Assembly (NCBI GenBank): GCA_021323335.1
Contig: JAJTCN010000001.1
Location: 1 to 64,000 of the forward strand
Origin: Ramlibacter sp.
GTDB lineage: Bacteria > Pseudomonadota > Gammaproteobacteria > Burkholderiales > Burkholderiaceae_C
DNA: 64,000 bases
Reading direction: 5' to 3'
Part shown: piece after piece, positions 1 through 64,000 of the stretch
Layout of the letters: each line of letters opens with the position of its first letter
Numbering within the stretch: position 1 is the first letter of the stretch
Notes under the pieces: model-generated
The model's database searches: none
Told to the model about the DNA's origin: nothing
The model's input: the letters and a program-made list of their open reading frames with translations, nothing else
Translations under genes and position numbers: made by a program

Positions 1-439
1 GCCCTTCAAGATCCCGCTCTCCGTCCTCGTCGTCATCCACACGCCGGCGCTGGACGTGTTGCTGATCAACCGGGCCGACTCGCCCGGGCACTGGCAATCC
101 GTGACGGGGTCGAAGGACCGGGAGGACGAGCCGTTCAAGGAGACGGCGGCCCGCGAGGTGATGGAGGAGACCGGCATCGATTGCGCCGCAGGGCGGCTGG
201 TCGACTGGAACCTCGAGAACGTCTACGACATCTACCCGCACTACCTGCACCGCTACGCACCGGGCGTCGTGCGCAACCGCGAGCACGTGTTCGGCCTCAC
301 GGTGCCGGCCGGCACGCCGGTCACGCTGAACCCGCGCGAACACACCGCTTACCAGTGGTTGCCCTGGCGCAGGGCGGCGGACACCTGCTTCTCGCCGTCC
401 AACGCCGAAGCGATCCTGATGCTGCCAGAATTCATTTAA
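1..439 (+). CDS. nudB: Dihydroneopterin triphosphate diphosphatase NudB (Nudix), 5' partial
   Basis: The gene enters from the left edge; the first complete codon is at base 2 and the stop is 437-439. The visible 145 residues begin PFKIPLSVLVVIHTP, the usual NudB N-terminus, so only a few residues are missing. The Nudix signature is present as a G...E core followed by REVMEETGI, which binds the catalytic divalent metals. NudB removes pyrophosphate from dihydroneopterin triphosphate in folate synthesis, downstream of FolE, whose gene lies 5 kb away in this window. The stop TAA overlaps the next ATG by one base (TAATG), so translation of the next gene is probably coupled. A GTG inside the frame at 56 is unlikely to be the start because conserved residues precede it. 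The family call is firm; the substrate rests on similarity to NudB. Confidence 0.88.
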   Translation, partial: PFKIPLSVLVVIHTPALDVLLINRADSPGHWQSVTGSKDREDEPFKETAAREVMEETGIDCAAGRLVDWNLENVYDIYPHYLHRYAPGVVRNREHVFGLTVPAGTPVTLNPREHTAYQWLPWRRAADTCFSPSNAEAILMLPEFI

Positions 440-1167
440 TGCCCCTCCTCCGCATCGCCACCTACAACATCCACAAGGGCGTGCAAGGCCTGGGGCCGAC
501 GCGCCGGCTGGAGATCCACAACCTCGGCCATGCCGTGGAGCAGCTGGACGCCGACATCGTGTGCCTGCAGGAGGTGCGCAAGCTGCACCGCCGCGAGGAG
601 CGCTACTTCACCCGCTGGCCCGAGCTGCCGCAGGCGGAGTTCCTCTGCCCCGAGGGCTACTTCCCCGTTTACCAGACCAACGCGAAGACCAAGCACGGCG
701 AGCACGGCAACGCGCTGCTGTCACGCTGGCCGATCGTGTCGCATGGCCACGAGGACATGTCCGACCACCGCTTCGAGCAGCGCGGCCTGCTGCACGTGCA
801 GGTGCAGGTGGGGCGCCGCACCGTCCACGTCCTGTCGATCCACCTGGGGCTGATCGCCGCCAGCCGGCTGCGCCAGATCGAACAGATCGGCGCCTACATC
901 CAGCGCGAGATTCCGCGTACCGCGCCGGTGGTGGTGGCGGGCGATTTCAACGACTGGGGCGCCAAGCTGCGGCAGACCATGAACAAGCTGGGCCTGCAGG
1001 ACTTCGTCGGCGAGCGCGCGAACACCTTCCCGTCGCGGCTGCCGCTGACGCAGCTGGACTTCGTCTACGCGCGCGGCATGAAGCCCTCCGGCCTGGAGGT
1101 CCCGCGCGGGCGCATCTGGTGGCGCATGTCGGACCACCTCCCCCTGATCGCGGAGTTCAAGCTGTAG
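439..1167 (+). CDS. Endonuclease/exonuclease/phosphatase (EEP) family protein, YbhP-like
   Basis: A 242-residue protein with the EEP (DNase I-like) metal-dependent phosphodiesterase fold. Motifs run in order: TYNIHKG near the N-terminus, DADIVCLQEV with the metal-binding Glu, VAGDFNDWG with the Asp/Asn pair, and a C-terminal SDHLPLI with the catalytic His. No signal peptide or membrane segment is seen. It lies between nudB and clsB with one-base overlaps on both sides (TAATG and TAGTG). In E. coli the EEP gene ybhP also precedes clsB, so a role in phospholipid or envelope metabolism is more likely than DNA repair. The substrate cannot be read from sequence. Confidence 0.85.
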   Translation: MPLLRIATYNIHKGVQGLGPTRRLEIHNLGHAVEQLDADIVCLQEVRKLHRREERYFTRWPELPQAEFLCPEGYFPVYQTNAKTKHGEHGNALLSRWPIVSHGHEDMSDHRFEQRGLLHVQVQVGRRTVHVLSIHLGLIAASRLRQIEQIGAYIQREIPRTAPVVVAGDFNDWGAKLRQTMNKLGLQDFVGERANTFPSRLPLTQLDFVYARGMKPSGLEVPRGRIWWRMSDHLPLIAEFKL

Positions 1168-2387
1168 TGGCCCACCGCATTCCTCCACTGCGCAGCGGCC
1201 ACCACCTGCAGCTGCTGGAGGGGAGCGGCGAGTTGTTCCCCTCCATGGTGGCCACCATCGACGCCGCGCTGCGCGAGGTGCGGCTGGAGACCTACATCTT
1301 CGACTTCAGCGGCAGCGGCGCCGAAATCGCCTATGCGCTGGAGCGCGCGGCCCGCCGCGGCGTCACGGTGCAGGTGGTCGTCGACGGCCTCGGCTCGGGC
1401 GCGCTGCCGCCCGCGTCGGTGCAGCGCCTGGAGATGGCCGGGGTGCACTGGCATGTCTATTCGCCCACCGGCCCGCTGGGGCTGCTGTGGCCGGGCCAAT
1501 GGCGCCGGCTGCACCGCAAGCTGTGCGTGGTGGACGGCGTGGTGGGCTACTGCGGCGGCATCAACATCCTCGACGACTTCCACGACCCCAACCATGGCGC
1601 GCTGCAGGCGCCGCGTTTCGACTTCGCGGTGCGCGTGTCCGGCCCGCTGGTGGCCGGCATGCAGGAGGCCATGGAAAAGCTGTGGCGGCGCATCGAGGCG
1701 CTGCGGCGGCTGCGCTCGGCGCACCTGCGCGGCTCGCTCATCTCGCTGCGGGCGTCCGGCACGCGCGCGGCGATGCCGCCGCCCCGGGTGGCCAGCCACG
1801 GCCTGCCGCGCGCCAAGGCGGCGCTGCTGCTGCGGGACAACTTCCGCAACCGCACCGACATCGAGCGGGCCTACCTGCGCGCCATCGGCAGGGCCCGCGA
1901 GGAAATCATCATCGCTAACGCCTACTTCGTGCCGGGCGGGCGCATGCGGCGCGCCCTGGAGATGGCGGCCCGCCGCGGCGTGCGGGTGCACCTGCTGGTG
2001 CAGGGCCGCTACGAGTACTTCATGCAGTACTACGCGTCGCGGCCGGTGTTCGGCGCGATGTTGCGGGCGGGCGTGGAGATCACGGAGTACGAGCCGAGCT
2101 TCCTCCACGCCAAGGTGGCCGTGGTCGACGGCCATTGGGCTACGGTGGGTTCGTCGAACCTCGATCCACTGTCGCTGCTGCTGGCGCGCGAGGCCAACCT
2201 GGTGGTGGAGGACCGCGCGTTCGCGCAGCGGCTGCGCCACCGCCTGCTGCAGGCGGTGCAGCACGACGGCAGCCGCATGGAGGCGACCGCGTACGAGAGC
2301 CGCTCGCGCGCCACCCGCGCCAAGGAATGGGTGGCCCTGGTGCTGGTGCGGCTGGCCCTGGCGTTCCAGGGGAAGAAGTACCTGTGA
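1167..2387 (+). CDS. clsB: Cardiolipin synthase B (phospholipase D family)
   Basis: A 406-residue protein with two HKD (phospholipase D) motifs: HRKLCVVDG followed by GYCGGINILDD in the first half, and HAKVAVVDG followed by GSSNLDPLS in the second. ClsB transfers a phosphatidyl group to make cardiolipin at the inner membrane. The GTG start at 1167 overlaps the TAG of the EEP gene, and homology begins immediately after it (RSGHHLQLLEGSGELFPSM). The open frame continues far upstream, but that part is only the shadow of the EEP gene. The 3' end overlaps the exonuclease start by four bases (GTGA). A short hydrophobic tail (WVALVLVRLALAF) may help membrane contact. Confidence 0.9.
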   Translation: MAHRIPPLRSGHHLQLLEGSGELFPSMVATIDAALREVRLETYIFDFSGSGAEIAYALERAARRGVTVQVVVDGLGSGALPPASVQRLEMAGVHWHVYSPTGPLGLLWPGQWRRLHRKLCVVDGVVGYCGGINILDDFHDPNHGALQAPRFDFAVRVSGPLVAGMQEAMEKLWRRIEALRRLRSAHLRGSLISLRASGTRAAMPPPRVASHGLPRAKAALLLRDNFRNRTDIERAYLRAIGRAREEIIIANAYFVPGGRMRRALEMAARRGVRVHLLVQGRYEYFMQYYASRPVFGAMLRAGVEITEYEPSFLHAKVAVVDGHWATVGSSNLDPLSLLLAREANLVVEDRAFAQRLRHRLLQAVQHDGSRMEATAYESRSRATRAKEWVALVLVRLALAFQGKKYL

Positions 2388-3409
2388 GCGACCTGGTCGT
2401 GCAGCGGCCCGAGGGCCTGTATTGCCCGCCGGGCGATTTCTACATCGACCCGTGGCGGCCGGTGGCCCGCGCGGTCATCACCCACGCGCATTCGGACCAC
2501 GCCCGCGTCGGCAGCGGCCACTACCTGGCCGCCGCGCCGGCCGAAGGCGTGCTGCGCACGCGGCTGGGCGAGATCGACCTGCAGACCCTGCCGTACGGCG
2601 AGCGCATCCGGCACCATGGCGTGACCGTGTCGCTGCACCCGGCCGGCCACGTGCTCGGCTCGGCGCAGGTCCGGCTGGAACACGGCGGCCAGGTCTGGGT
2701 GGCCAGCGGCGACTACAAGGTGGCGCCCGACCCCACCTGCGACCCCTTCGAGCCGGTGCGCTGCGACGTCTTCATCACCGAGTCCACCTTCGGCCTGCCG
2801 ATCTATCGCTGGGCGCCGGACGAGGAGATCTTTGCCGGCATCAATGCCTGGTGGGCGCGCAATGCCAGCCACGGCCGCGCCAGCGTGCTCACCTGCTACA
2901 GCTTCGGCAAGGCGCAGCGCGTGCTCGCCGGCATCGACCCGTCGATCGGGCCGGTGATCGTGCATGGCGCGGTGCAGCCGCTCAACGAGGCCTATCGCGC
3001 CGCCGGCGTCGCGCTGCCGGAAACGCGCCTGGTCACCGAGGTCACGGACAAGGCGGACCTGCGGCGCTGCCTGGTGGTGTGTCCGCCCAGCGCCGCGGGC
3101 AGCCCCTGGATCCGCCGCTTCGGCGACGCGCAGACGGCTTTTGCCAGCGGCTGGATGCAGGTGCGCGGCAACCGCCGCCGCGGCGGCTACGACCGCGGCT
3201 TCGTGCTGTCGGACCACGCGGACTGGCCGGGCCTGATGCAGGCCATCGCCGCCACCGGAGCCCAGCGCGTGATCGTCACGCACGGCAGCGTGCCGGTGAT
3301 GGTGCGCTACCTGCGCGAGCGCGGGCTGCAGGCTGGATCGTTCGACACCGAGTACGGCGACGACGTGGTGGAGGCGGACCTGCCGGCCGGGCCGGAGGGC
3401 GCGGCGTGA
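2384..3409 (+). CDS. Ligase-associated DNA exonuclease (metallo-beta-lactamase/beta-CASP fold)
   Basis: A 341-residue protein of the ligase-associated exonuclease family. The metallo-beta-lactamase motif HAHSDHARVG lies near residue 35, followed by HPAGHVLGSAQ, SGDYK and FITESTFGLP. The beta-CASP part carries TCYSFGKAQR and ends with LSDHADW and VTHGSVPVM. Such enzymes are predicted 3'-end DNA processing nucleases working with an ATP-dependent ligase and an Lhr-type helicase. The GTG start overlaps the clsB stop by four bases, and its own stop overlaps the ligase start by four bases, so ligase and nuclease should be made together. The helicase partner is 11.6 kb downstream rather than adjacent. 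Confidence 0.9.
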   Translation: MSDLVVQRPEGLYCPPGDFYIDPWRPVARAVITHAHSDHARVGSGHYLAAAPAEGVLRTRLGEIDLQTLPYGERIRHHGVTVSLHPAGHVLGSAQVRLEHGGQVWVASGDYKVAPDPTCDPFEPVRCDVFITESTFGLPIYRWAPDEEIFAGINAWWARNASHGRASVLTCYSFGKAQRVLAGIDPSIGPVIVHGAVQPLNEAYRAAGVALPETRLVTEVTDKADLRRCLVVCPPSAAGSPWIRRFGDAQTAFASGWMQVRGNRRRGGYDRGFVLSDHADWPGLMQAIAATGAQRVIVTHGSVPVMVRYLRERGLQAGSFDTEYGDDVVEADLPAGPEGAA

Positions 3410-5130
3410 AGCGCTTCGCCCGCCTCTTCAGCGAGCTCGACGCGACCACCTCCACCAACGAGAAGGTGGAGGCGCTCACGCGCTACTTCGACGAAGCGCC
3501 GCCGCGCGACGCCGCCTGGGCCGTGTACTTCCTGTCCGGCGGCAAGCCGCGGCAGGTGGTCAAGACCGCGTCGCTGGTGACGCTGGCCTGCCAGATGGCG
3601 CAGATCGAATACTGGCTGTTCGACGAGGCCTACCAGCAGGTCGGCGACCTGGCCGAGACCATCGCGCTGGTGCTGCCGCGCGGCGACGAACCGTCCGACG
3701 TGGGGCTGGCCACCTGGGTGGAAGACCGGCTGCTGCCCTTGCGCGGCCTGCCGGAGGAAGAGGTCGCGCAGCGCGTGGCGGGCTACTGGCAGGAGCTGGA
3801 CACGCTGGGCCGCTTCCTCTTGATCAAGCTGGTGGGCGGCGGCTTCCGCGTCGGCGTCAGCAAGCTGCTGGTGCAGCGCGCGCTGGCGACGCATGCGGGC
3901 ATCGACGCCAAGCGCGTCGCCCAGCGGATGATGGGCTACACCGACGGCAAGGCGATGCCCTCGCCCGAGCGCTATGAGGCGCTGATCGCGAAAGCGGAAG
4001 AGGGCGTGCCGGAGCAGCGCGACGAGGGGCAGCCCTATCCCTTCTTCCTGGCGCACCAGCTCGACCTGCCGCCGGAGCTGTTCACGCCGCGCCTGGGGCC
4101 GGTGGGCGACTGGATGGTGGAGTGGAAGTACGACGGCATCCGCGGCCAGGTGGTCAAGCGCCACGGCAAGGTGTGGGTGTGGTCGCGCGGGGAGGAGCTG
4201 GTGACGGATCGCTTCCCGGAGATCGTCGCGCTCGCGCAGCAACTGCCGGATGGCACCGTCCTGGACGGCGAGATCCTGGTGTGGAAGGACGCGCCCGATC
4301 CGGAGTCCGGCGAGCTCCCCGACCGGCCCGCGCCTTTCTCGCTGCTGCAGCAGCGCATCGGCCGCAAGAACATCACCAGGAAGATCCTGGCCGAAGCGCC
4401 GGTGAGCTTCATGGCCTATGACCTGCTGGAGCAGGGCGGCGAGGACGTGCGCGGCTTGACGCAGCGCGAGCGGCGGCAACGGCTGGAAGCGTTGCTGGCG
4501 GGCACGCGCTTCCGGCTGTCGCCGGTGGAGACGGCGGCGTCGTGGCTGGAGTTCGCGCAGCGCCGCGGACAGTCGCGCGAGCGCGGCGTCGAGGGCTTCA
4601 TGCTCAAGCGGCAGGACGCCGCCTATGGCACGGGCCGCACCAAGGCGGAGGGCTTGTGGTGGAAGTGGAAGATCGAGCCGATGACGGTGGACTGCGTGCT
4701 GGTGTATGCGCAGGCCGGCCATGGGCGGCGGGCCTCCGTCTACACCGACTACACCTTCGCGGTGTGGAGCCGGCCGCCGGCGAGCAAGGAGGAAGCCGAC
4801 GCCGTGCTGGCCGCCATCGCCCGCAAGGAGCCGGCGCAGCCGGGGGCGTTGCAGCTGGTGGCTTTCGCGAAGGCGTATTCGGGGCTGACGGACGAGGAGT
4901 TCCGGAAGGTCGACGCCATCATCCGGAAGAACACCCTGGAGAAATTCGGCCCGGTGCGCAGCGTCAAGCCGAGCCTGGTGTTCGAGCTGGGCTTCGAAGG
5001 CATCAACCGCAGCCCCCGCCACAAGAGCGGCATCGCGGTGCGCTTCCCCCGGATGCTGCGGATCCGGCACGACAAGCCTGTACACGAAGCGGATTCTCTT
5101 GAACAACTTGAGACGTTGCTCAAGCTCTGA
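3406..5130 (+). CDS. ATP-dependent DNA ligase (ligase-associated repair module)
   Basis: A 574-residue ATP-dependent ligase. The adenylation motif EWKYDGIRGQ places the nucleotide-accepting Lys near residue 241. Further nucleotidyltransferase motifs follow: LDGEILVW, FMAYDLLE, EGFMLKR and WWKWK. The ~200 residues before them match the N-terminal DNA-binding domain of this ligase class, and the C-terminal OB-fold part ends VRFPRMLRIRHDKP. The GTG at 3406 overlaps the exonuclease stop. An open frame runs upstream to 1333, but it only mirrors clsB and the exonuclease. The enzyme seals nicks in repair and is not the essential NAD-dependent LigA. It is the last gene of the 1-5130 operon; a large hairpin follows. 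Confidence 0.93.
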   Translation: MKRFARLFSELDATTSTNEKVEALTRYFDEAPPRDAAWAVYFLSGGKPRQVVKTASLVTLACQMAQIEYWLFDEAYQQVGDLAETIALVLPRGDEPSDVGLATWVEDRLLPLRGLPEEEVAQRVAGYWQELDTLGRFLLIKLVGGGFRVGVSKLLVQRALATHAGIDAKRVAQRMMGYTDGKAMPSPERYEALIAKAEEGVPEQRDEGQPYPFFLAHQLDLPPELFTPRLGPVGDWMVEWKYDGIRGQVVKRHGKVWVWSRGEELVTDRFPEIVALAQQLPDGTVLDGEILVWKDAPDPESGELPDRPAPFSLLQQRIGRKNITRKILAEAPVSFMAYDLLEQGGEDVRGLTQRERRQRLEALLAGTRFRLSPVETAASWLEFAQRRGQSRERGVEGFMLKRQDAAYGTGRTKAEGLWWKWKIEPMTVDCVLVYAQAGHGRRASVYTDYTFAVWSRPPASKEEADAVLAAIARKEPAQPGALQLVAFAKAYSGLTDEEFRKVDAIIRKNTLEKFGPVRSVKPSLVFELGFEGINRSPRHKSGIAVRFPRMLRIRHDKPVHEADSLEQLETLLKL

Positions 5131-5146
5131 GAGGAATCCGAAGGCA

Positions 5147-5243
5147 AGGACGCAAAAGTCGCAAAAGCTACGCAAAAGTCGCGAAAGAACTTCCGGAAGC
5201 CCTTTTGCGACTTTTGCGCAACCTTTGCGACTTTTGCGTCCGG
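5147..5243. repeat. Large imperfect inverted repeat after the DNA ligase gene
   Basis: Two arms of about 42 bases (5147-5188 and 5201-5243) are near-perfect reverse complements. Each arm holds two tandem copies of a short unit reading CGCAAAAGTCG on the left and CGACTTTTGCG on the right, and the loop is about 12 bases. Transcribed in either direction it would form a long stem. It lies between the ligase stop and folE, so it could end the first operon or shield the mRNA 3' end. It has no U-run of the classical terminator kind. The internal tandem units suggest a repeat element rather than a plain terminator. Confidence 0.8.
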
Positions 5244-5288
5244 AAGTCCTTCGGCTGCCCTGTTTTTCCCCCAGTGTTACAGTCACAA

Positions 5289-6020
5289 ATGCTCATGAAA
5301 GCCGACCCGTCCAGCCAGTTGACGCCCGCCCTCCCGGACGAGGGAACGCCCGTGTCCGTCAAGATCCGCGAGCGGGTCCTGGCGGCGCGCAAGCGGTTTC
5401 ATTCCAATGACAACATCGCCGAGTTCATCGAACCCGGCGAGATGGAAGCGCTGCTCGACGAAGTCGAAGTGAAGATGCAGGGCGTGCTGGACAGCATGGT
5501 CATCGACACCACCAACGACCACAACACCGGCGACACCGCCCGGCGCGTGGCCAAGATGTACCTGAACGAGGTGTTCCGCGGCCGCTACGTCAAGGCGCCC
5601 ACGATCACCGAGTTCCCCAACGCCGAACACCTCAACGAGCTGATGATCGTCGGCCCGATCACCGTGCGCTCGGCCTGCAGCCACCACCTGTGCCCCGTCA
5701 TCGGCAAGCTGTGGATCGGCGTCATGCCCAACGAGCACACCAACGTGATCGGCCTGTCCAAGTACGCGCGCCTGGCCGAATGGATCATGGGCCGCCCCCA
5801 GATCCAGGAAGAGGCCGTCGTGCAGCTGGCCGACCTGATCATGGAGAAGACCCAGCCCGATGGCCTGGCCCTGGTGATGGAGGCGCGCCACTACTGCATG
5901 GCCTGGCGCGGCGTGAAGGACCTGGACAGCAAGATGATCAACTCGGTGATGCGCGGCGCGTTCCTCAAGAACTCCGACCTGCGCCGCGAGTTCCTGGCGC
6001 TTCTTCCCCAGAAGGACTGA
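5289..6020 (+). CDS. folE: GTP cyclohydrolase I
   Basis: A 243-residue FolE, the first enzyme of tetrahydrofolate synthesis, converting GTP to 7,8-dihydroneopterin triphosphate. The zinc-binding segment SACSHHLCP and the downstream GKLWIGVMP, GLSKYARL and ARHYCMAWRG match the family. The ATG at 5289 is chosen because upstream in-frame sequence lies in the preceding inverted repeat; a second ATG at 5295 is equally possible. The N-terminal 50 residues are variable, as usual in this family. The stop at 6018-6020 is one base before the BLUF gene start. NudB, the next enzyme for this product, is encoded at the left edge of the window. Confidence 0.95.
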   Translation: MLMKADPSSQLTPALPDEGTPVSVKIRERVLAARKRFHSNDNIAEFIEPGEMEALLDEVEVKMQGVLDSMVIDTTNDHNTGDTARRVAKMYLNEVFRGRYVKAPTITEFPNAEHLNELMIVGPITVRSACSHHLCPVIGKLWIGVMPNEHTNVIGLSKYARLAEWIMGRPQIQEEAVVQLADLIMEKTQPDGLALVMEARHYCMAWRGVKDLDSKMINSVMRGAFLKNSDLRREFLALLPQKD

Positions 6021-6021
6021 C

Positions 6022-6444
6022 ATGCTGGTCCGCCTCCTCTATTGCAGCCGCTCGGTGGACACCTCCGCCGCGGCGATCGAATCCATCCTGTCGCAATCGC
6101 GCCAGCACAACCCGGTCAGCGGCATCACCGGCATCCTCTGCTACGGCGACGGCATCTTCCTGCAATGCATCGAAGGCGGCCGCATGCAGGTGAGCGACCT
6201 GTTCGGCAGCATCCAGAAGGACCCGCGCCACAAGGACGTCGCGCTGCTGTACTTCGAGGAAATCCTCGAGCGCCGTTTCGGCGGCTGGAGCATGGGCCAG
6301 GTGAACATCTCCAAGCTCAATCACTCGGTGCTGCTGAAGTACTCCGAGAAGGCGGAGCTCGACCCCTACGCCATCCCCGGCAAGGTCTCGCTGTCGCTGC
6401 TGGAAGACCTGGCCGCCACCGCCGCCATCTGCGGCCGCAGCTGA
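6022..6444 (+). CDS. BLUF-domain blue-light sensor protein
   Basis: A 140-residue protein made of a single BLUF domain plus a short C-terminal extension. The flavin photocycle residues are at the expected places: Tyr7 (RLLYCS), Asn30 (RQHNP) and Gln48 (IFLQCIEGG), with the family core GITGILCYGDG between them. BLUF domains bind FAD and shift the hydrogen bonding of Gln and Tyr on blue-light absorption. There is no EAL or cyclase output domain, so it must signal to a partner protein. The gene starts one base after the folE stop, implying co-transcription. Whether light sensing acts on pterin synthesis is not known. Confidence 0.9.
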   Translation: MLVRLLYCSRSVDTSAAAIESILSQSRQHNPVSGITGILCYGDGIFLQCIEGGRMQVSDLFGSIQKDPRHKDVALLYFEEILERRFGGWSMGQVNISKLNHSVLLKYSEKAELDPYAIPGKVSLSLLEDLAATAAICGRS

Positions 6445-6456
6445 AGCCCCGGCCGC

Positions 6457-7338
6457 ATGCCCGCCGGCGCGCTGGCCCTGGTGCTGCTCGCCGGCCTGAT
6501 CCACGCCAGCTGGAACATCGCCGCCAAGAAGGCGGGCGGCGACATCCGCTTCGCCTTCTTCACCACCGCCATCGTCCTCGTGGCCTGGGGCCCGCTCGGC
6601 CTGTGGCTGGCGTGGCGCCACGTCCCGTCCTGGGGCGTCACCGAGTGGTCGCTGGTGCTCGCCAGCGCGCTGCTGCACAGCGGCTACTACCTGTTCCTGC
6701 TGCGCGGCTACCGCAAGGCGGACCTGACGGTCGTCTATCCGCTCGCCCGCGGCTCCGGCCCGCTGCTGTCGTCGGTGGCCGCGATCATCCTGCTGGGCGA
6801 GCAGATCTCCGCGCTCGGCGCCTTGGGCATCGCAGGGGTCGTCGGCGGGGTGTTCCTGGTGGCGGGCGGGCCGTCGCTGTGGCATCGCAGCCATGACCCC
6901 GAGGCCCGCCGCCGCCTGCGCAAGGGCATGGTGTACGGCTTGCTCACCGGGGCTTTCATCGCCTCGTACACCGTGGTGGATGGCTACGCGGTGAAGGTGG
7001 TGCTGATCTCGCCCATCCTCGTGGACTACATGGGCGCGTTCCTGCGCATCTTCGTGCTGGCGCCCTCGGTGGCGCGCGACCTGCCGACGGTGCGCAGCCA
7101 CTGGCAGGCGCAGTGGAAGTACGCCCTGTTCGTGGGCATCGTGAGCCCCATTTCCTACGTGCTGGTGCTCTATGCGATGCAGTCCGCGCCGCTGTCGCAC
7201 GTGGCGCCCGCGCGCGAGGTGTCGATGCTGTTCGCGGCGCTGATCGGCGGGCAGCTGCTGGGCGAGGGCGACCGCTGGCTGCGGCTGGCGGGCGCCGGCT
7301 GCATCGCCGCGGGCGTGATGGCGCTGGCCCTGGGTTGA
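6457..7338 (+). CDS. EamA-family (DMT superfamily) inner-membrane transporter
   Basis: A 293-residue protein of about ten hydrophobic segments in two similar halves, the architecture of EamA drug/metabolite transporters. The first repeat begins ALALVLLAGLIHASWNIAAKK; the second begins near residue 150 after a short loop (SHDPEARRRLRKG). Conserved YPLARGSGPLLSS and LLGEQ in the first half and LLGEGDRW in the second fit the family. The substrate is unknown; members export amino acids, metabolites or toxic compounds. It starts 12 bases after the BLUF gene and is followed by the DUF429 gene at 7 bases, so folE-BLUF-eamA-DUF429 look like one transcription unit. Confidence 0.88.
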   Translation: MPAGALALVLLAGLIHASWNIAAKKAGGDIRFAFFTTAIVLVAWGPLGLWLAWRHVPSWGVTEWSLVLASALLHSGYYLFLLRGYRKADLTVVYPLARGSGPLLSSVAAIILLGEQISALGALGIAGVVGGVFLVAGGPSLWHRSHDPEARRRLRKGMVYGLLTGAFIASYTVVDGYAVKVVLISPILVDYMGAFLRIFVLAPSVARDLPTVRSHWQAQWKYALFVGIVSPISYVLVLYAMQSAPLSHVAPAREVSMLFAALIGGQLLGEGDRWLRLAGAGCIAAGVMALALG

Positions 7339-7345
7339 CGACGCG

Positions 7346-8155
7346 ATGATGCTGCTCGGCTGCGACTTCTCCAGCTCGCCCACGCGGCGCAAGCCGATCG
7401 TGCTGGCCATCGGCGCCGTCGCCGGCAGCCGCGTGCAGCTCACGCGCCTCGAGAACATCGAGACGCTGGCCGCCTTCGGCGACTGGCTGCGCCAGCCGCA
7501 AGCCTGGGTGGGCGGCTTCGACTTTCCCTTCGGCCTGCCGCGCGAGCTGGTCGAGCACCTCGGCTGGCCCACCACCTGGCGGGAGTGCATCCGGCACTAC
7601 GCCGGCCTCACGCGGCCGCAGATCCGCGACACCTTCGCCGCCTACACCGCGGCGCGTCCGGTGGGCGGCAAGTTCGCGCACCGGCGCTTCGACAAGCTGG
7701 CGGGCTCCAGCCCGTCGATGAAGTGGGTCAACCCGCCGGTGGCCTACATGCTGCACGCGGCCGTCCCGCTGCTGCTCGACGCCGGCGTCCACATCCCCGG
7801 GCTGCACGAGGGCGACCCGCAGCGCGTCGCGCTGGAGGCTTACCCGGGCCTGCTGGCGCGCGAGCTGATCGGCCGCCGCAGCTACAAGAGCGACGACAAG
7901 GCCCGGCAGGACGCCGACCGCCTGATCGCCCGCAAGGACCTCATCACCGCCCTCGAGCAGGGCCGCACGCGCCTGGGCCTGCGCCTGAAGGTGACGCATG
8001 CCCAGCACGACGCGCTGGTGGAGGACGCCAGCGGCGACCGGCTGGATGCCGTGCTGTGCCTGCTGCAGGCGGCGTGGGCCGCGCGGCACGGAGCGCCGGC
8101 CTATGGGCTGCCGGCCGACCTGGACCCGCTGGAAGGCTGGATCGTCAGCGCCTGA
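7346..8155 (+). CDS. DUF429 family protein
   Basis: A 269-residue soluble protein of the DUF429 family, whose function is unknown. Family features seen are the N-terminal LLGCDFSSSPTRRKP with an acidic residue on an RNase H-like first strand, GGFDFPFGLP in the middle, EAYPGLLARELIG, and near the C-terminus the acidic SGDRLDAVLCLLQAAW. The spacing of Asp residues suggests a nuclease-like fold, which is an inference. It ends the co-directional group beginning with folE. Its last 11 bases overlap the 3' end of the convergent acyl-CoA ligase gene. Confidence 0.85.
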   Translation: MMLLGCDFSSSPTRRKPIVLAIGAVAGSRVQLTRLENIETLAAFGDWLRQPQAWVGGFDFPFGLPRELVEHLGWPTTWRECIRHYAGLTRPQIRDTFAAYTAARPVGGKFAHRRFDKLAGSSPSMKWVNPPVAYMLHAAVPLLLDAGVHIPGLHEGDPQRVALEAYPGLLARELIGRRSYKSDDKARQDADRLIARKDLITALEQGRTRLGLRLKVTHAQHDALVEDASGDRLDAVLCLLQAAWAARHGAPAYGLPADLDPLEGWIVSA

Positions 8156-9662
8156 GCGCTTCGTCCTTCAGCCGCTGGCGCAGCTCGGTCTTGAGCACCT
8201 TGCCGTAGTTGTTCTTGGGCAGCGCCTCGACGACGACGTAGCGCTTGGGCCGCTTGAAGCGCGCGATGCGCTCCAGGCACACGGCATCGAGCGCGGCGGT
8301 GTCGACTGCCTGCCCTGCCTGCGGCACCACGAAGGCCACCACCACTTCGCCCCACTCGGGATCGGGCGCGCCCACCACCGAGACCTCGGCCACGCCGGGC
8401 GCCAGCAGCAGGACCTCCTCCACCTCGCGCGGATAGATGTTGGAGCCGCCGCTGATCACCAGGTCCTTGCTGCGGTCCTTCAGCGTGAGGAAGCCGTCGG
8501 CGTCCATGCTGCCCATGTCGCCGGTGAACAGCCAGCCCTCGCGCACCGCCGCCGCGGTGGCCTCGGGGTCGCGCCAATAGCCGGCCATGACGGTGTCGCC
8601 GCGCACCAGCACCTCCCCCACTTCGCCCAGCGGAAGGGTGCGGCCCTCCGTGTCGGCCACCCGCACTTCCACCGGCGTCTGGGCCAAGCCCACCGACGCC
8701 AGCCGTTCGGCGTGGCGCGGATGCGCGGTGTCCAGCAGCGTGGCGCGCGACAGCGCAGTGGCGACCATCGGCGTTTCGCCCTGGCCGTAGATCTGCACGA
8801 AGCGCGGGCCCAGCACGCGCAGCGCCCGCTTGATGTCCTCCACGTACATCGGCGCGCCGCCGTAGACGATGGTCTTGAAGCCGCCGCCGTCGAGGCCATG
8901 CGCCTCGGCATGGTCCACCAGCCGCTTGACGATGGTGGGAGCGGCGAACATGCACAGCCGGCCGATGCTCCTGCCGAGCGCGAACAGTTCGGCGGGGTCG
9001 AAGCTGCCGGAGGCGGGCACCACGTGGCGGGCGCCCGCCATGACGTGCGGGATGGCGTAGATGCCGGCGCCGTGCGACATCGGCGCGCCGTAGACGATCG
9101 CGTCGTCCGGGACGATCGCGTCCACGTCGATGAAGTAGGTCAGCCCCATTGTCATCAGGTTGCGATGCGTGAGCATCACGCCCTTGGGCCGGCCGGTGGT
9201 GCCGCTGGTGTAGAACAGCCACGCCAGGTCGTCCGGGCGGCGCGCTTCCAGCGGCGCCGCGGCTCCGGTGCACAGTGCCGCGTAGTCGGGGCTCTCGATG
9301 TCGATGCAGCGGCCGGGCACCTGCAGGCCCGTGCCCACGTCGGCGGTGATGAAGGCCCAGCTCGCCTGCGCATGCCCGGCGATCCACTGGGCCTCCTGCA
9401 GGTGCAGCTTGGCGTTGACCGGCACGATCGCCAGGCCGGCCCACCAGCAGCCGTACATCAGCTCCAGGTAGGCGGGATGGTTGCGCATGAACAGCACGAC
9501 CCGGTCGCCGGGTACCAGCCCCTGCGCCCGCAACGCGCCAGCCAGGCGCGCGGCCCGCGCGGCCAGGGCGCCATAGTCGTGGCGCAGTTGGTCACCGTCG
9601 TACAGCGCCGGCCGCCCGGGGTGGGCGAGGGCGATGCGGCGCAAGGTGTTCGCGAGATTCAT
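8145..9662 (-). CDS. AMP-binding acyl-CoA synthetase (class I adenylate-forming)
   Basis: A 505-residue ANL-superfamily ligase. Motifs in order: P-loop FYTSGTTGRPKGVML, the adenine-binding YGQGETPM, GEVLVRGDTVMAGYW, FTGDMGSMDADGF, the hinge DRSKDLVISGGSNIYP and the catalytic C-terminal Lys in NNYGKVLKTEL. It activates a carboxylic acid to acyl-AMP and then to acyl-CoA in the cytoplasm. Its size and lack of an N-terminal extension fit a medium/long-chain fatty acid or aromatic acid CoA ligase; the substrate is not readable. It is transcribed opposite to the DUF429 gene with an 11-base tail overlap, and upstream lies the PAS-LuxR gene on the same strand. Confidence 0.92.
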   Translation of the reverse strand: MNLANTLRRIALAHPGRPALYDGDQLRHDYGALAARAARLAGALRAQGLVPGDRVVLFMRNHPAYLELMYGCWWAGLAIVPVNAKLHLQEAQWIAGHAQASWAFITADVGTGLQVPGRCIDIESPDYAALCTGAAAPLEARRPDDLAWLFYTSGTTGRPKGVMLTHRNLMTMGLTYFIDVDAIVPDDAIVYGAPMSHGAGIYAIPHVMAGARHVVPASGSFDPAELFALGRSIGRLCMFAAPTIVKRLVDHAEAHGLDGGGFKTIVYGGAPMYVEDIKRALRVLGPRFVQIYGQGETPMVATALSRATLLDTAHPRHAERLASVGLAQTPVEVRVADTEGRTLPLGEVGEVLVRGDTVMAGYWRDPEATAAAVREGWLFTGDMGSMDADGFLTLKDRSKDLVISGGSNIYPREVEEVLLLAPGVAEVSVVGAPDPEWGEVVVAFVVPQAGQAVDTAALDAVCLERIARFKRPKRYVVVEALPKNNYGKVLKTELRQRLKDEALRR

Positions 9663-9744
9663 CTTTGGCTACGTGCTGCAGAGGCGTCGAAGATAGCCGG
9701 TCTGGCCCGGGCCGGCCAGACCGTAGAAACACGCTGCGTGCTGC

Positions 9745-10314
9745 TCAGCCCCCGCCGATCAGCCGGGCCACCAGCTCACCCTGGTTGGCGGCGCCCAGCT
9801 TCTTCATCAGGCGGCCGCGGTGCGCCTCCACCGTGCGCGGGCTCAGGCCCAGCGCGCGGGCGATGTGCTTGCTGGTGGCGCCGGTGACGAGGTGCTGCGC
9901 CACCGTGCGCTCGCGCGGCGTCAGTCCACTGGCCACCCTGCGGCGTTGCGAGATGTCCTCGAACATCCAGACCGCGCGGGCGAAGGGCTGCGAGCGATCC
10001 ACCGCGCGGCCGACGACGTGGCACCAGAACAGCGTGCCGTCGCGGCGCCGCATGATGCGCTCGTCCCCGTAGGTGCCTTGCTCGCGCATCACCGGCAGGC
10101 CCAGCGCGCCGATGTGCCTGTACTCGTCGTCGGACGGGTACAGCGGCGCCAGGGGTTGACCCGACAGCTCGGCGGGCTCGTACCCGAACATGGCGGCGAA
10201 GGCCGGATTGCACAGCACGACCACGCGCTCTTCGGTCACGCACATCCCCACCGGCGCCAGCTCGAAGGCGAGGCGCAGGGCCTCGAGGGTGCTGGCGGTT
10301 GAAAGCTCATGCAT
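9745..10314 (-). CDS. PAS-domain LuxR-type transcriptional regulator
   Basis: About 189 residues with an N-terminal PAS sensor domain (LAFELAPVGMCVTEERVVVLCNPAFAAMFGY, split here by no gap; then EDISQRRR at its end) and a C-terminal LuxR/FixJ HTH (LTPRERTVAQHL, then SKHIARALGLSPRTVEAHRG). There is no receiver domain, so it probably responds to a ligand or redox cue through PAS. In-frame ATGs exist at 10335, 10323 and 10314. I choose 10314 because a -10-like GACAAT (10327-10322 on this strand) sits seven bases before it. It is divergent from the flavodoxin-like gene and 1.3 kb from a binding-protein gene, either of which it may control. Confidence 0.82.
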   Translation of the reverse strand: MHELSTASTLEALRLAFELAPVGMCVTEERVVVLCNPAFAAMFGYEPAELSGQPLAPLYPSDDEYRHIGALGLPVMREQGTYGDERIMRRRDGTLFWCHVVGRAVDRSQPFARAVWMFEDISQRRRVASGLTPRERTVAQHLVTGATSKHIARALGLSPRTVEAHRGRLMKKLGAANQGELVARLIGGG

Positions 10315-10321
10315 GCACGGC

Positions 10322-10357
10322 ATTGTCGCCCCCATTTCCGCGCCGGTCGGCTAGGCT
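10322..10357. promoter_or_regulatory. Candidate back-to-back promoters for the PAS-LuxR and flavodoxin-like genes
   Basis: The 67-base space between the divergent genes holds a GACAAT hexamer on the minus strand (10327-10322) and TAGGCT on the plus strand (10352-10357). Both resemble sigma-70 -10 boxes. The minus one would place the transcript start at or next to the ATG. No convincing -35 boxes are visible, so activation by a regulator is plausible. This is a reading by eye. Confidence 0.35.
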
Positions 10358-10381
10358 TTGCACCTGCAAAAAGGAACGGCC

Positions 10382-11482
10382 ATGAGCGAATCCAGCACCC
10401 CCGATCCGTCGCTGCCCGAAGTCCGCAAGGGCCAGTGGACCGGCATGCACCCGCGCGAAGTGTTCCGTGAACGCTTCCGCGCGCACTTCTTCGACCCCGC
10501 CTTCCACGCCGAGGACGAGGCGATCACCCGGCTGGAGGAGATCGCCTGGCAGGCCTACATGGACGGCCGCAAGGCGCCGGTGACGCGCAAGGCCGGCGCC
10601 GAATTCAAGGACCCCGACTACGACCTGTCGGTGGAGTGGTACGAGGCGCGCAACAAGCTGATCGCCGCGCAGAAGCGCTGGGGCGAGGCCGCCACGCCGT
10701 CGCGCGTGCTGGTGGTGGTGGGCTCGCCGCGCAACGACGGTACCTGCCCCGGCGAGATCTCCAAGACCTTCCGCCTCGCCCGCATCGCCCAGGAGACGCT
10801 GCAGGCCGGCGGCATCGAGGTGGACCTGCTGGACCTCAGCGCGCTGACCTCCGACTACGACCGCCATATCCATCCGTGCAAGGGCTGCGTCTCCACAGCC
10901 ATGCCGCTGTGCCACTGGCCGTGCAGCTGCTACCCGAACCACGCGACGAACCAGGTCAACGACTGGATGAACGAGATCTACGAGCGCTGGGTCTCGGCGC
11001 ACGGCGTGCTGCTGGTGACGCCGACCCACTGGTACACGGTGAGCAGCCCGCTGAAGCTGATGATCGACCGCCTGGTGTGCGCCGATGGCGGCAACACCGA
11101 TCCCACCGCAACGGGCGGCAAGGATCCGGCCAAGGCGAAGAAGCTGGAGCTGGAGGGGTGGCCCTATCCCAAGCACCTGGCCGGCCGCGCCTACGGCGTG
11201 GTGGTGCACGGCGACGTCGCCGGCATCGAAGGCACGCGGCGCATGCTGTGCGACTGGCTGGACTGGATGGGCCTGGTCGACGCGGGCACGACGAGCCGCC
11301 TCGACCGCTACGTCGGCTACTACCAGCCCTATGCCACCAGCCACGAGGCACTGGACCGCGACGAAGCGGTGCAGGAGGAAGTGCGCAACGCCGCCCGCGC
11401 GCTGGCCGAAGCCGTGGGCGAATTGCGGCAGGGACACCTCAGCGACCCGGGCGGGTCGCTGGCCAGGCCGCGGCCGAAGTAG
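10382..11482 (+). CDS. Flavodoxin-like NAD(P)H-dependent oxidoreductase
   Basis: A 366-residue cytoplasmic protein with a flavodoxin-like NADPH-dependent FMN reductase core. The FMN phosphate loop reads VVVGSPRNDGTCPGEISKT, and the flavin contact region reads VTPTHWYTVSSPLKLMIDRL. Cysteines are unusually grouped between them (CKGCVSTAMPLCHWPCSC). The first ~115 residues and last ~60 are extensions beyond the roughly 190-residue reductase domain. The ATG at 10382 follows an AAGGAA ribosome site; a start at 10358 is less likely. The neighbours suggest catabolic or redox use, possibly reduction of a quinone or aromatic compound. The family is clear and the substrate is not. Confidence 0.8.
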   Translation: MSESSTPDPSLPEVRKGQWTGMHPREVFRERFRAHFFDPAFHAEDEAITRLEEIAWQAYMDGRKAPVTRKAGAEFKDPDYDLSVEWYEARNKLIAAQKRWGEAATPSRVLVVVGSPRNDGTCPGEISKTFRLARIAQETLQAGGIEVDLLDLSALTSDYDRHIHPCKGCVSTAMPLCHWPCSCYPNHATNQVNDWMNEIYERWVSAHGVLLVTPTHWYTVSSPLKLMIDRLVCADGGNTDPTATGGKDPAKAKKLELEGWPYPKHLAGRAYGVVVHGDVAGIEGTRRMLCDWLDWMGLVDAGTTSRLDRYVGYYQPYATSHEALDRDEAVQEEVRNAARALAEAVGELRQGHLSDPGGSLARPRPK

Positions 11483-11493
11483 GCGCCGCAGGT

Positions 11494-11546
11494 AACACTA
11501 CGTAATGGGTATCCGCAATGCGATAAGGCGAGGCCCCACCTAAGCT
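11494..11546 (+). promoter_or_regulatory. Candidate regulated promoter of the amino-acid-type binding-protein gene
   Basis: Upstream of 11595 lies a TACGTA palindrome (11499-11504) in an AT-richer patch (CTACGTAATGGGTATCC), followed about 40 bases later by TAAGCT (11541-11546), a -10-like hexamer. The layout suits an activator site followed by a weak promoter. The PAS-LuxR protein encoded at 9745 is an obvious candidate activator. That link is inference from proximity. Confidence 0.35.
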
Positions 11547-11594
11547 CGCGGCCGCGGTTGCAGCCTCCGGCGCCCGCTCGTTGTGGAGACCAAC

Positions 11595-12725
11595 ATGAAA
11601 AGACGCAGCTTCGCGCTGGCGCTGGGGACGGCGCTCGCGCTGCCGCAGGCGCGCGCCCGTTCGGCCGACCTGGTGATCGGCCAGGTCGCTCCCCTGTCCG
11701 GCGTGCTGGCCAGCACCGGCGCGCAGATGGTGCTGGGTGGACGCATCTACTTCGAGCACGTCAACGCGCGCGGCGGCATCCACGGCCGGATGATCCGGCA
11801 GCAGGTGGCCGACGATGGCTACAAGGTGGACGAGACGGTGCGCCTGACGCGCGAGATGCTCGCCAGGCCGGAGGTGCTGGCGCTGTACGGTTTCGCCGGC
11901 ACCGCCAACATCGGCAAGTTGCTGTCCGATGGCGTGCTGGAGCAGGGCGGCGCTGCGCTGGTCGCGCCGTACACGGGCGGCGAGAACCTGCGCAACCCCT
12001 TCAATCCTTGGATCTTCCACCTGCGCGCGGGCTATGCCGACGAGACCGAGCACATGGTGCAGCAGGCGACCACGCTGGGCCTGAACCGCATCGCGGTGAT
12101 GTACCAGGACGACGGCTTCGGCCAGGCGGGACTCGACGGCGTGCGCAAGGCGCTCGCCCGGCGCCAGCTGCCGCTGACGATGGCCGCGGGCTACGAGCGC
12201 AACACCGACAAGGTCGAGGACGCGGTGCGGCGCATCAAGGACTCCGACGCGCAGGCCGTGATCATGATCTCGGTGAACAAGCCGACGGCGGCCTTCGTCA
12301 AGCGCTACCGCGAGCTCGGCGGCGGCGCGCAGCTTTACAACATCTCGGTGGTGGACCCGGCGGAGATCGTCAAGCTCGCCGGCCTGAAGAACGCGCACGG
12401 CGTGGGCATCTGCCAGGTGGTGCCGTATCCGTACACGCCGAAGCTGGCCGTGGTGCGCGAGTACCAGGAGCTGCTCAAGCGCTACGCCCCCGGCCAGCAG
12501 GTCAACTACACCAGCTTCGAGGAGTTCCTCGGCGCCAAGGTGCTGGTGGAAGGCCTGCGCCGGGCCGGGCCCAATGCCACGCGCGCCGGGGTGATCCGGG
12601 CGCTGGAGACGGTGGCCAACCACGACCTGGGCGGCATCACGGTGAATTACTCCCCGAACAACCGCCTGGGCGCGCGCTACGTCGAAGTCACAGTGATCGG
12701 CAGCACCGGCAAGCTGCTGAAGTAG
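11595..12725 (+). CDS. ABC transporter substrate-binding protein, Leu/Ile/Val-binding type
   Basis: A 376-residue periplasmic binding protein of the type I (Peripla_BP_6) class. The N-terminus MKRRSFALALGTALALPQ looks like a signal peptide, possibly Tat-like because of the RRSF start. The mature part begins DLVIGQVAPLSGVLASTGAQM, the family opening, and later shows YTSFEEFLGAKVLVEGL and NLGG-like DLGGITVNYSP near the end. Such proteins capture branched-chain amino acids, amides or aromatic acids, but no permease or ATPase gene lies beside it, so it must use transport partners elsewhere. The ATG at 11595 is preceded by GGAGA. Its last 49 bases overlap the convergent sulP gene. Confidence 0.88.
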   Translation: MKRRSFALALGTALALPQARARSADLVIGQVAPLSGVLASTGAQMVLGGRIYFEHVNARGGIHGRMIRQQVADDGYKVDETVRLTREMLARPEVLALYGFAGTANIGKLLSDGVLEQGGAALVAPYTGGENLRNPFNPWIFHLRAGYADETEHMVQQATTLGLNRIAVMYQDDGFGQAGLDGVRKALARRQLPLTMAAGYERNTDKVEDAVRRIKDSDAQAVIMISVNKPTAAFVKRYRELGGGAQLYNISVVDPAEIVKLAGLKNAHGVGICQVVPYPYTPKLAVVREYQELLKRYAPGQQVNYTSFEEFLGAKVLVEGLRRAGPNATRAGVIRALETVANHDLGGITVNYSPNNRLGARYVEVTVIGSTGKLLK

Positions 12726-14353
12726 GCCAGGGCCTCGGTGTCGGTGCGGTAGGTCCGCAGCAGCGGACCGGGCTGCAGCGCCTCGGCTTTCTCGAGCACG
12801 CGCTCCACCGGCAATTTCAGGCCGATGATGTGCAGCGTGACGCCGCGGTCCATCAACGACCTGCGCAGCTGCACGAACATCTCCACGCCGGTCGCGTCGA
12901 TGCGGTTGATCGGCTGCGCGAACAGGCAGACGTGCCGCACGTCGGGGTGGAGCGCGAGGTGTTCGGCGATCGCGCGCTCCATCGCGCTGGCCGAGGCGAA
13001 GTCCAGCGCCGCATCCATGCGCAGCGCATAGAGCTGCGGCGCCAGCGGCGGCAGGTTCCAGAGCTGGCGGTCGCGCAGGCTGCCGTCGGGATGCAGGCCC
13101 ACCTCGATGATGCGCGGATGCAGGCGCAGGTAGAGGAAGTGCGCGAGGCCGAGCACCACGCCGGTCAGCACGCCCCAGTAGATGCGCGGCGAAGTGAGCA
13201 GCGTGACGGCGAACGTGGCGAGGGCCGTGAAGGCTTCCACGCGGTCGATCTGCCACAGGTTCCTGAACGTGCGGGGCTTGAACAGTCCGGCCACCGCGGC
13301 GATCACCACCGCGGCCAGCACCGCCTTAGGCACATGCGCGAGCGCCGGCGTCAGGAACAGCAGCACCAGCACCACGAAGCCCGTGGTGACGACCGTGCAC
13401 CAGCCCGTGCGCGCGCCGGCATACAGCGTGAGCGCCGAGCGCGAGAACGATGCGCTGGTGGCGAAGGTGCCCGAGAAGGCGGCGGCCAGCTTGCCGACGC
13501 CCTGGCCGACGAGATCCTGGTTGGCGTCCCAGCGCTTGCCATCCCGCTGGTTCTCGATCCTGGCGCTGGACGCCATCTCCAGTGAGCTCACCAGGGCGAG
13601 CACCAACGCCGGGGCGAGCAGGCTGGAGAACTGGTCCCAGCCGGGCCACTGCGGCCAGTAGAACGCGGGCAGGCCTTGCGGCAGCTGGCCGACCACCGCG
13701 CCGTGCCGCGAGTAGCCGCTGAAGTAGCTGGCGGCGCCCGCCACGGCCACCGCGATCAGGATGATGGGCAGCCGCGGCGCCAGCCGCCTGGCGGCGAAGA
13801 ACACCACGAGGCTGGTGACGCCATAGGCCAGCGCTTCGTGGTCGATCTCCGCACCCTGCAGCAAACCTGGCAGCGGCCCTTGCAGGCCGATCAGCGCGGG
13901 CAGTTGCGACGCCATGATCAGCAGCGCCGAGGCCTGGGTGAACCCGGCCAGCACCGGCGAACTCACCAGGTTCAGGACCCATGCCGAGCGGGTCAGGCCG
14001 ACCACGAACTGCAGCAGGCCGGCGAGCAGGGCCAGCCAGACGGCCAGTGCCACCCAGTTCGCGCTGGCCGGCACCGCCATGCCCGCGAGCGACGCGCCCA
14101 CCAGCACGCTGCTCAGGGCCGACGGCCCGGTGGACAGGCGCGTCGATGCGCTGAACAGCACGGACAGCAGCATCGGCAGGAAGGCGGCGTACAGGCCGGT
14201 CACCAGCGGCATGCCGGCCAGGCTCGCGTACGCCACCGACTGCGGGATCATCACCACCGCCACCGTGATCGCGGCGACGGTTTCGCCGCGCAGCAGCCCC
14301 GCGTCGGGGCGCGGCCAGCGCAGGAAGGGCAACCAGCGGGACAGCTTGGACAT
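12677..14353 (-). CDS. SulP-family sulfate/anion transporter with STAS domain
   Basis: A 558-residue inner-membrane transporter. The N-terminal signature VAVVMIPQSVAYASLAGMPLV (read in two halves: VAVVMIPQS and YASLAGMP) and STGPSALSSVL identify SulP. About 12-14 hydrophobic segments follow, then a C-terminal STAS domain around residues 440-550 (VCLFAQPINRIDATGVEMF). SulP proteins import sulfate, bicarbonate or dicarboxylates, coupled to protons or Na+. It lies 9 bases downstream of the sulfatase gene on the same strand, which favours sulfate or a sulfated compound as substrate. The 3' end overlaps the convergent binding-protein gene by 49 bases. Confidence 0.9.
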   Translation of the reverse strand: MSKLSRWLPFLRWPRPDAGLLRGETVAAITVAVVMIPQSVAYASLAGMPLVTGLYAAFLPMLLSVLFSASTRLSTGPSALSSVLVGASLAGMAVPASANWVALAVWLALLAGLLQFVVGLTRSAWVLNLVSSPVLAGFTQASALLIMASQLPALIGLQGPLPGLLQGAEIDHEALAYGVTSLVVFFAARRLAPRLPIILIAVAVAGAASYFSGYSRHGAVVGQLPQGLPAFYWPQWPGWDQFSSLLAPALVLALVSSLEMASSARIENQRDGKRWDANQDLVGQGVGKLAAAFSGTFATSASFSRSALTLYAGARTGWCTVVTTGFVVLVLLFLTPALAHVPKAVLAAVVIAAVAGLFKPRTFRNLWQIDRVEAFTALATFAVTLLTSPRIYWGVLTGVVLGLAHFLYLRLHPRIIEVGLHPDGSLRDRQLWNLPPLAPQLYALRMDAALDFASASAMERAIAEHLALHPDVRHVCLFAQPINRIDATGVEMFVQLRRSLMDRGVTLHIIGLKLPVERVLEKAEALQPGPLLRTYRTDTEALAYFSSLPVLPITVTST

Positions 14354-14362
14354 CCGGCGAGC

Positions 14363-15697
14363 TTAACGCTGCGGCATGTCCTTCACGGAGTAGCCGAGGC
14401 TCACCGTCGCATCCTCGGGGATCGGGGGCATGGTCTGGTTCCAGCTCTCCCAGGCGTCGCGCAGCGCGGCCAGCCGCGCGGGGTCGCGGCCGGCCAGGTT
14501 GGCGCGTTCGCGTTCGTCCGCCGAAAGATCGAACAGGTAGTCGTGGCCGTCCACGCGCAGGTACTTCCACTTGCCGTCGCGCAGCGCCCGCTGGCCCCGG
14601 TGGTTCATGCGCCAGTGCAGCGGCCGCGCGAAGGTGCGGCCGGCATCCCGCAGCACCGGCAGCAGCGACACGCCATCGAGCGGGTAAGCCGGGTCGGCCT
14701 GCGCGCCCGCGGCCTCGATGACCGTGGTGGACCAGTCCATCGTCATGCAATGCTGCGCGCTCACCTGGCCGGCGGGGATGACGGCCGGCCAGTGCGCAAT
14801 CCACGGCACCCGGATGCCGCCTTCGGTGAGGTCCATCTTGCCGCCCACCAGCGGCCAGCTGTCGGAGAAGCGTTCGCCGCCGTTGTCGCTGGTGAAGATC
14901 ACCAGCGTGTCCCGCTCCATGCCGTGCCGGCGCAGCGCCTGCATCACCCAGCCGATGCCTTCGTCCATGTGGTGGATCATGCGGCGGTAGGTGTGGATGT
15001 TGCCGCCGTGCAGGTGGAACAGGTTGGTCTTGACCTCCTGCGCCAGCGCTTCGTCGTCGCGCGTCTCCCACGGCCAGTGCGGCGCGGTGTAATGCAGGCT
15101 GAGGAAGAAGGGCGCTTCGCCTTCGCTGCCATCGCGCGCGGCCATGCGGTCGATGTAGTCCACCGCGCGGTGCGAAATCAGGTCGGTGAGGTAGCCTTCC
15201 TCGGCGCGCTCCTCCTCCCCGAACCACAGGTCGTGCTGGCCGTTGGAGCTGCAATGGGTGAAGTAGTCGACGCCGCCGGACATCGGGCCGAAGAATTCGT
15301 CGTAGCCGGAGCGCAGCGGGCCGAAGGCCGGCGGGTAGCCGAGATGCCACTTGCCGATGAGCGCCGTGCGGTAGCCCGCTTGCTTCAGCAGCGAGGGCAT
15401 GGTGGGGTGCTCCGCCGGCAGGCCCAGCGTGGTGCTGCCGCGGCTCTTGCTGTTGATCGGCTCCTCCGCGGCGCCGCGCAGGCGGTACTGGTAGCGCGCC
15501 GTCATCAGCGCGAAGCGGGTGGGCGAACACACCGGCGAGTTGGAATAGCCTTGCGTGAAGCGGATGCCTTGCGCGGCCAGCGCATCGAGCTGCGGGGAGA
15601 CCGCGCCGAACTCGGCCTCGCGGCCGCCGTAGCAGCCGAGGTCGGCGAAACCGAGGTCGTCGGCGACGATGAAGATGATGTTGGGACGCTGGGACAT
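14363..15697 (-). CDS. Sulfatase (formylglycine-dependent, arylsulfatase-like)
   Basis: A 444-residue sulfatase. The N-terminus RPNIIFIVADDLGFADLGCY supplies the metal-binding Asp pair, and Cys57 in SPVCSPTRFALMTARY is the residue converted to formylglycine. IGKWHLGY and TSDNGGER are the other conserved sites. It hydrolyses sulfate esters. No signal peptide is seen, so it appears cytoplasmic. Cytoplasmic Cys-type sulfatases need a formylglycine-generating enzyme, which is not encoded in this window. It sits between a Bug binding protein and a SulP transporter, all on the minus strand with gaps of 9-13 bases, suggesting one operon for uptake and cleavage of a sulfated compound. Confidence 0.92.
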   Translation of the reverse strand: MSQRPNIIFIVADDLGFADLGCYGGREAEFGAVSPQLDALAAQGIRFTQGYSNSPVCSPTRFALMTARYQYRLRGAAEEPINSKSRGSTTLGLPAEHPTMPSLLKQAGYRTALIGKWHLGYPPAFGPLRSGYDEFFGPMSGGVDYFTHCSSNGQHDLWFGEEERAEEGYLTDLISHRAVDYIDRMAARDGSEGEAPFFLSLHYTAPHWPWETRDDEALAQEVKTNLFHLHGGNIHTYRRMIHHMDEGIGWVMQALRRHGMERDTLVIFTSDNGGERFSDSWPLVGGKMDLTEGGIRVPWIAHWPAVIPAGQVSAQHCMTMDWSTTVIEAAGAQADPAYPLDGVSLLPVLRDAGRTFARPLHWRMNHRGQRALRDGKWKYLRVDGHDYLFDLSADERERANLAGRDPARLAALRDAWESWNQTMPPIPEDATVSLGYSVKDMPQR

Positions 15698-15710
15698 CGT
15701 TCGCGCTGGT

Positions 15711-16664
15711 TCAGGGTTGGTAGCCGGACTTCTGCACCACCGGCGCCCATTGCGCGCGGTAGGCCTTCAGCATCGCGGCCGTCTGGGCCTGCGTGGAGAT
15801 CACGGCGGTCATCTGCGCCGCGGCGAACTTGCGTTGCGTGTCGGGATCCTTCATCACTTCCGTGATCGCCGCGGCGTAGCGCTGCACCGTGGCGGCAGGC
15901 ATGCTGGCCGGCGCGAAGAAGGCATTCCAGCCGGTGGCCACCAGCGGCAGGCCGCTCTCCTGGAAGGTCGGGATCTTCGGCGAAATCGGCGCGCGCGCCG
16001 CGCCGGAGCTGGCCAGGATGCGCAGCTTGCCGCCTTCGTGCTGCGGCAGCACGGTGTCGAGCGTGTCCACCGACACCGGCACCTGCCCGCCGATGAGGTC
16101 GGTGATGAGGGGCGCGGAGCCGCGGTAGCCGATGACCTGCGCCTTGACGCCGGCCTTCTCCGCCAGCATGAGCGCCACGAAGTGCGGCAGGCTGCCGGTG
16201 GCCGGCACGCCGAAGTTGGCCTTGTCCGGATTGGCGCGCAGCCAGGCGACCAGGTGCGACAGCTCGCGCACCGGCACGGCGCCGGCCACGGACACGGCGA
16301 AGTCGTAGTTGTTGACGTGGGACACCGGCACGAAGTCGCGCTCCGCGTCGTAGCCGTTGTCCTTGAACACGAGCGGCGCCACCACCATGACGGCGGGATT
16401 GGCGATCATCAGCACGTGCTGCCCCGGCGGTGCGGCCTTGACCTGCTGCGCCGCCAGCCGGCCGCCGGCGCCGGTGCGGTTCTCCACCAGCACCGTGATG
16501 CCCAGGCGGGCCTGCAGCTTCTCGCCGACGATGCGGGCCACCTTGTCGGTGGCGCCGCCCGGCGCATAGCCGCTGACGATGCGCAGCGTCGTGCCTTCCT
16601 GCGCGCTGGCCGCGCCGGTGCCCGCGGCCAGCAGCCCGGCGAGCATGATTTGTCGTCTGTCCAT
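15711..16664 (-). CDS. Bug (TctC-type) tripartite tricarboxylate transporter binding protein
   Basis: A 317-residue periplasmic binding protein with signal peptide MDRRQIMLAGLLAAGTGAASA. The Bug signature follows: LRIVSGYAPGGATDKVARI, then VENRTGAGG, IGYRGSAPLITDLIGGQV and LASSGAARAPISPKIPTF. Bug proteins bind carboxylates or other small ligands and are very numerous in Burkholderiales, usually without linked TctA/TctB membrane genes, as here. The ATG at 16664 has a strong AGGAG site nine bases before it; open frame beyond this is spurious. It is the first gene of the sulfatase-SulP set and is divergent from the helicase. The ligand could be the sulfatase substrate. Confidence 0.92.
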   Translation of the reverse strand: MDRRQIMLAGLLAAGTGAASAQEGTTLRIVSGYAPGGATDKVARIVGEKLQARLGITVLVENRTGAGGRLAAQQVKAAPPGQHVLMIANPAVMVVAPLVFKDNGYDAERDFVPVSHVNNYDFAVSVAGAVPVRELSHLVAWLRANPDKANFGVPATGSLPHFVALMLAEKAGVKAQVIGYRGSAPLITDLIGGQVPVSVDTLDTVLPQHEGGKLRILASSGAARAPISPKIPTFQESGLPLVATGWNAFFAPASMPAATVQRYAAAITEVMKDPDTQRKFAAAQMTAVISTQAQTAAMLKAYRAQWAPVVQKSGYQP

Positions 16665-16741
16665 GGATGTCTCCTGGCGTCCGGCGGCACCTGCGCCACG
16701 GCATTGCCGCCACAATTGTTCTCCCGTTTCAATCATCGCAC

Positions 16742-19264
16742 GTGCCCACCCGCGTCCCTGCCCCTGCCCCGCGCCAGGCCGATGTCCCGGTCGGCACGGC
16801 GGTGGCCGGATGGATGGCCGGCCGCGGCTGGCAGGCCTTCCCTTTCCAGGCAGAGGTGTGGCAGGCCGTGGCCGAGGGCCGCAGCGGCATGCTGCACGCC
16901 ACCACCGGCTCCGGCAAGACCTATGCGGTGTGGCTCGGCATGCTGGACGCGCTGCTGCGGCGCCACCCGCCCGGCCGCGGCGCCGAACCCCTGCGCGTGG
17001 TCTGGCTGACGCCGATGCGCGCGCTGGCCTCCGACACGGCCAAGGCATTGGCCGCCCCGCTGCGCGACCTGGCGCCCACCTGGACCATCGGCCTGCGCAC
17101 CGGCGACACGCCCAGCGCCGAGCGCGCGCGGCAGGACCGCCGGATGCCGACCGTGTTGGTCACGACGCCCGAGTCGCTGACGCTGATGCTCACGCGCGAG
17201 CACGCCCGCGCCGAGCTGGAAGGCGTGGAGTACGTCGTCATCGACGAATGGCACGAGCTGATCGGCAGCAAGCGCGGCGTGCAGGCCCAGCTGGCCGTGG
17301 CGCGGCTGCGCGGCTTCCACCAGGGCCTGGTCACCTGGGGCCTGAGCGCCACCCTCGGCAACCTCGAGCAGGCGATGGAGGTGCTGTGCGGACCCGACCC
17401 CATGCCGGCGCCGAAGCTGGTGCGCGGCAAGATCGACAAGACGCTGGTCATCGACACGCTCATTCCGCCGGACCCCGGCAAGTATTCGTGGGCCGGCCAC
17501 CTCGGCGCGCGCATGCAGATGCCGGTGGTGGAGGAGATCGAGCGCTCCGGCACCACGCTGGTCTTCACCAACGTGCGCTCGCAGGCGGAGATCTGGTACC
17601 AGCTGCTGCTGGAAGCGCGGCCGGAGTGGGCCGGCCACATCGCGCTGCATCACGGCTCGCTGGACAAGGCGACGCGCGAGTGGGTCGAGCAGGGCCTGAA
17701 GGAGGGGACGCTGCGCGCCGTGGTCGCCACCTCATCGCTCGACCTCGGCGTGGACTTCCTGCCGGTGGAACGGGTGCTGCAGGTCGGCTCGGCCAAGGGC
17801 GTGGCCCGCATGATGCAGCGCGCTGGCCGCAGCGGCCATGCGCCCGGGCGGCCGAGCCGGGTGACCCTGGTGCCCACCAACACCATGGAGATCATCGAGG
17901 CCGCCGCCGCGCGCTGGGCCGCGCAGGCCGGCCGCGTCGAGAAGCGCGACCCGCCGGCCAAGCCGCTCGACGTGCTGGTGCAGCACATCGTGAGCGTGGC
18001 GCTCGGCGGCGGCTTCACGGCCGATGCCTTGTACCGGGAGGTGGCGGGCGCCTGGTCGTACCGCGGACTCACGCGCGCCGAGTTCGACTGGGCCATCGCC
18101 TTCTGCGAGCGCGGCGGGGAAAGCCTGGGCGCCTACCCGGAGTACCACCGCATCGTGCGCGACGACGCCGGCGTGTACCGCGTCAAGGACACCGGCGTGG
18201 CGCGGCGGCATCGGCTGGGGGTGGGCACCATCGTGAGCGATGCGACGGTGCAGGTGAAGTACCTCAGCGGCGGCAAGCTCGGGACGATGGAGGAGGGTTT
18301 CATCGCGCGGTTGAAGCCGGGCGACCATTTCTTCTTCGCCGGCCGGCTGCTGGAATTCGTCCGCGTGCGCGACATGGCCGCGTACGTGCGCAAGGCCACC
18401 CGCCACAAGGGCACGGTGCCCACCTGGATGGGCAGCAAGATGGCGCTGTCCACGGAACTCAGTGACGCCGTGCTGGAGATGATGCAGGCGGCAGCGCGCG
18501 GCGAGTTCGCGGGGCCCGAGCTCCAGGCCGCGCGGCCCATGCTGGAGACGCAGCAGCGGCTTTCGAAGATCCCCACGCCGCACACGCTGCTGGTCGAGGC
18601 CTTCACCTCGCGCGAAGGGCACCACCTGTACGTGTACCCGTTCGCGGGGCGGAACGTGCACCTCGGCCTGGCGAGCCTGATCGCCTGGCGGCTGGCGCGC
18701 GAGCGCCCCAACACCTTCAGCATCTCGATCGACGATTACGGCTTCGAACTGGTGAGCGCCGAACCTTTCGACCCCGAACCGGTCACCAGCCAGCGCGTGT
18801 TCTCCGCGGACAACCTGATGCAGGACGTGCTGGACTCCCTGAACTCCAGCGAGCTGGCGCAGCGGCGCTTCCGCGAGATCGCGCGCGTCGCCGGGCTCAT
18901 CTCCCAGGGCTACCCCGGCCAGCCGAAGAGCACGCGCCAGCTGCAGGCCTCCAGCGCGCTGTTCTTCGAGGTGTTCCGCAAGTACGACGCCGGCAACCTG
19001 CTGCTGTCGCAGGCCGAGAACGAAGTGCTGAGCCAGGAGCTGGAGATCTCGCGGCTGGGCGGGACCTTGCGGTCCATGCGCGAGAAGAAGGTGGAGTTCG
19101 TCGCGCTGCGCCACCCCAGCCCGATGAGCCTGCCGCTGATGGTGGCGCGCTTTCGCGAGAAGCTGTCGACCGAGCAGTTGTCGCAGCGGCTGGACCGCAT
19201 CCTGCGCGACATGGAGGCCGAGGAGGCCGGGGTGAGCGCGAAGCCGAACCCCGGTGACCGGTGA
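16742..19264 (+). CDS. Ligase-associated DExH-box DNA helicase (Lhr family)
   Basis: An 840-residue superfamily 2 helicase. Motif I is ATTGSGKTYAVW, motif Ia LTPMRALASDTAKAL, motif II VVIDEWHEL, motif III GLSATLGN, and motifs V-VI read ATSSLDLGVDFLPVE and MQRAGRSGH. The Lhr-type winged-helix and C-terminal region follows. In many bacteria this gene directly joins the ligase and exonuclease genes, forming a DNA end-repair module; here they are 11.6 kb apart. The GTG at 16742 is preferred: homology starts soon after, and a CACAAT -10-like box lies at 16711-16716. The last residues (GVSAKPNPGDR) are encoded by a sequence also found at 36299-36320, so the C-terminus may be repeat-derived. Confidence 0.9.
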   Translation: MPTRVPAPAPRQADVPVGTAVAGWMAGRGWQAFPFQAEVWQAVAEGRSGMLHATTGSGKTYAVWLGMLDALLRRHPPGRGAEPLRVVWLTPMRALASDTAKALAAPLRDLAPTWTIGLRTGDTPSAERARQDRRMPTVLVTTPESLTLMLTREHARAELEGVEYVVIDEWHELIGSKRGVQAQLAVARLRGFHQGLVTWGLSATLGNLEQAMEVLCGPDPMPAPKLVRGKIDKTLVIDTLIPPDPGKYSWAGHLGARMQMPVVEEIERSGTTLVFTNVRSQAEIWYQLLLEARPEWAGHIALHHGSLDKATREWVEQGLKEGTLRAVVATSSLDLGVDFLPVERVLQVGSAKGVARMMQRAGRSGHAPGRPSRVTLVPTNTMEIIEAAAARWAAQAGRVEKRDPPAKPLDVLVQHIVSVALGGGFTADALYREVAGAWSYRGLTRAEFDWAIAFCERGGESLGAYPEYHRIVRDDAGVYRVKDTGVARRHRLGVGTIVSDATVQVKYLSGGKLGTMEEGFIARLKPGDHFFFAGRLLEFVRVRDMAAYVRKATRHKGTVPTWMGSKMALSTELSDAVLEMMQAAARGEFAGPELQAARPMLETQQRLSKIPTPHTLLVEAFTSREGHHLYVYPFAGRNVHLGLASLIAWRLARERPNTFSISIDDYGFELVSAEPFDPEPVTSQRVFSADNLMQDVLDSLNSSELAQRRFREIARVAGLISQGYPGQPKSTRQLQASSALFFEVFRKYDAGNLLLSQAENEVLSQELEISRLGGTLRSMREKKVEFVALRHPSPMSLPLMVARFREKLSTEQLSQRLDRILRDMEAEEAGVSAKPNPGDR

Positions 19265-19312
19265 GGCACGCACCGGGCCGCTTTTCCTACAACTTCTCCC
19301 TCCGCACCCCCA

Positions 19313-19342
19313 CCGGACCCATTCGCGTCCGGTCCTAGAGTG
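19313..19342 (+). promoter_or_regulatory. Dyad plus -10-like box upstream of the BON lipoprotein gene
   Basis: ACCGGAC at 19313-19319 and GTCCGGT at 19328-19334 form a perfect 7-base dyad with an 8-base spacer. TAGAGT at 19337-19342 resembles a -10 box. The dyad lies where a -35 region or operator would be for the gene starting at 19375. It could also act as a short hairpin ending helicase transcription, but no T-run follows. Confidence 0.4.
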
Positions 19343-19374
19343 GTCCCACTGGAAGTCAACGTCGGGAGTAACTC

Positions 19375-19821
19375 ATGCAGAAGAAGATTCATCGCGCGGC
19401 CCTGGCCGTGCCCGTGCTCGCCACGCTGCTGGTGCTGTCCGCCTGCGGCGACCGCGTCGAGAACACCGAGATGCCGCAACCGGACCAGCCGAGCGTGGAG
19501 ATCAACCGCCAGGGCATGGAAGGCGCCAGCGCGTGGGCCGAGAACGACAAGCACCGCGGCGCCAAGCCGATCCTGGGTGGCATCGGTAACGGCGCGGCGG
19601 AGGACGGCGTGGCGGTGGACGCGCGCATCGTCACCGAGGTGAGGCAGGCGCTGCAGCGCGATGCGGCCCTGGCCGCGATGCAGGTCGACGTGAGCGCGCA
19701 GGATGGCCAGGTCACCTTGCATGGGCGGGCGCCCGATCCGGCCGCGCGCGATCGCGTCGGCCAGATCGCCGAAAACGTCCAGGACGTGAAGTCGGTGGAG
19801 AACCAGCTGACGGTGGGGTGA
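19375..19821 (+). CDS. BON-domain lipoprotein
   Basis: A 148-residue lipoprotein. The signal ends in the lipobox LSAC, placing the lipidated Cys near residue 23, with Gly then Asp after it; Asp at +3 leaves inner- versus outer-membrane sorting uncertain. After a flexible linker, residues 80-148 form one BON domain (DARIVTEVRQALQRDAAL, then GQVTLHGRAPDPAARDRV and DVKSVENQLTV). BON domains bind membranes and occur in osmotic-stress proteins such as OsmY. The gene stands alone, with a dyad upstream and a palindromic repeat downstream. A second BON lipoprotein is encoded at 21125. Confidence 0.88.
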   Translation: MQKKIHRAALAVPVLATLLVLSACGDRVENTEMPQPDQPSVEINRQGMEGASAWAENDKHRGAKPILGGIGNGAAEDGVAVDARIVTEVRQALQRDAALAAMQVDVSAQDGQVTLHGRAPDPAARDRVGQIAENVQDVKSVENQLTVG

Positions 19822-19823
19822 TC

Positions 19824-19895
19824 CCGTCATCCCCGCGGAGGCGGGGATCCAGGGCTTCCGGGAGCCCTGGATTCCCGCCTGCGCGGGAATGACGT
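19824..19895. repeat. Palindromic intergenic repeat, family A, copy 1
   Basis: An inverted repeat starting CGTCATCCCCGCGGAGGCGG and ending CCGCCTGCGCGGGAATGACG, with an inner stem built from CCAGGGCTTCC and GGAGCCCTGG. A related copy lies at 26560-26655. It separates the convergent BON and metallopeptidase genes and could act as a two-way transcription end. Elements of this kind are common between genes in Burkholderiales and many other Proteobacteria. Confidence 0.8.
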
Positions 19896-19899
19896 GTTC

Positions 19900-21027
19900 T
19901 TACGCCGCCGCCGTCTCCCGCTTGGGCTGCACGCCCTCCGTGGACACCTGCGAGCGGGTCTCGCAGATCACGTCGTGCACGTAGCGCAGCTTCTGCAGCG
20001 CGCCCACCGACAGCGCGAACGGGTACGCGTCGTCCTGCCCCAGGCTGCGGTTCAGGCTGTTCACCAGCAGCGTCAGCGGCACCCACTGCTCCACCAACAC
20101 GTTGAAGTCCGGGTAGCCGGTCTCCAGCGGGTTCACGACTTCCTCGAGATCGTGTTCGTCGCTGCCGGGGATGCTCATGCGCGTGTTGTACGAGGCTGCC
20201 GTCTCCAGCAGGTCGACCATGTGCAGGTAGTGGGCCCAGGTCTCGGCCCAGTCCTCCCACGGATGCGCGGTCGCGTATTCGCTGACGAAGTTGTCCTGCC
20301 AGTCCGGGACGGTGCCGCCGCGCGCATAGTGGTCCTGCAGCGCCTGCTGGTAGTCCTGCGACTCGTCGCCGAACACGGCGCGGAAGGCCTCCGTGCGGCC
20401 GCCCTCGGCGATCAGGCGGTCCCAGTAGTAATGGCCGGACTCGTGCCGGAAGTGGCCGAGGATGGTGCGATAGGGCTCGTGCATCGCCACGCGCAAGCGC
20501 GTACGCTCCTGCTCGTCGGCCTCGGCGACGTTGATGGTGATGAGGCCGTCGTTGTGGCCGGTCATCACCGGCTGCCCCGGCATGTCGGCGAGGAATTCGA
20601 AGATCGGGCCATCGGCCGTGCCGTCCGGCGGCGAGGTGGCCACCAGCCCCAGCTTGCCCAGTGTGTAGAAGAGGCGCCGCTTGGCGACCTCCAGACGGTA
20701 CCAGCGCACCGGGTTCTCCGGCTGCGTCAGGTCGGGCAGCACGCGCGTGAGGCGGCACGACACGCACAGGGGATTGGGGTCGCTCGCCGGCACCGCGAAG
20801 TTGCAGGCGTTCTGCTTCGTGTGGTTGTCGCACAGGCGGTAGCGGGCGGTGGACTGCTTCTTGCCGCGGCTGCGCGGCCGCCAGAGGCCCTCTTCACCCG
20901 CCACTTCCTCCACCGCCGCCATTTGCAGCCGGTCCGGCAGGAAGGCGAGGGCGCTGTTGCACTTGAGGCATTCGACGTTCTCGAAGAACAGCGGGTGGCC
21001 GCAGTATTGGCAATGGAAGGTTTTCAT
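19900..21027 (-). CDS. Putative zinc-binding metallopeptidase
   Basis: A 375-residue protein. The N-terminus MKTFHCQYCGHPLFFENVEC is a zinc-ribbon (paired CxxC), followed by another Cys group (CDNHTKQNACNF, then CVSCR). The peptidase part carries FRHESGHYYWD, an HExxH-like HESGH, and downstream DESQDYQQALQDHY and EDWAETWAHY, which hold further possible metal ligands. This matches the putative zinc-binding metallopeptidase family of Proteobacteria; no substrate is known. There is no signal peptide, so it is probably cytoplasmic. The ATG at 21027 begins the zinc ribbon, so upstream open frame is excluded. It closes a minus-strand group that starts at 22699. Confidence 0.85.
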   Translation of the reverse strand: MKTFHCQYCGHPLFFENVECLKCNSALAFLPDRLQMAAVEEVAGEEGLWRPRSRGKKQSTARYRLCDNHTKQNACNFAVPASDPNPLCVSCRLTRVLPDLTQPENPVRWYRLEVAKRRLFYTLGKLGLVATSPPDGTADGPIFEFLADMPGQPVMTGHNDGLITINVAEADEQERTRLRVAMHEPYRTILGHFRHESGHYYWDRLIAEGGRTEAFRAVFGDESQDYQQALQDHYARGGTVPDWQDNFVSEYATAHPWEDWAETWAHYLHMVDLLETAASYNTRMSIPGSDEHDLEEVVNPLETGYPDFNVLVEQWVPLTLLVNSLNRSLGQDDAYPFALSVGALQKLRYVHDVICETRSQVSTEGVQPKRETAAA

Positions 21028-21124
21028 GGCTTCTGCTCTGGACGCGAAAAAGGAAAGGGCAGGCGCACCCAAGGCCCGCCTGCCCCGCACGGGCGGCAGG
21101 GCCGCCCCGTGTCACTCACCTGGA

Positions 21125-21439
21125 TCAGGGGCGAACGATCAGGTTGTTGCGCACTTCGCGGACACCGCGGGTGGTGGAGGCGATCTGGCCGGCGGCGTCC
21201 TTTTCGCTCTGCGACTTGGCGAAGCCGGACAGGGCCACGGCGCCATTCAGCGTGTCGACGTTGATCGACAGGCCGCCGGTGCGCTTGTCCTCGATCAGCT
21301 TGGCCTTCACGGCGGTGGTGATTGCGCGGTCGTCCACGTAGGCGCCGGGGCTCGTCTGGCCGCGCACCACGGCACAGCCGGTGGAAACGAGGGTGACGCC
21401 GGTCAGGATGGCGAAAGAGATGGCGCGGATGTGCTTCAT
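21125..21439 (-). CDS. BON-domain lipoprotein, small
   Basis: A 104-residue lipoprotein with signal MKHIRAISFAILTGVTLVS and lipobox STGC near residue 21. One BON domain fills the rest (DDRAITTAVKAKLIEDKRT, then GAVALSGFAKSQSEKDAA and VREVRNNLIVRP). The ATG at 21439 has a GGGAG ribosome site about seven bases upstream; the longer open frame is not credible. Such single-BON proteins are envelope stress proteins. It lies downstream of the YqjD/YqjE-like genes and upstream of the metallopeptidase on the same strand. Confidence 0.88.
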   Translation of the reverse strand: MKHIRAISFAILTGVTLVSTGCAVVRGQTSPGAYVDDRAITTAVKAKLIEDKRTGGLSINVDTLNGAVALSGFAKSQSEKDAAGQIASTTRGVREVRNNLIVRP

Positions 21440-21533
21440 GTTGAACTCCCTAGAGGATGACGTTTCTGTGGTGCGGTACTTCAATAAAGGCGCGCCGGGC
21501 AGCCGCACCACCTTGCCCGGGTTGCCGAGGGAA

Positions 21534-21989
21534 TCATTCCGGACGGTTGCTGTCCTTGCGGTAGTCGGCCGCCGACATCGCGGCGGTGACCAGGTGCGAC
21601 AACTGCCCCGACTTGAGCAGCGCGACGATGATCGTCCCCACGGAAATCAGCTTCCACGGCCGCGCGAACGTCAGCACGGCGCCGGCCGCCAGGGAGATCC
21701 CCAGCAACTGCATCGGCTTTTGCCGCGCGTATTCGCGCATCAGCGGCGAGGCCAGGTCCACCACCAGGTGCGCCGGGTGGTAACGCCACCAGGTGCGCAC
21801 GGCATGCTTCATGTGGCCGAACCAGCCGCTGCCGGGGTCCGCCGTCGTGTCGCCCTCGTACGGAGGCTCGCCCGGTTCGGCAAAGCCGTCGGCCGTCTCC
21901 ATGCGGGGGTCGTGGTGGCGTTGGCGCCGGGCCACGTGGTCCAGGATGGCCTGGCGGCTGCGTGCGAGCTTGTCGCTGGCTTCGCTCAT
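21534..21989 (-). CDS. Membrane-associated hypothetical protein in the YqjD/YqjE-like operon
   Basis: A 151-residue protein of unknown function. The N-terminal half is charged and hydrophilic (SEASDKLARSRQAILDHV). The C-terminal half has one or two hydrophobic segments (MQLLGISLAAGAVLTFA and LISVGTIIVALLK). The ATG at 21989 (MSEASDK) is chosen over one 54 bases upstream, because the latter falls in the preceding gene's end. It occupies the position of yqjK in yqjD-yqjE-yqjK type operons but shows only general resemblance. Expected location is the inner membrane. Confidence 0.72.
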   Translation of the reverse strand: MSEASDKLARSRQAILDHVARRQRHHDPRMETADGFAEPGEPPYEGDTTADPGSGWFGHMKHAVRTWWRYHPAHLVVDLASPLMREYARQKPMQLLGISLAAGAVLTFARPWKLISVGTIIVALLKSGQLSHLVTAAMSAADYRKDSNRPE

Positions 21990-22005
21990 CGGATGGCGCC
22001 CTTCC

Positions 22006-22380
22006 TCATGAGCGCGCACCGATGGAGCGCAGCACCTGCGCATCGGCGTCGATCTGTGCCTTCAATTCGCCGAACGCCTTCTCCGGCAGCGGCTTGCGCG
22101 CCACCATGAAGGCGGCGATGGCCGTGGCCAGCGCGATGCCCGGCACCAGCACCAGGGCCCAGTGGAAGCGGTCGTTGACGGCGCCCAGCATCACGGCCGT
22201 GCCGGCCAGCACCAGGAACAGCAGCGCTGCGACGAGCGTCACGCCCCAGGCGATGGCACGCTTGGCCACCAGCACGCCGGCCGACGACGCTTCGTCGCGC
22301 ACCAGTGCCGCATAGCCCGCGACGTGCTCCAGCACCAGCTCGGGCTTGGAGATCAGCACCGAGAAGATCGGGTGCACCAT
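22006..22380 (-). CDS. Phage holin-like (YqjE-type) inner-membrane protein
   Basis: A 124-residue protein with two central membrane helices (AWGVTLVAALLFLVLAG, then HWALVLVPGIALATAIAAF), flanked by charged amphipathic ends. This is the YqjE / phage_holin_3_6 pattern. Despite the family name these are chromosomal membrane proteins of unknown function, not lysis genes. It begins 13 bases after the YqjD-like gene, so co-transcription is likely. No phage genes surround it. Confidence 0.82.
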   Translation of the reverse strand: MVHPIFSVLISKPELVLEHVAGYAALVRDEASSAGVLVAKRAIAWGVTLVAALLFLVLAGTAVMLGAVNDRFHWALVLVPGIALATAIAAFMVARKPLPEKAFGELKAQIDADAQVLRSIGARS

Positions 22381-22393
22381 GGCGGGCCTGCTT

Positions 22394-22699
22394 TCAGAAG
22401 TACCTGTCCTGGATGTCGCGGCGATGGCGCATCGCCAGCACCAGCCCGGCCACCGCGGCGCCCACGGCGGCGGCGATCAGCGCGGACTTCAGGGGATGGT
22501 CGGCCACGTAGCGGGTGCCGACGCTGGCGTATTCGCCGACATAGCGCTGGGCGGCGGAAGCCCGGTCGGACACCGCGCCGAGGCCGCGGCTGGCGGCGCC
22601 CTGCACGCCGGAGCGCAAGTCCTTCATGCTGCTGCTGGCGCGCTCCAGTGCGTCGGAGGCGAGCTTGCGGGTGCTGTCCAGGGGGTGCAGGTCGTTCAT
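22394..22699 (-). CDS. DUF883/YqjD-ElaB family protein
   Basis: A 101-residue protein with a long amphipathic N-terminal part (STRKLASDALERASSSMKDL) and one C-terminal membrane helix (SALIAAAVGAAVAGLVLAM) ending in positive charges (RHRRD). This is the YqjD/ElaB arrangement; in E. coli such C-tail-anchored proteins bind ribosomes at the inner membrane in stationary phase. It is the first gene of the minus-strand set 22699-21125. The ATG is preceded by an AGGAACCC stretch that offers an AGGAA site. Confidence 0.82.
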   Translation of the reverse strand: MNDLHPLDSTRKLASDALERASSSMKDLRSGVQGAASRGLGAVSDRASAAQRYVGEYASVGTRYVADHPLKSALIAAAVGAAVAGLVLAMRHRRDIQDRYF

Positions 22700-22833
22700 A
22701 GGGGGTTCCTCTTCGTTTGAGATGGGTGGGATGCGCCTGCCGTCAGCGCACCCGGCACGCGGCAGTTCGTGCCTGCGGCAAGCTTAGGCATATCGGCTGA
22801 CGCAATGATCAGGAGCGGGCGTGAACCCGTGTA

Positions 22834-22870
22834 GTCGGCGCGGGTGCAGCACTGTAGGACTGCGCCGACA
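22834..22870. promoter_or_regulatory. Dyad in the 192-base gap between the histidine kinase and YqjD-like genes
   Basis: GTCGGCGC at 22834-22841 and GCGCCGAC at 22863-22870 are perfect inverted repeats 21 bases apart, with TGTAGGAC between them. The gap 22700-22891 lies downstream of the kinase stop and upstream of the YqjD-like operon, both on the minus strand. The dyad may end kinase transcription or act as an operator for the operon. No clear -10 or -35 box was seen. Confidence 0.35.
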
Positions 22871-22891
22871 CGGGGGCGGGCAAATGCGGCG

Positions 22892-24250
22892 CTAGGGGGT
22901 CCCGGCCGGCTTGGACAGGACGGCCTGGATGCGGGTGCCGGCGCCGGGCCGGGACTCGACCGACAGGCGCCCGCCGGTGGCCTCCACGCGGTGCCGCATG
23001 CCGGCCAGGCCGTGGGTGGACGCCTTGACCTGGGCGACGTCGAAGCCCTTGCCGTCGTCGCGCACCTCCACCTCGACGTGGTTGGCGTAGTCGCGCACGC
23101 TGATGCCCACCTGCCTGGCCTCCGCATACTTGCCCACGTTGGTCAGCGACTCCTGGACGATCCGATAGACGGTGAGCTGGCGCGGCTCGTCGAGTTCCAC
23201 GTTTTCCAGGCTCAGGGCCACCTCGATGCCGGAGCGCTCCGAGAACTCGCGCGCCAGGATCTCCAGCGCCGCGGTCAACCCCAGGTTGGCCAGCGAGGAG
23301 GGCCGCAGGTCCTCGATGATGCGGCGCTTCAGGGCGATGCCGCTGTTCAGGCTTTCTGTCAGGTGCTGGAGCCGCTCGCCGACTTCCGGCGCCTGCGCGC
23401 CCAGCTTGGATTTCAGCCGGGCGACGTCCAGCTTGGCGGCGGTGAGCAGGGCCCCCAGTTCGTCGTGCAGCTCGCGGGCCAGGTGGCCGCGCTCCTCCTC
23501 GCGCACCTGCTGCAGGTGGGTGGCCAGCTGCGCCAGCGTGGCCGTGCGTTCCCGGACCTGGACTTCCAGCTGGTCCCGTTCCTGCTGCAGCGCCGCCTGC
23601 TGCTGCTCGTCGGCGCGCTTGAGGCGGGCGCTCTGGCGCAGATAGAGATAGAAGGCGAGCAGCGCGGCGAAGGCGACCAGGGCGATGCCCAGGCGGGGGA
23701 ATTCCAGCGACCACCGGACCTGCTTCTGCTCCTCGTCGATGCGCTGCGTCGCGCCCTCGACGAGCTTTCCGGCCTGCCCCCGGATGGCATCCATCCGCTC
23801 CTTGCCATAGTCGGTGAGCAGCACGAACTTCCAGGCGTCCTCGTTGCCGTCCTTGCGCATGCGCACCGACAGGTCCATCTCCGTCAGCTTGCGCTGGACG
23901 TCCAGGGTGAGCTGCGCCAGGGTGGCCGCTTCGGGCGCGGCGGCCGGGTAGGCGCCCCGCAGCTGGTCCAGGTTCTTGCTGATCTCCGTCAGGGCGGCGT
24001 TGTAGGGCTCCAGGTAGCGCGGGTCGCCGGTGAGCAGGTAGCCGCGCGATCCGGTTTCGGCGTCCAGGATCTGCTGCAACAGGCGATTCAGGGCGTTGCG
24101 GTTGCGGGTATGTTCCTCGATCCGGTCCAGCGCCCGGGTGGACTGCCGGTAGCCGGTTTCGTTGATACCGATGAGCACGGCGGCCGCGAGGAACGCCAGG
24201 ATCAGATTTATGGCTACACGAGGCAAGGCGAAAGATGACGTCCGTTTCAC
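22892..24250 (-). CDS. Sensor histidine kinase with CHASE3-like sensor and HisKA_3 domain
   Basis: A 452-residue kinase. A first membrane helix (residues ~12-28) and a second (~190-207, LGIALVAFAALLAFYLYL) enclose a CHASE3-like periplasmic domain with ILDAETGSRGYLLTGDPRYLEPY. A coiled coil follows (EQQQAALQQERDQLEVQ), then the dimerisation and phosphorylation helix with His262 in ARELHDELGALL. The ATPase part shows YRIVQESLTNVGKYA (N box) and VRDDGKGFD plus GLAGMRHRVEATGG. This is the NarX-type class that signals to NarL/FixJ regulators, one of which is divergent at 24361. The start codon is GTG. Confidence 0.92.
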   Translation of the reverse strand: MKRTSSFALPRVAINLILAFLAAAVLIGINETGYRQSTRALDRIEEHTRNRNALNRLLQQILDAETGSRGYLLTGDPRYLEPYNAALTEISKNLDQLRGAYPAAAPEAATLAQLTLDVQRKLTEMDLSVRMRKDGNEDAWKFVLLTDYGKERMDAIRGQAGKLVEGATQRIDEEQKQVRWSLEFPRLGIALVAFAALLAFYLYLRQSARLKRADEQQQAALQQERDQLEVQVRERTATLAQLATHLQQVREEERGHLARELHDELGALLTAAKLDVARLKSKLGAQAPEVGERLQHLTESLNSGIALKRRIIEDLRPSSLANLGLTAALEILAREFSERSGIEVALSLENVELDEPRQLTVYRIVQESLTNVGKYAEARQVGISVRDYANHVEVEVRDDGKGFDVAQVKASTHGLAGMRHRVEATGGRLSVESRPGAGTRIQAVLSKPAGTP

Positions 24251-24360
24251 CCTAAGGACTCACTGTTGTGATTAAACTCCGCGCACGTCATGACTCAAGG
24301 GTAGGCCATTTCCATCCGGAAGTGGGGCACAATGAAACCGGTTGACGTGGAAGGTGAAGC
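24251..24360. promoter_or_regulatory. Shared promoter region of the kinase and response regulator
   Basis: The 110-base divergent gap carries CACAAT at 24328-24333, a -10-like box for the regulator gene, and an AAGG ribosome site just before 24361. For the kinase on the opposite strand no box is clear; TTAGG directly precedes its GTG. Sharing one gap suggests joint control, perhaps autoregulation. Confidence 0.4.
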
Positions 24361-24993
24361 ATGATCAAAGTGGGCATTGTGGACGACCACGCCATCGTGC
24401 GGTCGGGCCTCAAACAGTTCTTTTCCGAGCAGGTCGACCTGCGGGTTGTGGGCGAGGCATCGAGCGGACGCGAGGCGATCGATCTGGTACGGGTGACCGA
24501 AATGGATGTGCTCGTCATGGATCTTTCCATGCCGGGGCAGAGCGGCATCGACGCGTTGGGGATGATCCGGGCCAAGGCCCCGGATGTCGGCATCCTGATC
24601 CTCTCCGGCTATCCGGAAGAGCACTATGCGATGAACCTGATCCGCCAGGGAGCCAGCGGTTACCTGAACAAGGAATGCGAGCCGATGGAGATCGTCAACG
24701 CGATCCGCACCATCGCGCTGGGCCGGCGCTACATCTCTCCCGCCGTGGCGGAACTGCTGGCACAGCAGCTCAACCGCAAGGAGGGCGGCGCGCCGCACGA
24801 GCAGCTGTCCGAGCGTGAGTTCCAGGTGTTCCTGAAGCTCGCCAAGGGCGAAACGGCAGGCGACATCGCCAAGGCGCTGTCGCTGTCGGTGAAGACCGTG
24901 AGCACGTACCGCACGCGCCTGATGGAGAAGATGAACCTCTCCTCGAACAGCGACCTCACGTACTACGCGTTGAAGAACAAGCTGATCGACTGA
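24361..24993 (+). CDS. NarL/FixJ-type response regulator
   Basis: A 210-residue regulator with an N-terminal receiver (acidic pocket DDH at 8-10, phospho-acceptor Asp54 in VLVMDLSMPG, Ser82, Lys104 in YLNKECEP) and a C-terminal LuxR/NarL HTH (LSEREFQVFLKLAKGE, then AGDIAKALSLSVKTVSTYR). It is divergent from a NarX-type histidine kinase and is its probable partner. Target genes are unknown; the adjacent YqjD-like operon is a reasonable candidate by position. Confidence 0.93.
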   Translation: MIKVGIVDDHAIVRSGLKQFFSEQVDLRVVGEASSGREAIDLVRVTEMDVLVMDLSMPGQSGIDALGMIRAKAPDVGILILSGYPEEHYAMNLIRQGASGYLNKECEPMEIVNAIRTIALGRRYISPAVAELLAQQLNRKEGGAPHEQLSEREFQVFLKLAKGETAGDIAKALSLSVKTVSTYRTRLMEKMNLSSNSDLTYYALKNKLID

Positions 24994-25008
24994 TCACGCG
25001 GCGCCGGA

Positions 25009-25044
25009 GGTGTCGGGGTGGCCTGCGGCCAACCCGACCTACGG
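25009..25044. repeat. GTAGG-type inverted repeat (family B) at the receiver-protein stop codon
   Basis: A 36-base hairpin from GGTGTCGGGGTGG to CCGACCTACGG, with an inner GGCCTGCGGCC stem. On the minus strand it starts CCGTAGGTCGGGTT, and the TAG in it is the stop codon of the receiver-only gene (25041-25039). A close copy lies at 31670-31705. Confidence 0.75.
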
Positions 25045-25419
25045 CGTACGTTCGCCCAGCGCCAGGCAGTACTCCACCAGCGCATCGATCTCATTCGACT
25101 TGTCGAACACGGCGTCCGCGCCGAGTTGCGCGCAGCGTTTGCGGATGTCCTCGGTGGCGTAGTTGCTCAGGACCACCAGGCGCTGGTTGCGCCCCCGCTG
25201 CTGGCACGACTCCAGCACGCCGAGGCCGCTGCCTTGCTTGAGGAACAGGTCCACGATGGCGAGGTCCCACCCGCCCTGGTGCTCGTGGAACCACGTGCAG
25301 GCCTCCTTCTCGCCCTCGGCCCAGCCCAGGGCCACGACCGATGCCAGTTCCTCCAGGGTGCCGATCAGGTTCTCGCGGATGGTCGCGTTGTCTTCGACGA
25401 TGAATGTTCTCAGTTCCAC
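25039..25419 (-). CDS. Single-domain response regulator (receiver only)
   Basis: A 126-residue CheY-like protein: acidic pair Glu9-Asp10, phospho-acceptor Asp57 in LAIVDLFLKQGSG, Ser85 in VVLSNYA and Lys107 in VFDKSNE. It has no output domain, so it acts by protein contact or as a phosphate sink. It lies 45 bases from the end of the NarL-type regulator, on the other strand, and may share the histidine kinase at 22892. The stop codon is inside a dispersed GTAGG repeat, so the last residues may have been altered by repeat insertion. Confidence 0.88.
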   Translation of the reverse strand: MELRTFIVEDNATIRENLIGTLEELASVVALGWAEGEKEACTWFHEHQGGWDLAIVDLFLKQGSGLGVLESCQQRGRNQRLVVLSNYATEDIRKRCAQLGADAVFDKSNEIDALVEYCLALGERTP

Positions 25420-25503
25420 GATGCTGCACGGTGCGGGCGCGCAGGAGCGCCCGGGTCCCCTCGATGACCGGGCGGATTGTGCCAGTGCCCCAGGGGACGG
25501 CGG

Positions 25504-25519
25504 GTAGGAATCGGCCTAC
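25504..25519. promoter_or_regulatory. GTAGG-N6-CCTAC dyad upstream of the receiver gene
   Basis: A 16-base dyad with 5-base arms lies in the 209-base gap between the receiver-only gene (minus) and the small ORF at 25629 (plus). A similar AGGA-ATCG-TCCT dyad occurs at 28244-28255. It may be an operator or the end of a small repeat. Apart from a weak GC-rich stem at 25543-25562, I see nothing else in this gap. Confidence 0.3.
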
Positions 25520-25628
25520 GGCACGGGTCGCGGGCGACGACACGCTGTCCCGCAGCGTGCCGACTGGGAAGAAAACGGGCCGTGCGGGACACTTCATGCC
25601 GGGGACCCTCCCCGCAACGAAGTACCCC

Positions 25629-25784
25629 ATGAAACTGCTCGTTCAATCCACGCTGGTCTTCTTCGGCACCTTGCTGGCCGCGGCATTGGTTGCGCTGGGC
25701 GAGCCGGCGAGCGCGGAGATCCGGATGGTGCAGGCGCCGCAGACCGACGCCATCGTGGTCAGCCTGCTCGGGCTGGAAGACTGA
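25629..25784 (+). CDS. Small membrane or secreted hypothetical protein
   Basis: A 51-residue ORF: a hydrophobic N-terminus (MKLLVQSTLVFFGTLLAAAL) resembling a signal peptide with a possible cleavage after PASA, then a short tail ending SLLGLED. It ends seven bases before the convergent hesA/moeB gene. The ribosome site is weak. The well-formed signal-like start argues for a real gene, but no family was recognised. Confidence 0.45.
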   Translation: MKLLVQSTLVFFGTLLAAALVALGEPASAEIRMVQAPQTDAIVVSLLGLED

Positions 25785-25790
25785 GCTCTT

Positions 25791-26546
25791 TCAGCCGCGC
25801 CGCGGCCCGCACACGCGGCAGGCGGGGTCGCGCTGCACGCGCACCTCGCTCCATTCCATGTTGCGGCCGTCCAGCATCTGCAGGCGGCCCGCCAGCGAAC
25901 TCCCCACGCCCGCCAGCAGCCGCAAGGCCTCGGATGCCTGCATGGTCCCGATGATGCCCACCAGCGGCGCGAACACGCCCATGGTGGCGCATTGCACCTC
26001 CTCCATGTCCTGGTCGGGCGGGAACACGCAGGCGTAGCAGGGCGCCTGCGCGCCTCGGGTGTCGAACACGCTGACCTGGCCGTCGAACCGGATCGCGGCG
26101 CCGGACACCAGCGGCTTGCGGTGCGTGACGCAGGCCGCGTTGATCAGGTGGCGCGTGGCGAAGTTGTCCGTGCAGTCGATGACCACGTCGGCGCCGGGCA
26201 CCAGTTCGTCGAGCGCCTGCGCATCCACCTTCATCACCAGCGGCCGCACCAGCACGTCGGGGTTGATGGCGGCGATGGCGTCGCGCGCGGATTCGGCCTT
26301 GGGGCGGCCGACGCGTTCGAGGTTGTGGGCGATCTGCCGCTGCAGGTTGGTCAGGTCCACCGCGTCGTGGTCCACCAGCGTGATGCGCCCGACGCCCGCG
26401 GTGCCGAGGTACAGCGCCACCGGCGACCCGAGCCCGCCCGCGCCGATGACCAGCGCGTGCGACTCCAGCAGCTTCTGCTGCCCTTCCACGCCCACTTCGT
26501 CCAGCAGGATGTGGCGCGAGTAGCGGAGCAGCTGGTCGTCGGTCAT
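25791..26546 (-). CDS. HesA/MoeB/ThiF family adenylyltransferase
   Basis: A 251-residue E1-like enzyme that adenylates the C-terminal glycine of a sulfur-carrier protein (MoaD or ThiS). The ATP site reads VIGAGGLGSPVALYLGTAG, followed by LVDHDAVDLTNLQRQ, the catalytic region VVIDCTDNFATRHLIN, and paired Cys for structural zinc (CYAC and CRVC). It lies downstream of ctpA and gpmA on the same strand, an order common in Burkholderiales. MoeB function would serve molybdopterin synthesis, which the formate dehydrogenase encoded at 54 kb requires. ThiF cannot be excluded from sequence alone. Confidence 0.9.
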   Translation of the reverse strand: MTDDQLLRYSRHILLDEVGVEGQQKLLESHALVIGAGGLGSPVALYLGTAGVGRITLVDHDAVDLTNLQRQIAHNLERVGRPKAESARDAIAAINPDVLVRPLVMKVDAQALDELVPGADVVIDCTDNFATRHLINAACVTHRKPLVSGAAIRFDGQVSVFDTRGAQAPCYACVFPPDQDMEEVQCATMGVFAPLVGIIGTMQASEALRLLAGVGSSLAGRLQMLDGRNMEWSEVRVQRDPACRVCGPRRG

Positions 26547-26559
26547 GGAGGGATTGTCT

Positions 26560-26655
26560 CGTCATTCCCGCGGAGGCGGGAATCCAGGGCTTCCAGAAAA
26601 AAAGCGGCCCGCGGGCCGCTTTCTCTGGATCCCCGCCTGCGCGGGGATGACATCG
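26560..26655. repeat. Palindromic intergenic repeat, family A, copy 2, with a nested hairpin
   Basis: The outer arms CGTCATTCCCGCGGAGGCGG and CCGCCTGCGCGGGGATGAC match the copy at 19824-19895. Between them lies a second, unrelated stem, AAAGCGGCCCGC with GCGGGCCGCTTT (26602-26625), flanked by an A-run before and a T-rich tail after it. That inner hairpin would work as an intrinsic terminator in either direction. The element separates ctpA from hesA/moeB. Confidence 0.82.
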
Positions 26656-26683
26656 TTTTGCCGCGCGAGCGCGGCACGCGATG

Positions 26684-28123
26684 TCAATTCGTCTTCTCTT
26701 CCTTGTTCTCCACGACCTGCGTCTTGGAAATGGCCACCGGGCGGCCCTTCAGGTGGTTCAGGGCCTGGGTCAGCTGGAAGTCCTTGTCCGAGCCGAACTC
26801 CGGCGGGGTCTTGCGGTCGTTCGGGCCCTTCTTGGCCTCTTCCTCGGCGCGCTTGCGCGCCTCCTCGCGGGCCTTCTCGCGGCTCGGGTCCTTGGACTCC
26901 GGGCCCTGGCCGGTGCCCAGGTGCTTGTCGAGGTCCGCTTCCCGGGTGCGCAGCACCGAGAAGATGTTGCCTTCCTCGGTCTCGTCCACCATGACGTCCG
27001 GCACGATGCCCTTGGCCTGGATCGACTTGCCGCTGGGCGTGTAGTAACGCGCCGTGGTCAGCTTCAGGCCCGTGTCGGGGCCCAGCGGGCGTACCGTCTG
27101 CACGGAGCCCTTGCCGAAGGTCTGGCTGCCCAGCACGGTGGCGCGCTTGTGGTCCTGCAGCGCGCCGGCGACGATCTCGGAGGCGGAGGCGGAACCTTCG
27201 TTGACCAGCACCACCAGCGGCACCGTCTTGAGCTGCGGCGGCAGGCGGCGCAGCGGGTCGGCGCCGGCGCGGCGCTGGTAGAACTCCGGCGCGGCCTTGT
27301 AGACGAACTTGCTTTCCGGCAGCTGGCCGTTGGTGGACACCACGCTGACGTTCTCCGGCAGGAAGGCCGCGGAGATGGCGACGGCCGCGTCCAGCAGGCC
27401 GCCCGGGTCGTTGCGCAGGTCCAGCACCAGCCCGCGCAGGTTGGGCTCCTGCTTGTACAGCTCCTCGACCTTGCGGGCGAAGTCGTCGACGGTGCGTTCC
27501 TGGAACTGCGACAGGCGGATCCAGCCGTAGCCCGGCTCCATGACCTTGCCCTTGACGGACTGGGTCTTGATCTCTTCACGGGTGATGGTCACCGGGAAGG
27601 AGCGGTTCTCGTCCTTGCGGTAGATCGTGAGGTTGACCTTGGTGTTGGGCTCGCCGCGCATGCGCTTGACGGCCTCCGACAGCGTCAGGCCCTTGACGGC
27701 GGTGTCGTCGATCTTGGTGATCAGGTCGCCGGTCTTCAGGCCGGCGCGGAAGGCGGGCGAGCCCTCGATGGGCGAGACCACCTTGACCAGGCCGTCTTCC
27801 TGCGAGATCTCGATGCCGACGCCGACGAAGCGGCCCGACGTGCCTTCGCGGAATTCCTTGAAGGACTTCTTGTCGAAATACTGCGAGTGCGGGTCGAGGC
27901 TGGCCACCATGCCGGAGATGGCGTCGGTGATCAGCTTCTTCTCGTCGACGGGCTCCACGTAGTCGGTCTTGACCATGCTGAAGACCGCCGCGAGCTGCTG
28001 CAACTCTTCCAGCGGCAGGGGCGCGAGGGAGCCACGGGCGACGGTCTGCAGTGAAACCGTGGTCAGGGCTCCGGCGAGGGCACCTACGGAGATCCAGCCG
28101 GCAATCTTCAGTTTGTGGCTCAT
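26684..28123 (-). CDS. ctpA: C-terminal processing peptidase, S41 family
   Basis: A 479-residue periplasmic serine protease with N-terminal signal/anchor (AGWISVGALAGALTTVSL). Domains in order: N-terminal helical part with SLDPHSQYFD, a PDZ domain around residues 95-175 (GIEISQEDGLVKVVSP), and the S41 catalytic core with LDLRNDPGGLLDAAV, the Ser in NEGSASASEIVAG (near residue 313) and the Lys in FGKGSVQTV. Such proteases trim or degrade envelope proteins from the C-terminus. The last ~90 residues are highly charged (REKAREEARKRAEEEAKKG). The ATG at 28123 is chosen because the signal peptide follows directly; a TATATT box lies 30 bases upstream. Confidence 0.93.
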   Translation of the reverse strand: MSHKLKIAGWISVGALAGALTTVSLQTVARGSLAPLPLEELQQLAAVFSMVKTDYVEPVDEKKLITDAISGMVASLDPHSQYFDKKSFKEFREGTSGRFVGVGIEISQEDGLVKVVSPIEGSPAFRAGLKTGDLITKIDDTAVKGLTLSEAVKRMRGEPNTKVNLTIYRKDENRSFPVTITREEIKTQSVKGKVMEPGYGWIRLSQFQERTVDDFARKVEELYKQEPNLRGLVLDLRNDPGGLLDAAVAISAAFLPENVSVVSTNGQLPESKFVYKAAPEFYQRRAGADPLRRLPPQLKTVPLVVLVNEGSASASEIVAGALQDHKRATVLGSQTFGKGSVQTVRPLGPDTGLKLTTARYYTPSGKSIQAKGIVPDVMVDETEEGNIFSVLRTREADLDKHLGTGQGPESKDPSREKAREEARKRAEEEAKKGPNDRKTPPEFGSDKDFQLTQALNHLKGRPVAISKTQVVENKEEKTN

Positions 28124-28151
28124 GGGAACGTCTTGGTCCTGTCGACTTTTC

Positions 28152-28157
28152 AATATA
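28152..28157 (-). promoter_or_regulatory. Candidate -10 box for ctpA
   Basis: On the minus strand this hexamer reads TATATT, close to the sigma-70 consensus, about 29 bases upstream of the ctpA ATG. No good -35 is visible at the right spacing. A short AGGA-ATCG-TCCT dyad lies further upstream at 28244-28255, next to the gpmA stop. The gap 28124-28278 holds nothing else recognisable. Confidence 0.4.
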
Positions 28158-28278
28158 CACCTGAGGAACATCTCTGACGCCGCCCGGAATCAGGGGTTCC
28201 CGATCGCTGTCGCCCGCGATGTGAAAAAAGCGCGCTTTCGGGCAGGAATCGTCCTACACGGCGTGGCTTTTCGGGCCC

Positions 28279-29022
28279 TCAGGCCTTGCCCTGGCCGGCC
28301 ACGGCCGCGGCAGCCCGGGCCGCCGCTTCGGCGTCCCCCAGATAGTAGTGGCGCAGGGGCTTCAGTTGCGCGTCCAGTTCGTAAACCAGCGGGATCCCGT
28401 TGGGGATGTTCAGGCCGACGATATCCTGGTCCGAGATGCCGTCGAGGTACTTCACCAGGGCCCGGATGGAGTTGCCGTGGGCCGAGACCAGCACCCGCTT
28501 GCCGGCCCGGATGGCAGGCGCCATCGCCTCGTTCCAGAACGGCAGCACGCGGTCCACGGTGTCCTTGAGGCATTCGGTCAGCGGCACCTGGCCCGGCTGC
28601 AGCCTGGCATAGCGGACGTCGCCGCGCTCGCTGCGCGGGTCGGACGGCTCCAGCGCCGGCGGCGGCGTGTCGTAGCTGCGGCGCCAGATGAGCACTTGGT
28701 CGTCGCCGAACTTCCTGGCGGTTTCGGCCTTGTTCAAGCCCTGCAGGGCGCCATAGTGGCGCTCGTTCAGGCGCCAGGAGTGCACCACCGGCAGCCAGGT
28801 GCGGTCCATCTCGTCGAGCACGTGCCACAGCGTGCGCGTGGCGCGCTTGAGCACGCTGGTGTAGCAGAGGTCGAAGTCGTAGCCCTCGGCCTTGAGCAGC
28901 CGTCCGGCCATCACCGCCTGTTCCAGGCCCAGCGGGGTCAGGTCCACGTCGGTCCAGCCGGTGAAGCGGTTTTCCAGGTTCCAGGTCGATTCGCCGTGGC
29001 GGATCAGGACGAGCTTGTGCAT
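28279..29022 (-). CDS. gpmA: 2,3-bisphosphoglycerate-dependent phosphoglycerate mutase
   Basis: A 247-residue glycolytic mutase interconverting 3- and 2-phosphoglycerate. The phospho-His is His9 in [18 protein letters not shown], and the second catalytic site is in [36 protein letters not shown] and the RSYDTPPP loop are further family marks. The ATG at 29022 is used; an in-frame TTG nine bases upstream is less likely. It heads the minus-strand group gpmA-ctpA-hesA and is divergent from the rhodanese gene, with a 367-base gap filled with hairpins. The C-terminus ends in an Ala-rich tail. Confidence 0.96.
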
Positions 29023-29061
29023 GGTCGGCAAAGGGCAGGGGAATGAAGGGGAGGACCCGGC

Positions 29062-29067
29062 ATTCTA
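29062..29067 (-). promoter_or_regulatory. Candidate -10 box for gpmA
   Basis: On the minus strand this reads TAGAAT in the context TCTAGAATGCCGGG, about 40 bases before the gpmA ATG. The same TCTAGAAT octamer occurs on the plus strand before the rhodanese gene (29339-29346). The -35 region would lie inside the first hairpin of the array. Confidence 0.45.
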
Positions 29068-29073
29068 GAAAGT

Positions 29074-29106
29074 CTCCGAAAAATCGCTGGGGCGATTTGT
29101 TCGGAG
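29074..29106. repeat. Hairpin 1 of the gpmA-rhodanese array
   Basis: CTCCGA and TCGGAG at the ends with AAATCGC and GCGATTT inside form an almost perfect stem of about 14 pairs with a short TGG loop. It lies just upstream of the gpmA -10 box. Confidence 0.8.
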
Positions 29107-29117
29107 GGCTGATCAGT

Positions 29118-29151
29118 GCGGGCATGCCCGGCAAAGCCGGATCATGCCCGC
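29118..29151. repeat. Hairpin 2 of the gpmA-rhodanese array
   Basis: GCGGGCAT at the left pairs with ATGCCCGC at the right, with an inner CCGGC / GCCGG stem and an AAA loop. It abuts the nested palindrome that follows. Confidence 0.8.
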
Positions 29152-29258
29152 AAGGGAGACTGCGCTGCATGTTATTCCGCGCAGTCCCGAGGCGGGCAGC
29201 TTCGAGCTGCCCGCCGTGCGAGAACCGCGCGGAATAACATGCAGCGCGGTTCCCCTTG
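29151..29258. repeat. Nested REPIN-like palindrome (108 bases) in the gpmA-rhodanese array
   Basis: The two arms (29151-29191 and 29215-29258) are reverse complements over nearly their whole length, around a central stem GCGGGCAGC / GCTGCCCGC. Each arm also folds on itself: GACTGCGC with GCGCAGTC on the left, GAACCGCGC with GCGCGGTTC on the right. Their loops are complementary and contain TGCATGTTATTCC or its reverse complement. The stems differ between the arms yet each still pairs internally, which looks like compensatory change. Two inverted hairpin units around a spacer is the REPIN layout. Confidence 0.82.
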
Positions 29259-29259
29259 T

Positions 29260-29289
29260 GAGAAGGATCCGGCTTCGCCGGGCCTTCTC
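29260..29289. repeat. Hairpin 4 of the gpmA-rhodanese array
   Basis: GAGAAGG at the left pairs with CCTTCTC at the right, with an inner CCGGC / GCCGG stem and a TTC loop. It starts two bases after the nested palindrome. Confidence 0.78.
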
Positions 29290-29306
29290 ACACATGCAGA
29301 ACCAAC

Positions 29307-29333
29307 CACCAAAGCCGCTCAGCGGCTTTGGTG
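29307..29333. repeat. Hairpin 5 of the gpmA-rhodanese array
   Basis: CACCAAAGCCGCT and AGCGGCTTTGGTG form a perfect 13-base inverted repeat around a single C. It lies immediately upstream of the candidate -10 box at 29341, about where a -35 box would be expected. Confidence 0.82.
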
Positions 29334-29340
29334 AGAGCTC

Positions 29341-29346
29341 TAGAAT
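29341..29346 (+). promoter_or_regulatory. Candidate -10 box for the rhodanese-grxC unit
   Basis: TAGAAT on the plus strand in the context TCTAGAATCGCGGG, 43 bases before the rhodanese ATG. It mirrors the gpmA box on the other strand. A -35 at normal spacing would fall in hairpin 5, so transcription may depend on DNA structure or an activator. Confidence 0.45.
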
Positions 29347-29389
29347 CGCGGGTTGCCCGGCATCGTCCGGGCCGAGAAGAAAGGTTGGA

Positions 29390-29809
29390 ATGGATCCGTT
29401 GCCGTTTTTGATCAACAACTGGGCGCTGGTGCTCATCGCCCTGGTGTCCGGCACGCTGCTGCTCGCGCCCGGCCTCCTGCAAGGCGTCCGCTCCCGGGGC
29501 CTGTCGCCCGGCGATGCCGTGCAGCTGATCAACCGCGAAAAGGCCGTGGTGGTGGACGTGGGCGAAACCGAGGAGTTCGCGGCCGGGCACATCATGGGTT
29601 CGCGCAACATCCCGGTGGCGAGCTTCGCGCAGCGCCTGCCCGAAGTGGTGAAGAACAAGACCGTGCCGCTCATCCTGGTGTGCGCCAGCGGGGCCCGTGC
29701 CGGGCGCTGCCTGAAGGAGGCGAAAACCCTGGGGTACGAAAAGGCTGTCGTCCTGGGTGGCGGACTTCGGGCATGGAAAGAAGCTAACCTGCCGGTCGAA
29801 AAATCCTGA
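29390..29809 (+). CDS. Membrane-anchored rhodanese-like sulfurtransferase (YibN-type)
   Basis: A 139-residue protein: one N-terminal membrane helix (NNWALVLIALVSGTLLLAP) followed by a rhodanese domain with VVDVGETEEFAAGHIMGSRN and the active-site Cys98 in LVCASGARAGR. Like E. coli YibN, it is encoded just before grxC and secB. It is expected to face the cytoplasm from the inner membrane and carry persulfide sulfur. The ATG at 29390 follows AAGAAAGG; the open frame extends 82 codons upstream, but that part translates the hairpin array and is rejected. Confidence 0.9.
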   Translation: MDPLPFLINNWALVLIALVSGTLLLAPGLLQGVRSRGLSPGDAVQLINREKAVVVDVGETEEFAAGHIMGSRNIPVASFAQRLPEVVKNKTVPLILVCASGARAGRCLKEAKTLGYEKAVVLGGGLRAWKEANLPVEKS

Positions 29810-29829
29810 AGCAGTCCAAAGTCAAGACC

Positions 29830-30093
29830 ATGCAGCCCGTCAAGATGTACACCACGGCCGTTTGCCCCTACTGCATCCGCGCCAAGCAGATCCTCAAGTC
29901 CAAAGGCGTCGACGCGATCGAGGAGATCCGCATCGACATGGAGCCGGAGGCCCGCATGAAGATGATGGAGATCACCGGCCGCCGCACGGTGCCGCAGATC
30001 TTCATCGGCGACACCCACGTCGGCGGGTGCGACGACCTGGTCGCGCTCGACGGCCGCGGGGGCCTGGTGCCCTTGCTCAACGCCGGCGCCTGA
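29830..30093 (+). CDS. grxC: Glutaredoxin 3
   Basis: An 87-residue glutaredoxin with the dithiol active site CPYC (Cys12, Cys15) in TTAVCPYCIRAK, the cis-Pro segment RRTVPQIFIGD and GGCDDLVALD near the end, which bind glutathione. It reduces disulfides and supplies electrons to ribonucleotide reductase, with glutathione as donor. It lies 20 bases after the rhodanese gene and before secB, the order also found in E. coli. Confidence 0.95.
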   Translation: MQPVKMYTTAVCPYCIRAKQILKSKGVDAIEEIRIDMEPEARMKMMEITGRRTVPQIFIGDTHVGGCDDLVALDGRGGLVPLLNAGA

Positions 30094-30154
30094 GATAATC
30101 CGCCCCTGACCCGCCTGATGCGCCCGCCCGGAGCGTCTCCGGCGGGCGTTTCTC
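30094..30154 (+). promoter_or_regulatory. Candidate secB promoter and downstream hairpin
   Basis: A -10-like GATAAT at 30094-30099 follows TTGCTC (30073-30078, inside grxC) with a 15-base spacer, shorter than the usual 17. Downstream, CGCCCGCCCGGAG (30121-30133) pairs with CTCCGGCGGGCG (30137-30148), followed by TTTCTC. That is a terminator-like or attenuating hairpin between grxC and secB. Its place after the promoter would put it in the secB leader. Confidence 0.45.
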
Positions 30155-30174
30155 ATTCGAATCGAAAGACAGTC

Positions 30175-30633
30175 ATGGCCGACAACGACAACCCCGTGTT
30201 CCAGATCCAGCGCGTCTACATGAAGGAGGCTTCGCTGGAGCAGCCGAATTCCCCCGCCATCCTGCTGGAGCAGGAACAGCCCAGCGTCGACATCCAGCTG
30301 GGCGTGGAAGCGCAGCAGGCCGCCGACGGCCTGTACGAGGTGTGCGTCGCCGCCACCGTCACCACCAAGATCAAGGACCGGACCGTGTTCCTGGTGGAGG
30401 TCAAGCAGGCCGGCATCTTCGAGATCCGCAACGTGCCGCAGGACCAGATGCAGGCCGTGATGGGCATCGCCTGCCCGCAGATCGTCTACCCCTACCTGCG
30501 GGCCAACGTGTCCGACGTGATCACGCGCGCCGGCTTCCCGCCCGTGCACCTGGCCGAGATCAACTTCCAGGCCATGTACGAGCAGCAGCAGGCCCAGCAG
30601 CCGCAGGGCAGCGGCATCATCACCACGGCCTGA
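30175..30633 (+). CDS. secB: Protein-export chaperone SecB
   Basis: A 152-residue SecB that holds preproteins unfolded in the cytoplasm and delivers them to SecA. The N-terminus [19 protein letters not shown], the [21 protein letters not shown] strand (first part shown in families as EVxLxxTV) and [15 protein letters not shown] are typical. The ATG at 30175 is chosen by homology; an upstream in-frame ATG at 30118 would translate the leader hairpin. The C-terminus is Gln-rich ([10 protein letters not shown]). It is followed 22 bases later by gpsA. Confidence 0.96.
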
Positions 30634-30655
30634 CGCCGCCGCGCGCCGACCTCCC

Positions 30656-31657
30656 ATGGACATCCTCGTGCTCGGTGCGGGAGCCTGGGGGACGGCGCTG
30701 GCGGTCAGCGCGGGGCCGCGCCACGCGGTGACGCTGTGGGCGCGCGATCCCGCGCAGGCCGCCGCGCTCGCGTCGCAACGCGAGAACCTGCATTACCTTC
30801 CGGGCTTCCGCCTGCCGCCGGGCGTGACGCCGGTGTCCACGCCGGCGGCCGAACTGCAGGCGCTCGCGGGCCGCCATGCGCTGGTGATCATCGCCACGCC
30901 CATGGCCGCCCTGCGCGGCATGCTCACCGCCCTGGGCGCGTGCCGGCAACCGGTCGCCTGGCTTTGCAAGGGCTTCGAGGCGCCGGTGACCCAGCCTTAC
31001 GGGCTGCTGGGGCACGAGATCCGCGCCGAGGTCGCGCCACAGCTGCTGGCGGGCGTACTCAGCGGGCCGAGCTTCGCGCAGGAGGTCGCCAACGGCCAGC
31101 CGACGGCCCTGGTGGCCGCCAGCGAATCGGCGGTGGTGCGCGATGTGCTGGTGGCCGCGTTCCACGGCAGCACCATGCGCGTGTATGCCAACGAGGACGT
31201 GCCCGGCGTGGAAGTCGGCGGAGCCGTGAAGAACGTGCTGGCCATCGCGACGGGGCTGTGCGATGGCCTGGCGCTCGGGCTGAACGCCCGGGCGGCGCTG
31301 GTCACGCGCGGACTGGCGGAGATGACGCGCCTGGGCATGGCATTGGGGGCCCGGGCGGAGACGTTCATGGGCCTGTCGGGCCTGGGCGACCTGGTGCTCA
31401 CCGCCACCGGCGACCTGAGCCGCAATCGCCGTGTCGGCCTGCTGCTGGCGCAGGGCCGCAGCCTGCAGGAGGCGGTGGAGTCGCTCGGGCACGTGGCCGA
31501 AGGCGTCTACAGCGCGCGGACCGTGGTGGAGCGGGCGCGCCGGCTCGGCGTGGACATGCCGATCGCGCAGGCGGTGGTGGAGTTGCTCGATGGCCGCATC
31601 ACGCCGCGGCAGGCGGTGGGGTTGTTGATGGGGCGGGATCCGGCGGCGGAGTCGTGA
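30656..31657 (+). CDS. gpsA: NAD(P)-dependent glycerol-3-phosphate dehydrogenase
   Basis: A 333-residue enzyme reducing dihydroxyacetone phosphate to sn-glycerol-3-phosphate for phospholipid synthesis. The nucleotide-binding motif [14 protein letters not shown] opens the protein; [13 protein letters not shown], the catalytic Lys in [13 protein letters not shown] and [20 protein letters not shown] follow. It is the last gene of rhodanese-grxC-secB-gpsA, a conserved order in Proteobacteria. A GTAGG-type repeat follows the stop. Confidence 0.96.
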
Positions 31658-31669
31658 CGTCCGTCCGCC

Positions 31670-31769
31670 GGTGTCGGGGTTCGCTTCGCGAAACCCGACC
31701 TACGGGTCTCCTTGCGCGAAGTCCGGCGTCCGAATCGTAGGCCGGGTTGCGGCGACGCCGCACCCCGGC
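31670..31769. repeat. Two GTAGG-type inverted repeats (family B) after gpsA
   Basis: The first (31670-31705) runs GGTGTCGGGGTTCGC to GCGAAACCCGACCTACGG and closely matches the element at 25009-25044 apart from its loop. The second (31736-31769) starts CGTAGGCCGGGTTGCGGCG and ends CGCCGCACCCCGGC. Both fold into stable hairpins between convergent gpsA and the thioredoxin gene and may end transcription from both sides. Confidence 0.75.
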
Positions 31770-31774
31770 ATGCG

Positions 31775-32086
31775 TCACGTGATCTTCGCAAGGGCTTCGG
31801 TCAACTCCGCCTGGCTCGACGGCCGGGTGACGCGCGCGACTTCCTGGCCGTCCTTCAGGAACACCAGCGTCGGCCACAGCTTCACGCGATAGCTGCGCCC
31901 GAGCGGGCGGCCCGCGCCGTCTTCCACCTTCAGGTGCCGCACGCCGGCTTGTCCTGCCAGCGCGCCCGCGATCAGGGGCTGCGCGCCCCGGCACCAGCCG
32001 CACCAGCCGGTGCCGAACTCGATCACCGTCGCCCCGGGCAGCGCATCCACCTCGGCCCGGGTGGGCTCTTTCATGGTCGTATCCAT
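31775..32086 (-). CDS. Thioredoxin-family protein
   Basis: A 103-residue thioredoxin fold with active site CGWC (Cys29, Cys32) in EFGTGWCGWCRGA, and the cis-Pro region LWPTLVFLKDGQEV. The CGWC motif differs from the CGPC of housekeeping thioredoxin, so the redox potential and partners may differ. There is no signal peptide, so it is cytoplasmic. The ATG at 32086 begins the domain; a longer open frame upstream is only the antisense of the MFS gene. Confidence 0.88.
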   Translation of the reverse strand: MDTTMKEPTRAEVDALPGATVIEFGTGWCGWCRGAQPLIAGALAGQAGVRHLKVEDGAGRPLGRSYRVKLWPTLVFLKDGQEVARVTRPSSQAELTEALAKIT

Positions 32087-32206
32087 GCCCGCATTGTCGC
32101 GTGCCGCAAACGGGGCAGGCGTCAGCGCCCCGCGCCAGCCCATGTCGGCGCCGGCGCGCGCGTCGTCTATGCCAAGATCGCGGGTTACTCGACAGGAAAT
32201 CATCAC

Positions 32207-33781
32207 GTGGACTCTGCACGTCTCGCCGAGGCAACGCTGGGCGGCCCCGCCGGCGACGGCGCCTTTCCCGGACTGAGGGACCGGCGCCACCTGGTCGCCT
32301 TCGTCCTCGGCTGCGCCGCCGTGACGGCCGGGGTGCTGCTGCACCTGCCCATGTACTGGATGGGACGCGGCAACGGCTTCCACCTGGCCGACATGGAGAT
32401 GGACGCGCCCATGCTCTGGGGCATGGCGGCCATCCTGGTCGGGACCGTCCTCGCCGGCTGGGGCCTGCTGCCGACGAGCCACCTGAAGGCCCCCCGCATC
32501 GACGTCGCCGTGCCCGACCAGCCGCGGCTGGGCCGCGCCCATTACAAGCTGATGCTGGTGCTGACCGGCGCGCTGGTCATCGACGTGATGAAGCCGGCCA
32601 GCCTGGGCTTCGTGCTGCCCGGCATGCGCGCGGAGTACGACCTCGACACGCTCACGGTGGCATGGCTTCCGTTCGCGGCGCTGTGCGGCACGGTGGTGGG
32701 CTCCATCGTCTGGGGCGTGCTGGCCGACATCTTCGGCCGCCGCTCCTCCATCCTGTTGTCGTCGGTGATGTTCGTCGGCACCACGATCTGCGGCGCCATG
32801 CCGTCGTTCGCCTGGAACATCGGCATGTGCTTCCTGATGGGGGCTGCGGCGGGCGGCATGCTGCCCGTCACCTACGCCCTGCTGGCGGAAACCATGCCGG
32901 CGCGGCATCGCGGCTGGGTGCTGGTGCTGGTGGGCGGGCTCGGCTCCGTCGGCGGCTACCTGGCGGCAAGCCTCGCGGCCGCCTGGCTGGAGCCGATCCT
33001 GAGCTGGCGCGCCCTCTGGTTCCTGAACCTGCCGACGGGCCTGGCCCTCATCGCACTGAGCGTGCTGATCCCCGAGTCGCCGCGCTTCCTGCTGCGCATC
33101 GGCCGGCGCGAAGAGGCCCGGAAGACGCTCGCGCGCTTCGGCAGCGTGCTGCGGGAGGACGCGGCGGCCGCGACCGCTCCCACGCTGCCGGCCAGCGTGC
33201 CGCGCGCGCTGCTGCCGATGACGATCGCCCTGAGCGTCTGCGGCCTGGCCTACGGGCTGATCAACTTCGGCGTGCTGCTCTGGCTGCCCGCGCACATGGT
33301 GTCCCTGGGACACAGCGTCACGTGGACGGGCACCTTGCTGGCCGCATCGGCGCTGATCGCGCTGCCGACCGTGCTGATCGCCGCCTGGCTGTACGGGCGC
33401 TGGCGCAGCAAGGCGTCGATGCTGGGCGCGCTGGTCTTCACCGCCCTGGGGCTGGGCGGTGTCATCTACGCGCAGGCCGGGGATTCCAGTGCCTTCGTCT
33501 GGCTGGCGTGCGTGGCGTTGCTGGTGGTGGGCAGCAACGCCATCCTCGCCATGCTGCTGCCGTATGCGGCGGAAAGCTATCCGGTGGCGACGCGGGGCCG
33601 TGCCGTGGGCTGGATAGCCGCCTGCACCAAGCTGGGCGGGCCGCTGTCGCAGGGGCTCACGTTGCTGGGCATGGTGCCTTCGCTGGGATCGGCGGCCGTC
33701 GTGACGGCGCTGGTGACGCTGGTGGCGCTCGGCCTGATCGCCGCTTTCTGCATCGAGACGCGGCACCACGCGGTGGCGTGA
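32207..33781 (+). CDS. MFS transporter with two extra N-terminal membrane helices
   Basis: A 524-residue inner-membrane protein. Residues ~105-520 form a 12-helix MFS core related to sugar/metabolite transporters: GVLADIFGRRSSILLSS (loop 2-3 motif), ALLAETMPARHRGW and LIPESPRFLLRIGRREEAR at the mid-loop. Before it are two additional hydrophobic segments (HLVAFVLGCAAVTAGVLLHL and MLWGMAAILVGTVLAGWGLL), separated by a Met/His/Asp-containing loop. The GTG at 32207 follows AGGAAA. The substrate is unknown; aromatic or organic acids are common for this class. The extra helices are a genuine oddity for MFS. Confidence 0.85.
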   Translation: MDSARLAEATLGGPAGDGAFPGLRDRRHLVAFVLGCAAVTAGVLLHLPMYWMGRGNGFHLADMEMDAPMLWGMAAILVGTVLAGWGLLPTSHLKAPRIDVAVPDQPRLGRAHYKLMLVLTGALVIDVMKPASLGFVLPGMRAEYDLDTLTVAWLPFAALCGTVVGSIVWGVLADIFGRRSSILLSSVMFVGTTICGAMPSFAWNIGMCFLMGAAAGGMLPVTYALLAETMPARHRGWVLVLVGGLGSVGGYLAASLAAAWLEPILSWRALWFLNLPTGLALIALSVLIPESPRFLLRIGRREEARKTLARFGSVLREDAAAATAPTLPASVPRALLPMTIALSVCGLAYGLINFGVLLWLPAHMVSLGHSVTWTGTLLAASALIALPTVLIAAWLYGRWRSKASMLGALVFTALGLGGVIYAQAGDSSAFVWLACVALLVVGSNAILAMLLPYAAESYPVATRGRAVGWIAACTKLGGPLSQGLTLLGMVPSLGSAAVVTALVTLVALGLIAAFCIETRHHAVA

Positions 33782-33802
33782 GCGCCGGGCCGCGGCAGCG
33801 GC

Positions 33803-34201
33803 TCAGTCCAGCACCAGCTGCGTCTGCGTCACGACGGAGCAGAGCTTGCCCTCGCCGTTGCGGATGCTGGTCTGCCACACCATGGTCGTGCGGCCGCGGT
33901 GCAGCGCCACGCTTTCGCCGGTGACCACCGTGTCCACCTTCGCGCCGCCGATGAACTTGGTGCTGGAGTCCGTGGTCGTCGTGCGCTTGCCTTCCGGCAG
34001 GTTGAGCAGCGTGCCGATGGCGCCGAGCGTGTCGGCGAACGCCATGTGGGCGCCGCCGTGGAGGATGCCGCCCGCGGTGCACAGGTCGGGGCGCACCCGC
34101 AGGGTGGCGACCACCCGGTCCGCCGCCAGCTCCGTGAGTTGCACGCCCATGAGGCCGGGGAACAGGGGTTGCAGGCGCTTTTGCAGGGCGTCGATGTCCA
34201 T
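33803..34201 (-). CDS. PaaI-family thioesterase (hotdog fold)
   Basis: A 132-residue hotdog-fold protein with the PaaI signature GGILHGGAHMAFADTLG, where the HGG turn and nearby Asp form the active site for acyl-CoA hydrolysis. The second half shows STKFIGGAKVDTVVTGES and TMVWQTSIRNGEGKLCS. It probably hydrolyses an acyl- or aryl-CoA in the cytoplasm. It is convergent with the MFS gene and divergent from nadC, with no operon partner. Confidence 0.88.
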   Translation of the reverse strand: MDIDALQKRLQPLFPGLMGVQLTELAADRVVATLRVRPDLCTAGGILHGGAHMAFADTLGAIGTLLNLPEGKRTTTTDSSTKFIGGAKVDTVVTGESVALHRGRTTMVWQTSIRNGEGKLCSVVTQTQLVLD

Positions 34202-34272
34202 GGGCTTCCTTTCGATCCGGCCACTGTAGCGCCGGGATGTCCCTGGCGGAACCCGTGCCGCCGTGCAGCCGC

Positions 34273-34278
34273 TATGCT
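34273..34278 (+). promoter_or_regulatory. Candidate -10 box placing the nadC transcript start at its ATG
   Basis: TATGCT lies six bases before the nadC ATG at 34285, in the context CGCTATGCTTGCCGCATG. Transcription should therefore begin at or next to the A of the start codon, giving a leaderless mRNA. No ribosome site precedes the ATG, which agrees. Confidence 0.5.
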
Positions 34279-34284
34279 TGCCGC

Positions 34285-35148
34285 ATGACGGTGTTCGACT
34301 TTTCCCCGCGGGCGATCGCGGACCTGGCCCAGGCCGACGCGGCGCGCGCCCTGGCCGAGGACGTGGCGACCGGCGACCTGACCGCCGGCCTGGTGGATCC
34401 GTCGCGGCGGGCCCGGGCGCGGGTGCTGGCGCGCGAAGCGGCGGTGATCTGCGGCGGGCCCTGGGTGGAGGCCGCCTTGCAGCAGGTGGAGCCCGGCGCC
34501 CGCATCGAGTGGCTGGTGGGCGAAGGCCAGCGCTGCGCGGCCGACCAGGTGGTGCTGCAGGTGGACGGCACGGCCCGCGGGCTGCTGACGGCCGAACGCA
34601 CGATGCTCAACTTCCTGCAACTGCTCAGCGGCGTCGCGACCAAGACCGCGACCTACGTGGAAGCGGTGCGCGGAACCCGCGCGAAGATCGTCGACACCCG
34701 CAAGACCCTGCCGGGCCTGCGGCTGGCGCAGAAGTACGCGGTGCGCACCGGCGGCGGCGTCAACCACCGCATCGGCCTGTACGACGCGGTCCTCATCAAG
34801 GAAAACCACATCGCCGCGGCCGGCGGCGTGACGCCGGTGCTGCAGGCCGCGCAGCGCGTCGCTGCCGGCGCGTCCTTCATCGAGATCGAAGTGGAAACGC
34901 TGGCCCAGCTGCGCGAAGCGCTCGATGCCGGCGCGAAGATGGTCTTGCTGGACAACATGGACATGGAGACCCTGCGCGAGGCCGTTCGCATCAACGCCGG
35001 CCGCGCCATCCTGGAGATCTCCGGCGGCGTCACGCTGGAGCGGCTGCGCGCCCTTGCGGAAACCGGCGTGGACCGCATCTCCATCGGGGGCCTGACCAAG
35101 GACGTCAAGGCCACGGACTTCTCCATGCGGCTGAAGGATATCGAATGA
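34285..35148 (+). CDS. nadC: Nicotinate-nucleotide pyrophosphorylase (carboxylating)
   Basis: A 287-residue enzyme converting quinolinate and PRPP to nicotinate mononucleotide in NAD synthesis. Family marks: [14 protein letters not shown], the [17 protein letters not shown] helix, [37 protein letters not shown] (central segment), and [19 protein letters not shown]. The ATG at 34285 is fixed by homology and a -10 box right before it. The stop overlaps the nadA ATG (ATGA), so NadC and NadA are translationally coupled. Confidence 0.96.
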
Positions 35149-36263
35149 GCGCTGTGATCCCCATCAAGGAAGTCGAGTACGAGCACCCGTTGCCGGGCAA
35201 CACCTGCGACACCAAGTTCGCCTGGGCCCGCATCCCGCCGGAGCCGGCGCCGGCCGAACGGGCGGCGCTGAAGGACAAGATCAAGCGTTTGCTGAAGGAA
35301 CGCAACGCCGTCATGGTGTCGCACTACTACGTGCACCCGGACCTGCAGGACCTGGCCGAGGAAACCGGCGGCATCGTCAGCGACTCGCTGGAGATGGCGC
35401 GCTTCGGCCGCGACCATGCGGCGCAGACGCTGGTGGTGTCCGGCGTCAAGTTCATGGGCGAGACGGCCAAGATCCTGTCGCCCGAGAAGCGCATCCTGAT
35501 GCCCGACCTGGACGCGACCTGCTCGCTGGACCTGGGCTGCCCGGCCGACGAGTTCGACGCCTTCTGCAACCAGCACCCGGACCGCACCGTCGTCGTCTAC
35601 GCCAACACCAGCGCGGCGGTGAAGGCGCGCTCGGACTGGCTGGTCACCTCCAGCTGCGCGCTGGACATCGTGGGCGCGCTCAAGGCCAAGGGCCACAAGA
35701 TCCTGTGGGCGCCCGACAAGCACCTGGGCGGCTACATCCAGCGCGAGACCGGCGCCGACATGGTGTTCTGGAACGGCTCGTGCATCGTGCACGACGAGTT
35801 CAAGGCCTTCGAGCTGGAGGACCTGAAGAAGCAGTATCCGCTGGCCAAGGTGCTGGTGCATCCCGAGTCGCCGGCCGACGTGGTGGCGCTGGCGGACGCG
35901 GTGGGCTCCACCTCCGCCATCCTGAAGGCGGCCAGCGAGATGGACGCCCGCGAATTCATCGTCGCCACCGACAACGGCATGATGCACAAGCTGCGCACCC
36001 TGAACCCCGGCAAGGTGTTCATCGAGGCGCCCACCGCCGGCAACAGCGCCACCTGCAAGAGCTGCGCGCATTGCCCGTGGATGGCCATGAACGGCCTGGC
36101 CGGGCTGGCGCACGTGCTGGAGACGGGCGCCAACGAGGTGTTCATCGACCCGGCGCTCGGCGAACGCGCGAAGGTGCCGATCGACCGGATGCTGGCGTTC
36201 ACCGCGGCCCTGAAGGCCGGCCAGCCGGCGGGGGCGCTGGTGCCGAATATCGGGGCGGCTTGA
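35145..36263 (+). CDS. nadA: Quinolinate synthase A
   Basis: A 372-residue [4Fe-4S] enzyme condensing iminoaspartate with dihydroxyacetone phosphate to quinolinate. Substrate and cluster features include [53 protein letters not shown] and the C-terminal [15 protein letters not shown]. The cluster-ligand Cys candidates are those near [17 protein letters not shown] and CKSC. It follows nadC with a four-base overlap. Its substrate is made by NadB, whose gene lies 2.2 kb downstream on the opposite strand. Confidence 0.96.
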
Positions 36264-36288
36264 GGCGCGCTCCCTGGCGGTCGCCATC

Positions 36289-36394
36289 GTAGGCTGGCGG
36301 TGAGCGCGAAGCCGAACCCCAGCGATCACCGGCCGAAAGCTGGGGTTCCTGACGTCACCACCAGCCTACAAGGATCGCGCCAACACCAGCCTAC
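36289..36394. repeat. Compound GTAGGCTGG inverted repeat between nadA and the ClpP-like gene
   Basis: GTAGGCTGGCGGTG (36289-36302) pairs with CACCACCAGCCTAC (36356-36369); inside, AACCCCAGC pairs with GCTGGGGTT. A third half-copy, CACCAGCCTAC, lies at 36384-36394 and contains the stop codon of the minus-strand gene (36393-36391). A 22-base segment (36299-36320) is identical to 19232-19253 at the 3' end of the helicase gene. The element therefore looks mobile and built from modules. Confidence 0.78.
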
Positions 36395-37083
36395 GGGAGA
36401 ACCGCCTTCACTTCGGGCGGCAGCTCCAGGATCTCCGCCTTCGTGATCACCCCGATCCCCAGCGCATCCAGCCCGTCGAGCATCGCGCACTTGAAACTCA
36501 CGTCCGGCTGCTTCAGGCATTCGACGATGCCGCGGCCAGCGGCGGTGGCGGCATAGCGCGCGGGGTGGAAGGCATACACCATGTCCTCGGCATGGCGGGG
36601 ATACACGGTGCGCCGCAGCAGGTCGTCCGGGTACTTGCGGCCCGTCATGGTGCGGATCATGTACGCCATGCGCGGCGACAGCTCCGTCAGCCGCTGCTTG
36701 CCGTCGACGGTATGCGCCCCGTGCAGTCCCACCATGGTGGTGGCGACGGGCCGGCCGTCGGTGAAGGAGCGCTCGGAGCCGCTGAGGAAGATCAGCGCGC
36801 ACGCCGACTCGCACTTGCCGGACACCGCCGTCGGCAGGTTCTCCTCGCGGATGCGGTTGCCCACCTGGTAGCCGTTCCACAGGTCGCCGCCGGGGCTTTC
36901 GTGCAGCACGACGAGGGTGGGGCGGTGCACGGCGAGGTGGTTGCGCAGCCGCACCAGGTCCTGGTCGTCCACCGGCCCCGACATCACCAGCGTGTCGCCG
37001 GCTTGCCGGAACTCCATCGCCGACACCGCGCAGGGCGCCAGGGCGGCGGCGAAGAGCAGCAGGGTGGTCAGGCGGCGGCGCAT
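36391..37083 (-). CDS. Periplasmic ClpP-fold protein (COG3904-like)
   Basis: A 230-residue exported protein with signal peptide MRRRLTTLLLFAAALAPCAVSA. The core resembles ClpP/crotonase-fold periplasmic proteins: VVLHESPGGDLWNGYQVG supplies the oxyanion-type PGG turn, KCESACALIFLSG carries the candidate nucleophile Ser, and VGLHGAHT a candidate His. Proteolytic activity is not established for the group. The ATG at 37083 follows AAAGGA. The stop TAG is inside a dispersed repeat, so the native C-terminus may have been longer. It is divergent from the serine hydrolase gene. Confidence 0.78.
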   Translation of the reverse strand: MRRRLTTLLLFAAALAPCAVSAMEFRQAGDTLVMSGPVDDQDLVRLRNHLAVHRPTLVVLHESPGGDLWNGYQVGNRIREENLPTAVSGKCESACALIFLSGSERSFTDGRPVATTMVGLHGAHTVDGKQRLTELSPRMAYMIRTMTGRKYPDDLLRRTVYPRHAEDMVYAFHPARYAATAAGRGIVECLKQPDVSFKCAMLDGLDALGIGVITKAEILELPPEVKAVLP

Positions 37084-37138
37084 GCGGCGGTCCTTTCGTC
37101 CGCTACGATAACAGCGTCCTCGCCAAAGGAGACCCGCC

Positions 37139-38425
37139 ATGCATCCGACCCGATCCGCGCGCGGCCTGCGCGCCTGGCTGTTCGCCGCCACCCTGATGGC
37201 CGCCGCTTCCGCGCCGTGGGCGCAGCCTCTTGCCTCCGCGCGCCCGGAGGAACTGGGGTTCTCCGCCGAACGCCTCGACCGCGTCGGCCAGTGGCTGGAA
37301 AGCGAGGTGGCTGCGAAGCGAATTCCCGGGGCCGTGGTGATGGTGGTGCGCAACGGCCGCGTGGCCTATGGGCGGTCGGTGGGGCAGCAGGACCCGGCCT
37401 CGCCGCGGCCGATGGGACGCGACAGCATCTTCCGCATCTACTCCATGACCAAGCCCATCGTCTCGGTGGCCGCGATGATGATGGTGGAGGAGGGCAAGCT
37501 GCTGCTGGAGGCGCCGGTTTCGCGCTACATCCCTTCGTTCGCCAACCTGAAGGTGGGCATCGAGAAGACGGACGCGTCGGGTGCGGTCAGCCTGGAGCTC
37601 GTCCCGATGCGCCGGCAGATGACGGTGCAGGACCTGCTGCGGCACACCTCCGGGCTCACTTACGGCTTCTTCGGCAACTCGCTGGTGAAGAAGGCGTACC
37701 TGGACGCCCGCGTCGGCGCCGACGACCTCAACACCGCCGACTTCGTTGAGAAGCTCGCGACGCTGCCGCTGCACTACCAGCCGGGCAGCACCTGGGACTA
37801 CAGCTACTCCACCGACGTGCTCGGCCGCGTGCTCGAAGTCGCGTCCGGCCAGAGCCTGGAGTCGCTGCTGCGCGCCCGCCTGTTCACCCCGCTCGGGATG
37901 AAGGACACCAGCTTCTACGTCCCCGAGCCGGCGCGGCAGGCGCGCATCGCCGAGCCGCTGGCGGACGACCGCTCCATCGGCGCCGGCGCGGCCTTCAACG
38001 ACCCGCGCGTGGTGCGCAAGTTCGAATCGGGCGGCGGCGGGCTCGTGTCCACCGCCGACGACTATTCCCGCTTCCTGCTGATGATGGCCAACGGCGGCAC
38101 CCTGGATGGGCGGCGGTACCTGAGCCCGAAGACGGTGGAGTACATGACCTCGGACCACCTGGGCACCGCCGTCGCGACCACGCCGCTGTACCTGCCCGGC
38201 GCGGGCTATGGCTTCGGCCTGGGATTCGCGGTGCGCAAGGTCACCGGCGAGGCGCCCTACCTGGCCGCGGCCGGCGAATACAACTGGGGCGGCGCCGGCG
38301 GCACCTACATGTGGGTCGACCCGAAGAACAACATGTTCGTGGTCTTCATGATGCAGTCGCCGAAGCAGCGCGTGCCGTACCGCTCCATCCTGCGGAACAT
38401 GGTGTACGGCGCGATGGAGCGCTGA
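37139..38425 (+). CDS. Serine hydrolase, class C beta-lactamase family
   Basis: A 428-residue exported enzyme. The signal peptide covers the first ~28 residues (LFAATLMAAASAPWAQ). The catalytic SxxK is SMTK with Ser102 in FRIYSMTKPIVS, the Tyr motif is YSYST, and near the C-terminus EYNWGGAGGTYMWVDP replaces the HSG/KTG-type strand. This pattern fits the EstB/serine hydrolase branch (esterase or peptidase) more than true AmpC, so antibiotic resistance should not be assumed. It stands between the divergent ClpP-like gene and convergent nadB. Confidence 0.88.
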   Translation: MHPTRSARGLRAWLFAATLMAAASAPWAQPLASARPEELGFSAERLDRVGQWLESEVAAKRIPGAVVMVVRNGRVAYGRSVGQQDPASPRPMGRDSIFRIYSMTKPIVSVAAMMMVEEGKLLLEAPVSRYIPSFANLKVGIEKTDASGAVSLELVPMRRQMTVQDLLRHTSGLTYGFFGNSLVKKAYLDARVGADDLNTADFVEKLATLPLHYQPGSTWDYSYSTDVLGRVLEVASGQSLESLLRARLFTPLGMKDTSFYVPEPARQARIAEPLADDRSIGAGAAFNDPRVVRKFESGGGGLVSTADDYSRFLLMMANGGTLDGRRYLSPKTVEYMTSDHLGTAVATTPLYLPGAGYGFGLGFAVRKVTGEAPYLAAAGEYNWGGAGGTYMWVDPKNNMFVVFMMQSPKQRVPYRSILRNMVYGAMER

Positions 38426-38434
38426 GCCCCTGCG

Positions 38435-40003
38435 TCAGGGCACCAGCGTCGTCGGCACCGCCACCTCAGCCATCTGCGGGTAGTCGCGGCTGAAATGCAG
38501 GCCGCGGCTTTCGTGCCGCGCCTGCGCCGAGCGCACGATCAGCTCCGCCACCGTCACCAGGTTGCGCAGCTCCAGCAGGTCGCGCGTGACGTGGAAGGCG
38601 CTGTAGAACTCCTGGATCTCTTCCTGCAGCAGCTTGATGCGGTGCGCCGCGCGGTCCAGCCGCTTGTTGGTGCGCACGATGCCCACGTAGTCCCACATGA
38701 AGCGGCGCAGCTCGTCCCAGTTGTGCGAGATGACCACCGTTTCGTCGGGGTCGGTCACCCGGCTGTCGTCCCAGGGCGGCACGGCGGGCGGCAGCGCAAG
38801 CTGCGTGGCCAGGATGTCGTTGGCGGCGGAGCGGGCGAACACCATGCACTCCACCAGCGAATTGCTCGCCAGCCGGTTGGCGCCGTGCAGGCCGGTGTAC
38901 GCGGTCTCGCCGATCGCATGCAGGCCCGGCAGGTCGGTGCGGCCGGACAGGTCGGTGTGGATGCCGCCGCAGGTGTAGTGCGCCGCCGGCACCACCGGGA
39001 TGGGCTCGCGCGTGATGTCGATGCCGAGATCCAGGCAGCGGGCGTGGATGTTCGGGAAGTGCTCCTTCACGAACTCCGGCGGCTGGTGCGAGATGTCCAG
39101 CAGCACGCAGTCCAGCCCGTGCTTCTTCATCTCGAAGTCGATCGCGCGCGCCACCACGTCGCGCGGCGCCAGTTCCAGCCGCGGGTCGTGGTTGGGCATG
39201 AAGCGCGTGCCGTCGGGCAGCTTGAGTTGCCCGCCTTCGCCGCGCACCGCTTCGGAGATCAGGAAGTTCTTGACGTGCGGGTGATACAGGCAGGTGGGGT
39301 GGAACTGGATGAACTCCATGTTCGTCACCCGGCAGCCCGCGCGCCACGCCACCGCGATGCCGTCGCCGGTGGAGGTGTCGGGATTGGTCGTGTACAGGTA
39401 GACCTTGCCGGCGCCGCCGGTGGCCAGGATGGTGTGCGGCGCGCGGAAGGTGAGCACCTCGTCGGTGGTCTCGTCCAGCGCGTACAGCCCGAGGCAGCGC
39501 TCCGCCTCGTGGCCCAGCTTCGACGCGATGATCAGGTCCACCAGCATGTGGTGTTCCAGCAGCGTGATGTTGGGCTCCTGCTTGACGCGCCGGATCAGCG
39601 TCTGCTGCACGGCGGCGCCGGTGGCGTCCGTCACGTGCACGATGCGGCGCGCGCTGTGGCCGCCCTCCCGCGTGAGGTGCAGGTGGCCGTCGTCCTCGGT
39701 GAAGGGCACGCCCAGGCTTTGCAGCCAGGCGATGCTCTCCGGCGCGTGTTCGACCACGAAGCGGGTCGCGGCGGGATCGGACAGGCCGGCGCCGGCCACC
39801 AGCGTGTCGTCCACGTGGGCCTGGAAGCTGTCGTCCTTGTCCATCACCGCCGCGATGCCGCCCTGCGCCCAGCCGCTGGAACCGTCGCCCAGCATCCGCT
39901 TGGTCAGGATGGCGACGCGGTGGGTCGGCGCGAGGTGCAAAGCCGCGGACAGGCCGGCCAGGCCGCTGCCCACGATGAGGACGTCGAAGTCAAGAACGCT
40001 CAA
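38435..40003 (-). CDS. nadB: L-aspartate oxidase
   Basis: A 522-residue FAD enzyme oxidising aspartate to iminoaspartate for NadA. The FAD site reads [17 protein letters not shown], then [15 protein letters not shown]. Active-site regions include [32 protein letters not shown] and [15 protein letters not shown]. The C-terminal helical domain ends near RDYPQMAEV. It belongs to de novo NAD synthesis with nadC-nadA but is on the opposite strand, separated by two unrelated genes and a repeat. The ATG at 40003 begins the FAD-binding region. Confidence 0.96.
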
Positions 40004-40041
40004 GATGCCTCCAGAAGTCGGGACCCCTCCAGTGCCGCCGC

Positions 40042-40112
40042 GGAACCGGCTTTGCCGGGCCGCTGGGGGCGCCCCCTTGGGGGGGAGGCGGCCGCAGGCC
40101 GCTTCGGGGGGG
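40042..40112. repeat. GC-rich intergenic repeat (family C) between scpA and nadB
   Basis: Three short stems in a row: CCGGCTTTGCCGG (40046-40058), GGGGGCGCCCCC with a run of G after it, and GCGGCCGCAGGCCGC. This composite is a familiar intergenic repeat type in Comamonadaceae. It fills the 119-base gap between scpA and nadB, both on the minus strand, and probably limits read-through. Confidence 0.65.
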
Positions 40113-40122
40113 AGTCATTTCT

Positions 40123-40977
40123 TTATGCGGGTTGGTAGGACAGGCGCACGTAGATGGGAGCGTAGGCTTCCGCCTGCGTCAGCTCGATCAGCGTTTCCTT
40201 GGCGAGCTCCAGCATCGCGATGAAGGTGACGATGAGCACCGGCACGCCCTTGGCCGGGTCGAACAGGTGCTCGAACTCCACGAACTTGCGGCCCTGCAGG
40301 TGCTTGAGGATGGTGCTCATGTGCTCGCGCACGGAGAGCTCCTCGCGGGTGATCTTGTGGTGCTGGATCAGCTTGGCGCGCCGCAGGATGTCGCGCCAGG
40401 CTTCCTGCAGGTCGGCCACGTGCACGTCGGGGAAGCGGGGCTGCAGCGACTGCTCGATGTAGACCTGCGCGCGCAGCACGTCGCGCCCCAGCTGCGGCAT
40501 CTCGTTGATGCGGAAGGCCGCGGCCTTCATCTGCTCGTATTCGAGCAGGCGGCGCACCAGCTCGGCGCGCGGATCCTCGGCCTCCTCGCCTTCCGCCGTT
40601 TTCTTGGGCGGCAGCAGCATGCGCGACTTGATCTCGATCAGCATCGCCGCCATCAGCAGGTATTCGGCGGCCAGTTCCAGGTTGCGCTCGCGGATCTCGT
40701 CGACGTACGTCAGGTACTGGCGGGTCACCGCCGCCATGGGGATGTCGAGGATGTTGAAGTTCTGCTTGCGGATCAGGTACAGCAGCAGGTCGAGCGGGCC
40801 CTCGAAGGCCTCGAGGAAGATCTCCAGCGCGTCCGGCGGGATGTACAGGTCGTGCGGCATGGCGAACAGCGGTTCGCCGTACAGGCGCGCCAGCGCCACC
40901 TGGTCGATCACGCCCGGCATGCCGGTCACCTCGTCGGCCGGCGGGTCGGGCAGGACCGTTTCGCTCGTGCTGTCCAT
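40123..40977 (-). CDS. scpA: Segregation and condensation protein A
   Basis: A 284-residue kleisin that bridges the Smc dimer with ScpB in chromosome condensation. The conserved N-terminal region FEGPLDLLLYLIRKQNFNI (in LEAFEGPLDLLLYLIRK) binds the Smc neck; AAEYLLMAAMLIEIKSRMLLP is the following helix pair; the C-terminal winged helix ends LTQAEAYAPIYVRLSY. The ATG at 40977 is chosen since it is the first in-frame ATG after the DUF3460 gene. scpB is not in the window. It starts 13 bases after the DUF3460 stop, so the two are co-transcribed. Confidence 0.94.
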   Translation of the reverse strand: MDSTSETVLPDPPADEVTGMPGVIDQVALARLYGEPLFAMPHDLYIPPDALEIFLEAFEGPLDLLLYLIRKQNFNILDIPMAAVTRQYLTYVDEIRERNLELAAEYLLMAAMLIEIKSRMLLPPKKTAEGEEAEDPRAELVRRLLEYEQMKAAAFRINEMPQLGRDVLRAQVYIEQSLQPRFPDVHVADLQEAWRDILRRAKLIQHHKITREELSVREHMSTILKHLQGRKFVEFEHLFDPAKGVPVLIVTFIAMLELAKETLIELTQAEAYAPIYVRLSYQPA

Positions 40978-40990
40978 GGCGCAGGCCGCT

Positions 40991-41221
40991 TCAGCGGCGC
41001 TGGCGCGGGTCGTCGCCGTACACGTACGCCTTCTGCGGCACGCGCGCTTCCTGCCACTCGGCGATGGCCTCGCGGTCCAGGTTCTTGTCCCACCAGATCG
41101 CCCGGCCGGCACGCTGCTGCGCCTCCAGTTCGGGCCGCTCGGTGCGCAGCTGCTCGATGAACTGGGTGACGTCGGACTGGTAGTCGGGGCGCCGGAAGAT
41201 GCGTTGGAGGAAACTGGCCAT
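40991..41221 (-). CDS. DUF3460 family small protein
   Basis: A 76-residue protein of the DUF3460 family, restricted mainly to Betaproteobacteria and of unknown function. Typical features are the N-terminal FLQRIFRRPDYQSDVTQFI and the WWDKNLDRE segment. It is charged and has no membrane helix. It precedes scpA on the same strand, a frequent pairing in Burkholderiales. Confidence 0.88.
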   Translation of the reverse strand: MASFLQRIFRRPDYQSDVTQFIEQLRTERPELEAQQRAGRAIWWDKNLDREAIAEWQEARVPQKAYVYGDDPRQRR

Positions 41222-41238
41222 GAGCCATTTTACGTCTT

Positions 41239-41275
41239 GCTCCCTCCCCCTCCGGGGGAGGGCAGGGGGTGGGGG
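41239..41275. repeat. CCCTCCCCC/GGGGGAGGG palindrome (family D), copy 1, intergenic
   Basis: CTCCCTCCCCCTCCGGGGGAG with a G-rich right extension; on the minus strand it reads CCCCCACCCC, a short spacer, then CCCTCCCCCGGAGGGGG. It directly follows the SulP stop codon (41278-41276). Copies inside coding sequence lie at 46446-46479 (metG) and 50431-50465 (DUF3306 gene). Confidence 0.8.
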
Positions 41276-42901
41276 CTAGCCCTCCAGCTCCTTCACCAGT
41301 CCCCCGCGCTCGATGACCTCCCGCGGCTGCTGCTGCAGGTTCTCGATGTGCAGCGTGCCCTGGCGCAGCTGCACCGCCTTGTGCAGCTGGCGCAGGGCGT
41401 CCAGCCCGGAGGTGTCCAGGTGCACCAGGTGCAGCGCGTCCAGCACCACGTCCGGCCGCTCCGGGCCGGTTTCGACGGCCTGCACCACCGGGTCGATCTT
41501 GGCGGTGGCGCCGAAGAACAGCGAGCCGTACAGCTTGTAGCGCAGAAGCCCGCTGTCGTTGACGACCCGCTCCACGCTGAACAGCGATCCCATCTTCTGG
41601 ATGAACAGCACGCAGGCCGCCACCAGCCCCACCTGCACGGCCACGGTGAGGTCGAACACCACGGTGAGCACGAAGGTGCCGAGCATCAGCACCCGGTAGT
41701 GCGTGCTGTAGCGGCGCAGGTGGGCGAACTCCCGCCACTCGCCCATGTTCCAGGCGACGAACAGCAGGATGCCCGCCAGCACCGACAGCGGCACCAGCAG
41801 CGCCAGCGGCGCCGCGAGCAGCACCACCAGGGCCAGCGTGCCGGCGTGCACGATGCCCGCCACCGGCGACGTGCCGCCGGCGCGGATGTTGGTGACGGTG
41901 CGGGCGATGGTGCCGGTGGCCGGCATGCCGCCGAAGAAGGGCACCACGAAATTGGCGATGCCCTGCGCCATCAGCTCCTGGTTCGGGTCGTGCCGCGGCG
42001 CGGTCGAGAGCTGGTCCGCCACCCGCGCGCACAGCAGGGACTCGACGGCGCCCAGCAGAGCGATGGTCAGCGTGGGCGTCACCAGCAGCTTCACGGTCTC
42101 CCAGCTGAATTCCGGCAGCACGAAGGCCGGCAAGCCGCTGGGGATGCTGCCGAAGCGGCTGCCGATGGTTTCCACCGGCAGCGCGAAGTACCAAGCCGCC
42201 AGGGTCAGGGTGACGAGCGCCACCACGGGGCCGGGCAGGCGCGCGCCGACCTCGCTGGCCTGGCGGATGCCGGGGATGTCCATGGCCGCCCGCACCGGCG
42301 ACCGCGCGTGCCACAGGCGCGGCCACACGAACAGGCCCAGCACGCAGGTGGCGCCCAGCACGAAGGCGAAGGGATTGAAGCTGTCGATATGGGCGGCGAT
42401 GGTCTTCAACTGGGTGAAGAAGTCGGCCGGCATCTTGGGGATGGCCAGCCCCAGCCAGTCCTTCACCTGCGACGCGGCGATCAGCACCGCGATGCCGTTG
42501 GTGAAGCCGATCACGATGCTCACCGGCACGTAGCGCACCAGCCGCCCGAGCCGCAGCCTCCCCATCACGAACAGCAGCACCCCGGCGCAGGCCGTGGCGA
42601 TCATCAGGTTGGCCAGCCCGTAGCGCTCCAGGATGCCGTAGACGATGACGATGAAGGCGCCGGCCGGCCCGCCGATCTGCACGCTGGAGCCGCCGAAGAC
42701 GGAGATGAGCAGGCCCGCGATGATGGCGGTCCACAGGCCCGCTTCCGGCTTGAGCCCGGAGGCGATGGCGAAGGCCATCGCCAGCGGCAGGGCGACGATG
42801 CCGACCGTGACGCCGGCGCCGAGGTCCCGGGTGAAGCGGGTGCGGTCGTAGCCGCGCAGGTCGTCCAGCAGGCGCGGACGGAAGAGGAAGGGAAGTTTCA
42901 A
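41276..42901 (-). CDS. SulP-family anion transporter with STAS domain (second copy)
   Basis: A 541-residue inner-membrane transporter. The N-terminal GVTVGIVALPLAMAFAIASG and GPAGAFIVIVYGI are SulP marks, with VPFFGGMPATGTIARTVTNI in the centre; about 12-14 helices precede a C-terminal STAS domain (LDALHLVHLDTSGLDALRQL). It differs clearly from the SulP at 12677 (IPQSVAYASLAG type) and has the ALPLAMAFAIASG type often linked to sulfate or bicarbonate. No carbonic anhydrase or sulfur gene adjoins it, so the anion is uncertain. Confidence 0.9.
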   Translation of the reverse strand: MKLPFLFRPRLLDDLRGYDRTRFTRDLGAGVTVGIVALPLAMAFAIASGLKPEAGLWTAIIAGLLISVFGGSSVQIGGPAGAFIVIVYGILERYGLANLMIATACAGVLLFVMGRLRLGRLVRYVPVSIVIGFTNGIAVLIAASQVKDWLGLAIPKMPADFFTQLKTIAAHIDSFNPFAFVLGATCVLGLFVWPRLWHARSPVRAAMDIPGIRQASEVGARLPGPVVALVTLTLAAWYFALPVETIGSRFGSIPSGLPAFVLPEFSWETVKLLVTPTLTIALLGAVESLLCARVADQLSTAPRHDPNQELMAQGIANFVVPFFGGMPATGTIARTVTNIRAGGTSPVAGIVHAGTLALVVLLAAPLALLVPLSVLAGILLFVAWNMGEWREFAHLRRYSTHYRVLMLGTFVLTVVFDLTVAVQVGLVAACVLFIQKMGSLFSVERVVNDSGLLRYKLYGSLFFGATAKIDPVVQAVETGPERPDVVLDALHLVHLDTSGLDALRQLHKAVQLRQGTLHIENLQQQPREVIERGGLVKELEG

Positions 42902-43038
42902 TCAGGACTCCGGTAGTCGAACGGAACGGTGGTTCGGTTCGCTGCCGGAGGGCCGCAGTGGTGCAGCCGGGTGATGAAGCGCCTGCGGCGCGAGAGGGGC
43001 AGGATGACCTGCATGCCCGGCAGTGTACGCCTGCCGAG

Positions 43039-43251
43039 TTATTTGTCGGAACTGCCCGAAGGCAGCACCACGTCGGCCGCCACGCCGACCGCCTTGCCGG
43101 TGATCTTGACGGTGCCCACGGCGGCATCGACGGCCAGCGAGCCGGCCGTCGCGGCCAAGCCGACGGCGGCGCCGGTCACGGTGATGACGGCGCAGCCGCC
43201 CAGGGCGGACGCGACCGTGGCCACGAGGGCCGCGCGGATGAGGTACTGCAT
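43039..43251 (-). CDS. Small glycine/alanine-rich lipoprotein (NF038104-like)
   Basis: A 70-residue lipoprotein: signal MQYLIRAALVATVASALGGC with lipidated Cys20, then a low-complexity hydrophobic stretch (TVTGAAVGLAATAGSLAVDA) resembling a glycine-zipper and a short polar tail. It resembles the small lipoprotein family annotated NF038104 in Betaproteobacteria. Function is unknown. The 137-base gap 42902-43038 before the SulP gene shows no clear element. Confidence 0.75.
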   Translation of the reverse strand: MQYLIRAALVATVASALGGCAVITVTGAAVGLAATAGSLAVDAAVGTVKITGKAVGVAADVVLPSGSSDK

Positions 43252-43274
43252 GCCGGCAGCTTACCGCAGCGGCC

Positions 43275-44120
43275 TCAGGCGGAGCGGGCCTTTACATACG
43301 CTGACAGCGTTTGCAGCAAGGCGGTGAGGTCCTGCTGCACGCGCGCGAAACCGTCGTTGCGCTCGCGCGTGGCCTCGTCCATGTACAGCGGCCGGCGGAT
43401 CTCGACCTGCAGGCTGTGGCGGTTGCGCGCCGGCTGGCCGATGCGCGCGATCAGCTGCACGCCCTTGTACGGGTCGTTGCGCGCCACGGAGTAGCCGCAC
43501 GCGCGGAGTTCGCGCTCCACCAGGTCCACGAAGCCCGGCTCGCAGGTGGTGCCGTCGCGGTCGCCCAGGACGAAGTCCGCTAGCGGATGGGGGCTCGCGA
43601 TCTGCAGCCGCTCGTACGCGTCGTTCGGCATCGAATGCAGGTTCAGGTGCCAGACACCGCCGAAGCGGCGCGCGTTGTCCTCGATCGCGTCCGACAGCGC
43701 CGCGTGGTACGGCCGGTACCAGGTGTCGATGCGGTTGCGGACTTCGGCCACCGTCAGCGGGCGGTCGTAGATCGGCACGCCGGCGCGGATGTTGCGCCAG
43801 ACCAGCCCGAAGCCCAGGCGGCTCTTCTCGCTGGGCGCCAGCGGCTCGGGCCAGGGCTCGGCCAGCAGCGCGGCGTCGAGGTCGTCGATGTTGCGGTTGG
43901 CGTCGATGTAGGTGCGCGGGAAGTGGGCGTGCAGCAGCGTGCCGCCGACCGCGGGCACCGCCTGCCACAGCGCCTCCACGTGCGTGTCCTCGCCGCGCCG
44001 CAGCAGCGCGCGCGGCACGGCGTGGCGGTAGTCGTCCGGGTAGAAGGTGCCGCTGTGCGGGGAGTCGCACACCAGCGGCACCGCTGCCGCCGCCGGCGGC
44101 AGCAGGGTGAAAGGCGCCAC
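43275..44120 (-). CDS. N-formylglutamate amidohydrolase
   Basis: A 281-residue enzyme of the N-formylglutamate amidohydrolase family, hydrolysing N-formylglutamate to formate and glutamate (HutG in histidine degradation). Marks are VCDSPHSGTFYPDD, FPRTYIDANRNIDDLDAAL, YDRPLTVAEVRNRIDTWY, HLNLHSMPND and LVEIRRPLY-like LQVEIRRPLYMDE. It starts two bases downstream of the Bug gene, on the same strand, so transport and hydrolysis look coupled. There are no other hut genes nearby, so the substrate may be another N-formyl amino acid. Confidence 0.92.
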   Translation of the reverse strand: MAPFTLLPPAAAAVPLVCDSPHSGTFYPDDYRHAVPRALLRRGEDTHVEALWQAVPAVGGTLLHAHFPRTYIDANRNIDDLDAALLAEPWPEPLAPSEKSRLGFGLVWRNIRAGVPIYDRPLTVAEVRNRIDTWYRPYHAALSDAIEDNARRFGGVWHLNLHSMPNDAYERLQIASPHPLADFVLGDRDGTTCEPGFVDLVERELRACGYSVARNDPYKGVQLIARIGQPARNRHSLQVEIRRPLYMDEATRERNDGFARVQQDLTALLQTLSAYVKARSA

Positions 44121-44122
44121 GC

Positions 44123-45106
44123 TCAGTCGACCTTGATGTTGGCCATCTGCGAGACGCGCTGGTAGCGGTCCATGGCCTGCTGGATCTGCTTGCCGAATTC
44201 GGCCGGGGTGGTGGGGATGAGGGTCGCGCCCAGCTCGTCGATCTTCTTGATGAACTCGGGGTTCTTCATCGCCTTGTGGAAGGCCGCGTTCAGCTTCGCC
44301 ACCACCTCGGGCGGCGTGCCCGCGGGAGCCACCACGCCGAACCAGCCGCCGCCGCCCATCTGGGGGAAGCCGAGTTCACCGTAGGTCGGCACGTCGGGCA
44401 GCGCGGGCGAACGCTTTTCGGACAGCACGGCCAGCGCGCGCAGCTTGCCGCCCTTGATGTGCGGCAGCGCGGAGGGCAGGTTGTCGGTGATGGCGTCCAC
44501 CTGGCCGGCGAGCGCGTCGTTCATCGCCTGGCCGCCGCCCTTGTACGGCACGTGCAGCAGCTTGATCTGCGCCAGCGCCATGAAGTGCTCGATGTTGGCG
44601 TGGCCCAGCGAGCCGGTGCCGGGCGTGCCGAAGCTGAACTTCTCGGGCGCGGCCTTGGCCTGCGCCACGAAGTCCTTCATGGTCCTGGCCGACACCTTGT
44701 TCGGGTTCACCGCGAACACGCTGGGCGTGGTGGCCACGTTGGTGATGGGCAGGAAGTCCTTCACCGGGTCGTACTTCAGCTTGCTGCCGTACACCGCGGG
44801 GTTCGCGCCATGCGTGCTGACGGTGGCCATGCCCAGCGTGTAGCCGTCGGCCCTGGACTTGGCGACGAATTCCATGCCGAGCGAACCGCCGGCGCCGCCC
44901 TTGTTCTCCACCACGATCGGCTGGCCGAGCTCGCGGCCGCCGTATTCGGCGATCAGGCGGGCGGCGATGTCGGTGGAGCCTCCCGGCGCGAACGGGACGA
45001 TCAGCTTGATCGTCTGGCTGGGATAGGGCGACTGGGCGGACGCGATGCCGGCGGCGGCGAGGGCCGCGGCGCAGGCGACGGCCTTCAGGAAGTGGCGGGT
45101 GTTCAT
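44123..45106 (-). CDS. Bug (TctC-type) substrate-binding protein linked to the amidohydrolase
   Basis: A 327-residue periplasmic binding protein with signal peptide MNTRHFLKAVACAAALAAAG. The mature part opens YPSQTIKLIVPFAPGGSTD, then VVENKGGAGGSLGMEFVAKS, HVPYKGGGQAMNDALAGQVD and VLSEKRSPALPDVPTYGE, the Bug consensus. It probably captures the substrate of the amidohydrolase. The ATG at 45106 begins the signal; open frame beyond is spurious. It is divergent from the LysR gene, the likely regulator. Confidence 0.93.
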   Translation of the reverse strand: MNTRHFLKAVACAAALAAAGIASAQSPYPSQTIKLIVPFAPGGSTDIAARLIAEYGGRELGQPIVVENKGGAGGSLGMEFVAKSRADGYTLGMATVSTHGANPAVYGSKLKYDPVKDFLPITNVATTPSVFAVNPNKVSARTMKDFVAQAKAAPEKFSFGTPGTGSLGHANIEHFMALAQIKLLHVPYKGGGQAMNDALAGQVDAITDNLPSALPHIKGGKLRALAVLSEKRSPALPDVPTYGELGFPQMGGGGWFGVVAPAGTPPEVVAKLNAAFHKAMKNPEFIKKIDELGATLIPTTPAEFGKQIQQAMDRYQRVSQMANIKVD

Positions 45107-45185
45107 GGCGTGCAGGTTAGGGGGGCGCCGGTCGCCGCACAAACGACTTTTTCGCCGCGGGTGATGACATGATGTAATCGGCCGC

Positions 45186-46115
45186 ATGGCCATCCGCAGT
45201 CCTTCGCTGGTGGAGCTGCACGCCTTCCTGGCGGTGGCCCGCACCGGCAGCTTCCGCAAGGCGGCCGACGCGCTGCACGTCACGCAGGCGGCGGTCAGCC
45301 GGGCCGTGCAAAGGCTCGAGGAGCAGCTCGGCGTCGACGTCGTGGAGCGCTCGGGCGCCGGCGTGCGACTCACCCCCACCGGCACCGAGCTGCGCCGCCG
45401 CACCGAGAAGCACGTCGCCGCCCTGGAAGATGCGGCGCTGGACCTGCGCCGCACTTCCGAGCGCATGCGGCTGCGCCTCTCGGTGGTGCCCAGCCTCGGC
45501 ACGTTGTGGCTGCTGCCGCGGCTGGAAGATTTCCGCGCGCTGCATCCCGAGGTGGAGATCGAGTTCCGCCAGTACACCCGCGACGACGATTACCTGCGCG
45601 AGGACGTGGACCTGTGGATCGTGCTCAAGCACGGCGCCCGGCAGCAATGGCCGCGGCAGGTGGCGGCGAAGTACCTCGTGGGACGCGACATCGTGGCGGT
45701 GTGCACGCCGGGGGTGGCCAAGGGCCTGCGCCGGCCGGAGCAATTGCTCGACAAGCCGCTGCTGTACCACTCCTCCTACCGCGACAACTGGACGCTGTGG
45801 ACGCAGGCGGCCGGCATCCCCTTGCCCGAACGCTGGCGCGGCACCGGCTTCGACCTGGCGATCAACCTGATCGAGGCGGCGCGCGCCGGCATGGGTGTGG
45901 CCGTGGTGCAGAAGTGCATGGTGGAAGCCGACCTCGCGTCGGGCCGGCTGGTGCTGCCGGTGCCCGGCATCGCGTCGACGGGCCGCGGCTACTACCTGTG
46001 CCGCCGCCGGGCGCTGGCCGCGCATCCGGCGGTGGACCTGTTCTCCGCCTGGGTCGAGCAGCAGGCCGCCGTCAGCGAACCCGCATCCCCGGCTGCGCGC
46101 CGGGCCAGGCGCTGA
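45186..46115 (+). CDS. LysR-family transcriptional regulator (GcvA-like)
   Basis: A 309-residue LysR regulator: N-terminal HTH ([21 protein letters not shown], here split by the family pattern; then [18 protein letters not shown]) and a C-terminal ligand-binding domain with the [19 protein letters not shown] segment seen in the GcvA group. It is divergent from the Bug-amidohydrolase pair with a 79-base gap, the standard arrangement for a LysR activator and its target operon. The last 44 bases overlap the 3' end of metG on the other strand. Confidence 0.92.
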
Positions 46116-48177
46116 GCACGTAGATCCCCGGCTGCGCCTTGCCGTCGGCGTGGCTGGCGGACAGCACCATGCCTTCGCTGACGCCGAACTTCATCTTGCG
46201 CGGCGCGAGGTTGGCGACGACCACGGTGAACTTGCCGACCAGGTCTTCCGGCTTGTAGGCGGAGGCGATACCCGAGAACACGTTGCGCAGGCGACCTTCA
46301 CCCACGTCCAGCGACAGCTGCAGCAGCTTGGTCGATCCTTCGACGGCCTTGCACTCGACGATCCGGGCGATGCGCATGTCGACTTTCAGGAAATCATCAA
46401 TGCTGATGCTCTCCCCCACCGCCTCTCCCCCGGGCATCTCTTCACTCCCTCCCCCTTTGGGGGAGGGTTGGGGTGGGGGCGCTCCTGCGCCAGTCCCGTC
46501 CTCAGCCGCCACCGCAAACAACGCATCCAGCTGCTTCTCCTCCACCCGCTGCATCAAGTGCTTGTAGCTTCCGACCACGTGCCCGGCCGGCAGCGGCTGC
46601 GCCGCGTTGGTCCAGTCCAGCGGATCGCACTGCAGGAAGGCCTCCGCCTGCGCGGCGAGCGCCGGCAGGACGGGCCGCAGGCAGGCCGTGAGCAGGCGGA
46701 ACATCTGCAGGCACCAGCTGCCGACGGCGGCGGCTTCGTCGCCCTTGCCTTCCTTGGCCAGCTTCCAGGGCGCCGCCGCATCGAAGGCCGTGTTGACCTG
46801 GTCCGCCACGGCCATGACCTCGCGCAGCGCCCGGGCGTAGTCGCGCGACTCGTACAGGCCGCGCACGGCCTGCACCAGGCCCTGCGGATCGATCGGGGCC
46901 AGGGGCTGCGCCGCCACCAGCTTGCCGCCCGGAACGAACTTGACGGCGCGGCTGGCGATGTTGACGTACTTGCCCACGAGGTCGCTGTTGACCCGCGCCA
47001 TGAAGTCCTCGGCGTTGAAGTCGATGTCCTCGTTGCGGCCATTGAGCTTGGCGGCCAGGTAGTAGCGCAGCCACTCGGGGTTCATGCCGAGCGACAGGTA
47101 CTTGAGCGGGTCCAGGCCGGTGCCGCGGCTCTTGCTCATCTTCTCGCCGTTGTTCACGGTCAGGAAGCCGTGCACGAAGATGGCGTTGGGCGTCTTGCGG
47201 CCGCTGAAGTACAGCATCGCCGGCCAGAACAGCGTGTGGAACGTGATGATGTCCTTGCCGATGAAGTGGTACTGCTCGGTCGCCGGGTCGGCGATGAATT
47301 CCTGGTACGAGCGGGGCTCGCCTGCCGCCCTGGCGCCGCCCTTGTCGAAGTAGTTCTTGAGCGAGGCGAGGTAGCCGACCGGCGCGTCGAGCCAGACGTA
47401 GAAGTACTTGCCCGGCGCATCGGGAATCTCGATGCCGAAGTAGGGCGCGTCGCGGCTGATGTCCCAGTCGCCCAGCGCGGTCTTGCCGTCCGCGTCCGGC
47501 ACCAGCCATTCGCTGATCTTGTTCAGCACCTCGGGCTGCACCGTGCCGCTGGCGGTCCACTTCTTCAGGAAGTCCATGCTGCGCGGGTCGGACAGCTTGA
47601 AGAAGAAATGCTCGGAGCTTTTCAGCTCCGGCTTGGCGCCCGACAGCGCCGAATACGGATTGATCAGGTCGGTGGGCGAATAGACCTTGCTGCAAACCTC
47701 GCAGTTGTCGCCGTACTGGTCCTTCGCGTGGCAGTTCGGGCATTCGCCCTTGATGAAGCGGTCGGGCAGGAACATCTGCTTGGCCGGGTCGAAGAACTGC
47801 TCGATGGTCTTGCTGGCGATGAGGCCGTTGGCCTTGAGGTCGCGGTAGATCTGCTGCGCCAGCTCGGTGTTCTCCGGGCTGTCGGTGGAGTGCCAGTTGT
47901 CGAAGCGGATGTGGAAGCCGTCGAGGTATTCCTTGCGGCCGGCCGCGATCTCGCCCACGAAGGCCTGCGGCGTCTTGCCGGCCTTCTCGGCGGCGATCAT
48001 GATCGGCGCCCCGTGCGCGTCGTCGGCGCCGACGAAGTGCACCATGCTGCCCTGCATGCGCTGGTGCCGCACCCAGATGTCGGCCTGGATGTATTCCATG
48101 ATGTGGCCGATGTGGAACTTGCCGTTGGCGTACGGCAGGGCGGTGGTGCTACACTTGCCGGAACTAGAGAGAGACAA
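46072..48177 (-). CDS. metG: Methionine-tRNA ligase (MetG) with C-terminal tRNA-binding domain
   Basis: A 701-residue MetRS. The class I motif HIGH is in [10 protein letters not shown], the zinc knuckle is [17 protein letters not shown], and KMSKS is in [14 protein letters not shown] helical anticodon-binding domain follows, and the final ~110 residues form the dimerising EMAP-like tRNA-binding domain ([18 protein letters not shown]). The only in-frame start before TTALPYANG is TTG at 48177, six bases from the divergent apbC start, and the residues there (SGKCS) do not match the usual hydrophobic first strand. Residues near 558-572 ([15 protein letters not shown]) come from a palindromic repeat in the linker. 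Confidence 0.93.
46446..46479. repeat. CCCTCCCCC/GGGGGAGGG palindrome (family D), copy 2, inside metG
   Basis: On the coding strand it starts CCCCCACCCCAACCCTCCCC and ends GGGGGAGGGAG, 33 of 35 bases identical to the copy in the DUF3306 gene. It is translated as [12 protein letters not shown] in the linker before the tRNA-binding domain, a place that tolerates insertions. Confidence 0.85.
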
Positions 48178-48182
48178 GCTTC

Positions 48183-49271
48183 ATGGCCACCCAGGAACAG
48201 CTGCTCGCCGCTTTGGCGGGCGTGACCGACCCCAACACGGGCAAGGATTTCGTCAGCACCAAGTCCGTCAAGAACCTCCAGGTCGAGGGCGGGGAGGTTT
48301 CCTTCGACGTCGAACTGGGCTACCCGGCCAAGACCCAGGTGCCGGCCATGCGCAAGGCGCTGGTGGCCGCCGCCAAGTCGGTGCCAGGCGTCGAGAACGT
48401 GTCGGTGAACATCACGACCAAGGTCACCGCCCACGCCGTGCAGCGCGGCGTGCAGCTGATGCCCAACGTCAAGAACATCATCGCCGTCGCCTCGGGCAAG
48501 GGCGGCGTGGGCAAGAGCACCACCGCCGCCAACCTGGCCCTGGCGCTGGCCGCCGAGGGCGCGAAGGTCGGCATCCTCGACGCCGACATCTACGGCCCCA
48601 GCCAGCCGATGATGCTGGGCATCGACCGCCGGCCGGAGAGCGACGACGGCCAGACCATGGAGCCGCTGGAGAACCACGGCATCCAGGTCATGTCCATCGG
48701 CTTCCTGGTGAACCAGGACGAAGCCATGATCTGGCGCGGCCCCATGGCCACCCAGGCGCTGGAGCAGCTGCTGCGCCAGACCAACTGGGCGGATCTCGAT
48801 TACCTGATCGTCGACATGCCGCCGGGCACCGGCGACATCCAGCTGACGCTGTCGCAGCGCGTGCCGATGACGGGCGCGGTGATCGTCACCACGCCGCAGG
48901 ACATCGCGCTGATCGATGCGCGCAAGGCCGTCACGATGTTCGAGAAGGTGGGCGTGCCGATCCTGGGCGTGATCGAGAACATGGCGGTGCACGTGTGCAG
49001 CAACTGCGGCCATGCCGAGCACATCTTCGGCGAGGGTGGCGGCAAGCGCTATGCGGACGAAAAGGGCATCGACTACCTCGGCGCCCTGCCGCTGGCCATG
49101 CACATCCGCCAGCAGGCGGACAGCGGCAAGCCGACGGTGGTGGCGGACCCGGACAGCGAAGCCGCCAACATCTACCGCAGCGTGGCGCGGCAGGTGGCGA
49201 TCAAGATCGCCTCCAAGGCCAGGGATTTCTCGTCGAAGTTCCCGACGATCTCGGTGTCCAAGAACACCTGA
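48183..49271 (+). CDS. apbC: Iron-sulfur cluster carrier protein ApbC/Mrp
   Basis: A 362-residue P-loop ATPase that carries and delivers Fe-S clusters. An N-terminal MIP18-like domain (residues 1-90) is followed by the deviant Walker A GKGGVGKSTTAANLA starting at Gly105, LDADIYGPSQPMMLG, DYLIVDMPPGTGDIQL and the cluster-binding CxxC (Cys272, Cys275) in HVCSNCGHAEHIFG. It is divergent from metG with almost no intergenic space; AGAGAG before the ATG may serve as ribosome site. Fe-S delivery fits the many Fe-S proteins of the downstream formate dehydrogenase cluster, but that is context only. Confidence 0.95.
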   Translation: MATQEQLLAALAGVTDPNTGKDFVSTKSVKNLQVEGGEVSFDVELGYPAKTQVPAMRKALVAAAKSVPGVENVSVNITTKVTAHAVQRGVQLMPNVKNIIAVASGKGGVGKSTTAANLALALAAEGAKVGILDADIYGPSQPMMLGIDRRPESDDGQTMEPLENHGIQVMSIGFLVNQDEAMIWRGPMATQALEQLLRQTNWADLDYLIVDMPPGTGDIQLTLSQRVPMTGAVIVTTPQDIALIDARKAVTMFEKVGVPILGVIENMAVHVCSNCGHAEHIFGEGGGKRYADEKGIDYLGALPLAMHIRQQADSGKPTVVADPDSEAANIYRSVARQVAIKIASKARDFSSKFPTISVSKNT

Positions 49272-49289
49272 TCGTCTTTCGGTGCGCCT

Positions 49290-49691
49290 TTAGTGGGCGC
49301 TCCAGGTGCGGTCGCCGCCCAGCAGCTGCATGCCGTCGCCCACCTGCCAGGTCCCGGCCTGGCGGTCGCGGCTCTGGCGCAGCGATCCGTCCGGCAGGCG
49401 CACGTTGAATTCGTAGAAGGCGGCGCTGCCGTCCTTCGCTTCGCTGTGCCGGATGGTCTCGATCACGCCGCAGGTGTCGCAGCGCGTGCGCACCGGGGCC
49501 ACCGCGGGCTCCTGCAGCAGCGCCGCGGACACCGGCGCCGCGGCTGACGCTTCCTCGGGCCACAGGGCGAGGCCGGCTGCCGCCACGCAGAAGGCGCCAC
49601 CCACCGCGAGCACGGCCCGGGCGATGGAGTGCCGGGCGAGGCCCGCGCGCCTCGGTGCGAGGACGGGAGCGGTGCTGGGGTAGGTGGTCAT
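49290..49691 (-). CDS. Membrane-anchored hypothetical protein with a CxxC region
   Basis: A 133-residue protein with one N-terminal hydrophobic segment (RAVLAVGGAFCVAAAGLAL) and a periplasmic domain starting at RCDTCGVIETIRHSEA, then YEFNVRLPDGSLRQSRDRQ and TWQVGDGMQLLGG. The CGVIE-type strand resembles the C-terminal part of SlyB-like surface proteins in Burkholderiales, but the glycine zipper is missing. The ATG at 49691 is used. It is convergent with apbC and divergent from the formate dehydrogenase cluster. Confidence 0.68.
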   Translation of the reverse strand: MTTYPSTAPVLAPRRAGLARHSIARAVLAVGGAFCVAAAGLALWPEEASAAAPVSAALLQEPAVAPVRTRCDTCGVIETIRHSEAKDGSAAFYEFNVRLPDGSLRQSRDRQAGTWQVGDGMQLLGGDRTWSAH

Positions 49692-49765
49692 GGCGCTAGA
49701 GTGCGCTTGAGCCAGCGCGATGTATGTAGGTGGACGCGCTGAGCTCGGCCCGTGTTGCGCTGCTG

Positions 49766-49771
49766 CACAAT
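49766..49771 (+). promoter_or_regulatory. Candidate -10 box for the formate dehydrogenase accessory operon
   Basis: CACAAT lies seven bases before the ATG at 49779, in the context GCTGCACAATCGTCTCCATG. The transcript would start at or close to the ATG, giving a leaderless or nearly leaderless mRNA. No -35 box is evident. Confidence 0.45.
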
Positions 49772-49778
49772 CGTCTCC

Positions 49779-50336
49779 ATGACAACCCGTCCCGCGGTCG
49801 ACGTCGCCGTGATCATGCGCAAGGTCCCCACCTCCAGCCACTGGCAGCCCTGGCGCTGGGAGCTGTCCGAGGTGGTGCCGCAGGAGGAGTCCTTCGGCGC
49901 CGAGCCCAGGCTGCTTTACAAGGGCGAGGACGGCGAGCGCTGGCTGCACCCCGGTTTTCGCGCGGAACTGTTCCGCGACGAAGCCGAGGGCTACTACCTG
50001 AACGTCACCACGCCCGCGCCGGCCTGGTTCGTCCTGTGGCGCATGGAAGACGAGCCGAGTGTCGCGGCGGAGCCGATCCCGCGGCCGCTGATCGTGACCC
50101 TGAGCTACAACGAAGCCGGCCGCTGGCTGGATGCGCAGGAGACGGTGGAGAACGTCCCGGCGCCTGCCCACATCGTCGAATGGATGGCGGTGTTCGCCGA
50201 GGAACATTACGAGCCCGAGCAGAAGAAAAAGCGCAAGCGGCCGGAGAGCTTCAAGACGCTGTCCGATCGTTTCGGCCAGCCGGCGTCGGTGACCACGGTC
50301 AAGAAGTACGGCGGCGGAGGCGAAGGCCATGGCTGA
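49779..50336 (+). CDS. DUF3305 family protein of the formate dehydrogenase cluster
   Basis: A 185-residue cytoplasmic protein of DUF3305, a family seen almost only beside formate dehydrogenase genes. Features are the N-terminal VAVIMRKVPTSSHWQPWRWE, a WLHPGFRAELFRDEAEGYYLN core, and a Lys/Arg-rich segment (EPEQKKKRKRPES). Its role in making or maturing the enzyme is unknown. It is the first gene of the cluster and overlaps the DUF3306 gene by eight bases. Confidence 0.88.
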   Translation: MTTRPAVDVAVIMRKVPTSSHWQPWRWELSEVVPQEESFGAEPRLLYKGEDGERWLHPGFRAELFRDEAEGYYLNVTTPAPAWFVLWRMEDEPSVAAEPIPRPLIVTLSYNEAGRWLDAQETVENVPAPAHIVEWMAVFAEEHYEPEQKKKRKRPESFKTLSDRFGQPASVTTVKKYGGGGEGHG

Positions 50337-50958
50337 CGGATTCCTGGGCCGCTGGGCCAAGCGCAAGGAAGCGGTCAGGCAGGGGCAGGAGGTGCCGGCG
50401 GAGCCGGTGGCGAAGGCAGTGCCGGTCGTGCCCCCACCCCAACCCTCCCCCGGAGGGGGAGGGAGTGTTCAAGAGGGGCAGCCGCAAGCTGAAACCCAAC
50501 CCCCGCCCCCCACCCTCGCCGACGCCGAATCCCTCACGCCGGCGTCCGACTTCGGCCGCTACGTCCAGCCGGACGTCGCCCCCGAGGTGCGTAACGCCGC
50601 GATGAAGAAGCTGTGGGCCGATCCCCACTTCAACGTGATGGATGGCCTGGACACCTACATCGACGACTACGGCAAGCCCGACCCGATGCCGCCGGAGTGG
50701 CTGCGCCAGCTCGCCAGCTCCAAATTCCTGAACCTCTTCGAGGAGAAGGAAGACAAGGACGGCGAAAAGGCCGGGGAACCCGACAAAGCCCCTTCGGTGA
50801 GGGAAGGCGCTGATGCGCCCCCGGACGAAACCGTGGCACAGTCCAGCACCCGGACCGCGCAAGCATTACCGCCGGCCGAAGACCATGCCGACCCTGATTT
50901 GCGACTGCAACAAGACGATGCCCCTGGACCCGAAGGCCCTGGGGCGGGCTCTCGATGA
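50329..50958 (+). CDS. DUF3306 family protein, with a palindromic-repeat insertion
   Basis: A 209-residue protein of DUF3306, the usual partner of DUF3305. The N-terminus GFLGRWAKRKEAVRQGQ and the core DFGRYVQPDVAPEVRNAAMK, then LWADPHFNVMDGLDTYIDDYG (core only), fit the family. Between them residues ~35-46 (PPPQPSPGGGGS) are encoded by a repeat element, and the surroundings are Pro/Gln-rich. The last ~50 residues are disordered and acidic. The 3' end overlaps the following Fe-S gene by 74 bases, which is unusually long. Confidence 0.85.
   Translation: MADGFLGRWAKRKEAVRQGQEVPAEPVAKAVPVVPPPQPSPGGGGSVQEGQPQAETQPPPPTLADAESLTPASDFGRYVQPDVAPEVRNAAMKKLWADPHFNVMDGLDTYIDDYGKPDPMPPEWLRQLASSKFLNLFEEKEDKDGEKAGEPDKAPSVREGADAPPDETVAQSSTRTAQALPPAEDHADPDLRLQQDDAPGPEGPGAGSR
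50431..50465. repeat. CCCTCCCCC/GGGGGAGGG palindrome (family D), copy 3, inside the DUF3306 gene
   Basis: A 35-base element from CCCCCACCCCAACCCTCCCC to GGGGGAGGGAG on the coding strand, translated as PPPQPSPGGGGS. It has the same orientation and reading frame as the copy in metG and differs from it at two positions. Confidence 0.85.
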
Positions 50959-52972
50959 AAACCTGACGCTGCACTCCACGCTGTGCCGCCGCGAAGCCGG
51001 CGCGTTCCAGCAGGCGGTGAAGAGCGGCGACGACGTGGTGGTGGCCTGCACCCAGGAAAAGCGCCTGTTCGGCGAGCTGGGGCAGCAGACCGAAGGCGCC
51101 ATCTCCCCCATCCGCTTCGTCAACATCCGCGAGACCGGTGGCTGGAGCCGCGACGCCCGCAGCGCGATGCCCAAGCTGGCCGCCCTGCTGGCCTCGGCCA
51201 AGCTGCCGGAGCCGGAACCCGTTCCCACCGTCACCTACAAGAGCGCTGGCCGCCTGCTGGTGATCGGCCCGCTGGAAGAGGCCGAGCGTTTCGCGGCGGT
51301 GGCCGGCGATGCCCTGGACATCACCATCTTCTCGCGCGGCGGCAGCGGCGCGCAGGAGCGTCGTTTTCCCATCGTCGGCGGCCGCATCGTCAAGCTTTCC
51401 GGCTGGCTCGGCGCCTTCTCGCTGGAATGGGCGCAGGACAACCCGATCGACCTGGACCTGTGCACGCGCTGCAACGCCTGCGTGGCCGCCTGCCCGGAGC
51501 AGGCCATCGGCCTGGACTACCAGGTGAACCTGCTGGCCTGCAAGAGCCACCGCTCCTGCGTGAAGGCCTGCGACGTCGCCGGGGCGATCGACTTCACCCG
51601 CGAGCCGGTGCCGCACGCGGAAACCTTCGACCTGGTGCTGGACCTGCGGCAGCAGCCCGCCTTCCTGCAGCACGCGCCGCCGCAAGGCTACTTCCACCTC
51701 AAGCCCGAGGAAGCGACGGGAGCCAAGGCGCTGGACACGGTGCTGAAGCTGCGCGACCTGGTCGGCGAGTTCGAAAAGCCGAAGTTCTTCACCTACAAGC
51801 AGAAGCTGTGCGCCCACAGCCGCAACGAGAAGGTCGGCTGCAACGCCTGCATCGAGGTCTGCTCCGCCGAGGCGATCTCCAGCGAGAAGTCGCGCCAGCA
51901 GGTCAAGGTCAACCCCAGCCTGTGCGTCGGCTGCGGCGCCTGCACCACCGTCTGCCCCACCGGCGCGATGGCCTATGCCTATCCCCGCGCCGGCGAGCAG
52001 GGGCTGAAGATCCGCACCATGCTCACGACGTACGAGCAGGCCGGCGGCAGCGCGCCGGTGCTGCTGCTCCACAGCCAGGAGCTCGGCCTGCAGATGGTCG
52101 AGGACGTCGGCCGCGGCGCCCGCATCGGGGCCACCCAGGGCGTGCCGGCCAACGTGATCCCGCTGGCCGTGTGGCACGTCGCCAGCGTCGGCATCGACCT
52201 GTGGCTGTCGGCCATCGCCCAGGGCGCGGCGCACGTCGCGGTGCTCGCCACGAAGGAGGAAGCGCCCCAGTACCTGGACGCGCTGGAAAGCCAGATGCAG
52301 GTGGCGCAGGCGGTGCTGGAAGGCCTGGGCTACGAAGGCAGCCACTTCAGCCTGGTGCGCTCGCGCGACGCCGCGGACCTGGACCAGCACCTGCAGCTCG
52401 TCGCCCGCCGGCGCGGCGCCACGCCGAAGGCGCGGGCCCGCTTCAACGTGTCGGCGGAGAAGCGCACGACGGTCGACCTGGCGCTGGACCACCTGGTGGA
52501 GCACGCGGCGAAGCAGCCGGAAGTGATCGCCCTGAAGCCCGGCGCGCTGTTCGGCGGCATCACGGTCGACAAGGACAAGTGCACGCTTTGCATGAGCTGC
52601 GTCGGCGCCTGCCCGTCGAGCGCCCTGCAGGACAACCAGACCGCGCCGCAGCTGCGTTTCGTCGAGAAGAACTGCGTGCAGTGTGGGCTTTGCGCCACCA
52701 CCTGCCCCGAGCAGGCCATCGCGCTGCAGCCGCGCCTGCTGCTCACCCCCGAGCGCAAGCAGTCGCGCGTGCTCAACGAAGCCAAGCCCTACGGCTGCAT
52801 CCGCTGCGGCAAGCCTTTCGGCACGCTCAAGGCCATCGAGACCATGCTCACCAAGCTGTCCGGCCATTCGATGTTCCAGGGCGAGGCGCTGGAGCGCCTG
52901 AAGATGTGCGGCGACTGCCGCGTGATCGACCTGCACACCAATCCCAACGAATCGCGCATCAACGACCTATGA
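50885..52972 (+). CDS. Poly-[4Fe-4S] ferredoxin-like protein of the formate dehydrogenase cluster
   Basis: A 695-residue cytoplasmic Fe-S protein. Cys groups in order: ICDCNKTM at the N-terminus, CTRCNACVAACPEQAI, a CKSHRSCVKAC segment, GCNACIEVCSAEAIS, CVGCGACTTVCPTGAM, CTLCMSCVGACPSSAL and CVQCGLCATTCPEQAI, then CIRCGKPF and MCGDCR. That allows about five to six [4Fe-4S] clusters. The ATG at 50885 starts the conserved N-terminus although it lies inside the DUF3306 frame. It may pass electrons or clusters during assembly of formate dehydrogenase; its role is not established. It overlaps the chaperone gene by four bases. Confidence 0.88.
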   Translation: MPTLICDCNKTMPLDPKALGRALDENLTLHSTLCRREAGAFQQAVKSGDDVVVACTQEKRLFGELGQQTEGAISPIRFVNIRETGGWSRDARSAMPKLAALLASAKLPEPEPVPTVTYKSAGRLLVIGPLEEAERFAAVAGDALDITIFSRGGSGAQERRFPIVGGRIVKLSGWLGAFSLEWAQDNPIDLDLCTRCNACVAACPEQAIGLDYQVNLLACKSHRSCVKACDVAGAIDFTREPVPHAETFDLVLDLRQQPAFLQHAPPQGYFHLKPEEATGAKALDTVLKLRDLVGEFEKPKFFTYKQKLCAHSRNEKVGCNACIEVCSAEAISSEKSRQQVKVNPSLCVGCGACTTVCPTGAMAYAYPRAGEQGLKIRTMLTTYEQAGGSAPVLLLHSQELGLQMVEDVGRGARIGATQGVPANVIPLAVWHVASVGIDLWLSAIAQGAAHVAVLATKEEAPQYLDALESQMQVAQAVLEGLGYEGSHFSLVRSRDAADLDQHLQLVARRRGATPKARARFNVSAEKRTTVDLALDHLVEHAAKQPEVIALKPGALFGGITVDKDKCTLCMSCVGACPSSALQDNQTAPQLRFVEKNCVQCGLCATTCPEQAIALQPRLLLTPERKQSRVLNEAKPYGCIRCGKPFGTLKAIETMLTKLSGHSMFQGEALERLKMCGDCRVIDLHTNPNESRINDL

Positions 52973-53586
52973 GCGAACCGCTGCCGACCACCAGCGCACT
53001 GGACGAGGAAACTGCGCGGGCGGAGATCTACGGGCTGCTGGCCCAGCTCTATTACGCGCCGCCGCCGGCCGAGCTGCTGTCGGCCTTGCGCGTGGCGGCG
53101 ACCGAAGCCCCGGCGCAGGGGGCCTACCTGGAGGAGCCGTGGCGAGCGCTGGTGGGCGCGGCGCGCGAGTTCGACCAGGCGGCCATCGCCGGCGAGTACG
53201 ACGCGCTGTTCGGCGGCGTCGGCAAGCCGGAGGTGTACCTGTTCGGCTCGCACTACATGAGCGGGTTCCTGAACGAAAAGCCCCTGGCACGGCTGCGGGA
53301 AACGCTGGCCGGCCTGGGACTGGCGCGCGACGAGACGATGCCGGAGACCGAGGACCACATCGCCTACGTCTGCGAGGTGATGCGCTACCTGATCGCCGGC
53401 GACGACGTGGCGGTGGCCAACCTCACGCGCCAGTCCGAGTTCTTCGCCACGCACCTGCTGCCGTGGGCGAATGCGTTGTGCGATGCAATAAGCGCGCATC
53501 CGAAGGCGCGGTTCTATGCCGCGCTCGCGGGCTTCACCCGCGCCTTCATCAGCGTCGAAGCGCAAGGCTTCGACATGATGTCGTGA
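52969..53586 (+). CDS. TorD/DmsD-family molybdoenzyme chaperone
   Basis: A 205-residue all-helical chaperone. The family region reads EYDALFGGVGKPEVYLFGSH, then EDHIAYVCEVMRYLIAGDD. TorD-type chaperones bind the Tat signal of molybdoenzyme subunits, help cofactor insertion and prevent early export. The client is almost certainly FdhA, whose twin-arginine signal is encoded 1 kb downstream. The start overlaps the ferredoxin stop (ATGA). Confidence 0.88.
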   Translation: MSEPLPTTSALDEETARAEIYGLLAQLYYAPPPAELLSALRVAATEAPAQGAYLEEPWRALVGAAREFDQAAIAGEYDALFGGVGKPEVYLFGSHYMSGFLNEKPLARLRETLAGLGLARDETMPETEDHIAYVCEVMRYLIAGDDVAVANLTRQSEFFATHLLPWANALCDAISAHPKARFYAALAGFTRAFISVEAQGFDMMS

Positions 53587-53629
53587 GCGCGCGCTTCATT
53601 CCCTAGGCCTTAAGGATTCGCCGCGCAGT

Positions 53630-53644
53630 GTCGCAATCTGCGAC
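53630..53644. promoter_or_regulatory. GTCGCA-ATC-TGCGAC dyad upstream of the structural formate dehydrogenase genes
   Basis: A perfect 6-base inverted repeat with a 3-base spacer lies in the 188-base gap 53587-53774. The gap also holds AT-richer sequence with TACAGT near 53731, a possible -10 box, and an AGGAGA ribosome site before 53775. The gap and dyad suggest that the structural genes have their own regulated promoter, separate from the accessory genes. Confidence 0.45.
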
Positions 53645-53774
53645 GCATTGCTGTCGCGTTCCTTGCACGTTGGCGTTTTCCCTAGGCGTTTTCGCATGCT
53701 AACGATTGCTGCGCACTATCTCGTCCACTACAGTATGAACAGTAGTTCACAAGAGCCAGCTTCAGGAGACGATC

Positions 53775-53984
53775 ATGTCTGAAAGCCAGCAGCCCAAGGC
53801 GTCGCGCCGGGGCTTCATCTGGGGGGCCGCCGCAGCCGGCGCCGCCACCGCCGTGGTGGCGACCCTTCCCACCACCGGGCCCGCCGAGGCCCCCGTCACG
53901 GAGAAGAAGCCCGCGCCTGAAAACGGCGGCGGCTATCACCTGTCGGAACACGTCAAGCGTTACTACAAGACCACCCTCGTCTAA
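53775..53984 (+). CDS. Small Tat-signal protein of the formate dehydrogenase region (FdhX-like)
   Basis: A 69-residue protein with a twin-arginine signal (KASRRGFIWGAAAAGAAT) and a short tail ending GGYHLSEHVKRYYKTTLV. Similar small Tat-type proteins are encoded just before formate dehydrogenase alpha subunits in Proteobacteria (TIGR02811 group). It may assist export or be an accessory subunit. It lies 16 bases upstream of fdhA, with a good AGGAG site. Confidence 0.88.
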   Translation: MSESQQPKASRRGFIWGAAAAGAATAVVATLPTTGPAEAPVTEKKPAPENGGGYHLSEHVKRYYKTTLV

Positions 53985-54000
53985 CAGCGGGAGAGACTCC

Positions 54001-56970
54001 ATGTTGCTCACGAAGAAGTCGGGGGCCGCCCAGGCCAACGCACGTTCGCCTTTCGTCCATTCCCTGCAGCGCGGGTTGTCGTCCGCGCTTCCCACCATGG
54101 ACCGTCGCGCGTTCCTGCGCCGCTCCGGCCTGGGGGTCGGCGTCGGCATCGCCGCGTCGTCCCTGATGCTGGTCAAGAAGGCCAGGGCGGCAGAGGGCAA
54201 GGGCCCGGCCATCGGCGAAGGCCGCATCGAGGTCAAGCGCACGGTCTGCACGCACTGCTCGGTGGGCTGCGCCATCGACGCGGTGGTCGAGAACGGCGTG
54301 TGGGTGCGGCAGGAGCCGGTGTTCGACTCGCCCATCAACCTGGGCGCGCACTGCGCCAAGGGCGCGGCGATCCGCGAGCACGGCCACGGCGAATTCCGCC
54401 TGCGCTACCCGATGAAGCTGGTGAACGGCAAGTACGAGCGCATCAGCTGGGACACGGCGCTGACCGAGATCGCGGCCCGCCTGAACGACCTGCGCAAGGC
54501 CAGCGGGCCGGAGTCGGTGTTCTGGATCGGCTCGTCCAAGCATTCGAACGAGCAGGCGTACCTGATGCGCAAGTTCGTCAGCATGTGGGGCAGCAACAAC
54601 TGCGACCACCAGGCCCGCATCTGCCACTCCACCACGGTCGCCGGCGTCGCGAACACATGGGGCTACGGCGCCATGACGAACTCGTACAACGACATGCAGA
54701 ACAGCAAGGCTGCCCTGTATATCGGTTCGAACGCCGCCGAGGCGCACCCGGTCTCCATGCTGCACATGCTGCACGCCAAGGAAACCGGCACCAAGATGAT
54801 CGTGTGCGACCCGCGCTTCACGCGCACGGCCGCCAAGGCGGACCAGTACATCCGATTCCGCTCCGGCGGCGACATCCCGCTGCTGTTCGGCATCCTGTAC
54901 CACATCTTCAAGAACGGCTGGGAAGACAAGAAGTACATCGCCGACCGCGTCTACGGCATGGACAAGGTGCGCGAGGACGTGCTGGCCAAGTGGACGCCGG
55001 ACAAGGTGTTCGAGGCCTGCGGCGTGCCGGAAGCCGAGGTCTTCAAGGCCGCGCAGACCATGGCCATGAACCGCCCCTCCACCATCGTGTGGTGCATGGG
55101 CCAGACGCAGCACTCCATCGGCAACGCGATGGTCCGCGCTTCCTGCATCGTGCAGCTGGCGCTGGGCAACGTGGGCGTGGCCGGCGGCGGCGCGAACATC
55201 TTCCGCGGCCACGACAACGTGCAGGGCGCCACCGACATCGGCCCCAACCCCGACTCGCTGCCCGGCTACTACGGCATCGCCGACGGTTCCTGGAAGCACT
55301 TCGCCACCGCCTGGGGCGTCGACTACGAATGGCTCAAGGGCCGGTTCCAGAATCCCGGCATGATGACCAAGCCGGGCATGACGGTGTCCCGCTGGATCGA
55401 CGGCGTGCTCGAGAAGAACGAGATGCTCGACCAGGACCCCAACCTGCGCGGCGTCTTCTACTGGGGCCACGCGCCCAACTCGCAGTCCCGCGGCCTGGAG
55501 ATGAAGCGGGCCATGGACAAGCTGGACCTGCTGGTGGTGGTGGACCCGTACCCCTCCGCCACGGCCGCCATGGCGGCGATGCCGGGCGACCCGAAGGACC
55601 TGAACCCGAACCGCGCGGTCTACCTGCTGCCGGCGGCGACCCAGTTCGAGACCAGCGGCTCCGCCACGGCCTCGAACCGTTCGATCCAGTGGCGCGAGAT
55701 GGTGATCGAGCCGCTGTGGGAAAGCCGCAGCGACCACATGATCATGTACCAGCTGGCCGACAAGCTCGGCTTCGGCAAGGAACTGGTCAAGAACTTCAAG
55801 ATGCAGAAGGTCAAGGGCCTGGACGAGCCGGTGCCCGAGGACATCCTGCGCGAGGTCAACAAGTCGGTCTGGACGATCGGCTACACCGGCCAGAGCCCGG
55901 AGCGGCTGAAGGCGCACATGCGCCTCATGGGCCACTTCGACGTCAAGACGCTCAAGGCCAAGACCAGCGTCAAGGACAGGGAGACGGGCTACGACATCCA
56001 GGGCGACTACTTCGGCCTGCCCTGGCCGTGCTTCGGCACGCCCGAGCTCAAGCACCCCGGCTCGCCCAACCTGTACGACACCAGCAAGCACGTCATGGAC
56101 GGCGGCGGCAACTTCCGCGCGAACTTCGGCGTCGAGAAGGACGGCATCAACCTGCTGGCCGAGGACGGCTCGCACTCGCTGGGCTCCGAGATCACCACCG
56201 GCTACCCGGAAGTCGACCACCTGCTGATCAAGAAGCTGGGCTGGTGGGAAGAACTCACGCCCACCGAGCAGGCGGCCGCCCAGGGCAAGAACTGGAAGAC
56301 CGACAACTCCGGCGGCCTGATCCGCGTGGCCATGAAGAACCACGGCATCCACCCCTTCGGCAACGCCAAGGCGCGGGCGGTGGTGTGGAACTTCCCGGAC
56401 CCGATCCCGCAGCACCGCGAGCCGATCTACAGCACGCGGCCCGACCTGGTGGCCAAGTACCCGACGCACGAGGACAAGAAGGCCTTCTGGCGCGCGCCCA
56501 CCCTGTTCAAGACGCTGCAGCAGAAGAACATCCAGGACAAGGTGCACGAGAAGTTCCCGCTGATCCTCTCTTCCGGCCGGCTGGTCGAATACGAGGGCGG
56601 CGGCGAGGAGACGCGCTCCAACCCCTGGCTGGCGGAATTGCAGCAGGAAGCCTTCGTCGAGATCAACCCGAAGACGGCGGCCGCGCGGCAGATCAAGAAC
56701 GGCGACCGCGTCTGGCTGCGCTCGCCCACCGGCGCGCAGCTGAACGTGCAGGCGCTGGTGACCGAGCGCGTCGGCGAGGACACGGTGTGGATGCCGTTCC
56801 ACTTCTCCGGCCGCTGGCAGGGCGCGGACATGCTCGCCTACTACCCCAACGGCGCGGCGCCGGTGGTGCGCGGCGAGGCGGTCAACACCGCCACCACCTA
56901 CGGGTACGACAGCGTCACCATGATGCAAGAGACCAAGACGACGATCTGCAACATTGAACGCGTGGCGTAA
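54001..56970 (+). CDS. fdhA: Formate dehydrogenase catalytic (alpha) subunit, molybdopterin-dependent, cysteine type
   Basis: A 989-residue molybdopterin oxidoreductase exported by Tat (signal MDRRAFLRRSGLGVGVGIAA from residue 33). The N-terminal [4Fe-4S] site is Cys83, Cys86, Cys90 and Cys118 (CTHCSVGC and HCAKG). The metal ligand is Cys208 followed by His209 in QARICHSTTVAG, where E. coli FdnG has selenocysteine; no in-frame TGA is present. The C-terminal domain has SSGRLVEYEGGGEETRS and ends near MMQETKTTICNIERVA. It oxidises formate to CO2 in the periplasm; Mo versus W cannot be told. The long 32-residue segment before the Tat signal is unusual; an in-frame ATG at 54097 would remove it. 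Confidence 0.95.
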   Translation: MLLTKKSGAAQANARSPFVHSLQRGLSSALPTMDRRAFLRRSGLGVGVGIAASSLMLVKKARAAEGKGPAIGEGRIEVKRTVCTHCSVGCAIDAVVENGVWVRQEPVFDSPINLGAHCAKGAAIREHGHGEFRLRYPMKLVNGKYERISWDTALTEIAARLNDLRKASGPESVFWIGSSKHSNEQAYLMRKFVSMWGSNNCDHQARICHSTTVAGVANTWGYGAMTNSYNDMQNSKAALYIGSNAAEAHPVSMLHMLHAKETGTKMIVCDPRFTRTAAKADQYIRFRSGGDIPLLFGILYHIFKNGWEDKKYIADRVYGMDKVREDVLAKWTPDKVFEACGVPEAEVFKAAQTMAMNRPSTIVWCMGQTQHSIGNAMVRASCIVQLALGNVGVAGGGANIFRGHDNVQGATDIGPNPDSLPGYYGIADGSWKHFATAWGVDYEWLKGRFQNPGMMTKPGMTVSRWIDGVLEKNEMLDQDPNLRGVFYWGHAPNSQSRGLEMKRAMDKLDLLVVVDPYPSATAAMAAMPGDPKDLNPNRAVYLLPAATQFETSGSATASNRSIQWREMVIEPLWESRSDHMIMYQLADKLGFGKELVKNFKMQKVKGLDEPVPEDILREVNKSVWTIGYTGQSPERLKAHMRLMGHFDVKTLKAKTSVKDRETGYDIQGDYFGLPWPCFGTPELKHPGSPNLYDTSKHVMDGGGNFRANFGVEKDGINLLAEDGSHSLGSEITTGYPEVDHLLIKKLGWWEELTPTEQAAAQGKNWKTDNSGGLIRVAMKNHGIHPFGNAKARAVVWNFPDPIPQHREPIYSTRPDLVAKYPTHEDKKAFWRAPTLFKTLQQKNIQDKVHEKFPLILSSGRLVEYEGGGEETRSNPWLAELQQEAFVEINPKTAAARQIKNGDRVWLRSPTGAQLNVQALVTERVGEDTVWMPFHFSGRWQGADMLAYYPNGAAPVVRGEAVNTATTYGYDSVTMMQETKTTICNIERVA

Positions 56971-56981
56971 GGAGCACAGAG

Positions 56982-57599
56982 ATGGCAAGAATGAAATTCA
57001 TCTGTGACTCGGAGCGTTGCATCGAATGCAACAGCTGCGTCACGGCCTGCAAGAACGAGCACGAGGTCCCCTGGGGCGTGAACCGCCGCCGCGTGGTGAC
57101 ACTCAACGACGGCATGCCCGGCGAGAAGTCGATCTCGGTGGCCTGCATGCACTGCTCCGACGCGCCCTGCATGGCGGTCTGCCCGACCAACACCTTCTAC
57201 CGCACGGAAGAGGGCGTGGTGCTGCACGACAAGGACACCTGCATCGGCTGCGGCTACTGCAGCTACGCCTGCCCGTTCGGCGCGCCGCAGTTCCCCGCGG
57301 CCGGCACCTTCGGCGTGCGCGGCAAGATGGACAAGTGCACCTTCTGCGCCGGCGGCCCCGAGGCCAACGGCTCGCAGGCGGAGTTCGAGAAGTACGGCCG
57401 CAACCGGCTGGCCGAAGGCAAGCTGCCCGCCTGCGCCGAGATGTGCTCGACCAAGGCGCTGCTCGCCGGCGACGGCGACGTGGTCGCGGACATCTTCCGC
57501 AACCGCGTGCTCAAGCGCGGCAAGGGCGCCGAAGTGTGGGGCTGGGGCACCGCCTACGGTTCCAAGCAGGCTGGCCAGCCGCAGGGAGCCAAGTCGTGA
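56982..57599 (+). CDS. fdhB: Formate dehydrogenase iron-sulfur (beta) subunit
   Basis: A 205-residue ferredoxin-type subunit with four [4Fe-4S] sites: CIECNSCVTAC, CMHCSDAPCMAVC, CIGCGYCSYAC and CTFC with the later CAEMC. It takes electrons from FdhA and passes them to the cytochrome subunit. It has no signal and probably travels with FdhA through Tat. It lacks the C-terminal membrane helix of E. coli FdnH, so anchoring must come from FdhC. The stop overlaps the next gene's GTG. Confidence 0.95.
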   Translation: MARMKFICDSERCIECNSCVTACKNEHEVPWGVNRRRVVTLNDGMPGEKSISVACMHCSDAPCMAVCPTNTFYRTEEGVVLHDKDTCIGCGYCSYACPFGAPQFPAAGTFGVRGKMDKCTFCAGGPEANGSQAEFEKYGRNRLAEGKLPACAEMCSTKALLAGDGDVVADIFRNRVLKRGKGAEVWGWGTAYGSKQAGQPQGAKS

Positions 57600-57820
57600 T
57601 CAAGTCCGCACTGATCCTCACCCTGGGCGCGCTGGCGCTCGCCGGCTGCGCCGAACGTGACCAGACGGCCGAAGGCATCAAGAGCGACGGCCAGCTGTTC
57701 CAGGGCACCAACCGACCCTATGTCTCGGGCGGCTGGAAGCCGGGCGACCGCAACAGCTGGGAACAGCAACTGAAGGTCCGTACCGTGCAAGGACAGAACG
57801 AATATGCGAAGGTTCCTTGA
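57596..57820 (+). CDS. Small lipoprotein between fdhB and fdhC
   Basis: A 74-residue lipoprotein: signal VIKSALILTLGALALAGC with the lipobox LAGC, then a polar tail containing GQLFQGTNRPYVSGGWKPGD. The GTG start overlaps the fdhB stop (GTGA), and its end overlaps the fdhC start by 17 bases, so it is translated with the subunits. It may tether or stabilise the periplasmic enzyme. No named family was recognised. Confidence 0.82.
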   Translation: MIKSALILTLGALALAGCAERDQTAEGIKSDGQLFQGTNRPYVSGGWKPGDRNSWEQQLKVRTVQGQNEYAKVP

Positions 57821-59066
57821 GCTCGTCGCCGCCGCGGCGCTGACCTTCGGCGCCGCCGGCCTCGCGCTGGCGCAGTCCACCACGTCCGCTCCCGCGGGCG
57901 GCGCGTCCACCACTGCCACGCCGACCGGCAAGCCGACCCTGCCCGACGACCCGGTGCCGGGTCCCGCTGGCGGCGCCGGTGGCGGCATCCAGGGCCAGAA
58001 CATCTTCGACGTGAAGCCCGAGGTGAAGCGCGACGCGTCGTCCGAACCCGGCTACATGGACCAGACCAACGGCCAGCGCAACGCCGTCCAGCCGGGCAAC
58101 AACGCGCCCATGTGGCGCCAGGTGTTCCGCGGCGTCGAAGGCTACAGCAGCCTGCCGCAGAGCCAGGATCCCGAAGCCGGCGTGCTGATCCAGGGACCGG
58201 TGCAGTACCCCGGGACGCGCTTCGTCACGGCCGGCGAGGCCTGGCGCCAGGTGCGCAACCACTGGATCATCCCGTACGGCGGCTCGCTGCTGCTGATCGT
58301 GGCCGTCGCGATCGGCATCTTCTACTTCGCCAAGGGACCGCTGGGCCATGCCGACGGCCGGGGCGGCGGGCGCCGCATCGAGCGCTTCACGCCCTTCGAG
58401 CGCGCCGCGCACTGGTCCAACGCCATCGCCTTCGTGATCCTCGCGATCTCGGGGATCATCATGGCGTTCGGCAAGTTCTTCCTGCTGCCGGTGATAGGCC
58501 AGACGCTGTTCGGCTACTTCACCTACCTGCTGAAGAACCTGCACAACTTCGTCGGACCGCTGTTCGTCGTCTCGCTGGTGATCATCTTCATCACCTTCCT
58601 GCGCGACAACTTCCCGCAGCGCGGCGACCTGCGCTGGCTGCTGAAGCTGGGCGGCCTGATGGGCAAGGGCCCCGAAGTGCCGTCGCACCGCTTCAATGCC
58701 GGCGAAAAGGGCGTGTTCTGGTTCGGCGTGTTCCTGCTCGGCACCATCGTCATCGGCTCGGGCCTGGTGCTGGACAAGCTGCTGCCGGGGCTGCTGTACG
58801 AGCGCGTGACCATGCAGCAGGCGCACATGATCCACGCCATCGCCGCGGTGCTGATGATGGCGGTGTTCATCGGGCACATCTACATCGGCACCATCGGCAT
58901 GCGCGGCGCGTACCGCGCCATGCGCGAGGGCCATGTCGACGAGGAATGGGCGCGCGAGCACCATGCCTACTGGTACGAAGACATCAAGGCCGGCAAGATC
59001 CCGGCGCAGCGCAGCAAGCCGCTGGTGATCGTGGACGACACGGCCGACCGCGCGCGACCCGCCTGA
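57804..59066 (+). CDS. fdhC: Formate dehydrogenase cytochrome b (gamma) subunit
   Basis: A 420-residue membrane subunit. A signal peptide (ELVAAAALTFGAAGLALAQ) and a ~120-residue periplasmic segment precede the cytochrome part, with about five helices (WIIPYGGSLLLIVAVAIGIF; HWSNAIAFVILAISGII; LHNFVGPLFVVSLVIIF; GVFWFGVFLLGTIVIGS; HMIHAIAAVLMMAVFIGH). His residues in ERAAHWSNA, NLHNFVG and AHMIHAI/IGHIY are the likely heme b ligands. It passes electrons to quinone. The extra N-terminal domain is longer than in E. coli FdnI and typical of this type of cluster. Confidence 0.93.
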   Translation: MRRFLELVAAAALTFGAAGLALAQSTTSAPAGGASTTATPTGKPTLPDDPVPGPAGGAGGGIQGQNIFDVKPEVKRDASSEPGYMDQTNGQRNAVQPGNNAPMWRQVFRGVEGYSSLPQSQDPEAGVLIQGPVQYPGTRFVTAGEAWRQVRNHWIIPYGGSLLLIVAVAIGIFYFAKGPLGHADGRGGGRRIERFTPFERAAHWSNAIAFVILAISGIIMAFGKFFLLPVIGQTLFGYFTYLLKNLHNFVGPLFVVSLVIIFITFLRDNFPQRGDLRWLLKLGGLMGKGPEVPSHRFNAGEKGVFWFGVFLLGTIVIGSGLVLDKLLPGLLYERVTMQQAHMIHAIAAVLMMAVFIGHIYIGTIGMRGAYRAMREGHVDEEWAREHHAYWYEDIKAGKIPAQRSKPLVIVDDTADRARPA

Positions 59067-59079
59067 AGAGAGGAACCCG

Positions 59080-59667
59080 ATGAAACGCTTCATGCTCACC
59101 GCGGCCGCCCTGGCCGTCTCCGTGACCGTCTTCGCCAAGATCCCGCCGCCGGTGCTGGACGAGGCCGCCAAGGCCAAGGCCGCCGAAGCCGCCGCCAGGA
59201 CGGCCTGGCAAGCCAAGGTCGACGCCTACCTGCTGTGCAAGGCGCAGGACCGCGTGGCCGCGCGCTACAAGGCCAACCACCCGGCCCGTCCCGCCATCGC
59301 GGCGCCGGCGACGCCGGGCGCCCCCGCGGCCAACGCCGCCCCGGCCGCCGCGCCCGCCGCAGCCGCTGCTGCGGCGCCAACGACCACCGCGGCAACCGCC
59401 TCGCAAGGCGGCGGCACCCCCGTTGCGGCGGTCACCACCGCGGCCGCGCCGATGGCCATTCCGCCCTGCGCCGACCCGGGCGCTTTCGCCTATGCGCCCC
59501 CGGCCCAGAAGCCGCTGGAAGCGTCCGGGGCGCACTCGCCCACCGCCACGGCGGCCAGTGCTCCCAGCGTTCGCCCCAACGCGGCCGAGATGACGCCGTC
59601 CAAGCCCAGCGTGGCCTCGCCCGCCCCGGCGGCGACCGGCGCGCCGACGCCCACGCCGAAGAAGTAA
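59080..59667 (+). CDS. Exported alanine/proline-rich protein of the formate dehydrogenase cluster
   Basis: A 195-residue protein with signal peptide MKRFMLTAAALAVSVTVFA. The first mature part (DEAAKAKAAEAAARTAWQAK) is helical, with one Cys in LLCKAQDRV and another in IPPCADPGAF; the rest is a low-complexity Ala/Pro/Thr region. It follows fdhC after 13 bases with an AGAGGA site, so it belongs to the operon. Its function is unknown; low-complexity composition makes homology hard to judge. Confidence 0.75.
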   Translation: MKRFMLTAAALAVSVTVFAKIPPPVLDEAAKAKAAEAAARTAWQAKVDAYLLCKAQDRVAARYKANHPARPAIAAPATPGAPAANAAPAAAPAAAAAAAPTTTAATASQGGGTPVAAVTTAAAPMAIPPCADPGAFAYAPPAQKPLEASGAHSPTATAASAPSVRPNAAEMTPSKPSVASPAPAATGAPTPTPKK

Positions 59668-59690
59668 TCCCGCGGCGTTTCCCGCCCTCC

Positions 59691-59722
59691 AAGGCCAGCC
59701 TCTCCGGCTGGCCTTCTCATTT
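59691..59722 (+). terminator. Intrinsic terminator after the formate dehydrogenase structural genes
   Basis: AAGGCCAGCC (59691-59700) pairs perfectly with GGCTGGCCTT (59706-59715) around a 5-base loop, followed by CTCATTT. The T-run is weak, but its position 24 bases after the last stop and before fdhD supports termination. Confidence 0.6.
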
Positions 59723-59726
59723 GCGT

Positions 59727-59732
59727 TAGCCT
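59727..59732 (+). promoter_or_regulatory. Candidate -10 box placing the fdhD transcript start at its ATG
   Basis: TAGCCT lies six bases before the fdhD ATG (59739), following the terminator hairpin. As with nadC, the distance implies a leaderless transcript. The match to consensus is modest. Confidence 0.4.
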
Positions 59733-59738
59733 CTGGGG

Positions 59739-60599
59739 ATGACCCGCCCCCGGCTCACCGAAGCCCGCGCGCCGCTGACGCGCGATGTTTCCATCGTCAA
59801 CCAGCACGGCGAGACGGAGACCATCTCGATCCCCGCCGAGCGGCCGCTGACCGTGTACGTGGACAAGCGCGAGCTGGTCACCCTGATGACGCTGGGCGCC
59901 AGGCCCGAGTGGCTGGTGCTGGGCTACCTGCGCAACCAGCGGCTGGTGACGTCGCTCGGGGAAGTCGAGTCCGTCACCGTCGACTGGGAGGTGGCCAGCG
60001 CCGCCGTGAAGACGCGCAAGGGCATCGAGCGCATCGAGGAGCGCACGGCCAAGCGCGTCGTCACCACCGGTTGCGGCCAGGGCAGCGTGTTCGGCGGCCT
60101 GATGGAGGAAGTGGACAGCCTGCGGCTGCCCGAGGCGCGGCTGGCGCAGGCGCAGTTGTACGGCATCGTCAACGCGATCCGGCTGCAGGAGAGCACATAC
60201 AAGTCGGCCGGCTCCGTGCATGGCTGCGCGCTGTTCCAGGGCGAGGAGATGCTGCTGTTCATCGAGGACGTCGGCCGCCACAACGCGGTGGACACCATCG
60301 CCGGCTGGATGTGGCTGCGCGAGGCGGAGCAGCCGGTCGTGGCCACGCCCGAGCGGCCGCTGGTGTTCTACACGACGGGGCGCCTGACCAGCGAAATGGT
60401 GATCAAGGCGGCGCAGATGGGCGTGGCCATCGTCGTCTCGCGCAGCGGCACCACGCAGATGGGCTACGAGATCGCCGAGCGGGTGGGCCTGTGCACCGTG
60501 GGCCGGGCGACCGGGCGGCACTTCATTTGCTACACGGCCCCGCAGCGGCTGGCGCTGCAGCCCGAACTGGCCGGCCAGCGGCTGCGCTCGGCGTCCTGA
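59739..60599 (+). CDS. fdhD: Formate dehydrogenase sulfurtransferase FdhD
   Basis: A 286-residue protein that transfers sulfur to the molybdenum cofactor before insertion into FdhA. Family marks are TVYVDKRELVTLMTLGA, VTTGCGQGSVFGG with Cys112, GSVHGCALFQGEEMLLFIED, DVGRHNAVDTIAGW and VSRSGTTQMGYEIAE. E. coli FdhD has two Cys here (C-x-x-C); only one is present, and Gly occupies the second place. It has its own candidate promoter after the structural-gene terminator. Confidence 0.95.
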   Translation: MTRPRLTEARAPLTRDVSIVNQHGETETISIPAERPLTVYVDKRELVTLMTLGARPEWLVLGYLRNQRLVTSLGEVESVTVDWEVASAAVKTRKGIERIEERTAKRVVTTGCGQGSVFGGLMEEVDSLRLPEARLAQAQLYGIVNAIRLQESTYKSAGSVHGCALFQGEEMLLFIEDVGRHNAVDTIAGWMWLREAEQPVVATPERPLVFYTTGRLTSEMVIKAAQMGVAIVVSRSGTTQMGYEIAERVGLCTVGRATGRHFICYTAPQRLALQPELAGQRLRSAS

Positions 60600-60620
60600 G
60601 GCCGCTGGCATGATCCCGAC

Positions 60621-62018
60621 ATGAACGACACGATCGGCCTGGGTGCCTGGCTGCGCGAAGGGCTGCGGGCTTCCGTGCTGCTGCGTCCGCGCGTGGCCGG
60701 CCACGTGCCGCGGGCGCGCGAGCTGTTCCTGCTGGCCCTGCTCGCCGTCACGGTGGAACTGGCCCTGGGGCGGCTGGAGGTGGAGGGGCCGGCCCGGTTC
60801 AACCTGCGCGCGTGGCTCGGCACCTGGTGGACGGTCTCGGGCGTGCTGTTCCTGGTGTGGGCGTTGTTGCCGCGGCCGCAAGCCGAGCCCGGGCGGCCCG
60901 CCGGGCTGGCCAGCTGGTTCGCGCTGTGGCTGGTGGCCTCGCTGCTGCCCGGGGTGGTGTCGCAGCTGCTCGGCGTGCTGAATGCCAGGGACCTGCTGCC
61001 CGGCCTGCTGGCCGACTCCGGCGCGTTCGCCTGGTCGGCCTACGTGGCACTGTGGGCATGGACCCTGGCCATCGCGTTGCGCCTGGCGTCCGCGTTCGGC
61101 GTGCCTGCGCGCGGGCTCGCGGGGCTGTTCGCCGGCCTGTTCCTGATCTTCGGCGTCACCGCCTGGCAGTTCACGGACCGCCCGTGGCTGCCCCTCGCGC
61201 AGGCGCCGGAGCCGGCGCCGGCGCTGGTGCTCTCGCAGGAAACCATCGAGACCCAGCAGGTGGTGCTGCAGCGCGCGCTGGAACAGGTGGCGCCCGAGCG
61301 GCCCGGCGTGACGGACGTCTACGGCATCGTCTTCGCGCCCTATGGCGAGGAGGACGTGTTCCGCCGCGAGAGCGCCATGGTGGCCGGCGTGCTGGCGCAG
61401 CGCTTCGACGCGCAGGGCCGCGTGCTGCAGCTGGTGAACCACATGGACACCGCCGAGACCCTGCCATGGGCCACGCCGCTGAACCTGCGGCGCGCCATCG
61501 CCGCGGTGGCGAAGCGCATGGACCGCGAGCGCGACCTGCTGGTGGTCTACATGACGTCCCATGGCGCGCAGGACTTCCAGCTGGCCGCATCCAACCCGCC
61601 GCTGCAGGTGGACACCATCAGTCCCGGCGAGCTGCGTGCCGCGCTGGACGAAGCCGGGATCCGCCACCGGGTGATCGCGATCTCGGCCTGCTATTCGGGC
61701 GGCTGGGTCGGGCCGCTGGCGGGTGACAGCACGCTGGTGATGACGGCGGCCGATGCGAACAACACGTCCTACGGCTGCGGCGCCTTGTCCGAGCTCACCT
61801 TCTTCGGCCGCGCGCTGTTCGACGAGCAGCTGCGCAAGATGCATTCGTTCGAACGCGCCTTCGCCGCCGCGGTGCCGCTGATCCGCAAGCGCGAAGACGA
61901 AGCCGGCAAGTCGGACGGCTTTTCCAACCCGCAGATCAGCGTGGGGGCGCGCCTGCGCCCGGTGCTCGCCGAGCTGGAGAAGCGGCTCGCCGCCATGCCC
62001 CGGGCGCCCCGGCCCTGA
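60621..62018 (+). CDS. Membrane-anchored C13-family (legumain-like) peptidase
   Basis: A 465-residue protein. Residues ~30-190 contain five or so membrane helices (LFLLALLAVTVELAL; TVSGVLFLVWALL; GLFAGLFLIFGVTAW). Residues ~220-465 form a peptidase C13 domain with the dyad His314 in VVYMTSHGAQD and Cys357 in IAISACYSGGW, preceded by YGIVFAPYGEEDVF. C13 enzymes cut after Asn or act as transamidases. The combination suggests a peptidase acting at the inner membrane on unknown envelope proteins. A -10-like CATGAT lies six bases before the ATG. Confidence 0.88.
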   Translation: MNDTIGLGAWLREGLRASVLLRPRVAGHVPRARELFLLALLAVTVELALGRLEVEGPARFNLRAWLGTWWTVSGVLFLVWALLPRPQAEPGRPAGLASWFALWLVASLLPGVVSQLLGVLNARDLLPGLLADSGAFAWSAYVALWAWTLAIALRLASAFGVPARGLAGLFAGLFLIFGVTAWQFTDRPWLPLAQAPEPAPALVLSQETIETQQVVLQRALEQVAPERPGVTDVYGIVFAPYGEEDVFRRESAMVAGVLAQRFDAQGRVLQLVNHMDTAETLPWATPLNLRRAIAAVAKRMDRERDLLVVYMTSHGAQDFQLAASNPPLQVDTISPGELRAALDEAGIRHRVIAISACYSGGWVGPLAGDSTLVMTAADANNTSYGCGALSELTFFGRALFDEQLRKMHSFERAFAAAVPLIRKREDEAGKSDGFSNPQISVGARLRPVLAELEKRLAAMPRAPRP

Positions 62019-62032
62019 AAGGATTGCCCTCG

Positions 62033-64000
62033 ATGAACCGAACCTCTTCCGCCTGGTCGCTCGGCTGGCGCACGCTGTGGCGCGACCTGCGCGCCGGCGA
62101 GCTGCGGCTGCTGATCGTCGCCGTGACGCTGGCGGTGGCCGCGCTCACCGCCGTCGGCTTCTTCGCCGACCGGCTGAAGGGCGGCCTGGCGCGCGACGCC
62201 CGCCAGCTGCTGGGCGGCGACGCCGTCGTGGTGAGCGATGCGCCGACGCCGGCCGCCTTCATCGCGCAGGCCCGTGCGGCGGGGTTGCAGAGCCTCACCA
62301 CGCTGATCTTCCCCTCGATGGCGCGGGCCACCGAGGCGCAGGGCGGTGGCGCCCGGCTGGTCGCATTGAAGGCAGTCCCCAACGGGTACCCGCTGCGCGG
62401 CAACCTGCAGACCTCCGCCACGGCGGAAGCGCCAGGGCAGGCGACGCGCGAGGTGCCTGCGCGCGGCGAGGCCTGGGTCGATGCGGCGGTGCTGGAGTCG
62501 CTGGGCGTGCGCATCGGCGACCCGCTGCTGCTGGGGGATGCGCAGCTGCGCGTGGCGCGCATCATCCGGGTGGAGCCGGACCGCGGCAGCGGCTTCATCA
62601 ATTTCGCTCCGCGCGTGATGATCCACGTCGACGACCTGCCGGCCACCCGGCTGGTGCAGCCGGCCAGCCGGGTCGGCTACCGCTTCGCCGTCGCCGGGCC
62701 GGACGCCGCCGTCGCGGGCTTTTCGGACTGGGCGGTGGCCGAAGCCGCGAAGCCCGAGGTGCGCGGCGTGCGCGTGGAGTCGCTCGAGGGCGGGCGGCCC
62801 GAGATGCGGCAGACGCTGGACCGGGCCGAGAAATTCCTCAACCTGGTCGCCTTGCTGGCGGCCTTGCTCAGCGCCGTGGCCGTGGCGCTGGCCGCGCGCG
62901 GCTTCGCCAGCCGCCACCTGGACGACTGCGCGATGCTGCGCGTGCTGGGCCAGAGCCAGCGCACCATCGCCCTGAGCTACGCCTTCGAGTTCGCGCTGAT
63001 CGGCGTGTTCGCCAGCCTGGTCGGCGTGGCGGTGGGCTTCGGCGTGCACTTCGTCTTCGTCGCGCTGCTCGGCGGCCTGGTGGAGACCGCGCTGCCGGCG
63101 GCGGGCCTGTGGCCGGTGGCCTTCGGCCTCGGCATGGGCCTGACCCTGCTGTTCGCCTTCGGGCTGCCGCCGGTGCTGCAGCTGGCGCAGGTGCCGCCGC
63201 TGCGGGTGATCCGCCGCGACGTCGGCAACCTCAAGCCGGCTTCGCTGGCCGTGCTGGCGGTCGGCATCGCCGGTTTCGCGGCCCTGCTGCTGGCCGCCAG
63301 CAGCGACCTCAAGCTGGGCGGCATCGCCGTCGGCGGCTTTGCCGGCGCCGTGCTCGTCTTTGCCGGCCTGAGCTGGGTGGCGGTGAAGCTGCTGCGCCGC
63401 GTGGTGAACGAAGCCACCGCGCCGCGCTGGCTGGTGCTGGCCACGCGGCAGATCAGCGCGCGCCCCGCCTACACGGTGGTGCAGACCAGCGCGCTGGCGG
63501 TGGGCCTGCTGGCGCTGGTGTTGCTGGTGCTGCTGCGCACCGACCTCATCGCCAGCTGGCGCCAGGCCACGCCGCCGGATGCGCCGAACCGCTTCGTCAT
63601 CAACGTGTTGCCGGAGCAGAGCGATGCGTTCGTCAAGACGCTGCGCGATGCAGGCGTGAAGCGCATGGACTGGTTCCCGATGTTCCGCGGTCGCCTGGTG
63701 GGGGTGAACGGCCGCGCGGTCACGCCCGACGACTACACGGAAGACCGGGCCCGGCGCCTGGTGGACCGCGAGTTCAACCTGTCCTTCGCGGCGCAGCAGC
63801 CGGAGCACAACGAGGTGGTGGCCGGGCGCTGGCAACCGGAGGAAGCCGGTGCGGTCAGCGTGGAAGAGGGGATCGCCACCACGCTGGGGCTGAAGCTGGG
63901 CGACACGCTGCGCTTCGACATCGGCGGCATGCCGAGCGAAGCCAAGGTGACGTCGCTGCGCAAGGTGGACTGGAGCTCGATGCGCGCCAACTTCTTCGTG
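62033..64000 (+). CDS. FtsX-type ABC transporter permease (YbbP-like), 3' partial
   Basis: An open frame of 656 codons runs without a stop to the right edge. The N-terminal helix (LLIVAVTLAVAALTAVGFFA) and large periplasmic domain (residues ~45-260) are followed by an FtsX domain (FLNLVALLAALLSAVAVALA, RGFASRHLDDCAMLRVLGQS) and further helices, with a second periplasmic domain starting near residue 520. This is the YbbP/FtsX-like permease layout; such permeases work with an ATPase (YbbA-like) and may move lipids, lysophospholipids or lipoproteins. The ATG at 62033 lies 14 bases after the C13 peptidase stop, so the two genes are probably co-transcribed. Confidence 0.88.
   Translation, partial: MNRTSSAWSLGWRTLWRDLRAGELRLLIVAVTLAVAALTAVGFFADRLKGGLARDARQLLGGDAVVVSDAPTPAAFIAQARAAGLQSLTTLIFPSMARATEAQGGGARLVALKAVPNGYPLRGNLQTSATAEAPGQATREVPARGEAWVDAAVLESLGVRIGDPLLLGDAQLRVARIIRVEPDRGSGFINFAPRVMIHVDDLPATRLVQPASRVGYRFAVAGPDAAVAGFSDWAVAEAAKPEVRGVRVESLEGGRPEMRQTLDRAEKFLNLVALLAALLSAVAVALAARGFASRHLDDCAMLRVLGQSQRTIALSYAFEFALIGVFASLVGVAVGFGVHFVFVALLGGLVETALPAAGLWPVAFGLGMGLTLLFAFGLPPVLQLAQVPPLRVIRRDVGNLKPASLAVLAVGIAGFAALLLAASSDLKLGGIAVGGFAGAVLVFAGLSWVAVKLLRRVVNEATAPRWLVLATRQISARPAYTVVQTSALAVGLLALVLLVLLRTDLIASWRQATPPDAPNRFVINVLPEQSDAFVKTLRDAGVKRMDWFPMFRGRLVGVNGRAVTPDDYTEDRARRLVDREFNLSFAAQQPEHNEVVAGRWQPEEAGAVSVEEGIATTLGLKLGDTLRFDIGGMPSEAKVTSLRKVDWSSMRANFFV

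Follow-up and report, generated by a model that had tools for sequence, protein, structure and literature searches.

A hairpin-rich insertion between gpmA and a rhodanese gene of Ramlibacter belongs to a repeat family of the genus and is probably a mobile element

What placed a run of hairpins between the divergent gpmA and rhodanese genes of this Ramlibacter genome, and do the hairpins belong together? The first-pass annotation of the window (the whole 64,000-nt stretch of DNA that was analysed) described five inverted repeats at this position and could match them to no known element. All of these repeats are present in the sequence, but the count of five did not stand, as the segment 29151-29258 comprises three hairpins (29158-29186, 29191-29215 and 29222-29252), the first and last of which join as one long stem in the folds. 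The array is beyond chance, with z about -13 against shuffled sequence for both DNA and RNA. As DNA, 29071-29338 folds to -113.1 kcal/mol against a shuffle mean of -55.69 (sd 4.4; 200 shuffles, none of which equalled it; z -13.05), and the RNA fold gives z -13.80. Tiling the 64 kb into 476 windows of 268 nt placed the lowest value (-178.4) on this segment, which alone gives -182.0; the next tiled window had -169.2 and the median was -125.8. In architecture the segment consists of two copies of a three-hairpin module in mirror arrangement, H3-H2-H1-centre-H1-H2-H3, and the features of the locus are as follows.

28279-29022, minus strand: gpmA-type gene of the histidine-phosphatase family (PF00300), flanking the insertion
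29055-29070, minus strand: left half of the palindrome ACCCG..ATTCTAGAAT..CGGGT of the nearest relatives, with TAGAAT toward gpmA
29064-29070, plus strand: left copy of the target-site duplication, TCTAGAA, 7 bp, single in the empty sites of L049-L053
29071-29338, no strand assigned: inserted element, 268 bp, defined by gap lengths, empty sites and homologous units elsewhere in the genus
29074-29106, minus strand: H3 of the left module, GCGATTTTT on the minus strand (outer arms 29074-29083 and 29097-29106); resembling a terminator by eye, though the scan did not flag it
29109-29116, minus strand: linker CTGATCAG from H3 to H2, recurring in the family
29117-29152, minus strand: H2 of the left module, with a variable outer stem and the almost constant tip CCGGCTTTGCCGG
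29158-29186, minus strand: H1 of the left module, with a variable stem and the tip GGAATAACATGCA
29191-29215, no strand assigned: central hairpin GGCGGGCAGCT/AGCTGCCCGCC, separating the two modules
29222-29252, plus strand: H1 of the right module
29257-29292, plus strand: H2 of the right module
29307-29333, plus strand: H3 of the right module, of differing sequence CACCAAAGCCGC/GCGGCTTTGGTG
29339-29345, plus strand: right copy of the target-site duplication, TCTAGAA, from comparison with the empty sites of L049-L053
29339-29354, plus strand: right half of the palindrome ACCCG..ATTCTAGAAT..CGGGT, with TAGAAT toward the rhodanese gene
29390-29809, plus strand: rhodanese-domain gene (PF00581), flanking the insertion

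The gap between the two genes is 367 bp here. Among named loci, of which the best 80 of 125 were kept, it measures 44-173 bp in all 80, and gpmA adjoins the rhodanese gene in each. The best named matches of the rhodanese come from Ramlibacter. Closest among the named relatives are four Ramlibacter and one Burkholderiales MAG (L049-L053), and in these five the gap is 83-88 bp and holds a single CATTCTAGAAT. The empty site of these relatives reads AACCCG.CATTCTAGAATYGSGGG, and the filled site in the window reads CATTCTAGAA, then 268 bp, then TCTAGAATCGCGGG. Since TCTAGAA is single in the five relatives and occurs in two copies around the insert, it represents a target-site duplication around an insertion. 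Model R1 was applied to 12 of these 80 loci and returned nothing there beyond matches at E 0.05-0.94; for the remaining loci the evidence is gap length. The first-pass annotation had reasoned that a shorter gap in relatives, together with the same hairpins at other loci, would speak for repeat insertion, and this check was positive on both counts. At 29071-29338 a member of a genus-level repeat family, 268 bp long, has inserted into a conserved ATTCTAGAAT core.

A DNA search of the same genome (4.49 Mb, 165 contigs) uncovered further partial copies of the element, and the module order H1-H2-linker-H3 was read from five of these further copies. The 9-bp stem of H1 is variable, and the H1 tip takes one of two related forms, GGAATAACATGCA-like or GGAGCATCGCGCA-like; in H2 the tip CCGGCTTTGCCGG is almost constant and the outer stem varies; H3 is a CACTnnGAAAAGTCGC/GCGACTTTTCnnAGTG-like hairpin. 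The outer ends of the copies are only loosely alike, being H3 hairpins that share a loose CACT..GAAAA consensus. From seven modules we built a covariance model of H1 and H2, which detected seven modules in this genome at E <= 3.9e-13, two of them in the window and five single. The covariance model (E <= 1e-4) also revealed at least one module in 44 of 59 sampled genomes of the genus, with 0 to 40 per genome and copies undetectable in 15. By DNA search at E <= 0.001, 21 of 25 genus genomes matched, copies were undetectable in four, and none of 16 genomes from other families gave a match. Of 120 genomes sampled across the family, those that matched were this genome, one congener and one of 118 genomes of other genera (G145). 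The latter genome, from the same family, contained three modules (L209, L211 and L213), two of them weak, which suggests transfer or an older origin. No match to the element was found in plasmids and phages (distant blastn, E <= 1e-3), and the exact 21-base H1 pattern had no match in viral contigs. The titles and beginnings of abstracts listed by literature searches held no description of such a Ramlibacter repeat, and a term search of Ramlibacter genome papers returned no passage on a repeat family. The earlier idea of a landing site for several REP-type elements came close, in that a repeat family has inserted here, but the insertion is one composite element. Five independent REPs were discarded because the order, the tips and the outer limits recur together as a single unit.

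Both single modules and mirror pairs occur. By hand count, the 125 modules of five genomes formed 17 close pairs, every one of them H1-to-H1, and two genomes were without a pair. When 22 paired copies were aligned, the ten strongest pairwise alignments covered 231-286 nt, and 17 of their 20 ends lay 31-41 nt beyond the H2-to-H2 core, i.e., at the H3 edge; of the weaker alignments, some ended early and some extended up to 68 nt further. The copies closest to that of the window were three loci of one genome (G068; 81-84% over 214-222 nt), and at two of them, L180 and L181, the centre was also closely similar.

A second filled/empty pair was provided by the paired copy L207, which has TTAAGATA flanking both sides, the sequence being single in L220 and L221. 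The duplications with empty sites are thus 7 bp (window) and 8 bp (L207) long. The paired copy L170 and the single module L204 are likewise insertions with respect to relatives' empty sites, and these show no clean duplication. Across 28 paired copies, two of which have a degenerate partner, the longest direct repeat averaged 3.68 nt, compared with 3.47 nt in mismatched flanks. Direct repeats of at least 6 were present in 2 of the 28 (the window and L207, whose repeats were shortened to 6 and 7 by the hairpin edge used in the script). As about 0.8 such cases are expected by chance, only the empty sites make the duplications of the window and L207 convincing. Target duplication therefore holds for these two copies and not for the family. 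In the same genome as the window, the gap orthologous to the L207 insertion (L226, contig C75) contains a different long palindrome with CGCAAAAGTCGC motifs. A further repeat, GACCGCATCCTGAACCGGGGTTCAGGTGGGCGAGG, is common to L007 (about 1637-1671) and L206 (about 1146-1180), where it lies beside the module.

The sequence variation among modules reveals which features of the hairpins are maintained. In 100 distinct modules, related by descent and hence not independent events, 95.9% of the paired cells were paired compared with 82.8% after shuffling and 39-43% when one side was slid, and 19 of 25 stem pairs varied on both sides. The H1 tip pairs 15-21 and 16-20 covary (A-T/G-C and T-A/C-G) and were unbroken in 120 rows; beside them, G12-A24 was found in 97 and A14-G22 in 98 of 100 rows. 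The stems thus change with compensation while the tips are conserved, and the usual mismatch on the H1-to-H3 strand is G-T, not A-C. G-T occupied 66 cells (51 rows) and A-C only 10 (9 rows), again in related rows; pair 51-65 was left out of this count, as 58 of 100 rows had there neither a Watson-Crick pair nor G-T nor A-C, and 32 had G-T. The 37 distinct rows from loci of the DNA search gave 25 G-T against 6 A-C. Equal numbers of G-T and A-C would be expected if both strands mattered alike; therefore, selection appears to be one-stranded, from H1 to H3, and it seems that the structure matters on one strand, read in this direction. The excess of G-T points to one-strand use, which is not what a symmetric cruciform would predict.

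Several known systems resemble the element. Like bacterial MITEs (Correia/NEMIS, ERIC, RUP and QMITE2), it is small, geneless and intergenic, forms stable stem-loops and is present or absent between relatives; a short non-coding insertion with empty orthologous sites was seen for the window, L207, L170 and L204. In two copies here there is also a target duplication of 7-8 bp, the duplication of QMITE2 being 7-9 bp in the excerpted description (PMC10969869). In contrast to the usual MITE, in which the stem is made by the two ends (excerpt of PMC2229807), the Ramlibacter element has several separate hairpins. It also differs in its loose ends, its one-strand covariation and the rarity of clean duplications (2 of 28 paired copies), and no parent IS was found for the family ends with Y1_Tnp as the transposase family sought. 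With REPINs and REP dimers, as outlined in parts of PMC3116915 and PMC3733652, it shares a dispersed, intergenic distribution and a conserved hairpin unit that is paired in inverted orientation across a spacer, and the 17 pairs among 125 modules are indeed inverted pairs of one palindromic unit in a single orientation. Against those outlines, the Ramlibacter module has three hairpins whose stem sequence is not conserved; its target is duplicated in two cases, it shows no link to the Y1 gene and it lacks a constant GTAG/CGTC tag. Where such a tag would stand unpaired beside the hairpin, GTAG or GTGG occurred in some rows only; the two columns preceding the H1 stem vary and the next columns are paired. 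A RAYT gene flanked by the repeat was encountered neither at L129 nor, within 29 kb on the contig of the Y1 gene, in five further genomes. The element thus resembles MITEs and REPINs in its working, lacks the REP tag and the RAYT association, and shows the MITE features in part. Caulobacter CIR elements, as described in a section of PMC2229807, are also intergenic and have two long hairpin arms and a linker; they carry GANTC at the terminal loop, and their mobility mechanism is called unclear. The Ramlibacter tips are instead GGAATAACATGCA-like and CCGGCTTTGCCGG, a distinction drawn from descriptions and not from sequence comparison. The pneumococcal SPRITE (part of PMC10969869) is likewise a repeat with a terminator-like hairpin, whereas in Ramlibacter this hairpin is one of three per module, a separation again made by description.

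Elsewhere in the window, at 26560-26651, CGTCATTCCCGC..GCGGGAATCC and CTGGATCCCCGCC..GGGGATGAC are inverted around the terminator-like hairpin AAAAAGCGGCCCGCGGGCCGCTTT. By eye this looks like a REP pair of the CGTC/dRS3 type (CGTC family: excerpt of PMC3733652).

We consider it very probable that the insertion is a non-autonomous MITE/REPIN-like mobile element of the Ramlibacter repeat family that landed between the gpmA and rhodanese genes. Having no gene of its own, the family would be moved in trans by another enzyme. This enzyme would recognise the one-strand hairpins in single-stranded form, either in ssDNA or in a transcript; HUH/Y1 enzymes act on single-stranded hairpin DNA. H3 would act as a terminator and thereby make insertions tolerable. 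No mobilising enzyme was found with Y1 as the only transposase family sought.

The family could alternatively be a spreading structured RNA gene or a 3'-end/terminator element with a role in termination or RNA stability rather than a mere transposon, which we regard as unlikely. The excess of G-T over A-C and the covarying tips are in line with it, and so are the A and T tracts of H3, which resemble a bidirectional terminator. Moreover, H3 adjoins a neighbouring stop codon in roughly half of the modules: of 92, 53 have a coding-like ORF ending toward H3, and in 49 it ends at most 8 nt away, both counts being without a chance control. The same proximity fits a terminator that would make the insertion of a mobile element tolerable, and target preference could contribute to it. 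For 16 of 91 modules YTAR was found no further than 14 nt from the H3 edge, against none in three control windows, and TGA stops are likewise common beside H3; as stop codons share the position of YTAR at the H3 edge, site specificity and stop adjacency are not separable. The orientation of neighbouring genes, classified for 43 single modules by a rough ORF heuristic, agrees less well with a terminator element. In 26 of them the H1-side gene points away from the element, which often makes the structured strand antisense to that gene, and the H3-side gene is mixed, pointing toward the element in 22 modules and away from it in 17. In addition, no conserved promoter was visible by eye upstream of H1, and the terminator scan flagged a single site in the window, its right H3, on the minus strand, against 0.4 expected from shuffled sequence. 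Rfam 15 gave no match at gathering score for the window and 10 module loci; at E <= 1, 28950-29450 gave 11 matches, all sub-threshold and mostly miRNA-type hairpins and SRP RNA. In the genome with 13 modules that was used for a replication-strand comparison (G007), the 20 windows sampled had only a weak GC skew.

Less probable still is a REPIN in the strict sense, i.e., two inverted REPs mobilised by a resident RAYT (Y1, HUH) transposase. Dispersed hairpin modules in inverted pairs, separated by a short spacer, the one-strand asymmetry and the GTAG or GTGG at the start of some modules are all reminiscent of REPINs, and a Y1_Tnp gene is present in 57 of 59 genus genomes, mostly once per genome. 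However, this gene occurs whatever the module copy number: with one Y1 gene each, G022 has 40 modules and G016 none. The Y1 gene found in the genome of the window (L129) has no module beside it, and the repeat flanking it is, by eye, unrelated. In five further genomes (G004, G022, G046, G068 and G007) no module lay within 29 kb of the Y1 gene on its contig, some of these contigs being short. The GTAG/GTGG start is inconstant and partly within the stem, and target duplications occur in two cases, whereas Y1 chemistry is not known to make any. From position and copy number, the resident Y1 transposase is unlikely to be the mover.

It is also conceivable, at rather long odds, that the element is a bacterial counterpart of a SINE, in which an RNA running from H1 to H3 and ended by the H3 terminator would be copied into DNA by a cellular reverse transcriptase at YTAR-like target sites. 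If true, this would explain the one-strand covariation, the sloppy ends and the inconstant target duplications. Replication template switching at the promoter could create palindromes locally, without a mobile element, and the near-perfect stems of copies differing in sequence might point to it. As the sole origin it is refuted, because other loci and other species carry the same modules in the same order and with the same tips, with homology confined to the unit, and the target is duplicated at the window site; template switching may nevertheless help to keep the stems perfect.

The probable mobile element entered a conserved site. The octamer TCTAGAAT is indeed present on each strand (minus, 29062-29069; plus, 29339-29346), as the first-pass annotation had noted. 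Both copies exist, but their pairing as two matching -10-like boxes arose from the target duplication. Each of the 80 gaps of the named set (L049-L128, the best 80 of 125) keeps the motif ATTYTARAAT, a conservation that lends indirect support to the -10-like character of the octamer, whereas no sigma-70 promoter was found in 28950-29450 by a simple consensus scan; a promoter reading therefore rests on conservation of the -10-like core and not on a full consensus. The core could be a regulator site or an overlapping divergent promoter. As ATTYTARAAT reads TARAAT on either strand, its sequence is probably that of an overlapping pair of -10 boxes. In 16 of the 80 gaps (L049-L128) the motif is bordered by CCCG and GGG arms. 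CTAG is found 12 times in the 64-kb window against about 70 expected, and two of the 12 are at the target-site copies. Since TCTAGAA was duplicated, a TAGAAT box has been retained on the side of each gene, and the sequence upstream of each box is now entirely element. The insertion would in this way supply new upstream promoter sequence to both the gpmA and the rhodanese genes.

These results add a dispersed repeat family that is almost confined to one genus among the genomes sampled, and whose stems covary with a one-strand signature. They also raise a testable question, namely whether the hairpins are read by an enzyme as single-stranded DNA or as RNA. The gpmA-rhodanese locus would be a clear case of a mobile element that splits a conserved, probably divergent promoter core while the target duplication leaves each gene with a -10-like box of its own.
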